A stretch of DNA of 64,000 nt, taken from Xestospongia bergquistia (lineage: Eukaryota; Porifera; Demospongiae; Haplosclerida; Petrosiidae). The notes below the pieces were generated by a model. It had not been told where the DNA came from, did no database searches, and was given only the letters and a program-made list of their open reading frames with translations. The stretch's first letter is position 1. Each line of letters opens with the position of its first letter. The position numbers and the translations under genes were made by a program. Of this stretch, positions 1-64,000 are shown piece after piece. Location: the NCBI GenBank assembly GCA_963965975.1, contig OZ014411.1, positions 3,023,001-3,087,000 of the forward strand. The letters run 5' to 3'.

Positions 1-3000
1 TAGAACAACTCTAGAGAAGTAAGAATGTTTTATGATGTTGTTGTTGACAATTGAAATATATATATATTCAGGGTTTCATTAGAAAAACGGACAAGGGGGA
101 ACAAAATAATACTTTGAGAAATTTTAAGGGGGAGAAGGGACTGTGCACGACGGCACATCCTCTAGGGTGTTCTGGAGGCATGCGCCCAAAAAAACTTCTG
201 AATTTTAGACCCTCTGAGATCGCTTCTGGCACATTTTCAGACCATTTGTGGTTTTCAAATGACATGATGGGATGACCATATTTCTGGTGCTGATAAGACA
301 CTTAACACCTATAGACCAAGTTATACTGGTGCTGATAAGACACTTAGGAGTAATTTAACACCAATAGACTATTGTTTAGGTTAAAAGCTCCTTGTGTTTA
401 GCCTAAGGTTATCTTATGTTGTATATTCCTTGTGTTGAGTTTCAGTTCTGTATTCATTACATCCAATTACACCTTGAAAAAAAGGCTAACCTAATTTCCA
501 AGGGGTGTGAGACTCTGGCAAAGGGGGCAAATGCCCCCCCCCCCCTCCCCCCTAAATGAAACCCTGTATATATCAATACTTTACCTATATACATTAGTGT
601 ACATAACAACTTACGCAAGTCCTAAAACAGCAAATGCAACAACCAGTAAAAGTACACCACTAATGAATATTCCATTCTTATTGTCTTTATTACTTAGTGG
701 TTTTGAACTAATTTGTGGTTTGAATGCTGACTGTATTGTAGAAGTTGTTAACGTAGATAGAGATGAAGATATTATTGGCATAGATAAAAATGGAGATATT
801 GTTGACAAAGATAAAGATGGAGATGTTGTTGACATAAATAAAGATGAAGATGTTGTTGACATAGATAAAGATGAAGATATTGCTGACATAGATACAGATA
901 AAGATATTGTTGACATAGATACAGATGAAGATAATGTTGACATAGATACAGACGAAGATATTGTTGACATAGATACAGATAAAGATATTGTTGACATAGA
1001 TACAGAAGAAGATATTGTTGACATAGATACAGACGAAGATATTGTTGACATAGATACAGATGAAGATATTATCACTGAAATAAAGAATAATTATAATAAT
1101 ACATTGTATATTAATATATTAATAATAATTAACTATTAATTATTAATATTATTATTAATTGTTATTATTAATTAGCTATTAATATATTACACTTATAAAA
1201 CTTCAATCTAATAATACATTTTGGAATCTACAATTCATGTAGCTAATTGTCAGAGGAACAAATATTTCATATAATGATAGACAATCAATTTGTTTGTGTA
1301 GAGTGGTCACTATGGAATTTGTACTTCACACACGTCATTAGAAGTTATTAATAAACTATATGTACTGTCAATTCCATAATAATTAATAGTCAATTGTTAA
1401 TATTGTCAATGTGTTTGTAAGTATCATGTAACACAAGTGAACATGACATATAACTCAAGAGACTAATAAAGTCTTGGTTAACTAATCAACTGTATGGCAA
1501 AATAAGATTACACTTAGGCATTGTTGACCCTCTAGTTTAGTAAAATATACACTATATAACAATATTTGCTAGGAAAATTATAGAATCACCATAACATTGT
1601 GGCTGCTACACCATGCACAAGGACAAAGTGTGTCTACAAATACATTTTTAAATGAACCATGCATGCAATTTCAAGTTAAGAGACTTTTATAATAATATTT
1701 TCAACATTAAATCCTAGTTTTTTAAAATTGATATACTCCCTTATTTCAGTACAAAAGTAACAGCACTAAAATTGAACCTTAAAACTTTATTGTAACCTTA
1801 TAGTAGTACAGTAAGGGCAAATACTACTTGTTCTTACCATGACAATCCACTCCAGCAACTTCAGTGTTATATGTCCTACCAGTATCAAATTCCAAAGTAT
1901 GATGAGCACAATCAGCCAGCCTTTTCTCATTACCATAACAATTGACATTACTATAACGAACAGATCTCTTAGGTTTTCCATATTTTGAATTGAAAATTGC
2001 TTCACCAGCTATAATAGAAAAGTGCACTGACAGGCATTTAATTACTATAGATATGTGATTTATATGATAATTCCTTCATTCATTCATATCTCAGTTTTGA
2101 CACAAGCTCCGACTTTTTACTTAACACCTATTCCACATTACTCAACAATGCTAAGGTTAGCAAAGTTTTTGAAGCTGCTAAAATCTCTGCTCTTAAAGCA
2201 GTACATGCAGTACACGACAAAAGGCAGAGCTTGTTAATAAATATGGTTTGTTCTTCTATTTGAAAAATCATCACCACATCTAACACATATCAAAACAGCC
2301 ATTTTACATTTTCAATCTCTTAACACATGCTCAGATCTATTATGCTCTAGCCACAACTGCAACAAATCCTATTTGCACTTGACCTCAGACCCTTCCTCTC
2401 TTAGCAAAACACCTGAATTTATTTTTAGTAGTAAACCTACCACTAGGATTATATCCTCCTAATTCTCTACAAACAGTTCTAGCATCTCTGTTATCCCAAC
2501 CATGTCGTGATACTAGACACCAAGAACCATCAAGACAAATTTCCACTGTTCCTTGAAATTTGTGAGCACCACCAACAAGACGAACATCACCTTCTGTACA
2601 ATCTATGAGTAAATTAAGTCAAATTAAAACAATGACTACAAGAATACTATTCTTATGTAAAGGCATAGACTAACTCAATTATATAATGAGATCAGTTAAT
2701 TATTCATTTTAAAAAAACATAGCATCATTTTAACTGAGGCTTTGGTTACCATAGTTTCATTAAGACGAAATAGGCCCAATACTGAGTAGACATAGCTTTG
2801 TGGCAATTCATTATTGGGCTTACATATTATTAACAACAATATGATAACCAAGGCTTTGCTTGAAATGACAAAATGTAAGTGTAGTGCAGTGAGATTATTA
2901 CAAACTGACTACAACCTAAATACTTACTACCACATAATACATATCTGGTATCAGCACAGAAAATATCATATAGATAATTCATATAAAAACTTACTTTCTA

Positions 3001-6000
3001 GACATAAAAGGCCAACTATGTTGTTATCTGAACAAGTAAAATTCGGATAAGTAGTTTTTGAACATTTAAGTAGTGTTTTTTCATGTCCAAAACAATCAAG
3101 ATCATCAAAGACAATAGGATTTTCACCAATTCCATATTTCCCATAACTATCAATAACAGCACCTATTAATTATTATGAGAAATATATAATATTATCTGCG
3201 AATAGACTTAGAATGCAAATTTTATAATTATTACTATTCAAGGCTATATTTTACATTAACAACAGATTTAATTGCAATATTAATGCAAAATTCAGTCTAA
3301 TACTAGTAGTAATACGATGCCTTTCGTATTGCCGGCTATATTGGTCAATTGTGTTTACATTGACTGTTTGTAAAATGTTTTAGCTGTATTAATGATAATT
3401 TTATTTATTTTGTAGGATAATACACTAATGTTTATACATTACCTACAATTGATTCAATAACAACAAAAAATGTAGGTCTCTTGACTGAATGTAGGCATTT
3501 TTAACAGCCAATTCCAATTAATCATTCAGAAAATGGTCAGTTTCCAGTAATACTTTCAATATCAATTTAAATGCATCCCTTTAATGCATAATGAAAATGC
3601 CTTGCTGTCACAAATATAACAAACATGAACATATAAATATAGTTTAGATTTAATAATACACACCTTTAACATCAGTATAATTAGCTTGTCTACAAGCAAT
3701 CTGAGCAGCTGATCTGCTAAAATGTTGAGCACATACTCTACCCCAAATTCCAAACGCACAAATTTCAAGTCGTCCCTCTCTATCAACAGTACCATTAACA
3801 AGTCGCACATCTCCTTGATTACATTCTCCAGGTTCTAAATAGTGAATGAAAAAGTTCATAATGACATTAATATAATTCATACATAGGCTTAAGGGCAGAC
3901 AGGGCATTGCCCTACCAAAAATTTTCCACTATAAGAACTTTTAAAAAGCTTTAATAATTTGTTTAAAGACACTCCTACTTGGCACTGAATACTTCATAGC
4001 TCTACCCACTGTTTAATTAAATAGTTTACATAATATCCACTTACAGTAATTAAAAACCACATGGTGTGTTAAAATAACCAGCTGATGGTATTTAAAATGC
4101 AACAATGAAACGTTGAACTACACTTATGGATTTTTGGGCTGGAAACATTAAGAGTTCTAGAGTTGAATCAGTAGATTCAGTTCATTCGCTTGATGTTGAA
4201 CTCGACAGTGAGGTTACTGAGAGTAATATTAATGATGGTAAGTCATTATCACAGTCACCACGTATAAGTCACTAGATAAACTATTGCTTGTAGTTAGGTG
4301 TGAAGCTAGCACAGTCTGTTCAGATTATAATTCTTTAGTTATTAAATTTGCAGTTTTCCACAAGTACACTAAAATACCTTTGTTATAAGTAGTAGTAGTA
4401 GTAACTAATCAGTATTAAATATGAATATTAATAACCCTACTATTCCACTAATCCTAGATACGCCTATGAATTCATATTTTCATACCACAATAAATCACAG
4501 AAAAAATTCATGTTACAAAAAGTACCCACAATCTTTCTGGCATAGCAAAAAAAGTGATATCAACTACAATCTACAATCTATTCTGAAAGAAGAAATTTGG
4601 TAATTAGTCAATTGTATGGACATTGTATGTACAAAATATGTATTAAGATGACTAAAATAAAAAAAACAAAGGAGCACAGCAAGCACAGTTGATGAAGTAC
4701 TGAATTATATTTTAAATAATAATTTTTTATCTATTGCTATACCAAAACAACACCCAATTTGTTGAACATTGTATAGCAAATATTGTTCCAATGTATTACC
4801 ATCAATACTGGCTGAGTGAGTCTCTCATTAATACTATGTACATGTACATTACCTAAAAAATAATAACATACCATAACATTTTAATCCCATTTGATTATGC
4901 TGACACTGATAGTTTCCACATTGAGATGTCCCATAGTTATATAAACTGCAATATCTTATGTTGGTATAAGTATGTGAACAGGATGGAATATACAAGTACA
5001 GATCAGATTTGCCCGTACCATATCGTCCATCAAGTATTATTTTTGAAACTATAGGAAAAAAATTGTACGTTATTAATTTTTTTTAATTTGACAATAAAAA
5101 GATATTATAATTAGCAAATTCATCTATAATTTACTGCAAAAGTTAAAGGAACCTTGTCAGTATTATAGGTTATTAAGACTTAGTTGATGTTTGGCAAAGA
5201 AGCTACAAAATTACAATTGATTAACTAAGCAATAATTCTTCATGACTTGTAACTTCACATATATATTATTTTCAAAGATTAAATAAATAAAACATAAACA
5301 TGCTAACATGCATTTGTGTTATAAAACATTAACAATTTCATTAAGTACTAATATATATTATGTTAACTTACATGGAGTAGCTGTAAATCCAAGTTGGTTA
5401 CAAAGTGTAGAAGCAACTCGTTCATATGAACCAGAATAATAATAAGGATAATAATTATAATAATAATAGTAATTTGATTGACAAATAGTCCTCCACTTAT
5501 TATTATAACATATTTCAATTCGACCTTCAGTAGTAGAATTTGACTTTTCATTGACCAGTCTCACTTCATACTGAACTGAACATGAAAGGCTTGTACCTAT
5601 TAAGTGAGAACAATTGGACAATCTACATTGTTATTGGTTATAGTTGATATTAATGATTAAACATGACCTGATTTGTAAGGGATCTTACATTATTACAGTT
5701 ATAAAATTAATATATACTTTAAAAATTAAATATTGGAAGCAACAAGCAACCTGAGTAAAGTTAACTTAATTTTAGTCTGTTTACATTCACCTTGCTGGTA
5801 AAAAAATTTTAATAACTTTCTAATATCTCAACCAAATTTTAAAATTTCAAAGTCAAATGGTCTCCTGACAATCATCCAGTTCCTTTGACATCACTTTTTA
5901 ATTATGAATCTATGATACAACTCACAAGAGCAAGATTTATTGTACTTTCAATAAGCAAAGTATAAGAGATGTCATTGCCCATGAAGAATTTGATCTCGTG

Positions 6001-8932
6001 AATTTTGTTAATCAATAAAATGGCTGCCACTTGAAGAGAGAAATCAGTAAGAAATACATTCTAACTATAAACGTTTAATGATACAGATATAGATAAAAGT
6101 ACTATACTACTTTAGCTAATAAATTTGTCTTACAAAAAAATCAAGTCTATACACACAGACACATAAGCAAAGAATAACACCACAAGTATTTACTTAATGA
6201 TGTGTCATATGTGTTATGCATACTACTTACACCCAGTACTAATTTCCAGCGGCAAAGTGAATGTGAACAGATTACAGTGTTATAGTACTTTCCCTATGTT
6301 GCATAATCTTATTAGTCTGTTTAGATAAACCAACATATATGGATAGAAGACCTACATGTACATTGTTAGTTGTAGTAAGGGGGAAATGATAATCTATTGA
6401 ATTTAGTGCAAACCTGGTTCTGAACAAACAAGGTTAACTGTATCCTTGTAGGGGTTACAATAATATATAGAGTGTTGATAATAAGAGGAATATTGATAAC
6501 AGCTAGAAAGTGATGAAGACGAATATGAATAACAGCTGTATGGTCCAAACCCTATCTTTGTCCATGGTGCTCCGTTAACAGAGTAAGTTGGTTCTACATA
6601 ACAAAAATAGTTATGATCATTACATTGGATAGACATTTAAACAATGACTGCAAGAAGTATTGTATTGGTTCCTAAATGTACAAGATAAAAATGTCTACAA
6701 CAATTGTTTAATTTGCTTTATTTTACATTCAAGTTATTCATTAATCTTAATTCATGTTTTTGCTCACCAGAACTTCACAAATTTAAATTGATAATTATAG
6801 ATACATATTTTGTTATAACTATTTGAACAAATCAACCTGTGCTCAAGTTATTGCTAAATTGTTAAACTTTATAAATAGTATATAAAAACAATTTTAAATA
6901 AACATGAAAAGTGAGCATAATTATCTTATGTCATTATCAAATTCACTTACTAGTGTCATTATATCCAAGATCACTACAAGCAGCATGTGCACTATAACAA
7001 TTCCAGTGATAGTCACATACAGCAGTCCAATGTCCTGTTGAGTCACAGATCTGTAACATACCACTCTTTCCACTACTATTAGTAGCAGCATTGTATAGAC
7101 GAATATCTCTATAGTTACAGCCACCTATCATCATATGTAAAGAAATATTTACTATATAGTCATTTCAATAGGAAGTCATGAAATTTAATAAGCAAATATT
7201 GGGCTTCATTTGTACTGAACTTTATATATAGAGATTTTCCATTCTAGATGGCCATGTGGCAATGATTTACATGAAAACATTTGAACTTTCACTTAAGAAC
7301 AACTGTGCAATAATTTTTGTTGCCAAAGTCTTTCTAGAAGGTGGCTCATATCGTGGATCAAACGTTTGCAAAGATGATGAAATCCAATGTCATCAACCGT
7401 ATCTAGGTTACATATCCTTTGCTATGAAATAACAGACAGAATCTGTTAATTTATTCCACTTAGGTGAAGCAGTAGGGATTTTTTGTGTAGCACTGATGGA
7501 TTGTAGAATAATTGGCTGTGAAGGAGGTCTTTCATTCTTTCATTCCAGCATCTGCTGGTAAGGATAAATAAGCATGCCTGTGATGATCTTTCAAGTGAAA
7601 GCGAAGATTAGTGGTGTTTCCAGAATACTTAATTGCTTTGAAGCATAATCTACAGACCACATCTTTTCTCTCTTTCTTCTCTTCAATTATATGACCATCT
7701 TTAGATGGAAAGCCAAAGTGCTTCCACACTATGGTCTTGCTTCCCTCCAAAGGGAGAAGCTCTTGGTTTGTAGTAGTTGTGGTAGATCAAAAACTGATAA
7801 CAGCTGATAAAATAAATATATGTTTTCATTGAGCATGCTCAAATTAAACATGTGGTTTCTATTGTGATAGCTTAGAAACAATTATCGAATCGTGATAGCA
7901 ACATAAATATCACAATATTTTTGATATTATCACCCAGGGCTAATTTTTCAAAGTTTTTGTATACACACACTGGGATATATAAATATTTAGAGGAATAACT
8001 TACTAGTGTTGACATTACATCGTAGACTAACAGTGTCTCGATTGTTGTTACAATAGTAATTATGATAATAATATGAATGCAAGTAGTAGCTGGAATTAGT
8101 CAAACAAGAAAATAAGTTATCAGATTGATTATTGCAGTGGTATGTACCCGCAAAGCCAAGATGAGACCAATATCCACTATCAAGATAAGCAATAGGATCT
8201 GTTAAATTAAAAGATCATTGTAAGAGGGTAATAGTGTTAATGAATAATAAACTGATTTATAATTATAATTGTTTCAAATTCAAATATAGAGATTATCAAA
8301 TTATTTAACAGATGACTACTTCTTTTACATTCTTACTAGAATCATTGTATCCAAGTTCTTTACAAGCTACAATAGAATGACTTCTTGACCAACGATAGTC
8401 ACATACAGCTACCCATTGACCATTAGAACAGATTTGTAACATACCATCACCTTTAACTGTAGATGAGCCATTGTAGAGACGGATATCGTGTTCAGTACAG
8501 GCAACTATTGTAAGTAAGACAAACTGGATTAAAAAGATATACTAAAAATAAATATATATATATATATACTGAAGTATCTAAGTCTGTTGAAGAGTGCTCG
8601 ATGTCGTTTAGACAGAGCGGGTTAGAACAGAATTAAAGGACAAAAGAACAGAGCTCTCGCTGTGTTGCTGTTACTCCGAGTTTCACGCGTTATGCGATCG
8701 CATAACGCGTGAAACTCGGAGTAACAGCAACACAGCGAGAGCTCTGTTCTTTTGTCCTTTAATTCTGTTCTATATATATATATATATAGTTTTACAAGCG
8801 TGTACTACATGTGCAATAAGCTATTAGTCTAAGAGCTTAGATATATATATACAAATAAATACGTATATGTAATTACTTACCGGCGCTACGAAGCACAATT
8901 ACCATAATATATAAGTAAAGAAGTCGAGCCAT
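1..8932 (-). CDS. Five-SRCR type I membrane receptor, subfamily A, gene 1 (3' end outside window)
   Basis: Exons read from splice sites, all phase 1 until the last junction: 8881-8932 (signal peptide, starts MARLLYLY), 8337-8504+8004-8198 (SRCR1), 6951-7124+6414-6593 (SRCR2), 5372-5596+4872-5048 (SRCR3), 3664-3834+2995-3162 (SRCR4), 2441-2602+1838-2008 (SRCR5), 615-1074 (stalk and membrane segment), and 1-10, the first bases of the tail exon. Each SRCR half has typical motifs such as GDVRLV, VEIC and VVCRELG, with Cys in both halves. The stalk exon is 460 nt, against 163 and 181 nt in genes 2 and 3, because of a 27-bp coding repeat. A hydrophobic run (GVLLLVVAFAVLGLA) follows. All visible exons are open. 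Role inferred from the family: cell-surface or secreted-ligand recognition; the ligand is unknown. Introns carry several insertions that genes 2 and 3 lack. Confidence 0.85.
69..566. mobile_element. Non-autonomous inverted-repeat element in the last intron of gene 1
   Basis: The ends are CAGGGTTTCATT at 69 and AATGAAACCCTG ending at 566, an inverted repeat. Flanks are TATATATT (61-68) and TATATATC (567-574), a 7-of-8 match that fits an 8-bp target duplication. The same intron in genes 2 and 3 runs straight through without this block. CAGGG ends and 8-bp duplications point to the hAT superfamily. No transposase is present. A motif containing GGTGCTGATAAGACACTTA is repeated at about 286 and 329. 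A C-rich run sits at 535-552. Confidence 0.7.
740..1074 (-). repeat. 27-bp coding minisatellite in the gene 1 stalk
   Basis: About twelve imperfect copies of a 27-bp unit (plus-strand form near GATATTGTTGACATAGATAC). On the coding strand each gives nine residues of the type SMSTISSSV, so the product is a Ser/Thr-rich, mucin-like stalk before the membrane segment. Genes 2 and 3 carry only traces. Decayed copies at 23.4 and 26.5 kb keep several units. Confidence 0.8.
3888..4466 (+). mobile_element. Insertion in gene 1 intron, possible hAT fragment
   Basis: The matching intron of gene 2 (16873-17281) lacks this block, and homology resumes on both sides. The left part (GGGCAGACAGGGCATTGCCC) resembles the terminal region of hAT elements whose ends contain GGCGTAG...GGGCA, such as the one near 20.5 kb. 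A plus-strand open segment at 4126-4237 starts MDFWAGNIKSSRVES and ends exactly at a GTAAGT donor, like a first coding exon. The family assignment is weak; the insertion itself is clear. Confidence 0.4.
7280..7942 (-). mobile_element. hAT transposon 5' fragment with BED zinc finger
   Basis: Inserted in the SRCR1-SRCR2 intron of gene 1; gene 2 lacks it. Read on the minus strand, it starts near 7942 with TAGCCCTGGGTGATAATATC and AT-rich bases containing TATCACGATTCGATAA, a layout common at hAT ends. An open segment at 7532-7750 follows. It has VWKHFGF, then CRLC, then a T-NLRFHLKDHH block: a BED finger with the two Cys and the C-terminal His residues. The rest of the transposase is missing, so the piece is inactive. 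Confidence 0.65.
8623..8772. repeat. 150-bp perfect palindrome with no spacer
   Basis: The two 75-base arms are exactly reverse-complementary, with the centre at GCGATCGC (8694-8701). The block is richer in G+C and CpG than its surroundings and is flanked by TA repeats. It lies in intron 1 of gene 1 and is absent from intron 1 of genes 2 and 3. It may be a fold-back element or an assembly artefact. Confidence 0.95.
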
Positions 8933-8947
8933 CTTTTCAAAATATTC

Positions 8948-8957
8948 GACTTCCTGT
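8948..8957 (-). promoter_or_regulatory. ETS-like motif upstream of gene 1 start
   Basis: The minus strand reads ACAGGAAGTC about 16 bases before the ATG. Genes 2 and 3 keep the same word at the same place, with one change in gene 2. CAGGAAGT is the classical ETS-family core. A CATTGG (inverted CCAAT) lies just upstream in genes 1 and 2. Confidence 0.4.
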
Positions 8958-8999
8958 GCCAATGAAGACAGACCAAACAGGTTTTTTAAACCAGTTTTA

Positions 9000-9875
9000 G
9001 TCAGTTTTTTTTAATGAGGAGGTTGGGGATAAAAAGCCCTGCCTATAGCAAATTAATTAGCTATTTCTCACTACCCCTCTTGTTAGTGCTAGGACAGTAG
9101 TTCCGAGTATTTGAATCAGTACTTATCAAGTGTAAAAGGACGTCATATGAACGTTCCTCACATTTGAAATCGAGCCTTGTCCTCAACAAGAAGTGTGTGA
9201 GACATGAAGTTTGCTGCCAAATGGAGCTGAATTTTTCCACTAAGGCTGTTTTTTTCCCGATAACTAGAACGAGTAAAATCACCAATATTGTCAAAAAAGC
9301 CACGATCACTAGATAATCACGAGATCTTGGGTGTAGTGTTGGCTGAAGGTTTCAATGGTGGCAATGAAACTGGTAATGATAGTAGTAGTATATTTTAGAG
9401 GGATTGTATAAAGCCTACGTTGAATTATTCAGGTATTTCGACACAAAATGAATGCCAATAATTAATGATATTATAGTTATTGGTACTTGTGGTAAGGAAT
9501 CACTTAGATAACCAGCGGAATCTCTTTGCCAGTTGAGGGGTTATGAAATTACACACAGACAAAGAAAGCAATGTAAACCCACATCATGCTCATCAAATGA
9601 AGGGGGCATCAATGTCTTCATATACACTAATACCTAACTATTTCATATCATGGAGTGTTTATTTATTTTTACCTTTTCTTTGTAGCCAGCTTTCCACATT
9701 GCTCTACTCTTTAACTAATGTGAGATCCTTAAAGCTGACAGAGGGCTCTCTTGATACTCTATTTTAACCTGAATATATTTAAATTTTTATGATATTTTTT
9801 ATGATAACCTTCAATTTAGCTTCATGAAAACCATGCGCTGTTACAAATAATAATAATAATAATAATAATAATAAT
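9000..9875. other. Intergenic stretch without a recognised gene; (AAT)n microsatellite at its end
   Basis: I see no convincing exon here. 9846-9875 is a pure AAT microsatellite of about ten units. Short open segments at 9061-9309 (minus) and 9543-9767 (plus) have no family features. Confidence 0.6.
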
Positions 9876-9879
9876 TCAA

Positions 9880-10895
9880 TTAGTAGCTGGAAGTAGTCAA
9901 ACAAGTAAATATATTTTTAGACTGATTATTACAGTAGTATGTACCAACAATGTCAAGAGTAAATCAATTTCCACTATCAAGATAGGCAATAGGATCTATA
10001 TAATAGAGAAATGATTGACAATAGACCACATTAACTGCATGTTATTAATCTTAGATTAGAATTGTTGATGACCATGTGGTAGTTATTTATATGAAAGCAT
10101 TTATTCAAAACTCTTTTGAGCATTCTGCAAATTGTTTCCCGTACACACAAATGTGTATTTATATTCACTCTATAATGATGACTCACCAGTGGTGACATTA
10201 CATAGGAGACTAACAGTGTCTTGATTATTGTTACAGTAATTATCATTATTCAAGTAGGAGGTATTGTTAGCAAACAAGAAAATAAACTATCAGACTGACT
10301 ATTGCAGTGGTATGTACCCGCAAAGCCAAGATGAGACCAATATCCACTATCAAGATAAGCAATAGGATCTGTTAAATTAAAAGATCATTGTAAGAGGGTA
10401 ATAGTGTTAATGAATAATGAACTGGTTTATAATTATAATTGTGTTAAATTCAAATATGGAGAATATCATAAAATATTTTATAGATGACTACTTCTTTTTG
10501 CTTTCTTACTAGGATTGCTGTGTCCAAGTCCTTTGTCAAGTCTAGAATAGAATGATTTTTTGACCAACAAATAGTCACATACAGAGCTACTCATTCACCA
10601 TCAGAACAGATTTGTAACATACCATCACCTTTAACTGTTGATGAGCCATTCTAGAGATGAATATCATCTTCATTACAGGCAATTATTGTAACTTACAATT
10701 TGCATGTAAGACAAACTGGATTAAAAGCATAACACATTGGCCATCAATGTCAATAGCCAACGAGATACATATACTGACAGTTTAATTAACATTTAGATCT
10801 ATAAGGAACACTATAGTATTAAGAAGAGGTAATTTCTTACCACCACTGCAAACAACAAATACCATTTAAAATAGGTAAAGAAGTCGAGTCATCTT
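9880..10895 (-). pseudogene. SRCR subfamily A pseudogene, 5' exons only
   Basis: Homologous to exons 1-3 of genes 1-3. The signal exon (about 10844-10893) has TAA after eight codons (MTRLLYLF then stop). The SRCR1a exon (about 10510-10680) has TAG in place of the Tyr codon of the LYNG motif, plus indels. The SRCR1b exon occurs twice, at 10190-10378 and in a more decayed form at 9880-9996. The remaining SRCR exons are missing. It lies upstream of gene 1, so it is the front of a lost gene copy. Confidence 0.85.
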
Positions 10896-10899
10896 TTTC

Positions 10900-11876
10900 T
10901 TCAGATAGCATTCCTCACTTTCTGTTATACTTGTCTATAATATGTGAGGGGGTTTTCTCAGACGAAACCAGCCTTTTGCTCAAAGAAAGGATCTGAGAAC
11001 ACACGATTGTTAACTTAAATAATGATAATATATATTACGTATTAAGTCTTACAATTCCTTGGGTAACGATTTAGTGAGCATGAATAAATAAGGAATTGTA
11101 ACACAAACCCAAATACAATGAGAAAGGACGACAAAGCCATTTTTCTCTCCAAATATATCTGATAGTATAGGTTTATATTCTTGAATTTTCTATATAGTTA
11201 TTATAGTTAGTTGTAATGGTTGTATCATTTATATTAGATGCATTGGTAGTACTAGTTGTATTAGTTGCTACTTGGTTCTCCTAGTTGTATTGCTTGCATG
11301 TACTGGTTTTTCTATAGTTGTATTGATTATTGGAATAATTATTTTACTTTTTTTTAAGATGATTTATTGATGACATAATCCTGTCAATAGTTACATGGAG
11401 AAGCAATGCAATGCACAAGGTTAACTAACATTATGATATTATATTTTAGCAGCAGGAGGCACTTTTAACATCAGTAGTAGATCAATATATTTTTAATTAG
11501 TTTAGTACGTTTAACTTCTAGCTTATGTTATACCAATAATATCTACTTTCAACATTGCCAAAAATATGAAAAATCACCATTGCACATCAAAACCACATGT
11601 AATATAGGTACATATAAGTATGTACCAACATCAATAATGATGAAAAAATTAACCCAGTGTTCCTTTCCCTCCTACTAGCCGCTAGCCACAATGAGATCAA
11701 CAAAAATAACTACATCAATATACAGGTATTGTATGCACAAAGAACAATGAAACTGCAATGACATCATAGTAAATGTAAACAGTATACTGTATTAAAAATA
11801 CTCTCTACTTACAAATATGTAAAATAAACAATTAGTGATAATGATTAATTTAGGATAGTTTATTATATTTTAATCA
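10900..11876. other. Intergenic, no gene recognised; TTGTA-rich low-complexity segment
   Basis: Mostly A+T-rich sequence. 11215-11340 is made of loosely repeated GTTGTATTGGTTGTA-type words. The complement of the same low-complexity sequence occurs at 22.80-22.98 and 36.24-36.45 kb, each time near a decayed subfamily A tail, so it probably belonged to the duplicated unit. Confidence 0.5.
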
Positions 11877-12365
11877 GGTTCTTGTCTTTATCTTTGTCAC
11901 ATAACTGTAGTAACTCTTCTATCTTTCATAATTCATTTAACATACTCAGATTGAATAGAGAGGGATCACCTTTTTGTAATGTGCTCATTTGTTCTCCATC
12001 ATTAGAAGATCCTCTCTTCAATCACTGCATTCGAACAATGGTCCATAGTATTAGAATAACTCTATAAGGAAGTAAGGATGTTTCTATATTCTTGCTACTG
12101 ACTATTGAAATATAATCAGTACTTTATTTATATATGTTAGTATACATAAAAACTTACGTAATTCCAAAACAGTAGTAAATGCAATGACCAATAAAAGTAC
12201 ACAACTACTTAATACTCCATTCTTATTGCCCTTGCTGATTTGAAGTAAATTGTGGTTTGAATGATGATGATTTTGTAGATGTTTTTTGTGTAGATAGAGA
12301 TTGAGATTTTGTGTGTGCATAGATAAAGGTGGAAATACAATAGATGAAGATTTTTTTACTGAAAT
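11877..12365 (-). pseudogene. Decayed stalk/membrane and tail exons, subfamily A
   Basis: Matches the last two exons of gene 2. The tail-like part is at about 11877-12055 and the stalk/membrane part at about 12153-12365. The tail has lost the YAKL context and has indels. The membrane exon has lost part of the conserved region between the stalk and the NKNGV motif. It lies 3' of gene 2 and duplicates that gene's own last two exons. Confidence 0.8.
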
Positions 12366-12369
12366 TAAA

Positions 12370-13263
12370 AATAATAATGAAAGTGAGGTATTGAATAGTT
12401 ATAATTAAGGCACATAATGTAAATAATCATGAAGAATATAATAAAATAGATCACATACTTAAACTTTCCTATAAATGTTTTATTTTAAACTCCAACTAAT
12501 GAAAAAGGTTACAGGCTTCAAAATAAGATGATCTTACTAAATGCTTTCTATTATGGAAAAAATTAATTTGTTAAAAAATTGTTATCTTTGTCAAAGTTAA
12601 CTGATGCAAAGTATAGTAAACGTCAATGATTTTTACTAGTACTAATATATATACTCTGGTATTGACAATTTATGTAGCTAATTGTCATATATAGGAATGA
12701 AAATTTTGCTTCATGATAGATAAAAAAATGCTGGTGTAGAGTGTTCACTTCGACATTTCGGATTTCGACATTCATCATTAGAGTATATGCTGTCACTTAT
12801 AAATATTGATATGTATGTATACATGTAGGTATGTACATGTAACATGTGTATAACATAAATAATGACAATATAGTTTATCTTTCTTTCAATTCCTGTTTGT
12901 TTTTGTTGATGATTATTACTACTAATTTACTCAAGAATTGACAATTTATGTAGAATTGATAAACTGAAAGGAATGAAGATTTTGTTTAAGAAGGCCTTCC
13001 CTAACTTAAGAAAAGTTTCTTAGCAGCACTGCAGCCTCTGTTATCTTTTGCAGCATCAAAAAGAATCTTACAAAAGATAAACTAAAGCACATTAGCCATA
13101 ATGAGATCAAAAAAAATAACTACAACAATATTCAAGTACAGTGAATAATAAAACTGTAATGACACACTGTAAGTATAAACAGTGTACTAAATAGAAAACA
13201 CTTTGCTTAAAAATATGTAAAATAAACAATGAATGATGAAGGTATGATTAATTCATAAAAAGT
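12370..13263. other. Intergenic region 3' of gene 2
   Basis: No open gene. It contains diverged copies of the sequence that follows the membrane exon in other family members, for example a word near GACAATTTATGTAGCTAATTG at 12665 and 12948. These agree with decayed duplicates of the same unit. Confidence 0.4.
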
Positions 13264-16200
13264 TTACATCTTCAACAGGTTCTCGTCATTGTTTTCATCT
13301 TCATCAGATAACTGTGGTGAATCCTCATCCTCGGTATTCAGTTTAGCATACTCACATTGAATAGAGAGAGGATCATTTTTTTGTAATGCACTCATTTGTT
13401 GTCCATCATGAGTTCCTTTCTTTAATCGTTGTATTCGAACAATGGTACATATTATTAGGACAACTCTATAGGGAAGTAAGGATTGTATGTTCTTGCTGTT
13501 GACTATTGGAATATGTATCAGTACTTTACCTATATATGTTAGTGTACATAACAACTTACGCAAGTCCTAAAACAGAAAATGAAACAACCAAAAAAAGTAT
13601 ACCACTAATGAATACTCCATTCTTATTGTCCTTGTTACTTAGTGGATTTGAAGTAAATTGTGGCTTGAATGTTGACTGTATTGTAGATATTGTTGGAATA
13701 GATTTAGATAAAGATATTATTTCTGAAACAAAGAATAATGAAAGTAATATTTTGTATAATTATAATTAAGACACATAAATAATCATGACAGAATATCGTA
13801 AAGGAAATTGCATAAAATAAACTGCTTTATAAATATCTTATTTTTTAAATTTCAATTAATGAACACAAAACAGACTTTACCACAATAACAATGATTAAAC
13901 TAGAATAACTTCTATCCTGAAACAATCAATTATTTTCAAACAACCAATTCATAGTCATTCAGATTACATGATGTCAAAGTTAACTGATCCAAAGTAATAA
14001 ACATCATATTGTTAATGATTATTACTCATCATTTACTCTGGAATTGATAATTCATGTAGATAATTCACACAGGAATGAAGATTTTGTTTAACAATAAACA
14101 GAATAAATGTTAGTGTAAGATGGTTACTATGGAATTTGTACTTCACATTCTTTATCAGAAGTTATTAATAACTTATATGAACAGTCAATTCCATAGTAAT
14201 TAGTAGTAAATAATGTATATGTTGTTAATACTTGTCAATGTGTTTGTCGGTATCACGTAACCTAAGTGAACATGACATATAACTCAAGTTATCTTATATT
14301 GGTTGATTCAACCAATCAAGTGTGTATGAATAACATTGTGGTACTATATCATGCACTAGGACAAAGTGGTCTACAATTAGTTTGAAATGAACCATACATG
14401 AAATTTCTTAAGATAAGAATCTTACAATAATTTAAAACATTAATATGTCTTCCTAAAATTGATATATTTTTTTCAATACAAGTGTAATGGCACTAACATT
14501 CCATGAAGAAGTTTAAAGTTTATTACAACCTGTACAGTAGCACAGTAAAGACAATTTACTACCTTTTTCTTACCATGACAATCCACTCCAGCAACTTCAG
14601 TGTTAAATGTCCTACCAGCATCAAATTCCAAAGTATGATGAGCACAATCAGACAACCTTTTCTCATTACCATAACAATTGACATTACTATAACGAACAGA
14701 TCTGTTAGTCTTTCCATATTTTGATTCGAAAATTGCTTCAGCAGCTATAGTTATAATAGTAAAGTGAATTGACAGACATTTAATTAAAATGGGCATGTGG
14801 CATATATGATAGTTCCTCAATTCATTCATATCTCATGTTTGACACACATAACTGGCTAGTAATTTGTAATATCAACAAATTTTGTAGTGAGTAATTCAAA
14901 ATGTAGGCTACAGATTGGTTGTTAAAAAACTAATTAACTTTATACAATGATGTATGAAAATCTACCTAATAAAAGAAAAATTAGGTGACTTAAATCTAAC
15001 ATTGTTATAGCCAAAGCAAAAGATTATAGAAAGCTATCACTTTAATATAAATTATCAACTTTTAACACTAGTCTTTAAAATAAATTGCTATAACATTGAA
15101 TTATAACTAAAGGCTACTTTGTTATGCTAAGTGCATTATATAAAACTACTGGTAAATTGTTCCTTGAAATTTAAACACATAGTGTAATTAAATAAGAGAT
15201 GGTAATTATAATATCAATATGTCAACAATATAATTATAAAGAAACTCACATAGGTGTACATTTGTAGTAGTAAACTTACCACTAGGATTATATCCTCCTA
15301 ATTCTCTACAAACAATTCTAGCATCTCTGTTATCCCAACCATTTTGTGATACTAGACACCAAGAACTGTCAAGACAAATTTCCACAGTTCCTTGAAATTT
15401 GTGAGCACCACCAACAAGACGAACATCACCTTCTGTACAATCTATGAATAAATAAAGTCTAATTACTACAATGACTGGAAATATATTTTTCTCATATAAG
15501 GGCAAAGACTAACTCAAACATATACTGAGATCACTTATTTATTTCATTTAAAAAGCATAGCATCATTTCAACTGAAGCCTTGGTTACCATAGTTTCATTA
15601 AGAACACATAAGCCTGATAATGACTTACCACAAAGTCAAACTTACTCTAACACAATATGGTGAAGCCAACTAGAGAAAGTAATCTTAATAGAATAATTGA
15701 AGCCAAGAGTGGATATAATTTCAACAGTAAACAGTAAATTGGCCATTCTGGTTAGATTAGATGTAATTGTATTACTTCTAGACTCTAATTTAGCTTCATA
15801 CATATTGAGTTAGAGTAGGTCTGGCTTTGTGGTTACTTGGTATTGGACTTACATATTATTAATGACAATATGATTACCAAAGGCTCAGTTGAAATGATGA
15901 CACAATGCTTTTATAAGTGCAGCTAGCGCAGTGAAATTGTTACAAAAAACTAAAATTTAATTACTTACTACCACTTAATACATATCTAATATCAAAGCAT
16001 GATAATATCACATGCACAATTCACATATAAACTTACTGTCTAGACATAAAAGTCCAACAATGTTGTTATCTGAACAAGTAAAATTCGGATAAGTAGTTTT
16101 TGAGCATTGAAGTAGTGTTTTTTCATGTCCAAAACAATCAACCTTATCAAAAACAATAGGAGTATCACCAATTCCATATTTCCCATAAGAATCAACAACA

Positions 16201-19200
16201 GCACCTATTATATTTATGAGAAATATATAATATTATCAAGTGATTAGACTTCAAATACAACATTTATAATTACAACTTTTCAAAAGCTATATACTGATAA
16301 CAGATTTTACAACAGTATTAATGCAAAATTCATTTTAACACTAGTAGCAATTATAATGCCCAATATAATTTCGTTGTAACATTGGCCATATTGGGCAATT
16401 ATGCTTAGTTTACTCTGGGTGTTTGTAAAAAAGATTTCTCCATAGTAATTATTATGTTATCTATTTTATAGGATACTATGTTAATGTATTAATTTTACCT
16501 ACAATTGATTCAACGACAAAGAAATAAAAAATACTAGTCCCTTGACTGAATGTAGGCATTTTAAACTCATTATTCACTTGGCAAGTATTAATTTCAAAGT
16601 CAGCTTTAGTACATTCTTTAACATGCAATTAAAATGTCTTGCTGTCACAAATATAACAAACATGAACATTATGAATATAGTTTAGATTTAATAATACACA
16701 CCTTTAACATCAGTATAATTAGCTTGTTTACAAGCAATCTGAGCAGCTGATCTGCTAAAATGTTGAGCACATACTCTACCCCAAATTCCAAACGCACAAA
16801 TTTCAAGTCGTCCCTCTCTAGCAACAGTACCATTAACAAGTCGCACATCTCCTTCATTACATTCTCCAGGTTCTAAATAGTGAATGAAAAAGTTCATAAT
16901 AAGATAGATATACTTCATATATTACATATTTTCAAACCACAATCACAGAGAAATTCATGTTACAAAAAGTACCCACAATCTTTCTGGCATAGCAAAAAAG
17001 TGATTGTTGTGATATCAACTAGAGTCTACAATCTACTCTGAAATAAGATTTATGAAATATGTAAGATGACTGAAATAAAAAGTAAAGGAGCACAGCAAGC
17101 ACAGTTGATGAAGTACTGAATTGTATTTTAAATAGTAATTTTTTATCTATTGCTATACCTAAACAACACCCAATTTGTTGAACATTGTATAGCAAATATT
17201 GTTCCAATGTATTACCATCAATACTGGCTGAGTGAGTCTCTTATTAATACTATGTACATGTACATTACCTAAAAAACATACCATAACATTTTAATCCCAT
17301 TTGATTATGCTGACACTGATAGTTTCCACATTGAGATGTCCCATAGTTATATAAACTGCAATATCTTATGTTGGTATAAGTGTGTGAACAGGATGGAATA
17401 TACAAGTACAGATCAGATTTGCCCCTACCATATCGTCCATCAAGTATTATTTTTGAAACTATAGGAAAAAAATTGCATGTTATTAATTTTATTAATTGAC
17501 AATAAAAAAGATATTATAATTAGCAAATTCATCTATAATTTACTGCAAAAGTTAAAGGAATCTTGTCAGTGTTATAGGTTTTAAGACTTAGTTGATGTTT
17601 GGCAAAGAAGCTACAAAACTACAATTGATTAACTAGGTAATAATTCTTCATGACTTGTAACTTCACATATATATTATTTTCAAAGATTAAATAAATAAAA
17701 CATAAACATGCTCATGTGCATTTGTGTTATAAAACTTAAACAATTACATTAAGTATTAATTTATATTATGTTAACTTACATGGAGTAGCTGTAAATCCAA
17801 GTTGGTTACAAAGTGTAGAAGCAACTCGTTCATATGAACCAGAATAATAATTGTGATAATAATAATAATAATAATAATAGTAATTTGATTGACAAATAGT
17901 CCTCCACTTTTTATTATAACATATTTCAATTCGACCTTCAGTAGTAGAATTTGACTTTTCATTCACCAGTCTTACTTCATACTGAACTGAACATGGAAGG
18001 CTTGTACCTATTAAGTGAGAACAATTGGACAATCTATGTTGTTAATATTAATGATTAAACATAACCTGATTTGCAATAAGGGACCAGTTCTGTCAAAAAA
18101 ATTGTGACTTGATTTCTAAAAGGACCGCTGTTAAAGCACCTCAAAAACACTTGTTACCACAAATAGTTGTGCATCCATATACAGTAATTGCATGTAAACA
18201 AAACTGTTTTTTGATATGTTTTAACAGTGGTCCTATTTCAATAATAAGGTCACAATGTTTTGGTCTTTAATTGCAAATCAAGTCACATATGTGCTTTAAA
18301 ATTAAATATTGGAAACAACCTTAGTAATTTAACTAAATTAGTGTTATAGTACTTTCCCTATGTTGCATAATTTTATTGAAGTGTTTACATAAACCAACCA
18401 ATATGGTCAGAAGACCAACATGTAAATTGCATAATACTAGTTGTTGTTGACATACAAACCTGGTTCCAAACAAACAAGGTTAACTGTATCCTTGTAGGGG
18501 CTACAATAATATGGAGAGTGTCGATAATAAGAGGAATATTGATAACAGTTAGAAAGTGATGTAGATGTATATGAATAACAACTGTATGGTCCAAACCCTA
18601 TCTTTGTCCATGGTGCTCCATTGACAGAGTAAGTTGGTCCTACATAACAAAAATAGTTATCACATTGGATAGACGTTTAAGTAATGACTGCAAGAAGTAT
18701 TGTATTGGTTTCTAAGTGTACAAGATAAAAATGTATACAACAATTGTTTAATTTGCTTTATTTTACACTCAAGTTATTCGTTAATCTTAATTCATGTTTT
18801 TTCTCACCAGAACTGCACAAATTTATATTGATAATTATAGATACATATTTTGTTATAACTATTTGAACAAATCAACCTGTGCTCAAGTTATTGCTAAATT
18901 GTTAAACTTTATAAATAGTATATAAAAACAATTTTAAATAAACATGAAAAGTGAGCATAATCATCTTATGTTATTATCAAATTCACTTACTACTGTCATT
19001 ATATCCAAGATCACTACAAGCAGCATGTGCACTATAACAATTCCAGTGATAGTCACATACAGCAGTCCAATGTCCTGTTAAGTCACAGATCTGTAACATA
19101 CCACTATTCCCACTACTATTAGTAGCAGCATTGTATAGACGAATATCTTTGTAATGACAGCCATCTATCATCATATGTAAAGCAATATTTAATATATAGG

Positions 19201-20361
19201 TACTAATTGTGTAAGATACAAGTGTTCATGTATGAACATTTGCCTGCTGACCAAAAGGGATCACAGACCACATCTGCTAGTGACCTGATTTGTAAAGAAA
19301 CAACTGTTACAAACATCTCAAACATCTCAATTTTGTATAAATACAATTGTTATATATGCATAGCTATTCTATTATGTATGCAAAACTGTTGTTTGGTATC
19401 TTTAAATAGTTGTGTCTTAACAAATTTGGTCACAAATATTTTGACAGAAGCGGTCCCTTTTTGCAAATCAAGTCACATATAGTCATTTCAACAGGGAGTC
19501 ATAAAATTTTGACAAGCAAGTATTGAGTTTCAACATACTGAATTTTATATAATGATTTTTCATTCTAGATAGCCATTTGGCCATGGCAATGATTTATATG
19601 AAATGCTATTTCAAAGTTTTCGTATACACACACTGGGATATATAAATATTTAGAGGAATAACTCACCAGTACTGACATTACATCGTAGACTAACAGTGTC
19701 TCGATTGTTGTTACAATAGTGATGTCGATAATAATATGAATGCAAGTAGTAGCTGGAATTAGTCAAACAAGAAAATAAGTTATCAGACTGACTATTGCAG
19801 TGATATGTACCCGCAAAGCCAAGAGTAGGCCAATTTCCACTATCAAGATAAGCAATAGGATCTGTTAAATTAAAAGATCATTGTAAGAGGGTAATAGTGT
19901 TAATGAATAATGAACTGATTTATAATTATAATTGTGCTAAATTCAAATATAGAGATTATCAAAGTATTTAATGGATGACTATTCTTACTGGGATCACTGT
20001 ATCCAAGCTCTTTACAGGCTACAATAGAATGATCTCTTGACCAACGATAGTCACATACAGCTACCCACTCACCACCAGAACAGATTTGTAACATACCATC
20101 ACCTTTAACTGTAGATGAGCCATTGTAGAGACGGACATCATCTTCATCGCAGGCAACTATTGTATGTAAGACGAACTTTTTTAAAAGATAAAACGCAATG
20201 GCCATCAATGTCAGTAACCGATATACCGACAGTTCATAGCGTGTACTATATGCGCAATGAGCTACTAGAGCTTACACAACACTAAAAATACGTACATGTA
20301 ATTACTTACCGGCGCTGCGAAGCACAAATATCATGAAATATAGACAAAGAAGTCGAGCCAT
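13264..20361 (-). CDS. Five-SRCR type I membrane receptor, subfamily A, gene 2 (complete)
   Basis: Thirteen exons: 20310-20361, 19989-20156, 19667-19861, 18991-19164, 18460-18639, 17780-18007, 17282-17458, 16702-16872, 16037-16204, 15280-15441, 14574-14744, 13560-13722, 13264-13465. They sum to 2211 nt, 736 codons plus TAA. Signal peptide 1-17 (MARLLCLY). SRCR domains at about 18-138, 139-256, 257-391, 392-504 and 505-615. Short Ser/Thr stalk, then a membrane span formed across an exon junction (VFISGILFLVVSF...VVLIICTIV), stopped by RIQRLKK. The cytoplasmic tail has YAKL and an acidic end (SDEDENND). YAKL fits a YxxPhi endocytic signal; Cys at -2 argues against a classical ITIM. SRCR3 holds a poly-Tyr run from an ATA-type microsatellite. 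The tail acceptor after a pyrimidine-rich stretch (CTTACTTCCCTATAG) was chosen because it keeps frame and is conserved. Ligand unknown. Confidence 0.92.
17856..17888 (-). repeat. In-frame microsatellite coding poly-Tyr in SRCR3 of gene 2
   Basis: An AAT/ATA repeat in the coding exon gives a run of nine Tyr between CQSN and HNYYSGS. The same place has five Tyr then Asn in gene 1 (about 5440-5475) and a much shorter Tyr/Asn stretch in gene 3 (about 32380-32402). Exon lengths of 225, 228 and 207 nt stay multiples of three. Confidence 0.85.
18064..18292. mobile_element. Fold-back MITE-like repeat, copy 1
   Basis: Starts ACCTGATTTGCAATAAGGGACC and ends with its inverted counterpart GGTCTTTAATTGCAAATCAAGT. 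It sits in the SRCR2-SRCR3 intron of gene 2. Gene 1 keeps only the left tip of a copy at about 5665-5690, so the insertion predates that split and was partly deleted. Confidence 0.6.
19279..19490. mobile_element. Fold-back MITE-like repeat, copy 2
   Basis: Same family as the copy at 18064: ACCTGATTTGTAAAGAAAC at the left and GGTCCCTTTTTGCAAATCAAGT at the right, with a diverged middle. It sits in the SRCR1-SRCR2 intron of gene 2. A 91-codon open segment through it is chance. Confidence 0.55.
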
Positions 20362-20376
20362 CTTTTCAAAATGCTT

Positions 20377-20386
20377 GATTTCCTGT
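20377..20386 (-). promoter_or_regulatory. ETS-like motif upstream of gene 2 start
   Basis: The minus strand reads ACAGGAAATC at the position of ACAGGAAGTC in genes 1 and 3. A TATA-like TTTAAATAAAAG lies about 70-80 bases before the ATG. Confidence 0.35.
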
Positions 20387-20514
20387 CCCAATGAAAGACG
20401 AACCAAACGGCTTCTGTTAAACCCCGTCTTTTATTTAAACAAAAGTGACAGTTCTCACAGAGAGCCACACCTTGGTTGGCAAAAGAATTGAAACTCTAGT
20501 ATTAAGAATGAGCA

Positions 20515-21185
20515 GTGGCGTAGTCAGACCCGGGCAAGCCAGGCCTAATGCCCGTGGATAACATTCTTCACCTATAATATTAATTTATATGAATAAATAT
20601 TAATAATTATTATTAGTTATGAATGATAACTATTATTAGTGAAGCATGAAGAAGCCTGTCAAAACAGTTAACTTTATTTCACTCCTTTGGTGGCAATATT
20701 AGTCAAGCCCAGGTAAATAAAAATTTACCTCCTACTTTAAGTCATAATTAACAAACAGCAACAGCTTCTGAAAATTCAAAATTAGCCTGTCAAGGTAATC
20801 ATGTACACTTAATTAGTCCTTTGAATAGTCATTTTTGATTTCATTTTATACAGGTCAAGCATCCCTACCTTCTGACATTGCTTTAAATCGCCATAAATCT
20901 ACTTACCAAACTAGTGGAATGATTTTTCCATTCACCATGTATATGATAATCATCGTTGGGCTTTCTGTGAACAGTGGTATCAGCAATATGAGTGGTTAGG
21001 ATATTCAAAGGAAGCTGATGCTGTATACTGCTCTCCTTGCTGATATTTTTCAACAGGTAGTGGAAGATGTGAGAGCACCTTCACCACTATACTGGTTTTC
21101 GTGACTGGAAGCATGCACATACTGCTCTGTTCAATAAAGCGAAAAGTGCATTGGAAGTCAACTTCTCCCCCCCCCAAAAAATTCT
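20515..21185 (+). mobile_element. hAT-type transposon fragment with TTF-like zinc finger
   Basis: Begins with CAGTGGCGTAGTCAG and a CCCGGGC/GCCCGTGG block, a terminal type common in animal hAT elements. Further in, the plus strand encodes WYQQYEWLGYSKEADAVYC and CSPC, the W-x3-Y-x-WL-x-YS...YC-x2-C signature of TTF-type fingers of hAT transposases. A stop and a frame change follow, then GFRDWKHAHTAL, the usual next motif. It is truncated, frameshifted and inactive. Confidence 0.65.
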
Positions 21186-21287
21186 AGATAGAACACTGAA
21201 CGTATTACTATCAAATTATCAATACTAGCTGAGTTAGTCTCACATTAATACTATGTACATGTAGTTAGTAAAGTAATAATAACATGC

Positions 21288-21475
21288 CATATAGCATTGT
21301 AAACCCATTCAATTACAGTGACATTGATAATTTCCACATTGAGATGTCCCATAGTTATATAAACTGCAATATCTTATGTTGGTATAAGTGTGTGAACAGG
21401 ATGGAATATACAAATATAGATCGGATGTGCTAGTACCATATTGTCCATCAAGTATTATTTTTTAAAGTAGAGCTA
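21288..21475 (-). pseudogene. Decayed SRCR3 second-half exon, subfamily A
   Basis: Closely matches the exon at 17282-17458 of gene 2 (YTNIRYCSLYNYGTSQCGNYQ is recognisable). The exon start carries an in-frame TAA where functional genes have a Ser codon, and the neighbouring SRCR3a exon is gone; only its splice flank remains near 21545. Confidence 0.8.
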
Positions 21476-22319
21476 TAACATTGTACATTATTAATTTTGA
21501 TTAATTTGATTATAAAAGACTTGAACATAAAAGACTTGTACCTATTAAATGAGATCAATTAGGCAATCTGTTCAACATAAAAGATATGAATTGTGTACTT
21601 TAGAATTATGTACAAATATGTGATATATAAAATTAAATATTGGTGAGCAATGTAACTCACTTAGATTTCTACTATTTTAAACCTACCATGAAAGAAAGAT
21701 ATATATATATTCTAACAAGTTATGTTATAACACTGGAGAGTTTCATGAGGGTCAGTAAGAGTGTTCTCTGATGTAAGCATGCCTTGAAGTAGGTCACTCA
21801 CTGTTTGTCCTTCAAGATTACATGATGTGAATTGGAGACATGCACTTCAGAATAAAGGGACCAAACATCAAGATTGGCTTGATGAACACTAATTTGGCAT
21901 GGTCCAAATGACAAGTCACATAAGTTATACATGATTCCTAACAATAAAACAATCTAGTCACTCTATAAAATACTAAGAAAGCCAAAATATTTTAACAAAA
22001 TTAGAATAATAAGTCATTAAATAGAAGGTACAAATATCTTAACATTTGTTTACCTCAACTGGTAACAAAGTCTTCCAATGTTTTGATCTCATCTTGTAAT
22101 ACATCCAATATAATATACATTCAATATAATTTCAAGTTAATATGACAAGATGCAAATTTCACTTTTTCATATTCCTAATAAATAGTAGATGCGAGAATAA
22201 GGTGACAAGATATTGTATTTGAGAAACAATGGTGCCAGATATACAAGCACAACGCAGTACAAAAACCTATATGTATGTCATCTTACATTTGTAAAATTAT
22301 ATATATATATATATATGTA

Positions 22320-22977
22320 CTTAACCAGACCGAGGAGAGTATGATACAATCATTGAGTCTTGCATAAGGTGACATAAATATATGCTACAGGAGGAACAAT
22401 TGCCCTGTCATAACAAAAACCAACCGTACATCTGGTTTATTATTGACACAGTCTCTTTTTGAACTGATCTAGCTATGATCAAGATTTAAAAGACTATACA
22501 GAATGACAAAGGCATGAACAAAGCAATTAACCAATATTTCAACTTTAGCTGGGATTTTTTAGAAACAATGACTAAAGTACTAGTATATACAATTGCTAGA
22601 TTCAGGCAAACCTCATACTACTTATTCAAACTGTTTATAATGGAAATATAATCCTAGATGATAGTACCATTATTTATTATGACATTTATTCAATAATTTC
22701 TACCACTACAATCATTTGTTACAAACCAATTTTAAAAAAGTAATCTATAATATAATATGTAGCAAACACAAGTATGTATAACTAAACAAACAATACTAAA
22801 AATTACAATCATTACAACCAACACAATCAATACAATAAGTACAACTGATATAATCATGGTGCAACCAATACAACCAGTACAACTAATATAACCAGTACAA
22901 CTAGTAAAAGTTGTATTGGATGTATTGGTTACACTATAACTAGTAGTATAGTTGCTACTTGGTTTATATCATTAGCA
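22320..22977. other. Gene-free stretch ending in an ACAACCA-rich low-complexity tract
   Basis: No exon seen in 22320-22795. 22800-22975 consists of ACAACCAATAC-like words (tandem, imperfect), complementary in type to 11215-11340. A pure TA microsatellite lies at about 22290-22313. Confidence 0.5.
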
Positions 22978-23608
22978 GGTTCTTGTCATTGTCTTTGTCA
23001 TATAACTGTAGTGACTCCTCTTCCTCGGTATTCACTTTAGAGTACTCACATTGAATAGAGAGGCGATCACTTTTTTTGTAATGTGGTTATTTGTTGTCCA
23101 TCATTAAAAGGTCCTCTCTTCAGTCACTGTATTCAAACAATGGTAGATATTATTCTATAGGGAAGTAAGGATGTTTCTATATTATCATGCTGGTTATTGG
23201 AAAATGTATATCAGTACTTTACTATATATGTTAGTGTACACAACAACTTACACAAGTCCTAAAATAGCAAATGTAACAACCACTAAAAGTACACCACTAA
23301 TGAATTATTCTATTCTTGTTGTCCCTGTTACTTTGTGGATTTGAAGTAAATTGTGGTTTGAATGTTGACTGTATTGTAGATATTGCTGATGTAGATAGAG
23401 ATGAAGATATTACTGGCATAGATATAGAGATGGAGATATTGTTGGCATAGATAGAGATGGAGATATTGTTGACATAGATAGTGATGGAGATGTTGTTGGC
23501 ATAGATAGCAATGGAGATGGTCTTTCATAGATGGTATTAGATATGTTGTTGGCATAGATAGAGATGAAGATGTTGGCATAGTTATAGATGAAGAGTTTGT
23601 TACTGAAA
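22978..23608 (-). pseudogene. Decayed tail and stalk/membrane exons, subfamily A
   Basis: The tail relic is at 22978-23160 and the stalk/membrane relic at about 23246-23608. The stalk keeps about five 27-bp-type repeats, but frame changes turn it into runs such as CQQYLHLYLCQQ. The tail has lost several bases in the tract equivalent to the acceptor region. It follows an SRCR3 relic, so SRCR4 and SRCR5 of this copy are deleted. Confidence 0.8.
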
Positions 23609-23999
23609 TAATAAAAAAGTAGAGTAGAGACTTCTTCTATGTTCTAAATAGACAGCTATAGTTGCTGATCCAGGTTGAAACTCTTGAAGTTGACCAAAAG
23701 TAAACCTAGTCATATCCAAGGAACCCTTGTCACCAGGGGTGATATCTTGATAATGTCATATAAATATCAACTTAAAGTGTTAATAACCATCTCAACAACA
23801 TCAGAGAGTACAAGTAGAGTAACAAAACACACAATAATAAACATTGTTAACAAATATTTGTACTTAACAAATTGATCTAAACAACCAAACCACGGCACCT
23901 ATGCATAATTGTTGATAATACTAATTAGAAGGTCTACAAAAATCATATATGTATTTTAGTCAACATACTACAGCTAGTTTCTCATTACTACAATGTACA

Positions 24000-24705
24000 T
24001 GTAGGTTAGCAAATTAATACCATAACATTTTAATCCCAATTGATTATATTGACAATGATGGTTTTCACAAGTGCCATATTCATATAAACTGCAATTTAGT
24101 ATAAATGTGTGAACAGAATGGAATATACAATACAGATCAGATGTGCCAGTACCATATCGTCCATCAAGTATTATTTCTGAAACTAAAGAAATAATATTGT
24201 GAATTATTAATTTTTATTTATTTGATGATATAAAGGATTTATAATTTGAAAAATCCATCTATAGTTTGCTACAAAAAGTTAATTGTAATGTTATAGGACA
24301 TTGAGGTTAAAGACATAGCTGATGTTTGGCAAAGTAGTTACAAAATTACAATTAATTAGCTAGCTAGTAATTTATTATGATTTGTAATTTCAAATAAGTA
24401 TTATTTTCAAAGATTAAATAAATATAACACAAACATGACCACGTGGATTTGTGTTATAAAACTTTAGCAATTTCATTAAGTAATAATTTATGTGATGATA
24501 ACTTACATGGAGAAGCTTTCAATCCAAGATGGCTACAAAGTGTAGAAGCAAGTTGTTCATATTGACCATAATAAGAATATAAGGATGGCCCTTCAAATCT
24601 AATTGTAACATATTTCAATTTGACCCTCAGAAGTAGATTTTGACTTTTCATTCACCAGTCTCACTTTATACTGAATTGAACATGAAATACTTGTACCTAT
24701 TAAGT
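24000..24705 (-). pseudogene. Decayed SRCR3 exon pair, subfamily A
   Basis: SRCR3b relic at about 24005-24185 and SRCR3a relic at about 24508-24700, homologous to 17282-17458 and 17780-18007. Both carry small deletions and frame changes (the CQSN-poly-Tyr segment is replaced). With the tail relic at 23.0-23.6 kb it forms the remains of one gene copy. Confidence 0.8.
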
Positions 24706-26035
24706 GAGAACAATTAGACAATCCGTGCTGATAGTCATCGTAACAGATATGAATTAGCAAATATGTACTTTAGAAATTAAATATTGGTGAGTACTGTAAC
24801 TCAATAAGATTTCTAGTGTTTTCTCTACTTTTGCATAATACTATTGATATGTTTACACAAACAACCAATATGCCAGAAGACCCACATGTTATATAATGCA
24901 ATCAGATTCCAACACATAATAATTTTACTGCCAGTGTCCACTGGTGTTAATTTAGGGTGTGGTTATTGAGTGAAGTAAAAGGTATTTGAGAAATCTCAGT
25001 AAAAAGAGAGAGAAAGAGAATTGGTGAATCAGTTGAATTAAGACCTGTAATAATTATCAGTTATGTTTTTCACACTAATACTCATTGATTATGGTGTGCA
25101 TAAACATTCAATGTTTACAGATATAAATTGTCCAATTTCATTGCTGCATATCACACTAATTGCATAGTATTCCTCCTTAATATTAGTATTTGTCCACTCC
25201 CTCATGTAATGGTTAGCTAAGTTAGCCTGATGGGTGTGGTAGACAGAAATGTTTATTGACTATATAAGGATATTAGATCTCTTATTAATAACTCTTCAGC
25301 TAACTAATTTAATTCTATGACCCAGTGTGTTCATTGAATCTACCATGAAAGAAAGAGAGAGATATATATCACAATTAAGTTGAAAGAGCTTTCTAACAAG
25401 TATGATATAACACTGGACAGTGTCCAGAAGGGCACTAAGTATGTTCTCTGATGTAAGCATGCCTTGAAGTTGGTCACTTACTGCTTGTCCTTCAAGATTG
25501 TGTGATGTGAAATTGGAGACATCAACTACAGAATAAATGGACCAAATATCAAGATTGACTCGATGTGCACTAATTTAATCCAAATGATAGGTCACTGAAG
25601 TTATACATGATTCCTAACAATAAACAATCTGGTCATTCCACAAGATACTAAGAAAGCCAAAAAATTAGAATAATAAGTCATAAAATAGAAGGTACACATA
25701 TCTTGACAGAGTATAAGTGTCTTCCAAAGTTTTGATCTCATCTCGTAATACATCCAATATAATTTCAAGGGTTAAAATGACAAGATGTAAAGTTTACTTT
25801 TTTCACATTCCTAAAGAAGTTGAAAAACAAAGGTGTCAGATATACAAGCACAACTCAGTACAAAAAGCCATTGTGTGTGTTATCCTAGATTTTTATATGT
25901 ATATATGTACTTAAACACATCAAGGAAGGGCATGATACAATCATTGAGAGAACAGTGGAATAAATATATGCTACAGGAAGACAATTTGCCCTGTTTCAAA
26001 AAACCAACCATACATCAGGTTTATACCATAATTGA
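24706..26035. other. Gene-free stretch, diverged duplicate of 21.6-22.4 kb
   Basis: 25340-25990 resembles 21685-22400. Shared words include ATGTTCTCTGATGTAAGCAT and CAATCATTGAG. No family exons are present. Open segments here (25717-25914, 25833-26060) are unsupported. Confidence 0.6.
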
Positions 26036-26039
26036 ACCA

Positions 26040-26580
26040 GTCTTCATCTTCATCAGATAACTGTAGTGGGACCTCCTCCTCAGTATTCAGTTTGGTATAC
26101 TCATATTGAATAGAGAGGGGATCACTTTTTGTAATGTGGGCATTTGTGGTCCATCATTAGAAGATCCTCTCTTCAATTGCTGTATTTGAACAATGGTACA
26201 TATTATTAGGATAACTCTACAGGGAAATAAGGATGTTTTATAATCCTGCTGCTAACTATTGGAAAATATATATCAGTACTTTACTATACTATTAGTGTAC
26301 ATAACAACTTACGCAAGTCCTAAAGTAGCAAATGCAACAACCACTAAAAGTACACTACTATTCAATACTCAATTCTTATTGTCCCTGTTACTTCGTGGAT
26401 TTGAAGTAAATTGTGGTTTGAACGTTGAGTGTATTATAGATATTGCTGATGTAGATAGATATGAAGATAGTACTGGCATAGATAGAGATGGAGCTGTTGC
26501 TGGCATAGATAGAGATGAAGATGTTGTTGTCTTTGATAGAGATGGAGATGTTGTTGGCATAGATAAAGTTTCTTACTGAA
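26040..26580 (-). pseudogene. Decayed tail and stalk/membrane exons, subfamily A (second set)
   Basis: Tail relic at about 26040-26222, stalk/membrane relic at about 26310-26577. The stalk repeat is recognisable (SISIYAS-type frame, SSLSMPA in another frame). The membrane segment has a deletion and frame shift. It is the upstream duplicate of the relic at 23.0-23.6 kb. Confidence 0.8.
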
Positions 26581-26919
26581 AAAAGTAACAAAAGGTAACG
26601 TATGAAATAGTTATAATCAAGACAAAAAGTTAAATAATCATGGCAGAATATATTAAAGTAGATGACATACTTAAACTTCCTTATAAATATTTTATTTTAA
26701 ACTTCAATTAATGAAAAGGTAACAGACTTCAAAATAATGATGATTGAAAGAATGTCTTCTATCCTGATTTACTAAACAACCAATTCTTTGTCATTAAATT
26801 ATAAAGTTAACTGATGTAAAGAAGTAAAAATTTAACTATCAATGAATTTTTCTAATTATATACATTGAAATTGACAATACATTTACTAATTGACAGAGGA
26901 ATGAAGATTTTCTTTTAAT

Positions 26920-27380
26920 GAAATGGACCTGCAAAGTCAATGTGGACTCTTTTCCAAGGTGTTTATGGACATGTCCAAGGATGAAGTGGGACTACTGCTG
27001 ATATAGACTTATATGACTCTGACATGCCACACATAATTTAGATGAGTTGCTTGTACTGTTGTTACTTCAGCAATATGTTTCCAATCTAAATAAATACGTG
27101 TCAACCAGTTTGTTCTTAGTAAACCAGGACTATTTCCTTTAACAAAAATTGAAGGGAAAACTTTTTCCTCACCATACTCTACATTTAGTTCTACCATCCC
27201 TAGGACCTTCAATTGTTAATGTGTATATGACTTTTAGGTTATGCTGGATGGCTGCACCTTGGTTCTTAGTAGCAAATTCTTCACTGCTGTTTCAGATATT
27301 AAGAAGATGGCTGTTGACATCCATTGTAAGAGGCTTGTCATTTATCTGCAGCTGTACTGTTATTGATGATGTAAGCTGAC
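26920..27380 (-). mobile_element. Degenerate Ty3/Gypsy fragment (protease plus integrase piece)
   Basis: Minus strand, about 27340-27009: LQINDKPLTMDV, then frame changes, then LNVEYGEEKVFPSIFVKG and LLRTNWLTRIYLDWKHI. This is the aspartic protease of Gypsy polyproteins, but the DTG active site is lost. At 26925-26990 the same strand reads PWKRVHIDFAGPF, the start of the integrase core. The reverse transcriptase and RNase H in between are deleted. No LTRs seen. Confidence 0.65.
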
Positions 27381-28192
27381 AACGTGCCATTAGTATACCT
27401 ACAATGTGCCATTAGCATACCTACATTTTAAGTACATACATGCTCTTTATTGTAGTTTCAGTTAATTTGTGTGCACTGGTGTCACTTATGATTAAATTAA
27501 TATATCAAAAACACTAATATTGACTACAAATATCTCTCTTCAACTTAAAGAAGAACTTGAGTAAGAAACTCATTACCTGGAGACCAGTGTGGAACGAATT
27601 CTATAAAATATGTAATTTGGTTCATATTAGTTTTGTCAATTACTGTTAAGGTGATTATAAGTCTCTCTTGATTATAAGTCTCTCACCTTAACACACTCCT
27701 GCATGTAGAGATTGTTCAATCTTTTTATCAAGGATATGCAGTATAATGTGCGCTAAAAGTACACTTATGTCATTACGATATAGACAATAACAATTCTTAC
27801 TGCATTCTCTTTTTAATGTATATAATCTTATAAGAGAGGAATGTGAAGGATTGTCTAAAGACTTGCATTTGCAAAGCAAGTGTTTCCTAGATTTGTTAAT
27901 CCTGACGGAACACTTGACTCCATCAAAGCTCTCAGTAGTCCACAATATCGTGTACATTGTTTTATTACTGTTTATTATTCATTAAAAATGTCATATAATA
28001 ATTAATATAAATAATCACGCCTTCTATGAATATTAAGTCACTAGAAGAGAGCCACGCCCGTGGTTGGCAAAAGAATAGAAACTTTAGTGGTAAGATTAAC
28101 ATGAGTTCATACTTTAGGCTGATAGAGAAAAGACGCTAAAAACATGTAAAATAAACAATAAATGATGAGTGTATGATTAATTCATAAACAGT
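27381..28192. other. Region 3' of gene 3, no recognised gene
   Basis: An 89-codon minus-strand open segment at 27688-27957 has no family motif I recognise and no splice or start context to support it. 28040-28085 (GAGCCACGCCCG, TGGTTGGCAAAAGAAT) matches sequence upstream of gene 2 at 20461-20495. This suggests the 20.5-28.0 kb debris was inserted or grew between neighbouring genes that were once close. Confidence 0.45.
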
Positions 28193-31100
28193 TTATATCT
28201 TCAGCAGATTCTTGTCATTTTCTTCATCTTCATCAGATAACTGTAGTGATTCCTCCTCCTCAGTATTCAGTTCAGCATACTCACACTGAATAGAGAGAGG
28301 ATCACTTTTTTGTAATATGCTCATTTGTTTTCTATCATTATAAGATCCTTTCATCAATCGCTGTATTCGAACAACAGTACATATTATTAGGACAACTCTA
28401 TAGGGAAGTAAAAATGTTTTATGTTATTGTTGATGACAATTGGAATATATATCAGTAATTTATCTACATATGTTAGTATACGTGACAACTTACGCAAATC
28501 CTAAAACAGCGAAAGCAACAATCAGAAAAAGTATACCACTAATGAATACTCCATTTTTATTGTCCTTGTTACTTTGTGGATTTGAGGTAAATTGTGGTTT
28601 GAATGCTGACTGTATTATAGATGTTGTTGGTGATGATAATGTTGTCATCATAGATAGAGATGAAGATAATATTACTGAAATAAAGATATTTAAAATAATG
28701 TATTATATAATTATAATTAAGACATATAAACTAAATATTTATGAAAGAATATAACATAGTGAGTGACATAACTTAAGCTATCCTATAATACAAAACAAAA
28801 TGTTCATGTAGAGCGATCACTATGGAATTGGCACTCATGTAGGTAATTGTCTAAGGAATGAAGATTTTGTTTCGAAATAAAATTTTGCTTTGTAAGATGA
28901 TCACTATGGAATTTGTACTTTCCATACATCATTAGAAGTCATCAATAAACTATGTGAATTGTCAATTCCATAGTAATTCATAGTCAATACAGTATATCTT
29001 GTTAATACTTGTCAATGTGTTTTGTTGGTATCATGTAGCCTAATTGAACATGATATACAACTCAAGTAACTATTAATTAGCTGATTTAACTAATCAACTG
29101 TAAAACAAATAAGATTAAACTTAGGCATTACTGACCCTTTAGTTTAGTGACCAAAATTTGATAAGAGAATAACTTTAATTTTACAAATGCTAGCTAAATT
29201 AGATAATTATCATAACATTGTGGTTGCTACAAGAAACATTATAACTTTTAAAACTAGTGTTTCTGAATTGATCTAACCACTTCTTTCAGTACAAGTGTAA
29301 TTACACTAACATTGAAGTTTAAAAGTTTACAACTTGTACAATAGTACAGTAAAGACAATTTATTACTTTTTTCTTACCATGACAATCCACTCTAGCAACT
29401 TCAGTGTTATATCTACTACCAGAATCAAATTCCAAAGTATGATGTGCACAATCAGCCAGCCTTTTCTCATTACCATAACAATTGACATTACTATAACGAA
29501 TTGATCTATTAGGTTTTCCATATTTTGATTCGAAAATTGCTTCACCAGCTATAACAAAAAAGTGCATTGACAGACATTTCATTACTATAATAGACATGTG
29601 ATATATTTTAGACAATTCCTTCGTTAATTCACATGTCATTTTTCACACAAGTCACTACTGACCAGCAATATGTAATGGACATAATTATAACGCTCTCTGC
29701 ATTTACTAGTCATGTCCTTGGTTGTAAAATTTTGGATAGGTAATAATAGATTCCTGAATTGCAATGAATGTTAGTAGTCATTTGACGTAGTTAAATTTAA
29801 TTAACTAAGGAGAAATGGTGTATACAACAATATAATAAAAATATTATGAGTAATATGTGACACTAAGCATTGTAAGGACCACAAGGTCAAAATAGCCATG
29901 AAAATAGATGTGAAACTAAATAGTTTATCTTTAATATTTTGGCATATACAATTATTTTAAAAATAAAAATTTTACTCAACGCTCAACTGTATTTAATAGT
30001 AAACTTACCACTAGGATTATATCCTCCTAATTCTCTACAAACAATTCTAGCATCTCTGTTATCCCAACCATGTTGTGATACTAAACACCAAGAACTGTCA
30101 AGACAAATTTCTACAGTTCCTTGAAATTTGTGAGCACCACCAACAAGACGAACATCTCCTTCTGTACAATCTATGAATAAATTAAGTCAAATTAAAATAA
30201 TGACTACAAGAATACTATTCTCTTGTAAGGGCATAGACTAACTCAATTTTAATGAGGTTGCTTAATTATTTATTTTAAAAAGCATAGCATCATTTTAACT
30301 GAGGTCTTGGTTACCATACTTTCATAGATAACCCCAATACTGAGTAAGCTTAGCTTTGTGGTAACTCAGTATTGGGCTTACATATTATTCACAAAAATAT
30401 GTTAACCAAGGCTTTGTTTGAAATGACAAAAGCTTTTATTAGGTAGTGCAGTGAAATTATTACAAAATGACTACAATCTACATATTTAATACTACATAAT
30501 ACATATCTGATATCACAATAGAAAATATCATATGGACAATTTATATAAATACTTACTGTCTAGACATAAAAGGCCAACAATGTTGTTATCTGAACAAGTA
30601 AAGTTTGGATAGACAGTTTTCGAGCATTGAAATAATGTCTTTTCATGTCCAAAACAATCAAGATCATCAAAGACAATAGGATTATCACCAATTCCATATT
30701 TCCCATAACTATCAATAACAGCACCTATATTATCATTATGAGAAAACGTGACATTACCATGTGAATAAACTTGGAATACAAATTTTTATATCTAGATTGA
30801 CTGTTAGAAAAAGTTCTGCCCTTATTAATGATTATTTTATTTATTTTGTAGAATAATGCATTAATGTTTCTACATTACCTACAATTGATTCAACAACAAA
30901 AAGAAAAAATCCTGGTCCCTTGAGTGAATGTAGTTATTTTTAATTGGCAATTCCAATTAATCACTCAATAAACAGTCAGTCACCAGTAATTCCAATTAAT
31001 CACTCAATAAACAGTCAGTCACCAGTAATAATTTCAATATCAAATAAAATGCATCTCTTAATTAATGCATAATGAAAAGTCTTGCTGTCAAAAATATCAC

Positions 31101-34100
31101 AAGCACGAACATATAAATATAGTTTAAATTTAATAATACATACCTTTAACATCAGTATAATTAGCTTGTTTGCAAGCAATCTGAGCAGCTGATCTGCTAA
31201 AATGTTGAGCACATACTCTGCTCCAAACTCCATATGCACAAATTTCAAGTCGTCCCTCTCTATCAACAGTACCATTTACAAGTCTCACATCTCCTTGATT
31301 ACATTCTCCAGGCTCTAAGTGGTAGGTAAAATGTTCATTGTGAATTTAATATAGTTTATATTTAACATATTTCAAACCACCATAAATGATGGTGCAATAG
31401 GGAAACTCATGTTACAAAAGTCCCATCAAGCCTCTTGGTATGGTAAAATGTATGGCAGTTGTTGTGATATTTACTAGAAAGTACATTCTACTCACAAATA
31501 ATTTATGGAATTAGGGATATGAGTCAGTTATACAAGTATTATGTGCACAGAATATGTAAGATAACTAAATATTAAATAATAATAAATTGTGTAACACAAT
31601 ATTTAAGATAACTCAAACAATGCAATGACTAAGATACCATAGCAAGCACAGTTGATAAAGTAGTGAATTGCTATTTCAAATGATAAAATTATTTTCTATT
31701 GCTATACCTACAGACATCATCTGTCTATTGGCCAAAACATTAATTATATCCAAAGCTATTCTTGAGAATGACTATTTAGAAACTGCCTGAGTTAGTCTCA
31801 AATTAATACTATGGACATTTAAGTTAGCAAAATAATAATAACATACCATAACATTTTAATCCCATTCGATGATATTGACATTGATAGTTTCCACATTGAG
31901 ATGTGTGATAGTTATATAAACTGCAATATCTTATGTTGGTATAAGTGTGTGAACAGTATGGAATAGACATATACAGATCAGATGTGCCATTACCATATCG
32001 TCCATCAAAAATTATTTTTGAAACTAGAGAAATAACATTGTGCATTATTTACTTTTATGAATTTAATGATAAAATGATATTATAATAAACAAATTCATCT
32101 TTAAGTTGCTATAAATACTTAAAAGAATCTTTCAAATAACATTGTAGTCTCTAGTTGATGTTTGACAAAGTAACTACAAAATAACAAATAGTCAGCTAGC
32201 TGGTAATTCATCATGATTTGTAATTTCACAGATTATATAAATATAACATTAACATGTTCACTTTCATTTACAAAACTAGTAATGTTGTTAAATACTAATT
32301 TATATTATGTTAACTTACATGGAGTAGCTGTGAATCCAAGTTGGTTACAAAGTGTAGAAGCAATTCTTTCATATGAACCATAGTTATAATAATAATTGTA
32401 ACTTGATTGACATATGGTCCTCCACTTTTTATTGTAACATATTTCAATTCGACCCTCAGAAGTAGAGTTTGACTTTTCATTCACTAGTCTCACTTGATAT
32501 TGAACTGAACATGGAAGACTTGTACCTATGAAGTTAGAACAACTGTCTAATTGTTATTGATCATTATGAATTATCGAGTATTAACTTTAGAAATTAACTG
32601 TTGGGAGTAACAAGAATAATATTACATTAATAGTGTCTAGTACTATTTGTGTTCTAGTGCTACTATTTTAATGATAAAATTAGATAAACCAAACAATATG
32701 GGCAGAAGACCTACAAGTACATTCTATACAATTAGTTTTAGTAATGGCAAACATTAGATTCTATTACTAATATACAAACCTGCTTCTGTACAAACAAGGT
32801 AAACAGTATCTCTGTATGGGCTACAATAATATTGAGAGTATTTATAAATTAGTAATTGATGACAGTTTGAAAGTAATGAAGACGAATATGAATTACAGCT
32901 GTATGGTCCAAACCCTATCTTTGTCCATGGTGCTGCATTAACATAGTAACTTGGCCCTACATAATAAAAATTGTTATGATTGTTACATTGGATAAGCATT
33001 TAAGTAATGACTTCAAGATGTATTACATTGGTTTCTAAGAGTACAACATACAAAATGGCTACAACATTTGTTTAATTTTCTTCATTTTACATTGAAATTC
33101 TTTGAAAACTCTTAATTCAGTGTCTTTGTTCATCAGAACTGCAAAACTTTAGGCCTAAATTGATAATTATAGATAGTAATGGTTAATTAAATATTTCAAA
33201 CAAGTACAACCTTTGCTCAAGTTATTGCTAAATTGTTAGACTTTGTACAAAGTACATAACATGATTTATAAATAAACATAATAAAATGAGCATAAACATC
33301 TTATATTTTTATTAAATTTACTTACTAGTGTCATTATATCCAAGATCACTACAAGCAGCATGTGCACTATAACAATTCCAGTTATAATCACATACAGCAG
33401 TCCAATGTCCTGTTGAGTCACAGATCTGTAACATACCACTATTCCCACTACTATTAGTAGCAGCATTGTATAGACGAATATCTTTATACTTACAGCCACC
33501 TATCATCATGCAAAGAACAATATTTAATATATAGGTATAAATTGTCTGAGAAATAAATGCTTATGTACAAGCAGTTGCTATGCAGACATTTTGAAAGGGA
33601 GTCACTACAATTTAATTGGCAAGTATTGAGCTTCATACATGCTGAATGTTATATAATAATTTTCCATTCTGGATGGCCATGTGGCAGTGATTTATATGAA
33701 AGCATTTTTCCTAAATTCTTTTGAGCATTTTGCAAATTGCTTCCCATACACATGCAGATATGTATTTGTATTCATTATATACAGAGTAATTTTTAACATA
33801 TAGGCATAAATTGTGCAAGAAACAAATGCTTTTGTGCAAACAGTTGCTATAGAGAGCAGGAAGCCATTGAAATTTCTTATGAAAGCAATTTATGCATTTC
33901 TTTTTAATATTTGGTGGTTTTTACTCATGCATACACAGACAGACAGACAAACAGAGAGACACACAGACAGACAGACACACAGACACAGACAGACACAGAC
34001 ACAGACACAGACACAGACACAGACACACACACACACACACACACGCACACACATATATATATTTATATTCATTTCTACTTATAAATATTTATATTTATAA

Positions 34101-34836
34101 TGATAACTTACTAGTGTCAACATTACATCTCAGACTAACAGTGTCTCGATTGTTGTTACAATAATAATAATAAAAAAAGTAGTAATCAGAATTACTAGTT
34201 AAACAAGAAAATAAACTATCAGACCGATTATCAGACCTATTATTACTACGGCAGTAGTAGGTACCCACAAAACCAAGAGTAGACCAATATCCACTATCAA
34301 GATAAGCAATAGGATCTGTTAAATACAAAAATCATTGTAAGAGGGTAATATATAGCATAAATGCATAATGAACTGATTAACAAAAATAATTGCATTAAAT
34401 TCTAAAATATAGAGAATATCATAAATTATTTTATAGATGACTATTTCTTTCAAAGTCCTTACTAGGATCACTGTATCCAAGCTCTTTGCAAGCTAGAATA
34501 GAATGGCCTCTTGACCAACGATAGTCACATACAGCTACCCATTGACCACCAGAACAGATTTGTAACATACCATCACCTTTAACTGTAGATGAGCCATTGT
34601 AGAGACGGACATCATTTTCATCACAGGCAACTATTGTAAGTAAGATTTTAAACATAAACACATTAGCCATCATTGTCAGCAGCCAATTACAGTTTTATTA
34701 ACGTGTACTGTATATGCGCCATGCATGAACTAGAAGAGCTTAAATCTTCATAACACAAAAATAATACGTACATGTAATTCTTACCAACGCTGCGAAGAAC
34801 AATCACTATGAAATATAGATAAAGAAGTCGAGCCAT
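28193..34836 (-). CDS. Five-SRCR type I membrane receptor, subfamily A, gene 3 (complete)
   Basis: Exons: 34785-34836, 34463-34630, 34112-34315, 33326-33499, 32780-32956, 32319-32525, 31847-32023, 31144-31314, 30557-30724, 30009-30170, 29378-29548, 28494-28674, 28193-28397. They sum to 2217 nt, 738 codons plus TAA, with no internal stop. Signal peptide MARLLYLY at 1-17. SRCR domains at about 18-141, 142-258, 259-386, 387-499 and 500-610. Short stalk, a membrane segment joined across the last intron (GVFISGILFLIVAFAVLG + VVLIICTVV), a basic stop (RIQRLMK), and a tail with YAEL and an acidic end (SDEDEEND). SRCR1 is nine nt longer than in gene 2 (NRSDNRSD duplication) and SRCR3 lacks most of the poly-Tyr. 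Family role: pattern or ligand recognition at the cell surface; specific function unknown. Confidence 0.92.
33937..34060. repeat. CAGA/CA microsatellite in gene 3 intron
   Basis: An ACAGAC-type tract grades into pure (CA)n and a short (TA)n, between SRCR1 and SRCR2 of gene 3. It is absent from genes 1 and 2. The open segments through it on both strands are repeat artefacts. Confidence 0.95.
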
Positions 34837-34852
34837 CTTCTTCAGAATACTT

Positions 34853-34862
34853 GACTTCCTGT
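34853..34862 (-). promoter_or_regulatory. ETS-like motif upstream of gene 3 start
   Basis: The minus strand reads ACAGGAAGTC, the same word and nearly the same distance from the ATG as in gene 1. Confidence 0.4.
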
Positions 34863-34879
34863 TAGTTGTGTCAATGAAA

Positions 34880-35879
34880 GACGGAACAAAATTACGGAAC
34901 CTACGGAATTCCAATTCTATTTCTTCCGTGTACCCTTTCCGTATTTGAATTATCCATATTTAACATGTTATAAAGGGTCTATCAGTAATTTTCAAAAATA
35001 CACAAAAGTGCACGGAAGATACAGGAAATAGGAATTGGAATGTCCGTCCTCGGATTCCGTGCAAAAGGGCACTTTTTTAATCCATTGTTCCCATTCAATG
35101 GTTGGCAAAAGTATAGGAACATTTATTATCGATAATACAATTAGTTCATAGTTTAAGCTCATAAAAAATAACATTAGATAATTGACCAGCAATTTCAGCA
35201 TGTTTTGATTGTGATATTTGTAATTCTCCAAATTGTTTGTCATGATCATAGTGTATGTCACATAGTTGTACTCTAATTAATTTAGTGTACTTGTTACTTG
35301 TAAGATTTAAAGTTACACTGCAATGAGCATTTATTTTGTTTGTTCCTTGTGACTTCAGACTTCTCACACCAGTTGTTTCACTAACAAATATACACTCCTA
35401 CTATAATAGAATTAAATTGTCTCCTTATCCATTGCACCTTTGTCCCTGTAGCTCTTATATAAGATGAGTCTGTTGCTACCTCCAGTTGCTTGTTCCACTC
35501 TGTAGAAGGTAAGGTATAGTCACTCTAGTGTAATGAAAGAAATGTTATAGTTACATTGTATTAACACAGAGTGAATTATCTTTTATCACATGTCACTTTT
35601 TAAGATTGATTACAAGTAATTAATCTTGTTTAGCAATAGTGATGTGCATTACCAATACTGTAGTACATGTATAAAGCTTGTATAATAATTCATAACAAAC
35701 TTTGCATTGTTGAGAAATGCAATGTTTCTGTTTTGATATTGAAGTTGTAGTGCTTGTTAAGATGTTGCCTTATAGTTGTTTTATGTAACAGCAGCTAAAG
35801 GTATATTCCTTTAAAAACTTTCTCTACTTACAAATATGTTTCACAAATAGTTAATGATGAGGTACAATTAATTCACGAT
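34880..35879. other. Gene-free stretch upstream of gene 3
   Basis: No supported exon. 35092-35130 (CAATGGTTGGCAAAAGTATAG) matches the family upstream sequence at 20474 and 28056. Minus open segments of 73-89 codons here show no family features. Confidence 0.4.
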
Positions 35880-36236
35880 AGTTTATATCTTCAACAGGTT
35901 CTTAACTTCATTATATAACTGTAGTGGGTCCTCCTTATCAGCATACAGTTTAGCATATCCACATTGAATTGAGAGGGATCACTTTTTATAATGTGCTCAT
36001 TTGTTGTCCATCATTAGAAGATCTTCTCTTCAATTGTTATATTTTAACAATGGTATATGTTATTAGGATAACTCTATAGGAAAGTAACAATGCTTTTATA
36101 TTCTTGTTAACAACCTATTGGAATATCAATCATTATTTTACCTATATATGTTAGTATACATAACAACTTATGCAAGTCCTAAAACAGCAAATGGAACAAT
36201 AAATATATGTACACCACTAATGAATACTCTATTCTT
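35880..36236 (-). pseudogene. Decayed tail and membrane exons, subfamily A (third set)
   Basis: Tail relic at about 35893-36083, including the acceptor-like ACTCTATAGGAAAG. Membrane relic at about 36170-36235 (AAGTCCTAAAACAGCAAAT). Deletions and the loss of the stalk make it non-functional. It marks the right-hand border of subfamily A in this window. Confidence 0.75.
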
Positions 36237-38466
36237 ACAACCAGTTCAACTAATACAACCAGCATAACTAGTAAAATCAACATAACCAATACCAATACAA
36301 CCTGTTCAACCACAGCACAACTGGAACAAAATGTACAAGCAATATAACTAAACAACCAATACAACCAGTACAACTAGCAGAACCAATTGCAAGTAACCAC
36401 TAACATAACTACACAACCAATACATCTAATATATCTAATACTGCCTGTACAACAGACTGGAATAATTAATACAGAAAATTCAATAGTATTTCTATTATCA
36501 TCAAATTATCAAACATGACATGATATTGCTATGAATATTTTACTTAAAATCCATTATTTTAATATGATTTAATGATGAAATATCTTGTGAATGATTACAT
36601 GCAGAATTATTTTAAAGCATCTCCTAAATAAAAGCTGTACTATTAAAAAGAAGCTCAGGTCTCATCAATATACCCCACTCTATTTTAATAAAGACTATGC
36701 AGTCAAAACTTGCCTATGCAATTGCCTTGGCCAAAGGTCTACCTTATAATCTTCATAATGACAGAGCCAAGCTATTCAGACATCTCATAATCCACTCATA
36801 ACATATCTCCTCCTATTTACTATAATGATCAACAAGAGTACATCCCTGTTAAAAATACAATGCCCTGGATACCTTCTTCAACTGTACATTCACAAGCAGA
36901 TCACTTGATAGTTCTTTGTTAGATAATCACCCTCTATTGTGCAATTCACCCTCCATTCCTGAGTTCATGTTGACGAAGTCTTCAATGTCCTCTCTACACT
37001 TGACACCACAAAGTCTCTATTTCCTTATGGCATTAGCCCACATATTATTAAGTTAAGTGTAAATACCTTCTCAAAACCACTTACATGCAACATCATCTTT
37101 GTATTCTATTCCATCACAATGGAAATCTCACCAAATAGTGATAGCCACCATTCAGGATATGAGTGTCATTTATTTTCTTTTAATTGGTGGTTACAATTGG
37201 TAAAAATAAAAATACAAACATCCATAATTATTGCTTAGTCATACTTTTAAGTATTCACAATAGTTTTATTTATTAGCTGTCCGGACTAATTACTCCAACT
37301 ACTAGCAAACAACATATGTTGTAAATGTAAATTGACTTTATCATTAGTCATTATTAATTAATTAGTAATTGTTTATGTATATACATGCATATGATTTTTC
37401 AGCCTGTTAGAACATGCTTGAGAACATTCTGGAATTCTTATCATTCTGTTGTATATATATAAGTTCTGTCATTTGTGTTTGTGTATTTGTTACTTACTTA
37501 GTTAGTTTGTCTGTTTATTTCATTAGTCGTTATCATTATTCATTAAGTCCAACAACATAAAGATTCTAAACTTAATTGCACATGTGCTTGACTAAACAGA
37601 AATACAACAATTTCAACCCATTGATGCTACTTATAAATGAAGAGAAACCATTATCTCAGTATGGCAATGAGAAAACGTGCTGTCATTGCTGTCATACTAA
37701 ATTTAATTGCAGATGTGCTTGAATAAACAGAAATATATTGTATCTGTTTACAAGTCCTTTGCCTTTATGCAACATTATAGAAACTAATTGTTATGCTCAT
37801 ATGCAAAACTAATATGACAATTTATTTATTAAAACAACAACTCATTTTTAGCAGTGAGCTAAATTTTTTGTAAGATTTAGTCATTGTCACTATTTGTCAA
37901 TGTACATCATCAATGTATTCAACTACATAATGATTATAAATCAGCCTTAACTTTAAAAAGCAAACCTTACAATGACACACCAAGTATACATTTAACAGTA
38001 AAGCAGTATTAATAGCTAGTATCAATTATATATCTTATGATTGTGGGAATCCATAATCACTGATTACTAGAGGTCAGTCTGTATTAAATAAAATAACATA
38101 ATATATATAATATAACATAACATATCAATGGAAATTTACACAATAGATATGTTAGATTGTAGAGCTACTTCGCTTCTTACTTATTTAAACCATTAAGTTT
38201 GCAAAAGATATAAGAGCCGTGATAAGAGCAATGTGTTCAGGTCAGCGATAACTACTGGTTATATACACTGTTCAAATTTTGGACATGTATGCAGAACCAT
38301 AAACTGGTGTCATCTAATGTGAAAATACTTTTGTTATAAATTGTTTCTATACTGTTGGCTATCACAGAAAATAACTCAAAGTAAAAATATCAGCAATGTC
38401 AATAATAGCAGTTACAAAAAGGTGCTGTCTGTATGATAAACAATTAGTCATCAATATATTGAAGTA
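36237..38466. other. Gene-free spacer between subfamilies A and B
   Basis: 36237-36450 is the ACAACCA-type low-complexity tract. 37565-37735 contains a partial tandem duplication (AATTGC...GTGCTTGA..AAACAGAAATA twice). 37185-37260 and 38345-38460 are homologous to 49200-49390, downstream of gene 6, so they are part of the subfamily B duplication unit. I recognise no gene. Confidence 0.5.
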
Positions 38467-41400
38467 TTATTTCAGATCATAATAGATGGTGTTGTTATCT
38501 TGTTGCTTTGGAGGATGTGCAGGTGGTCGAGGATGATTATGGTGACCTTGACCTTTATGTTTTTGTTTGTTCATTGGAACATGGTTAACCAAATATTTAT
38601 TGATTGATTTTGATATTTTTTTCATTTTTATAGAGACAATGACCACAGCTATTATTCTAAAAGCATCAAAAATATACAGATATAACAATGGTTTTTTACT
38701 AATTATGTAATGAATGATTTTATAATTATAATTACAGAAATTTGAATGTTTTTGAAGTCTTACCCTATAAACATAACAATTATTGAAGTAACTTGAAAGA
38801 CTATGCCACTGATAAGCATATTATTAGCAGCTTGCTCTTGAGATGATTTGTCAGTAGGATTTACAGAGTTTGATGATCTGTAATTACCTAAAAACAGTCC
38901 TTACATGCAGTACATTAATTAATGTATTTCAAATATGATATATTCTACTGATGAACTAACTTTGACAATTAACACCAGCAACTTCAGTATTTTGATATGT
39001 TACCGATGGCTGTCCTGTGATGTAATTATATCGATGATGTTTGCAATCCCAAAGTTTAGACTCTGTTCCATAACAGTTGACGTTACTATAATGTACAGGC
39101 CTTCTTGGTTTACTAACACTAGAATTAAATACTGCCAATGTAGCTGAAGAAAAAAATAAATGTGTAAAATATTAGGATGATTAAGCACACCACATATATA
39201 CATATATTATTTATGACCAAAATCTTTGTCTACTTTAAATATAGAAACAAAAAAGATTAATCTCATATTATTTCAGTGCACAATTTTAAATACAAATTAA
39301 ATGCTATAATTTATAAACTAAATTTATTATCTACAGGAACATATATTACCAACCATTTCCAGAATATCCTAACTGAATACAGACAACTTTAGCATCATTA
39401 TCATTCCAACCACTCTGAGAAATTAGTCCCCACATTTTATTAAGACATATTTCAACAAAACCCTCAAAATGATGACCACTTCCAGTTAAACGAACATCTC
39501 CTTCTTCACAATCTATTGGAATATAAAAGAAATAATAAAAGTTAAAGCTTATATGATTAATAAAATACTGATGACTAAATTTCCTTTTTTAAAGATCATA
39601 TGTGTATAAAATAATTATCTAACCACTATAGCAGACCAAGCCAATAAAAGATGTTCTTGAACAATAAGTATTAGGATACGTATATTGAGATTCAGTGCAG
39701 TCAGTCAAAGTAGATTCATGTCCAAAGCAATCAAAACTACCATAAAGAGGTGGCTGACTACCATCACCATAAACAGACCATGTTGTTATAACAGCACCTG
39801 TGTATTTTAAATGATATTGTTCCATTAACTAATGTTGTGATTACCATTTGTGTCATCATAGCCTAATTGTTTACAGGCGACATATCCAGAAGACTTTGAA
39901 AAGCTAGGACAAATGGTTCCCCAAACACCTTTAGCACAAATTTCAAGTCGTCCTTGTCTTTCAACAGTCCCATTAACTAAACGAATATCTCCTTCATTGC
40001 AGTTTCCTGGCTCTAATTAAATAAGGAATGATTATTAAAATAATAAATATGATTGTCATAACGAGGTATTGCCCACCATAACATTTCAGACTGATATGAT
40101 GATAAGAACTACTGCAATGAAGACCACAATGATGTTGACTAAAAGAACATCTTTCTAGTTGCTGATAAGGATAATTACAATGACTATATGTGATATATTG
40201 TGTATTGTATACACGTCCAAATCGGCCATCTCTGAATATGGAAAAATCTGAAGAAAAATTGAATTATATATGAATAGAAAAGGCAATACTTCATACAATT
40301 ACTCTTCCTGTAACCAAGTTGATAGCAAATAGTTGCTGCTATTTGATAGTCAAAGGTGCTGCCATAACTACTACAGAATGAATTCCAAACTCCTCCAAAA
40401 CAAATTTCAACAATTCCTTCGCTTGTATCATTACCACCAATAAGTCGAACTTCATAGTTTGTTTCACATTTACGATTGTCTAAAGCCATTACAAAAGACA
40501 TTATGAAAATAAACTGATTATATTTTACTTGGTATTGGTGAACAGTAAAGAGAAACAGTATCTCTGATAGAATCACAATAGGAGATATGAGTTTTGTAGT
40601 AACTTGAATAGGATGAGCATTGAAATAAAGATGAATAGGAGAAGCTACAATAAGAATATGGACCAAAACCAAAAATTGGCCATGATCCATTGTTTACAAA
40701 ATACAGTGGTTCTATTAAAATTATATATAATTCTTCATTAATTGTTTATTATTAACCCTACTTGGATTTGAGAATCCAAGCTGTTTACAAGCTACCACTG
40801 CATGGCTACAACCCCAATTATAATCACATACTGCTGTCCATTCAGCATTATTACCATCACATACTTGTAGCATACCATCATCAGACACTGTGCTCTCCTT
40901 AATATTGTTATAAAGACGAATGTCTCCATATGTGCAATCACTAGCTACAAACCAATGATTTTGCAATAAATATTTTTCACAAACCGTGTATATGTAATAA
41001 ATAACTTACTTGTATTAACATAACATTGTAGTTCAACTGTATCCTTTTTTATATTACAATATGAGGGGTTTGTTCTGATTGAAGAACTGTAATGTGAGCA
41101 CTGTGACAAGGAAGTGTATGAAGGATGGCAATTTGAGTATGGACCGAAACCAAAAGCAATCCATTCTCCAGCATTTATACGAGTGAGAGGATCTATATAA
41201 ATTTAAAAAAATGTTTATATCCTTTGACTTTAAAGCATTCATGTTTACACTCTAAATAATGTGGATACATATTAGAGTGTGCAGGTAGTTTATCTAAATA
41301 TGACATAATAATTATTTAAAAATTATAAGTTAATTCCTACTTTATGTACAACTGAGACAACTATATATGGAGAATAAATAATAGATAATGGATGATGTAT

Positions 41401-41692
41401 TAAATGAATATTTACTTGGGTTACTATAACCGAGTTGTTTGCAAGCCACAATGGAATGATATTGAGTCCAATCATAATCACATACTGCAGTCCATTGACC
41501 ATAAGAGTTGCACATCTGAAGCATGCCTTTGTCAGATTCAGATATAGTGCGAGCATCAAACAGACGGGTGTCTCCATTTGTACAGGCATCTAAAAATTGA
41601 TAATTCATAACCTGCATTTACACAATCTGTAACTTACTTGCAAAGGCTAAAGCACACATTAAAATAATAATGATAATAACAGTTTTCTTCAT
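38467..41692 (-). CDS. Five-SRCR type I membrane receptor with ITIM-like tail, subfamily B, gene 4 (complete)
   Basis: Exons: 41638-41692, 41416-41589, 41010-41192, 40762-40944, 40529-40711, 40303-40479, 40077-40247, 39845-40012, 39624-39797, 39354-39512, 38961-39143, 38764-38887, 38467-38656. They sum to 2124 nt, 707 codons plus TAA. Signal peptide MKKTVIIIIILMCALAFA. SRCR domains at about 19-137, 138-259, 260-375, 376-489 and 490-603. Short linker, then membrane span LISGIVFQVTSIIVMFIG joined to IIAVVIVSI, stopped by KMKK. The tail has a His/Pro-rich stretch and ends in TIYYDLK; TxYYDL fits only a relaxed ITIM. For exon 10 the donor AATG|GTTGGT was chosen over a later GT because only it keeps phase 1. 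Family role: surface recognition, with a tail that could carry phosphotyrosine signalling. Confidence 0.92.
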
Positions 41693-41772
41693 GATGAGGC
41701 GATTGCTCCAACGTAATAAAAGACAGGATTGAAGATTATCGACACTTCTAGTCTTTTAGTGCGTGGGAAGAC

Positions 41773-41778
41773 CACGTG
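41773..41778. promoter_or_regulatory. CACGTG E-box upstream of gene 4
   Basis: A palindromic CACGTG sits about 80 bases before the ATG in a block (CACGTGATTGACGCCTCCA) that is also conserved upstream of gene 6. Gene 5 lacks it. Confidence 0.35.
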
Positions 41779-41779
41779 A

Positions 41780-43300
41780 TTGACGCCTCCACATGCGTGC
41801 TGATTCATGGGTGACCTTGGATCAGAGCACGTTGCTGCGATGAATATTTTAGTTTTAAAAAGTTATAGCATTTTCAGTTGTTGTCACTGTCTAGTAATGT
41901 TGCTGAAAGATTCTACTAACTCCTAATTCTCAAATAAAATAATGGATTACTTGTTACTAGTTATATAGTATTTTTTGATAGTAGACTAATAAGGACTAAG
42001 TAAATTGACTTCATACATAATATATGTTGTTGACATTACTACCACATTGTGTTTTCAGCCAACTCACTAATATAATGTTTTATTATGTAATATCATGTTT
42101 TTGGGATGTATATATTTCAGTGTTAAGCTAATATTTGTTTAATGCTCAGATTTGAAAGAAAAAAAGTTGTCGTTTTTGAAATGCAAAACTAACTATATTT
42201 GTGTAAACACTTTAATTGTCTACTGTGGCAATTTGCTTCCTCAGGCACATAAATTAATAAAAATTAAAGTAAATTAACATCATATTTATATCTGTGTGTC
42301 AATACGTGATTTGTTGATGAAAACTATATGTCAGTTCAACAATAGCATAGCAGTAATGGTCATTGATAATAAATTTCCACAATTGTTCATTGAACATTTA
42401 GGTTTTGATGGTAAATATATAAACTTATTTACATTTAATTACCTATCATTATGCCAGTAGTAATACAAATGATTTTTACACAAACTAATGTACATCTGAA
42501 TGTATATTTCCTACTAGAATGTATCAATTACTAAGTCATTGGTTTTCTTAACGATGTTTATGATTACATCACCAGCAAACATTCAAGAATAACTCAAAAA
42601 ACAACTGTTGGAAATTATTATTTTTTTATATCTGATTGCAAAACACTATTTATCAGATATTATGATGTGCAATAATGTTATGTGTCCCATTTATAAGGTA
42701 AATTAGCCAAATTTCAATGTTGGTATGGTTTCTTCATTACGTCACTAGCATAAACCTATGGAATACATTGAAAGTATTCTTAATTGAAATGCTCTAAAGG
42801 GAACTTTAAAAGGAGATATGTTATGATGCAGCAGTATGTAGTTAGTAAACACATGAATTTATTCCACTAAACACTCAGATGAGCTATCTTTGTTTATTAC
42901 ATGTCTTAACACAATGACCACACCTTTTTATAAACCCAAAACGTTTATATAAGACAGCAAGCATATTCTCATGGCATTAATACAAATGTATGCAAACGAT
43001 CAAGTAATCGAAGAACACAAATGATTATAATTATCTCAATTAACCAACCAGATTACACTACCTACAGTTTATGAGTATTGTGGGAAGAAATCCACAGAAA
43101 TAAATTATTAGATTAGATTCAAAGTAGCAATCATCAAACATTTCCACACTCTGTAGAGAGAAGATATTATTACTGACTTGTTATTAATTTTATAAAGTTT
43201 GATCACATGAATAATAAGTGAGCAGATGTTGAGATTTGACGTGTTCTCTTTCTCTTTGATAAATGAAATATCTTACATGGTCCACCGAACTGGGTAGTTA
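41780..43300. other. Gene-free 5' flank of gene 4, part of a segmental duplication
   Basis: No exon. 41860-42650 matches 51590-52440 upstream of gene 6, and 42700-43140 matches 57345-57770 beyond the nested transposons. Shared words include TTCAACAATAGCATAGCAGT and GGAATACATTGAAA. Confidence 0.75.
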
Positions 43301-43310
43301 TGGCAGAACT

Positions 43311-44715
43311 TTCAAGGAAATAGAGATTACATGCTGGTCACAGATCCTCAGCTACGAAAACTATCTCTCAGGTCAATGAAGCTATGAGTGCCGCTGAGCT
43401 CTCTTTCTCAAAGCTACAACAACTGAAAAAGACCTTGCAGGAGAAGACAGACATCCTCCAACGACCTGATATGGAGATTTTAGACTTAATAATGGAGGAA
43501 GATGACTTTGCTGAAGATATAGAGCTAGCAAATGAATGTTGGGATAAATTAGAGCTTGGTCTGATCGATGGCTCTAGCTAGTGAAAGTACGCGAACACTC
43601 ACTACTGATTGATCTACCTTACGTTGGCAGTAGAACCCCACATCCTCCTCCACTTTTATCAATTACAACTCATTCTGAAGCTGGTACTGATCATGCTCCT
43701 AAGGTGAAGCTGCCAACGCTGATTTTAAAGAAGTTCAGTGTTGAACTGACTACTTGGACTACATTTTGGGATTCCATTTAGTTCATGGTACACAATAACC
43801 CGAACATAGCCAGTATTTATAAGTTGAATTACTTACACTCATTACTAGAACGGACAGTGGCTGAAGCTGTATTTGGGTTAACACTCACAGCAGCAAATTA
43901 CGAAGAAGTGATCTCAATTTTAAAGAAAAGATTCAGAAATAAACAGCAGATCGTAAATAAACATATGGACACTCAGCTGAATTTAGAGGCGATATCATCC
44001 CATAATCTGAATGGACTCTGACACATTTTTGACAAGGTGACGAGTCATATTAGAGGCTTAAAGTCTCTTGGAATACCACCATCTTCATATGGTAGTCTCC
44101 TGTCCTCAACATTGATGAGTAAACTTCCACAAGATGTATGACTTGTAGTGAGTAGAAGAGTCATAGACAGTGATTGGGATCTCGATTCCTTCATGAATGT
44201 TATTGACGATGAAATTGATGCAAGAGAGAGAGTTGTAACTGTGTGACTCCATCCCATACACATGGTAGAGATACTCCTACTGCTGCTGTACTGATGACAG
44301 GTAGCAGATCTCCTTGGAGATGGAGGTGAGTTAGCTATAAGTGTTTTAATAGGATCTGATCATTACTGGAAGTTGGGGGCTGTCTGGACCAATTGAAGAC
44401 CTTATAGATAATTTGTCCCTCAACAACTACACATCCACCCACGGATTCCAAGGATACTTATTAGTCATCGGCTCCTTGGCCTTCATAAATTCACAATTCA
44501 GGAGGATTTTAATGATCCTGACTTTCAAGCCAGCCCTCTATCGGCAGCTGATTTCACAAGGAGGCTGAGAAACCTTAGTAAGACCATGGATCACTTTTGG
44601 AAAAGATGAAGGAAGGAGTATCTATTAGAGTTGAGGGAATGTCATCGCTATGACAAATGGACCCAGAGTCCTCATAATCCCATTGTCCTTGGAGACATTG
44701 TCTTGGTCTAAAAGT
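43311..44715 (+). mobile_element. Internally deleted Bel/Pao retrotransposon remnant
   Basis: 43311-43580 encodes a coiled N-terminal gag-like segment (ISQVNEAMSAAELSFSKLQ...). 43700-44020 matches the DUF1759 gag region of Bel/Pao elements: VKLPTLILKKFS, WTTFWDSI, VHNNPNIASIYKLNYL, EAVFGLTLTAANYEE, LKKRFRNKQQI. 44030-44260 continues the same protein in other frames. 44455-44715 jumps to the integrase C-terminus: DHFWKR, RKEYLLELRECHR, IVLGDIVLV. Protease, reverse transcriptase and most of the integrase are missing. Stops and frameshifts interrupt every part (for example TGA inside the FWKRxRKEYL motif). No LTRs were found. Confidence 0.75.
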
Positions 44716-44863
44716 ATAAAAGCTATTATGTATTTGTATTACTCATAATTAATCACATGATAAATTTATTATACTATGTGCTATATTTATAATCATACTT
44801 TAAGGGTATGAAATTGACAAGAGAAAACGATTATGTCTCTTTTGCTAAAAATATGATATTTAA

Positions 44864-45454
44864 CCTCGCTGTGCGTGGGTGCTTAGTGAGGGTTACTGTA
44901 GTCTGTCAGTGTGTGTGTGTGTGTGTCGGTTACCTGGGCAAATGGCTTTGAACTGCTTTAACTCAGCAAACACAGCACTGGTAGCCACCAAACTATAGTG
45001 GAGGGTAGCAAAACTTCTGTACTTCTTAAAAATACTGCCAAAAGGAGCATCAAACGAACAAAGCTTTAAATGCCTGAAAAACCTTGAAAAAAGCAGAGCT
45101 TTCAGTGAATACTCAAAAATTAAATAAAAACCTCCTGCATATAGCTTATGACATTTTCTAACTTTTAAAGTGAGAATTTTTGCAAAAATACTTGTTTGGA
45201 AAGTTATGATAGATTTACTAACTTTTGGCAATTATCTTTGTCGATACATTGAGCGCGAACTAAAAATACTAGCACCATAGTTGTCATTGGAGAATCACTA
45301 GTTTTTACTAAGAAGTTGGAAACTATTGCACCTTTTGTCAATTAGAGTGCAAAGTACCCAGTAAAAGGCAAATAGAAATGCTGAGTCATCTATAATCATC
45401 TTGGACATCACGTGAGAATACTTCACTGAGGTCTCTGGATAAGCCGCAGCGAGG
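44864..45454. mobile_element. piggyBac-like MITE, uninterrupted copy
   Basis: 591 bp with ends CCTCGCTG and CAGCGAGG, flanked on both sides by TTAA (44860-44863 and 45455-45458), the piggyBac target duplication. The inside has no transposase. It is in inverted orientation to the copy at 52.5-57.3 kb, with which it shares nearly its whole length. A GT/CA run lies near 44912-44927. A 112-codon open segment in it is unsupported. Confidence 0.8.
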
Positions 45455-45590
45455 TTAAGCACTTTAGTGCATTTCATTAATTTTGTGTGTAGCCTCAAAG
45501 AAAAAAAATGGCAGTAATATCGATAACAACTGTTACAAAAAAAGTATAATGGCTATATCAGTAAAAATTAGTCATCAGTATATTGAAATG

Positions 45591-48500
45591 TTATTTCAGA
45601 TCATAATAGACAGAGTTGTCAAGTTGTTGAATTTGTTGATAATGAATTTGACTACTTTGACCTTCATTTGTTGATTTGCTCATTCGAATATTGTCAGCTA
45701 AATATTTCTTCATAAATTTTGACATCTGTTTCATTTTTAAAATGGCAATGACCACAGCTAGTATTCTAATAGTTTCAAAAATATGAAATTATAACATTAT
45801 TTATTACCTATAATAATAACGTTTTTACAATTACAATTATTCAATTTGTGCATTTATTGAGGTTTTACCCAATTAGTGTGACAATAATTGAAATAACTAG
45901 AAAAACGACAGCACTGACAAATACCCCATTAACAGCTTGCTCTTGAGATGGTTTAACAGTAGGATTTATGGATGTTGATGATCTGTAATCAGCTTATGAT
46001 AAGAAAAACACTCCTTACATGCAGTACATTAACTAATGTATTTCAAATATGATATATTCTATTGATGAACTAACTTTGACAATTAACACCAGCAACTTCA
46101 GTATTTTGATATGTTACTGATGGCTGTCCTTTGATGTAATTATATCGATGATGTTTGCAATCCCAAAGTTTGGACTCTGTTCCACGACAGTTGACATTAC
46201 TATAATGTACAGGCCTTCTTGGTTTACTAACACTAGAATTAAATGTTGCCAATGTAGCTGAAGAAAAAATAAACGTGTAAAATGTTAAGATGAATAAGCA
46301 CAGCATATATATATTACATGTGACAAAATATTTGTCTACTTTAAAAATAGGAACAAAATAGATTCATGATCATTTCAGTGCACACTTTTAAATGCAAATT
46401 AAATGTTAGTATTTTGATGAAGAAAAATGTATTGAGTACAAGAACATATATTACCAACCATTTCCAGAATATCCTAACTGCATGCAGACAACTTTAGCAT
46501 CGTTATCATTCCAACCACTCTGAGAAATTAGTCCCCAAATCTTTCTAAGACATATTTCAACAAACCCCTCAAAATGATGACCACTTCCAGTTAAACGAAC
46601 ATCTCCTTCTTCACAGTCTATTGTAAAAAACTGCTAATGTTTAAAAATATCATAACTTCTAGTCATACATTATATACTTGCACATGATTAGTAAATTGTT
46701 AATGTTTATTCTTGTATTTGTCAAAATCAAATAGTAGTATAATAGTATACGCATTTATGACAATTATCTAACCACTGTAGCAGAGCAAGCCAATAACAGA
46801 TCTTCTTGAACAATAAGTATTAGGATAAGCAGATTTAATAATGCAGTCAGCTAAAGTAGATTCATGACCAAAGCAATCAAAACTACCATAAACAAGTGGC
46901 CCGTCACCATCACCATAAATAGACTGTGTTGATATATCAGCACCTGTGTATTTTAAATGATATTGTTACATTAACTCATGTTGTGATTACCGTTTGTATC
47001 ATCATAGCCTAATTGTTTACAGGCAATATATGCAGAAGACCTCGAAAAGGAAGGACAAATGGCTCCCCAGATACCTTGAGCACAAATTTCAAGTCGACCT
47101 TCTCTTTCAACAGTTCCATTAACTAGACGAACATCTCCTTCATTGCAATTTCCTGGCTCTATTTAGCAAGTAATTGATGATAACAATTTGTTTTAGAATA
47201 ATATACAAAATCATCTAATATAAGGTGTACCTCACCGTAACACTTCAGGCCAATATGATTATAGGGACTACTGCAATGAATACCACAATTACTTTGACTA
47301 AAAGAACAACTTTGTATTTGTTGATAAGGACTATTACAATGATGATAAGTGATATACTGTACATCGAATATTCGTCCCAAACGGCCATCTTTAAATACGG
47401 TAGCGCTAGCATCTGAATAAAAAATTGGAAAGGGTATTGCATTAAAACAATAATACTTCATACATTTACTCTTCCTGTAACCAAGTTGATAACAAATAGT
47501 TGCTGCTAATTGATTGTCAAAGCTGTAGCTACTACAGAAGGAATTCCAAACTCCTCCAAAACAAATTTCAACAATCCCTTCACTTGTGTCATTACCACCA
47601 ACAAGTCTAACATCATAGTTTGTTTCACATTTATTATTGTCTGATATAAAGCAATCTCAAAGGACATTATGAAAATAAAGTGACTATATTTTACCTGATA
47701 ATGATGAACAGTAAAGAGAAACTGTATCTCTAATAAAATTGCAATAGGAAATAGTATTTCTCACGGAGCTTGAATAGGATGAGCATTGGAATAAAGATGA
47801 ATAAGAGAAACTACAAGAAGAATATGGACCAAAACCAAATATTGGCCATGACCCATTATTTATGAAATACAATGGCTCTATCAAAGTATATATAATTGTC
47901 TATAAACTAGATTTATCATTGCACTTACTTGGATTTGAGAATCCAAGTTGTTTACAAGCTACCACTGCATGGTTACACTGCCAGTTATAGTCACATACAG
48001 CTGTCCATTCAGCATTACCACATATTTGCAGCATACCATTATCAGACACTCTACTGTGATTATTACTGTTATAAAGACGAATGTCTCCGTATGTACAATC
48101 ACTAGCTACAAACAATAATGTGCAATAAACATTTTAAACTAACTATATAAAAATTAACTTACTTGTATTAACATAACATTGTAGTTCAACTGTATCTTTT
48201 TTTATATTACAATATGAGGGGTTTCTTCTGATTGAAGAACTGTAATGTGAACACTGTGACAAGAAAGTGTATGAAGAGGAGCAATATGAGTATGGACCAA
48301 AACCAAAAACAACACATTCTCCAGCATTTATACGAGTTATAGGATCTGTATAAATCAAGCAAAAAGTTTACATCCATAGACTATAAATGAAGTTAATTTC
48401 AATATAATTATAACATTATATAATGTTTTATATAACACAGTTTAGTGTGCAGGTGGTTTTGTATGAGTACTTGTTTTATAATTTGTCTGTACAATTACAT

Positions 48501-48858
48501 GTGGTAATAACCAAAAACAAAATTAATATAAGCCCTTCGACTAAATAAGAGAGCTAGTTATCTATTAAATGAATACTTACTTGGGTTACTATAACCAAGT
48601 TGTTTGCAAGCCACAATAGAATGATATTGAGTCCAATCATAGTCGCAGACAGCAGTCCATTGACCATAAGAGTCGCACATCTGAAGCATACCTCTGTCAG
48701 ATGGAGATCTAGTAACAACATCAAACAAGCGAATGTTCCCATATGTACAGGCGTCTAAAAAATTTATAGCTTACCATCATCATTTGCACAATATATAACT
48801 CACTTGTAAACGCTAAAGCACACATTGAAATAATGAAGATAGTAAATATTTTCTGCAT
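45591..48858 (-). CDS. Five-SRCR type I membrane receptor with ITIM tail, subfamily B, gene 5 (complete)
   Basis: Exons: 48804-48858, 48581-48754, 48163-48345, 47929-48105, 47695-47877, 47470-47640, 47236-47412, 46991-47158, 46773-46943, 46459-46617, 46075-46257, 45869-45992, 45591-45765. They sum to 2100 nt, 699 codons plus TAA. Signal peptide MQKIFTIFIISMCALAFT. SRCR domains at about 19-137, 138-257, 258-373, 374-486 and 487-600. Membrane span GVFVSAVVFLVISIIVTLIG joined to ILAVVIAI, stopped by LKMK. The tail ends NSVYYDLK: S-x-Y-x-x-L is a full match to the ITIM consensus, and Y-Y-D-L is also a possible YxxPhi signal. The tail lacks the His/Pro stretch of gene 4. Its upstream region differs from genes 4 and 6 and lacks the E-box block, so regulation may differ. 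Ligand unknown. Confidence 0.92.
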
Positions 48859-49391
48859 GATGAAGCAATTGTCCAATGTAATAAAGAACAGCTTATCTTC
48901 ACTACTTATATAGTTTATTTCGATAGTAGACAAACAACAGAGTCTAATCAAGCTAATTGACTTTATGTTAATTGTCTATTGCTGTTGATATAACTGTCAC
49001 ATTGTGTTTTCAGCGAAATGACTTAAGTAATATCAGTTTTTTTCTTAATCTGGCAGTATATATATCAGTAATAAACTAATATTTGGTTAAACTAAAGTTT
49101 AAGTCTTAAATAAAACTTTATTTTGACAGTAGACAAACATTAGAATCTATTATGCTAATAGATTTATGTTTACATAACCACCACGTTGTGTGGGCTTACA
49201 ATTGGTAAAGAGACATCATACAATTCAAGTTGGATAATTATTGCTTAGTCATATTTTTAAGTAATCACTGTCGAACTTTAACTAAAAATAATTCCAAGTA
49301 AAAATATCAGCAATGTCAATAATAGCAGTTACAAAAAAGGTGCTGTCTATATGATAAACAATTAGTCATCAATATATTGAAGTATTAAGTT
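48859..49391. other. Spacer between genes 5 and 6
   Basis: No exon. 48900-49160 contains two diverged copies of a TTTTGACAGTAGACAAACA...CTAATTGACTT-type block also seen upstream of genes 4 and 6. 49200-49390 matches 37185-37260 and 38345-38460. Confidence 0.5.
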
Positions 49392-51432
49392 TTATTTAAG
49401 ATCATAATAGATGGAGTTGTTATCTTGTTGCTAGGAAGTGGTTGAGGATGATTATGGCGACCCAGACCTTCATGTTTTGGTTTGTTCATTGGAACGTGGT
49501 CAGCTAAATATTTATTGATAGATTTTGTCAATCTTTTCATTTTTATAAAGACAATGACCACAGCTAGTATTCTAAAAGCATCAAAAATAAGAAATTATAA
49601 CATTATTTATTACTAATTATATAATTAATGATTTTACAATAATATATAATTAATGAATTTACAATAGTAACACTGTAAATGTATGTGTTTTTGAGGTCTT
49701 ACCCAATCAGCATGACAATAATTGAAATAGACTACATCACTGATGAGCACACCATTAGCACCTTGCTCTTGAGATGATTTATCAGTAGACGTTGATGATC
49801 TGTAATCACCTTAGGATAAGAAAAACAGTCCTTACATGCAGTATATTTAGTTATGTATTTCAAACATGATATATTCTCTTGATGAACTAACTTTGACAAT
49901 TAACAGAAGCAACTTCAGTATCTTGATATGTTACTGATGACCATCCTGTGACATAATAATATCGATGATGTTTGCAGTCCCAAAGTTTGCACTCTGTTCC
50001 ATAACAGTTGACATTACTATACTGGACAGGCCTTTTTGGTTTACTAACACTAGAATTAAATACTGCTGATGTAGCTAAAGAAAATAGAATATGTAACATT
50101 TTAGGAAATTAATATAAGCACACTGCATATAAATATGTATATACATACAATACAAATCTTTGTCTATTTTAACTATGAAAAAAATGATTCATGTCACATC
50201 ATTTAGTGCACAATTTTAAATAAAAAATTCAAAAAATATATTTTGATGTACAAAATATATTATCTACAAGGATATATATTACTAATTATTTCCAGAATAT
50301 CCAAACTGAATACAGACAACTTTAGCATCGTTATAATGCCAACCACTTTGAGAAATTAGTCCCCACATTTTATCAAGACATATTTCAACAAATCCCTGAA
50401 AATGATGATTACTTCCAGTTAAACGAACAACTCCTTCTTCACAGTCTATTGGAATATAAAAGAAATAGTAAAAGTTAAAGCTTATATGATTAAAAAAATA
50501 CTGATGACCATATGTGTATAAGACAATTATCTAACCACTATAGCAGAGCAAGCCAATAAAAGATGTCCTGGAACAAAAGTCATATTTGCAGCAAACAATC
50601 ATCAGACACTGTGCTCTCATCAGTACTGTTATAAAGACGAATGTCACTATATGTACAATCACTAGCTACAAACAATTTGCAATAAATATATTTTTAGCAA
50701 ACTATTTAAAAATTAACTTACTTGTATTAACATAACACTGAAGTTCAACTGTATCTTTGGTTATATTACAATAAGAGGAGTTTGTTCTGAACAATGAGCT
50801 ATAATGTGCATGAGCATAGTGACAAGAAAGTGTTTGAAAAAGAGCAAGATTGATATGGGCCAAAGCCAAAAGCAACCCATCCTCCAGCATTTATACGAGT
50901 GATAGGATCTATATTAATTTAAAAAAATCTTTTGATTAAGTGCATATTATTTCAAGCATTCATGTTTACACTATATAAATAATGTAGACACATATTAGAG
51001 AGTGCAGGTAGTTTACAAAAAACATGATGTAATAATAATTATTTTACACAATTATATTTGCAAATAGCTAATAAAACATATATTTTAATCTGCTTTTTGT
51101 ACTACTGAGACAACTATGTCAACAATGAATAGGTATAATAGATAATTTGCGATATATTAAATAAATATTTACTTGGGTTACTATAATCGAGTTTTTTATA
51201 AGCCACAATGGAAGTCCAAACATAGTCACATACAGCAGTCCACTGACCATAAAAATTGCACATCTGAAGCATACCTTTGTCAGTAGCAGATTTAGTATGA
51301 ACATCGGATGTCTCCATTTGCACAAGCATCTAAATGTGATAATTCATAGCGTACAATTTACACAATCTATAACTTACTTGCAAAGGCTAAAGTATACATT
51401 ACAATAATGATAATAATAACAGTTTTCTTCAT
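49392..51432 (-). pseudogene. SRCR receptor pseudogene, subfamily B, gene 6
   Basis: The signal exon (51378-51432, MKKTVIIIIIVMYTLAFA) is intact. SRCR1a (about 51174-51330) has a deletion and a TAA soon after the GDI motif. SRCR1b (about 50728-50912) is frameshifted. A deletion joins the start of SRCR2a (about 50600-50669) directly to the end of SRCR4b (about 50538-50580), removing SRCR2b, SRCR3 and SRCR4a. SRCR5a (about 50291-50450) has lost the phase-1 donor (AATA|AT in place of AATG|GT). SRCR5b (49892-50074) is clean. The membrane exon has a deletion. The tail (49392 to about 49575) is frameshifted just before a SIYYDLK-coding end. It is closest to gene 4. Confidence 0.88.
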
Positions 51433-51511
51433 GATGAAGCAATTATCCAACGTAATAAATGGCAGTATAGAAGATTATCCTCACTGCTAACCTTTTAGCG
51501 CCTGCGAGGAA

Positions 51512-51517
51512 CACGTG
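51512..51517. promoter_or_regulatory. CACGTG E-box upstream of pseudogene 6
   Basis: Same CACGTGATCGACGCCTCCA block as upstream of gene 4, in the same relative position. Confidence 0.3.
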
Positions 51518-52455
51518 ATCGACGCCTCCACATGATCATAAGTGACCTTAGATTCAGAGCACGTTCCTACGATTAATACTTTTGTTCTCGAAAATTATAG
51601 CATTTTTAGTTTGTTATCGCCGTCTAATAATGTTGCTGAAAGATTCTACTAACTCTTAATCCTCAAGCAAATGTATCATATATGGTCAATACTAGTTATA
51701 TAGCACTTTGATAGTAGACTAACATGAGAGTTACTTGACTTCATACATAATATATTTTGTTGACATTACTACCACATTGTGTTTTCAGCCAACTCACTTA
51801 AGTAATAGCAGTTTTTGGGATGTATATATTTCAGTGTTAAGCTAATATTTGTTTTAATCTTCAGATCTGAAATAACAAAGTTGTTGCTTTTGAAATACAA
51901 AAGTAACTATATTTGTGTATGATAAACACTTTAATTGTTTACTGAGTTACTTTACTTACTCATGCACAAGTTAATAAACATCATTATTATTACTGTATGT
52001 CAGTAAATGATTTGTGATGGAATAGTTACATCTTTTCTACAACTGTATGTCAATGCTTGATTTCTTGATAAGAACTATATGTCAGTTCAACAATAGCATA
52101 GCAGTAATAGTCAGTGATGATAATTTCCACATAATTTTTATTACGAATATTTATGGTAAACATACAAACTTATTCACATTTAATTACCTGTCATTATGTT
52201 AGTAAATAATGCAAATGATATTATTTACACAACATATGCACATATGAATGTATATTCTCTCCTTGAATGCATCAATAACTTAGTCATGGGTTTTCTTAAC
52301 AATATTTATGACAACATTGTCAACAGTAAAAGTATTGAACGAAAAAGCCATTGGAAAGAATTAGAAAGCAACTGTGGAAATAATCACAATTTTTTATTTA
52401 AATCTGATTGTGCAACATTACTTAACTTTCCTCAGTTATTAAGAATGAAATGCGC
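51518..52455. other. Gene-free 5' flank of pseudogene 6
   Basis: Matches 41860-42650, the flank of gene 4. An 87-codon plus open segment (52196-52459) is not preserved in the gene 4 copy, so it is not a gene. The flank is interrupted at a TTAA by the MITE and Gypsy insertion and resumes at 57330. Confidence 0.7.
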
Positions 52456-52673
52456 TTAACCTCGCTGTGCTCTTATCTTCTCAAGTGACGTAATCTCACG
52501 TGATGCGCAAGATAATTATTGATGACTTAGCATTTCTCTTCAATCAAAGGGACAAAAGGTTTGCCTTTTAGTGCGTCCACTGGGTACTTTGTACTCTAAT
52601 TGACAAAAGGTCCAATACTTTCCAACTTCTTAGTAAAAGTTAGTGATTCTCTAATGACAGCTATGATGATAGT

Positions 52674-52820
52674 TGTAATGTATGACATTTAATTTAGCTC
52701 TGTGGTTTTCCTGTATGTTAATTTACTTTAATGTGCTGTATAAATATTGATTTTTGTATAATTTTGATCAGTGTGTATAACTGTGAAAGTATCTAAAGTA
52801 AAAAGGAACGAGACATAACA
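52674..52820 (+). repeat. 5' LTR of the Gypsy element
   Basis: 147 bp, TGTAATGTATGACATT... to ...GACATAACA. It differs from the 3' LTR by one substitution and one 1-bp indel. Confidence 0.95.
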
Positions 52821-53417
52821 ATGGCGACGAGGTTAGTTGGTGCCCTAGCCCCATTCGAGCCAAGCAAGATGCAGTGGATATCGTACTTTGAAAGAATAGA
52901 AGAGTATCTGGTAGCCAACAGTGTAGACAATCCAAGAAAAAAAGTAGCCATTCTACTTAGTAGTATCGGGGATGCTACATACGAACTCTTAGGTGACTTA
53001 TGCGCTCCTGATAAACCAAACACAAAAACTTTTGAGGAGCTAGTTGGAAAGTTAACAGAACATTTCCAGCCTACACCGACAGTAATTTCAGAACGTTACA
53101 AGTTCCACTTGAGAAGTCAACAGATCGGGGAGACTGCGATCGAATACATTGCAGCACTGAGACGACTAGCCAAGAATTGTGTATTCGGAGACTTCTTGAA
53201 CGATGCGTTACGAGACAAGTTTGTATGTGGTCTCGCTAGTGAATCAATCAGGAAAGAACTGTTGAAAGATAAGAAGCTCATGCTAGAGATGGCATGTGAA
53301 ACTGCCACAGCTATGGAAGTGGCAGCTACAGACAGCTCCCTCATGGGACAGACATGTACACAAAGAGACCCTCTACGAGTACACCGTCTGCATCGAAGGA
53401 GAGAAGTCAGTCCCTGA
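52821..53417 (+). CDS. gag: Gypsy gag protein (N-terminal part, reading frame intact)
   Basis: 198 codons from ATG at the LTR border (MATRLVGALAPFEPSKMQW). It has the helical capsid-like region of Gypsy gag: FEELVGKLTEHFQP, ERYKFHLRSQ, YIAALRRLAKNC, LRDKFVCGL. It would form the particle. The frame ends at a TGA before the Cys-His knuckles, which lie in another frame at 53453-53494 (C-x2-C-x4-H-x4-C, complete) and 53513-53554 (His replaced by Arg). The natural gag-pol junction is therefore damaged here. Confidence 0.85.
   Translation: MATRLVGALAPFEPSKMQWISYFERIEEYLVANSVDNPRKKVAILLSSIGDATYELLGDLCAPDKPNTKTFEELVGKLTEHFQPTPTVISERYKFHLRSQQIGETAIEYIAALRRLAKNCVFGDFLNDALRDKFVCGLASESIRKELLKDKKLMLEMACETATAMEVAATDSSLMGQTCTQRDPLRVHRLHRRREVSP
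52822..52832 (+). other. Primer-binding site, tRNA-Ser type
   Basis: TGGCGACGAGG directly follows the LTR (one base between). It is the reverse complement of CCTCGTCGCCA, the 3' end of metazoan tRNA-Ser(GCT) as I recall it. It overlaps the gag start codon. Confidence 0.65.
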
Positions 53418-53599
53418 CAAAAAGTAAGTAAAATGTAAAACAAGAGAAAAGGTGTTACCGTTGCACAAAAGCGGGGCATACTCCAGACGAATGCAAGTTC
53501 AAAAACGCACAATGTTATGGTTGTGGAAAAAACGGCCGTATTAAAGAAGCTTGCAGATCGAAACCAAGGAAAATAAAACAGGTTGAAGAAGACATAGAA

Positions 53600-56447
53600 G
53601 TGAGTGAAAATGAAATATTTTTGGAGTTAAATGGCTTAAGAAAACAAAGAGATGCACGTCAGAAAAAGGCTCTAATTGAAGTAATCATTAACAGTCAACC
53701 AGTAAACATGGAAGTGGATACTGGTGCAGCAGTAACAATAATTTCAGAGAAGACATGTAAGGTGAAAGTACAACCAACCAAGACAAAGTGAAGTCAGTAA
53801 CAGGACAGACAATGCCATTAGTAGGCGAAGCCATTGTACAAGCCGAAATAGGAGGTATCAAAAGAAAGCTCAAATTGTTTGTAGCAAGAGGAAACTGCCC
53901 TTCACTGTTTGGTAGAAATTGGATTCAAGTTTTCTATGGAGATAATTAGGCAGGAAGACTCACACAAGTCAATGTGTTAGAAACGGCACAGAAAAGTAAT
54001 CAGTTGCAAGTACTACTGGAAAGATACGACCAAACAGTATTCAGACCTGAGCTGGGAGAATTAAGAGAAATCAAAGCTAAACTAAAGTTGAAACCGAATG
54101 CCCAAACAAAGTTTTGCAAGCCACGTCCAGTACCATATGCAGTTAAGGTAAAGTTAGGAGAAACATTAGAAAGAATGGTACTCGAGGGTAATCTAGAAAA
54201 GATAGATTACAGTGAGTGGGCAACACCGATAGTGGCAGTCATGAAACCTGATGGCTCAGTCCGAGTTTGTGGGGATTACAAAGTCACCCTGAACCCCTGT
54301 TTGGAAGTAAATCAGCACCCACTACCATGTATTGATGACTGTTTCCAAACCATGAATGGTGGAAAAAAATTCACGAAATTAGATCTGGCTCAGGCATACA
54401 ATCAAGTGCAGCTGGAAGAAGCACCAAGAGAGTTAACAGTAATCAACACTCACAAAGGTCTGTACCGTTGGAAAAGACTACCATAGGGGATTGCTTCTAG
54501 CCCTGCCATTTTTCAAGAAATCATGGATAAAATTTTACATGGATTATCGCATGTAGTCTGGTATTTGGATGACAAATTAGTGAGTGGAACAACAGAACAA
54601 GAACATCTAAAGAATTTAGAGGAAGTCTTCAAGCGATTAGAAAAATATGGGTTGCAAGTAAGAAAGAGCAAATGCACCTTCTTCCAGGACTCAGTAGAGT
54701 ATTTGGGACATGTGATAGACAAAGAAGGTGTAAGACCAGTTAAAGAGAAGATCGAAGCTATGGTGGCAGCCAAGTCACCAGTAAACACTGATTAGTTACA
54801 ATCATTCCTTGGAATGGTCAACTATTATGGCAAATTTATTCCGAACCTCTCCACTATAGCAGCTCCATTAAACCAATTGAGAAGAAAGGATGTTCAATGG
54901 AAATGGACAAAGAAAGAAGAAGGAGCTTATCAAAGATTGAAGGAACAGTTGAGTTCAGCAAAAGTGTTAATCCATTACAACCCAAAGCTACCATTAAAGT
55001 TAGATTGCGACGCCTCATCCGTGGGAATCGGAGCAGTGTTGTCTCACATCACAGAGACGGGAGAAGAAAAGCCAATTGCTTATGCCTCCAGATCACTGAC
55101 CAAAGCCGAACGAAATTATTCTCATATAGAAAGAGAGGCCCTGAGTATTGTTTGGGGTATCAAGAAGTTTAATTTATATCTCTGTCTCAACAAATTTATT
55201 TTAGTGACAGACCACAAGCCACTTACCACTCTATTTAATCCAGACAAACCACTACCAGTGTTAGCTTCTGGAAGGATTCAGAGGTGGGCCATTTTCTTAA
55301 TGAATTATCAATTTACTATCCAGTTTAGACCAACAAATAAGCATACCAATGTAGATGCATTATCAAGACTCCCTTTAGACAATCAAGAGTTAGTGAGCAC
55401 AAACAATGTGTCAATCTTACAACTACAGAAGTTCCAAGAGATACGAGTCACAGTCAAGCAAGTAGCAGAGGGCATCCGAAAGAATCCACTACTATCAAAA
55501 GTTTTACACTATGTAAAGATGGGGTGGCCACAGAAGGTGGAACCTGCACTCTCACCATATTTTGCCAGGAGAAACGAACTGACAATTGAAGAAGATTGTT
55601 AAAAGGTATGCAAGTGGTAGTTCCTCCCAATCTGCACAAAAGAGTGTTAGAATTATTGCATGAGTCTCATTTAGGTGTTGTGAAGATGAAGGCACTAGCA
55701 AGATCTCATGTATGGTGGCCAGGAATAGATAAGGCTTTAGAGGAGGTCACTAAACATTGTGAGGAGTGCCAGACTAACCACAAAGAGGACCTTAAGACAC
55801 CATTGCACCCATTGGAATTCACATAGAAGCCTTGGCAAAGGATTCATTTAGATTTTGCTGGTCCATTTCAAGGACAGATGTGGTTGATACTAATAGATTC
55901 CTATTCAAGATGGCCAGAAGTAGTACCAATGAGAACTACAACTGCAAGTCAAACAATAAAAGAGCTTAGACCAATATTAGCTAGATTTGGTCTACCAGAA
56001 CAAATTTTGACGGATAACGGTCCACAATTTCTGTCAGAGGAATTTCAGGAATTTACAAGGTCTAATGGGATACAACATATCAAAATAGCACCTTATCATC
56101 CAAGGTCTAACGGAATGGCTGAAAGATTTGTGCAAACTTTCAAAACAGCGATGAGAAAGATGGTCAATGAAGGTGGTGACATCAATCAGAAGTTGGCAAA
56201 TTTCCTATTAGTCTACAGAAAGACACCACAATCTACAACTATGGAAGCGCCAGCCATGTTGCTCATGAAAAGAATTCCACGAAGCAGAATTGACCTAATC
56301 ACACCAAACTTACAGACGAAAGTAGTGAAGAGACAGGAAAAACAGAAAGTACAATTTGACAAAGGATCTCGAGAAAAAGAATTCAAAGCACAGGAAAAGT
56401 ATGGGTACGGAACTATAATGGAGAAAAGAAATGGATACCAGGAATAG
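53600..56447 (+). pseudogene. pol: Gypsy pol (protease, reverse transcriptase, RNase H, integrase), broken
   Basis: Protease: VDTGAAVTIIS with the active-site Asp at 53717. Reverse transcriptase, about 54090-54790: WATPIVAVMKPDG, FTKLDLAQAYNQ, catalytic YLDD at 54562-54573. RNase H, about 54985-55360: LDCDASSVGIGAVL, REALSIVWG, TDHKPL. Integrase, from about 55600: zinc-binding HESH...CEEC, core Asp in LDFAGPF, Asp in LTDNGPQF and Glu in AERFVQTF. Breaks: frame changes near 53780, 55600 and 56390, and TAG at 53947, 54484 (where RLPFG is usual), 54793 and 55824. Residual C-terminal sequence runs on to about 56780. Confidence 0.9.
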
Positions 56448-56778
56448 TTAAAAAAAAACAGGACCAGTCTCATACCAAGTAACAGTAGAACATGATCGTG
56501 TATGGAAAAGACATGCAGATCAACTGAGACATAGAGTAGAAGAAAGTGTCACAGATACAAAGAATAAAGAAGAAAATTCACCAGAAACTATAGTTCCAGA
56601 AATAATCTCCAAACAAGATAGACCAAGAGTTGCTTTGGAACATGACTGTCAAGAAACAGACAGACCAATAGTTACTGCAGAACACGAACCTAATTGTAGA
56701 TCTAGTCGAGTGTCTAGACCTCCTGGAAGATTGACGTATTTTCATCTGGAGTTCCAATATAACATAGAACTGAATAAG

Positions 56779-56789
56779 AGTGGAGGAGA
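56779..56789 (+). other. Polypurine tract of the Gypsy element
   Basis: The purine-rich GTGGAGGAGA run directly abuts the 3' LTR, the expected site for plus-strand priming. Confidence 0.7.
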
Positions 56790-56937
56790 TGTAATGTATG
56801 ACATTTAATTTAGCTCTGTGGTTTTCCTGTATGTTAATTTACTTTAATGTGCTGTATAAATATTGATTTTTGTATAATTTTGATCAGTGTGTATTAACTG
56901 TGAAAGTATCTAAAGTAAAAAGGAACAAGACATAACA
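56790..56937 (+). repeat. 3' LTR of the Gypsy element
   Basis: 148 bp, nearly identical to the 5' LTR, and followed by the target duplication ATAGT. Confidence 0.95.
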
Positions 56938-57329
56938 ATAGTATTTTTAGTTTGCGCTCAACATATCGAAAAAAATAACTGCCAAAAGTTAGTAAAACTG
57001 TCATAACTTCCAAAGAAGTATTTTTGCAAAAATTCCCACTTTAAAAAGTTGGAAAAGCTGTATACAGGAGATTTTTATTGAATTCTCGAGTCTTTATTGA
57101 AAGCTGTGCTTTTTTTCAAAGGTTTTTCAGACTTTTAAAGCTTTAATTCGTTTGATGCTCTTTTTGGCAGTATTCTTGAGAAGTACAGAAGTTTTTCTAC
57201 CGTCCATTATAGTTTGGTGGCTACAAGTGCCGTTTTTGCCGAGTTAAAGCAGTTCAAAGCCATTTGCCCGGGTAACAGACACACACACTACAGCAACCCT
57301 CGCTATGCGCCCACGTACAGCGAAGTTAA

Positions 57330-59341
57330 AACGTTAATTACAATAAAACATGTGTCCTATTTACAAGACAATTTAGCCACATTTCAACATAAGTATGGTT
57401 TTTCATTGCATAAACTTATGGAATACATTGAAACTATTCTTAGCTATAATGCTCAAAAGGGAATTTTAAAAGGAGATAAATGATGATATGGGGTATGTAT
57501 ACTTATAAGTAAACACATGAATTTATTCTACCAAACACTCTGATGAGCTCTCTTTGTAATTACATGTCTTACTTAACACTGTGACCACACTTTTTTTGTA
57601 AAACCTAAAACTGGCACTAATACTGATGTATGCAAAGGATCAAGCAAATGAAAGGACACAATTGAATATAATCATCTCAATTGACCAATCAGATTACATT
57701 ACCTGTACAGTTTCTGAGTAGTGTGGAATGAAATCTACACAAAAATAATTATTAGTTTATATTCAAACTCATAATCATCAAGCATTCCTTACTCTATATA
57801 AGGAAGATATTATTGATTATGAGTTTGAATATAAACTAATAATTAATTTTTATTTTCTGTGGATTTTTGAGTTCTGCCAAAATATAGCCAAAACTCTCTT
57901 AAATTACCATTGATAAACTTGTTATTATGTCTTTATGCTGACATAGGCCTTGCTAACTAGCTAGTAGGTTACTTGTCTTTATGGAACCAAAAAATATTAA
58001 AGACGTCAATGTATTATATTTTAAAATTTATAGTACAGAATGGTATATGGAGCTATGTAAATTCATGAAAACTATAATTAGTTGTTATAATACATAAGGT
58101 TTAAATTGTTCAAGTATTTAACATGACTAATACTTAGTTGATAATTTTTAACAAATAGATATATAAATAGTATGGATATCTATTATAAATGTAATGATAG
58201 ATTCTCGTTTATATGATGTATTTTAATGAGCAAAAGGCCTGCAATAGGCTTCACTATGTCAAATTATAATTATCTTGACCTAGCTCAGAAACTAATCGGA
58301 TCAGGGGATTTTAACACGTTCTGCCAATTTCTTTCAGGAAAAAAAATATGAAACTGTTAGAGGACTACCTTGTTTCAATTTTGGAATTTATCATTATGAA
58401 ATACAAACTACAACAAAAATAGACGTCCAATTCACGATTATTGCATATTCAAAAAGCACGCTTTACCAGGAATCGGCGATTGTCATTTAAAATTGTAAAA
58501 TCGCTATAAAATCGTCAATTGGCGAATTGCTATAATCGAGAATTCTCTGTAAAATCATAAATCAAGAGGTGAAATAATCAAGAATTCACAGTAAAATCGT
58601 GAATTGTGAAATATTATAATCATGAATTTCCGGTAAAATCGTGAACTTTGAATATGTAAATATCATGAATTACACTTCTATGATAATCGCGAATAGAACA
58701 CCTATTTTTGTAGTACTATATAACATAGACTAGGGAGTTATTAATAACTTGCTATTAGACATTATTTTTACTTTATTTTTGTTATTATATGCAATGGCAT
58801 TATGTAATGTATACTATGGTACTTATTCGACATCCTAAGTAGTGGGACAGCATGAAATTTTATATGGAATTTACTTAGGAGCATGGTACATAGTACCATA
58901 TACTGATTCATAATTGGCCTGGTATCCACAACTATCAGATGCATATATATAAACATATTATATATATATATATATATAGAGTAAATTACACAAGATCGGG
59001 CGGATCACTTTCGGCCGCCTCCCACAGGACAAACGTGCGAAAGAACGAACTTCTTTACCCTACTACCATAAAGTATAATCCTTTACTTGTTTATTCTGAT
59101 ACCTTTGATAATTTCTTATCTTTACTGTGCGGAGCAACAAAGTTTATAAAAAATATTTCGGGCACATGCGTAGGCGGACAACAATAATGTCAATTCGTAC
59201 GAGTGGCAAAACTCTTCTCACGATCAAGCAAACTGAGAAAGCTATGGCTGGCAGGATTGATTGATGACTGAACTACAACACCATAGCCAAACCATTTCTT
59301 TCAGCAAGGAGTTCACGTCTCCAAAGAGCAAAAGATCTGAA
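57330..59341. other. Gene-free stretch between the nested insertion and the pogo-like transposon
   Basis: 57345-57770 continues the duplicated flank seen at 42700-43140. 58440-58700 has diverged repeats of words like AAAATCGTGAATT. 58955-58978 is a TA microsatellite. 58985-59330 is richer in G+C and CpG (GATCGGGCGGATCACTTTCGG), but I recognise no gene or element family in it. Confidence 0.5.
57746..57845. repeat. Local inverted duplication (32-bp perfect arms)
   Basis: Arms 57746-57777 and 57814-57845 are perfect reverse complements with a 36-base spacer, and weaker pairing continues outward for about 20 bases. The homologous flank at 43.1 kb has only the left arm, so the right arm arose by copying here. 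Confidence 0.85.
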
Positions 59342-59378
59342 TGGGTGTGGACATGAGTATTCGGACACACCTTCATCA
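59342..59378 (+). repeat. Left terminal inverted repeat, 37 bp
   Basis: A perfect reverse complement of 63964-64000. The match breaks at the next inner base. The outer limit cannot be tested on the right side. Confidence 0.9.
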
Positions 59379-59404
59379 ATGATGGTCTAGCTTTATAATT
59401 ATTC

Positions 59405-59535
59405 AACTGGTACGTTTATAGTCGTAAAGGACACAACTGTCTTCTAATGGCTTTTGAAATGTAGAACTTTAGACATCAAATAATTTAGAGTTTGCATGCA
59501 GTGCGCTGTGGTGTTAGAGATGGTGTATCTCAGTG
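59405..59535 (+). pseudogene. Inverted, decayed copy of the transposase DNA-binding exon start
   Basis: The plus strand reads TATAGTCGTAAAGGACA and later TTTAGAGTTTGCATGCAGTGC. These are homologous to the first part of the catalytic exon (minus strand 63551-63420: CTAGTCGTAAAGGACA and TTTAGAATTTGCATGCAGTGC), with a deletion between and stops. It faces the opposite way to the intact gene and lies just inside the left terminal repeat. Confidence 0.7.
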
Positions 59536-59600
59536 ATGTATGCAAGTTGAATGCAATGCTTGTCATTTGAGACTGCAGTCAAAAACCATTAATACAAAAA

Positions 59601-62600
59601 TTAACAGTTTTCACAAACATAATTAAAGTCTTTTCTCTTGGCAACAGTGTATAATACATTGACACAACTGCAATGGTACCACTGCAGGCAATTCGAACAA
59701 TTCACCCAAGTGGTTGCCCTTGGATGAGCACAAGTTTTATGTAGGCAATTACTAACTAGAATAGAAACTATTAATGATAACTGGCCAATAAAATTCATTT
59801 CACCTCTAACACTTTTCTTCATTTCCTTAGATGTAGCTTTAAGAGTACAAGTGCCATAAGTGCCTAGATAGTAATAGCAATTTGTGACAAAAACACTGAC
59901 AAGTTAACATACCTGTTGATGAAGGTTCAGCAGTAGCTTTAGCACGTGTGAGACTACAAGTGCTATTAGTGCCTAGATAGTAATACCAACTTGTGACAGG
60001 AACACTGACAACTTAACATACCTGTTGTTGAAGCTGTAGCTTTAGCACGAGTGAGACTACGAGTGCTATTAGTGCCTAGATAGTAATACCAATTTGTGAC
60101 AGGAACACTGACAACTTAACATACCTGTTGTTGAAGCTGTAGCTTTAGCACGAGTGAGACTACGAGTGCTATAAGTGCCTAGATAGTAATACCAATTTGT
60201 GACAGGAACACTGACAATTTAACATACCTGTTGTTGAAGCTGTAGCTTTAGCACGAGTGAGACTACGAGTGCTATAAGTGCCTAGATAGTAATACCAATT
60301 TGTGACAGGAACACTGACAACTTAACATACCTGTTGTTGAAGCTGTAGCTTTAGCACGAGTGAGACTACGAGTGCTATTAGTGCCTAGATAGTAATACCA
60401 ATTTGTGACAGAAACACTGACAACTTAACATACCTGTTGATGAAGGTTCAGCAGTAGCTTTAGCACGTGTGAGACTACAAGTGCTATCAGTGCCTAGATA
60501 GTAATACCAATTTGTGACAGGAACACTGACAACTTAACATACCTGTTGTTGAAGCAGTAGCTTTAGCACGTGTGAGACTACGAGTGCTATTAGTGCCTAG
60601 ATAGTAATACCAATTTGTGACAGAAACACTGACAAGTTAACATACCTGCTGATGAAGGTTCAGCAGTAGCTTTAGCACGTGTGAGACTACGAGTGCTATT
60701 AGTGCCTAGATAGTAATACCAATTTGTGACAGAAACACTGACAAGTTAACATACCTGTTGATGAAGGTTCAGCAGTAGCTTTAGCACGTGTGAGACTACA
60801 AGTGCTATTAGTGCCTAGATAGTAATACCAATTTGTGACAGGAACACTGACAACTTAACATACCTGTTGTTGAAGCTGTAGCTTTAGCACGAGTGAGACT
60901 ACGAGTGCTATAAGTGCCTAGATAGTAATACCAATTTGTGACAGAAGCACTGACAAGTTAACATACCTGTTGATGAAGGTTCAGCAGTAGCTTTAGGACG
61001 TGTGAGACTACGAGTGCTATCAGTGCCTAGATAGTAATACCAATTTGTGACAGAAACACTGACAAGTTAATATATGGTACCTGTTAAAGAAGAAGGTTCG
61101 GCAACAGCTTCAGCACATGTGAGAGTAGTGGTAAATATATCAGAAAAAGTGGAGTGGTAAAAACCTACAAGTGCAACTTTCCAGTACATGATTATTTATA
61201 TAATACCGTAAATCTGGAATATTTCATGTTGAAAAATATTCACGTATTAAATTTTTTCTTTGATTTATTTTCGTATATTCCATTGTTCCACCATATTGCA
61301 CATGCGCATAAATTAATATTTGCTTAAATAATTTTTGTACATCATCACAAGTACAAAAAATTACGTAATGACGAAATTCTCCTGATTTACGGTACCTTCA
61401 TTAGAAATGTTTCCCAGTGATTGATTATCTCCAAAGATAGGAAGAAGCAAGCTACATGTACCAGTGCATGTTGTATGGTGTTACTTGACACTCACAATGC
61501 TTACCATCATCAAAGCTAGAGTGCAATTGAGAACCTCTTCTACATGTTGAAGACTTTTCAAGGGGTGCACTTCCTATTATTAATAATACTAACACAAAAG
61601 GTCCTTTTTCTTACGTTTATTCAATTTTTTAATCCTGGCTTGATCTAATGAGATATAAATGCGATTACATGTATTGGGATATCAACAATCTTACTTCTCT
61701 TCTCCTTTCGTTCATCCCTTTTTCTCAGTTCTTCCTGCTTCTTCCTTTCCTTTCTTTCTATAACTCTGAGATTCTCTTCACTAGTCAAAACTTTTCCACT
61801 ATGTTTTGGTGGTATAACTGGAAGCTTACAAAAGGGTACAGGTCTTTCTTCATTTATGACTTTTGAAAGAGTAGACGATCGTTGGAGATTGGCAGGGTGT
61901 TCAAATTGTTTTGGAGGAACATAGAGAAATGGAAGCATAGTATAGTCATTGCAAATACTCTTTTGAGACTGACAATTGAATACAGGTACCACTACTTGAA
62001 ATGTATCGGGAGTGCAGGATGGATACATGTAAGGATTAAATGCAGGAACCAATGAATGTGTAGCCATATCACTGTTAACAAGTGTGATATCATGTGACAA
62101 AGGAGAACCTAGATTGGCCTCTGGATTAACATCATTAGATGACTGATGCATTTCTTTCCATGAATTGTAACGATTATCAGAATCTATATCATAACCTTCT
62201 TCAAATCTTCTCTGAAAACGTAACTCTTCTTCCTGTGTGAATTCAGGAACAGCAGATCTGCATTGTTGCCGCACAGGGCTATACAGTGGTATAAACTTCA
62301 ACCCAGTGCGCTGTGCAAGAGTACTGGTGGTTGTATCTTTCACCAGTGGAACAATCATATCCCTCTTCAAGGGGTAAATCCCTGTACACTTGAAACCAGC
62401 CTGAATATTTTTTAAAGTCATTGAATGCATCCATGCTTCACCAAACAATTTGGAAAACGTGAACCTGCTAACAACCTTCCCAGGATTGTCAGCCAAAAAC
62501 TTCCGACACACTTCTTTCCAAGAGGTTTTTAATGGACCAAATGGGCCCTTATCTAGTGGTTGTGTTTCATGTGATGAATGAGGTGGTAGACAGAAAATTA

Positions 62601-63724
62601 TCACTTTCTCCTCAGCAGCTTTACTGATAACTGAAGGATTGTAATGTGATGAGTGGCCATCTAGTAATAGGAGTAGAGGACGAGCAGCAGGAGCATGAGG
62701 CAAAAAGTGATGTACAAACCATAAATCAAATAATTCACTAGTTATCCACCCTGAATCTGAGAGACCATACATAGTCCCAGGGACCTCACCATCACACATT
62801 GCTGGTCTAAGACATTTCCTGTCAAACAGCACAAAAGGTGGCAAACAATATCCAGCAGCATTACAACAAGCAAGGACAGTCATCTGGGTTTTATTTCCCG
62901 TTGTTACTGCTCTCGGATGTTTGATACCTTTAGCCACTATGCCCTTTGGAAACTTTGGATTGAGAGGCATTCCCGTTTCGTCGCAATTAAATATCTGATT
63001 AGGTTTTGAAACAAGGTCATTATCCAGAACTGTCTGCTCTAGTAAATCAAAGTAATTACTTAATACATCAAGAGTGCATGCTGCTGCACGATTATTGGCA
63101 AGTTGCTCAGTGGTCCGAAGTGAAATTTCGGAATGCCGCTTCTTAAAACCTTCCCACCACCCACTGGACACTGTTACATTTTTGCCTTTTTGGTTAACTG
63201 CAATTTGAACTAATGACAAGACTTCCTTTCTTGTTCGTGGGAATCCAATCTTTGCTGTTTCCAAAATAAAGGATACCAACTCTTCTTCTTCACTTTCTGT
63301 CAAATACCTTTGACCACTTTTACTACCACTTATTACCTTTCCGGACACGTGATCTTGTAGCGTAGATTTGGGTATTTGGTACTCCTCTGCTGCTTGTCTA
63401 ATAGATATGCCATCTTTAATAGCACTGCATGCAAATTCTAAATCGCTTAATGTCCAAGTCCTATATTTTGTAGGCCGAGTAGAAGACGATGGAATAATAG
63501 ATGTTGAGCAAAATATATGTTCACATAAGGGAAGTGTTTTGTCCTTTACGACTAGATAAAATAATTATAATAACACAAACATTGACAAGTTAACATACTT
63601 GTTGATGAAGAAGTAACTTTAGCATGAGTGAGACTATGAATGCTACTAGTATCTAGATAATAATTAATAGTAACATAAACACTAGTAAGTTAAACATACC
63701 TGTTAATGTATAACCTTCAGCCAT
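59601..63724 (-). CDS. pogo/Tigger-like transposase with tandem micro-exons and PHD-like finger
   Basis: Exons: 63700-63724 (MAEGYTLT), 63599-63652, 61695-63551, 61505-61573, 61396-61428, 61081-61164, eleven micro-exons (59913-61026), 59601-59863. All junctions are phase 1; the sum is 3009 nt, 1002 codons plus TAA, without a stop. Domains: psq-type helix-turn-helix about 57-94 (WTLSDLEFACSAI, ISIRQAAEEY), CENP-B type about 109-174, DDE_1 nuclease about 200-390 with Asp217 (NCDETG), Asp324 (LLLDGHSSH) and Asp360 (QPLDKG), then a charged tail, a repeat linker about 708-915, and a C-terminal PHD-like finger (WVNCSNCLQWYHCSC...CENC). It should bind the transposon ends and cut DNA. The start was chosen at the ATG just before a GTATGT donor; the frame stays open upstream through the subterminal repeats, so an earlier start is possible. 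The long clean frame suggests a recent or maintained gene. Confidence 0.85.
59913..61026 (-). repeat. Tandem array of eleven micro-exons (103/109-bp units)
   Basis: Micro-exons at 60967-61026, 60864-60917, 60755-60814, 60646-60705, 60543-60596, 60434-60493, 60331-60384, 60228-60281, 60125-60178, 60022-60075 and 59913-59972. Five are 60 nt and six are 54 nt. The introns are all 49 nt, run from GTATGTTAA to TACTATCTAG, and are nearly identical. Each exon codes GTNSTRSLTRAKATASTT or the longer form with AEPSST. The same motif starts the PHD exon (GTYGTCTLKATS) and, diverged, ends the exon at 61081-61164 (LTCAEAVAEPSSLT). DNA unit length differs only by the 6 nt in the exon. Confidence 0.92.
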
Positions 63725-63737
63725 AGCTTTAGAGAGT

Positions 63738-63955
63738 GACCACGTTAAGAGACCACGTTGACAGCAAAGGCTAGCAAAGGCCACAATGAGAGCAACAACC
63801 ACGTTGAGAGCAAATGCCACAATGAGAGTGAACACGTTGAGAGTAAAGACCACAATGACGTTGAGAGCAAAGTTAAAGGTGAGAATGAGAGCAATAATGA
63901 GAGCAATAACCAATTTGAGAGCAAAGTGCAAACACGTTGAGCCACGTTGAGAGCA
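63738..63955. repeat. Subterminal repeats inside the right end of the transposon
   Basis: Repeated words CACGTTGAGAGCA (about seven close or partial copies) and AATGAGAGCAA (about four), irregularly spaced between the start codon and the right terminal repeat. Such arrays are often transposase binding sites. Nothing comparable lies inside the left end. Confidence 0.7.
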
Positions 63956-63963
63956 CGCTACAC

Positions 63964-64000
63964 TGATGAAGGTGTGTCCGAATACTCATGTCCACACCCA
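63964..64000 (-). repeat. Right terminal inverted repeat, 37 bp, at the window edge
   Basis: A perfect reverse complement of 59342-59378, ending ...CATGTCCACACCCA at the last base. Confidence 0.9.

Follow-up and report, generated by a model that had tools for sequence, protein, structure and literature searches.

Between the nuclease and the C-terminal PHD finger of a transposase gene of the sponge Xestospongia bergquistia lies a row of near-identical exon-intron units, and the question raised by this locus is what such a row does. The gene is on the minus strand of the window, which is the whole stretch of 64,000 nucleotides that was analysed. A sequence-only reading had reported there a tandem row of eleven small exons, each in phase 1, 54 or 60 nt long and separated by 49-nt introns, inside a transposase gene with a PHD-like finger, and both the exons and the domains (DDE_1 by Pfam, PHD by phmmer against the PDB) were found again. 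Exons of 54-60 nt exceed most definitions of a micro-exon. We consider it probable that the array is a set of phase-symmetric exon units encoding a length-variable, probably disordered Ser/Thr-rich tether from a pogo transposase to a PHD reader.

The transposon and its predicted gene

The element with the array is a DNA transposon of the pogo superfamily (ITm group), of 5,385 bp and on the minus strand (G000:C1:3081979-3087363), whose left end, at G000:C1:3087363, is past the end of the window (Table 1). It shows the catalytic core, the set of helix-turn-helix domains, and the TA duplication with terminal inverted repeats (TIRs) of this superfamily. The nuclease has a DDE_1 core (Pfam E 1e-20) with a DDD triad, D217, D324 and D360, in which 35 residues separate the last two (DD35D); HTH_psq scores 29.2 bits, over the Pfam cut-off of 20.4, and HTH_Tnp_Tc5 22.0 bits, marginally below its cut-off of 22.2. 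The TA target duplication is seen at L021, a copy nested inside another one (L022/L023), which has TA flanks on both sides when compared with the uninterrupted window copy. TA was also found at the ends of other copies, with the exceptions of L017 (5' end) and L018 (both ends), and no right end was found for L024. The domain set and DD35D are consistent with the Fot/Fot-like clade within pogo, for which HTH_psq, HTH_Tnp_Tc5 and DDE domains, DD35D, TA duplication and TIRs are described (Gao et al., 2020, PMC7386202). The sections of this survey used here give Fot/Fot-like elements a length of 1.2-5.2 kb and transposases a length of 300-977 aa, and describe TIRs of 392-856 bp from insects alone, whereas the window element is from a sponge and has 5.39 kb, 996 aa, a TIR of about 400 bp and a 20-exon gene; words starting with PHD or intron are absent from the survey's main text.

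The genome (146 Mb, 21 contigs) contains 15 near-identical copies (L009-L022 and L024, L023 being the second half of the L022 copy), and the window element is a recently active transposon. Some copies are damaged: the exon-5 donor has no GT left in L016 or L020, a stop interrupts the nuclease core of L018, and in L024 the first exons are missing, as is some of the right end. At the protein level, 695 matches to the nuclease passed; the named ones in the best 120 belong to Amphimedon queenslandica and Dysidea avara, and a further one of these 120, a partial protein, comes from the MAG of a symbiont that lives with the sponge Iophon. No related locus was confirmed in the databases viral_contigs and genome_contigs. 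The inverted repeat of intron 6 was considered as a foreign MITE and rejected: the 228-bp query matches the 15 element copies only and shows no sign of independent mobility.

Table 1. Features of the window element and of its predicted gene, as positions in the window
Feature	Positions	Strand	Remarks
pogo-superfamily transposon	58979..64000	-	Right end 58979; target duplication TA at 58977-58978; about 363 bp of left TIR outside the window
Right TIR, about 400 bp	58979..59380	.	3 mismatches up to position 400, counted on sister copy L010
Exon 1 (ATG, start codon assumed)	63700..63724	-	Unit-like by eye
Exon 2, 54 nt	63599..63652	-	Diverged array-unit copy, upstream of nuclease
Exon 3	61695..63551	-	HTH_psq, HTH_Tnp_Tc5, DDE_1 (DD35D), basic tail
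Exon 4, 30 nt	61615..61644	-	Weak 18-nt match to second family (E 0.09)
Exon 5, 69 nt	61505..61573	-	Gene model
Exon 6, 33 nt	61396..61428	-	Gene model
Exon 7, 84 nt	61081..61164	-	3' part unit-like by eye
Exons 8-18, eleven tandem phase-1 small exons (60/54 nt) with ten 49-nt introns	59913..61026	-	Array
Exon 19, degenerate 60-nt unit (predicted)	59804..59863	-	Gene model
Intron, 48 nt, phase 1 (predicted)	59756..59803	-	Gene model
Exon 20, C-terminal PHD finger (BPTF/KDM5-like by sequence) and stop	59601..59755	-	Gene model, sequence searches

Modelled from landmarks, the predicted transposase gene has 20 exons and encodes 996 aa, and its spliced frame is open. The earlier statement that every junction is phase 1 holds for all 19 junctions of this revised model. 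Of the 1002 open codons given before, the open frame stands and the length does not, since the product has 996 aa with the 48-nt intron and 1012 aa, also in an open frame, without it. Likewise, the last exon described at 59863-59601 is present as sequence and very probably is not a single exon: the model splits it, by a predicted phase-1 intron that had probably been missed, into a degenerate unit and the PHD exon. Read-through of this intron would put a hydrophobic stretch ahead of the PHD, and the PHD exon in the related locus L046 begins a few residues ahead of the first zinc ligand. At the other end of the gene, the fragment 63578-63732, which contains exon 2, is a 78% match to the array. 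DDE_1 and a PHD-like finger in the product point to the nucleus. In annotations, similar transposases may appear as proteins of a single ORF that stop short of the array, as in database entry P0001, which terminates within intron 3.

Array units in sister copies and related subfamilies

The tandem array was detected at 59842-61074 (TRF period 103/212, with 11.7 and 5.8 copies and scores of 1874 and 1907). Its eleven exons, at 61026-59913 (-), have 60, 54, 60, 60, 54, 60, 54, 54, 54, 54 and 60 nt, each unit shows an acceptor ending in ...CTATCTAG and the donor GTATGTTAA, and the intron that follows the last of these exons has 49 nt, as do the ten between them. The array peptide of the window copy would have 208 aa, with 98 S+T, 30 K+R and 7 D+E. 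The copies L009-L022 and L024 contain, in this order, 11, 11, 10, 9, 12, 11, 11, 10, 10, 6, 10, 10, 10, 10 and 11 units, and this range of 6-12 agrees with the gain and loss of whole units proposed before; in the four copies computed the array peptide has 112, 168, 208 and 226 aa. The 152 units parsed in the 15 copies, by a parser that requires AG and a donor-like motif, belong to 30 exon types and 13 intron types, and show only exons of 54 or 60 nt, only introns of 49 nt and no in-frame stop. A second search, by exon core, found AG at the expected place and GT kept in 164 of 164 cores, the donor being matched fuzzily and some copies of exon 2 being included. As the 15 near-identical copies are one lineage, their agreement tells little about selection. 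The window unit was found in all of them and nowhere else (at least 15 array places in the genome, matching the 15 copies). Exon-exon junction patterns of this family and of the second one described below gave 0 genome-wide matches to retrocopies, in a search without a positive control.

The second family contains 18 loci (L025-L042), with 70-77% nt identity to the window element in the nuclease. Its array is at the same place and consists of 115-bp units, a 66-nt exon and a 49-nt intron in phase 1 with the consensus ASSTQSRTRSQSQKATTVKSPI. With a threshold of E <= 1e-3, blastn finds no similarity between these units and that of the window. At least three units were parsed in 16 of the 18 loci and one in each of L037 and L039; L035 and its continuation L050 have about 31 and 19 units (~50). 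Splice dinucleotides are broken in 12 of 175 units. Stops interrupt the nuclease in 12 of the 14 second-family loci in the nuclease search (L039-L042 are outside its rows) and are absent from L026 and L027. L026 has one in-frame stop in eight parsed array exons, and in L027 the PHD is readable only with a frame shift.

Arrays were also found in seven of seven loci from four further subfamilies, at the same place and built of yet other units. Nuclease identity to the window element is 49-56% aa (47-52% by blastp) in L043-L046 and 47-50% in the other three; L043-L046 were picked for long open nuclease frames, and the sample is therefore a chosen one, not random; about one third of the 103 nuclease hits were fetched. 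L044 shows 60-nt exons (DVVPTGQGTRSTRTQLTKER) with 66 and 69 nt at the end, a decayed first unit and one stop within the PHD. L045 shows 57-nt exons (VTVPVIESSTVTRGATERG) and has lost one acceptor; its nuclease frame stops short of the donor, which in that frame would be phase 2. L043 has exons of 84 and 60 nt and one of 162 nt, with a ...TTAG acceptor; 15 of its 16 exons are multiples of three (3n), and the first, of 94 nt, is the only misfit. L046-L049 share a two-exon unit of 248 bp (GRKRCTRSTSKRGEEEIGLSEYDKNGLSDN and ETTLEQSKTLPKNSQIS), with exons alternating between about 90 and 51 nt, in 4, 4, 4 and 7.9 units. In L026, L027, L043, L044 and L046 the donor of the nuclease exon is in phase 1. 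Splicing at phase-1 junctions gives L046 a run of 877 open codons up to the PHD stop (no start codon being chosen), and among the loci checked only the window model and L046 were found open from the nuclease to this stop. The specificity of the window unit to the 15 copies, together with the arrays that related subfamilies have at this position from other units, makes the array more than chance.

Beyond this genome, isoform X4 of A. queenslandica LOC109582507 (P0030) follows the domain order of the window element, with HTH_psq and DDE_1, then a repetitive S/T/R/G-rich linker with repeats of 17-22 aa, then a PHD that is ING-like; compared as proteins, the two differ in repeat unit and PHD type. 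Dysidea P0031 has a PHD and no visible array. The array and PHD part of the window protein gave no match at E <= 1e-3 among 7993 scored candidates, and the Amphimedon linker and PHD, used as a protein query, matched only itself.

Frame, composition and sequence of the array

Second-family exons are 3n in 149 of 160 cases and introns in 52 of 158, which bears out the earlier claim of coding-frame selection on the array. Where lengths differ from the mode, 15 of 18 distinct differences are 3n among exons versus 3 of 12 among introns (Fisher p = 0.002); this test counts distinct lengths, not independent events, pools several families and excludes all of L043 as well as a 63-nt unit (the first of L044, which is decayed) and a 184-nt intron (the first of L045). 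In-frame stops are present in six of the 86 distinct 66-nt exons, and the other two frames show 19 and 54. Frame-breaking units, looked for in other copies as evidence against such selection, are absent from the 152 units of the sister copies and present in five of the 18 loci of the older second family (L032, L035, L040, L041 and L042), which have non-3n units; L032 and L035 also carry nuclease stops, and L040-L042 match the nuclease from base 542 of 1851 only and are outside the 103 nuclease-search hits.

These lengths bear on whether the array works as DNA. Tandem repeats varying in copy number inside a transposon would be expected of a minisatellite, used as transposase-binding or spacer DNA and with an accidental exon-intron look, and we hold this to be highly improbable: the exons are 3n beside introns of mixed length, splice dinucleotides are kept, the frame is open through the array and the PHD in two subfamilies, the subfamilies differ in unit sequence, and matches between unit and TIR have just 7-8 nt. 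An 18-column unit match near the left end (E 0.008) maps to about 63739-63724 and adjoins exon 1, so that it seems to be another diverged unit and not a binding site.

In the mechanism that we propose for a tether, the predicted unit exon is a multiple of three and its introns are all phase 1, and because such a unit is phase-symmetric, gain or loss of whole units would leave the frame open and the length of the array could change freely. Changes in unit number would come from slippage, from unequal exchange or, during transposition, from the repair of gaps. Splicing as drawn in the model would yield a long, Ser/Thr-rich, mostly basic and probably disordered tether carrying the PHD finger, which is expected to read methylated H3K4 and might so guide or gate integration, and the length of the tether may influence target choice or regulation. 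Counted against this reading are the decayed loci, the one-unit loci L037 and L039, Dysidea P0031 with no visible array, and a PHD-like pattern in only 15 of the 26 loci scanned (L045 has one by eye).

The nuclease looks constrained and the sequence of the array exons unconstrained. Nuclease dN/dS is 0.13 between the window element and L026 and 0.14 between it and L027, with dS of about 1.5, near saturation, and 0.82 in the recent pair L026 and L027. Array exons show a pN/pS of 1.22 in the second family (1.11 without CpG codons), 1.33 in L026 and L027 alone and 1.21 pooled in the first family; inside the window array it is 0.69, with 0.63 for the 54-nt type and 8.5 for the 60-nt type, from small and noisy sets. 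Amino-acid conservation within units, for which a substitution ratio had been suggested as a check, is not supported, the pooled value being about 1.2. In the second family exon sequence varies more than intron sequence (0.176 versus 0.120), and in the first family the two are about equal (exons 0.055 and 0.047, introns 0.060). With pN/pS of about 1.2 and 3n exons, the array seems to be under selection to keep its frame and perhaps its composition, but not its sequence.

The lack of clear amino-acid constraint in the array exons counts against a functional tether length, and the strongest rival to the tether starts here. It takes the array as spliced and translated with a length that has no effect: small phase-1 exons with introns of about 49 nt would slip or duplicate, selection would remove only stops and frameshifts, and units would turn over. 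This is quite possible, and departs from the tether reading only on whether length matters. It would fit the exon pN/pS of about 1.2, the excess of exon over intron variability in the second family, a parsed unit number from 1 to ~50 with no fixed value, and Dysidea P0031, which apparently manages without an array. It fits less well with arrays at the same place in all seven loci of the four other subfamilies, in that chosen sample, and with composition: representative units of unlike sequence, including one Amphimedon repeat, hold 26-50% S+T and 11-20% K+R, where the window nuclease has 15% and 12%; keeping the frame would not by itself require this.

Intron retention in the P element reportedly yields a transposase truncated in the way considered next. 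Every added intron might cut the share of full-length mRNA, and retention would truncate the protein after the nuclease, giving a PHD-less and possibly repressing or mistargeted transposase; this is compatible with a tether as well as with a length of no effect, and we regard it as unlikely. In the window model, retention of any single intron from 1 to 18 gives a stop 4-24 codons past the exon (for array introns of the window family the stop is located after the intron, not within), and retained intron 19 reads through; an in-frame stop is held by 37 of the 38 distinct 49-nt introns of the second family. Stops after retained short introns are however frequent by chance, and such a brake has no need for 3n exons or an S/T-rich composition. 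In the sections used here of a study of Amphimedon alternative splicing, intron retention is the commonest type, with 45% of events, and exon skipping makes up 1.8% (PMC4432959). The former would suit a brake, and the rarity of the latter weakens in-frame exon skipping, raised earlier, as a source of diversity and makes it less likely to be what the array is mainly for.

PHD fingers, known systems and a possible exchange between subfamilies

For the tether reading, the kind of finger at its end matters. The window PHD shows, by eye, C4HC3 zinc ligands (C-x4-C-x10-C-x2-C-x4-H-x2-C-x16-C-x2-C) and scores 18.3 bits with the Pfam PHD model (E 0.0024), under the gathering score of 24 bits. By phmmer it is nearest in the PDB to BPTF (7.6e-5) and KDM5B (9.5e-5), and its nearest solved relatives include BPTF, KDM5A/B, DIDO1 and TAF3; its AlphaFold model is poor (pLDDT 52.7). 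The second-family PHD is of the ING type, with ING/YNG/png2/PHO23 as the top 20 of 25 PDB matches (best E 5.4e-16). BPTF, KDM5A/B, DIDO1, TAF3 and the ING proteins read H3K4me3, and binding of this mark by the transposon fingers would be in keeping with these relatives.

By analogy, RAG1/RAG2 may serve as a precedent for a hinge-borne PHD that recruits and restrains a transposase-derived recombinase: according to the sections of a preprint used here, the PHD finger of RAG2 binds H3K4me3 and also inhibits transposition (PMC11844651). In both systems a flexible charged hinge links a PHD to a recombinase of the DDE type. They differ in that RAG2 is a separate subunit with a short acidic hinge (aa 388-409 in the same sections), whereas the window element would encode a single chain with a mostly basic, S/T-rich variable linker. 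Schistosome micro-exon genes, in the part of PMC5825161 that describes them, have short symmetric exons of 6-36 bp filling much of the coding region and, in some members, internal duplication of the exon-length pattern; they are not transposons, their products are secreted or at the surface, and their diversity comes from alternative splicing. Exon symmetry is alike, the array exons of 54-60 nt are outside the 6-36 bp range, and an array of one near-identical exon-intron unit is absent from that description.

No title on tandem exon arrays in transposases was among the literature matches listed, which were mostly open-access, with few subscription papers and no bioRxiv. Fibrillar collagen and elastin are host genes in which many short phase-symmetric 3n exons, expanded by duplication, encode repeats, and these exons are ancient and diverged; we know of no comparable copy-to-copy variation in their exon number. 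The parts of the element are of known kinds and, as far as we looked, within the literature covered, their combination and recurrence are new. Ancient host genes are the usual basis for inferring modular evolution via phase-symmetric exons, and whole-exon differences among 15 near-identical copies in one genome make it observable. The element is a natural system for gain and loss of exon-intron units, with sister subfamilies at several distances that have other units and different reader domains, and allows a test of whether the integration of a DDE transposase depends for its tuning on the length of the linker and the type of reader.

PHD type and nuclease do not follow each other. The window nuclease has 69% identity to that of L026 over 582 aa and 47% to that of L046, and the window PHD shows by blastp 43% identity to L046 (E 4e-14), 36% to P0017 and only an aligned piece of 17 residues to L026 (E 0.007). 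The PHD of L026 in turn has 57% identity to Dysidea P0031 and 50% to Amphimedon P0030, whose nucleases have 40-55% identity to that of L026. Since PHD type does not track the nuclease, the simplest reading, with PHD sequences that are short, is that array and PHD were exchanged between subfamilies as one 3' portion of the gene, with a breakpoint apparently upstream of the array. With all junctions in phase 1, such exchanges would be frame-safe. The array might then be an in-frame recombination platform, in which crossovers anywhere would give an open chimeric transposase, so that a lineage could swap chromatin-reader fingers, reset its tether length and shift its integration sites; the window family, with its nuclease nearest to the ING-PHD family and its PHD nearest to a distant subfamily, looks like a product of such an exchange. 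This extension of the tether reading is tentative and, on balance, doubtful. Strong nt similarity between the window element and the second family stops at position 61690, close to where exon 3 ends and upstream of the array, and past this point the matches are the 18-nt one in exon 4, a few of 22 nt (E 0.3) and one of 26 nt in the TIR (E 0.002).

Features within the element

The intron 6 of the transposase gene contains an AT-rich inverted repeat, TACCGTAAATC...GATTTACGGTA. A 228-bp query from this intron matched the 15 element copies, and no matches elsewhere in the genome were reported in the genome search. Short direct repeats of the GCTCTCAACGTGG type adjoin the left TIR on its inner side and could be subterminal binding sites. 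One element copy (L021) is nested in another copy of the same element, which it splits into the halves L022 and L023; the insertion site is TATA, within the nuclease exon.

Coordinates of features in the window
Feature	Position	Length	Source
Intron 6 of transposase gene	61395-61165	231 nt	
GCTCTCAACGTGG-type direct repeats	63773-63909		
Minisatellite, 27-bp unit, GATATTGTTGACATAGATAGAGATGAA type	745-1070		tandem repeat listing of window
Minisatellite, 27-bp unit, GATATTGTTGACATAGATAGAGATGAA type	23378-23601		tandem repeat listing of window
Minisatellite, 27-bp unit, GATATTGTTGACATAGATAGAGATGAA type	26438-26565		tandem repeat listing of window

Longest array of the second family

The loci L035 and L050 form one copy of the second family, in which TRF counts 31.1 and 18.6 array units, respectively, about 50 in all; its C-terminal end is an ING-type PHD. 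In L035, seven of the 28 parsed exons have 67 nt.

Host genome layout and window minisatellites

About 28 hits of the nuclease search, at 47-48% identity, are on contigs C5, C6, C7, C10 and C15. Since they show similar stop patterns and are arranged in runs per contig, mostly spaced by 110-175 kb, they suggest that the host genome contains long tandem segmental repeats. In the window, three separate minisatellites share the GATATTGTTGACATAGATAGAGATGAA-type unit, one reading frame of which gives, by eye, an acidic nine-residue repeat.
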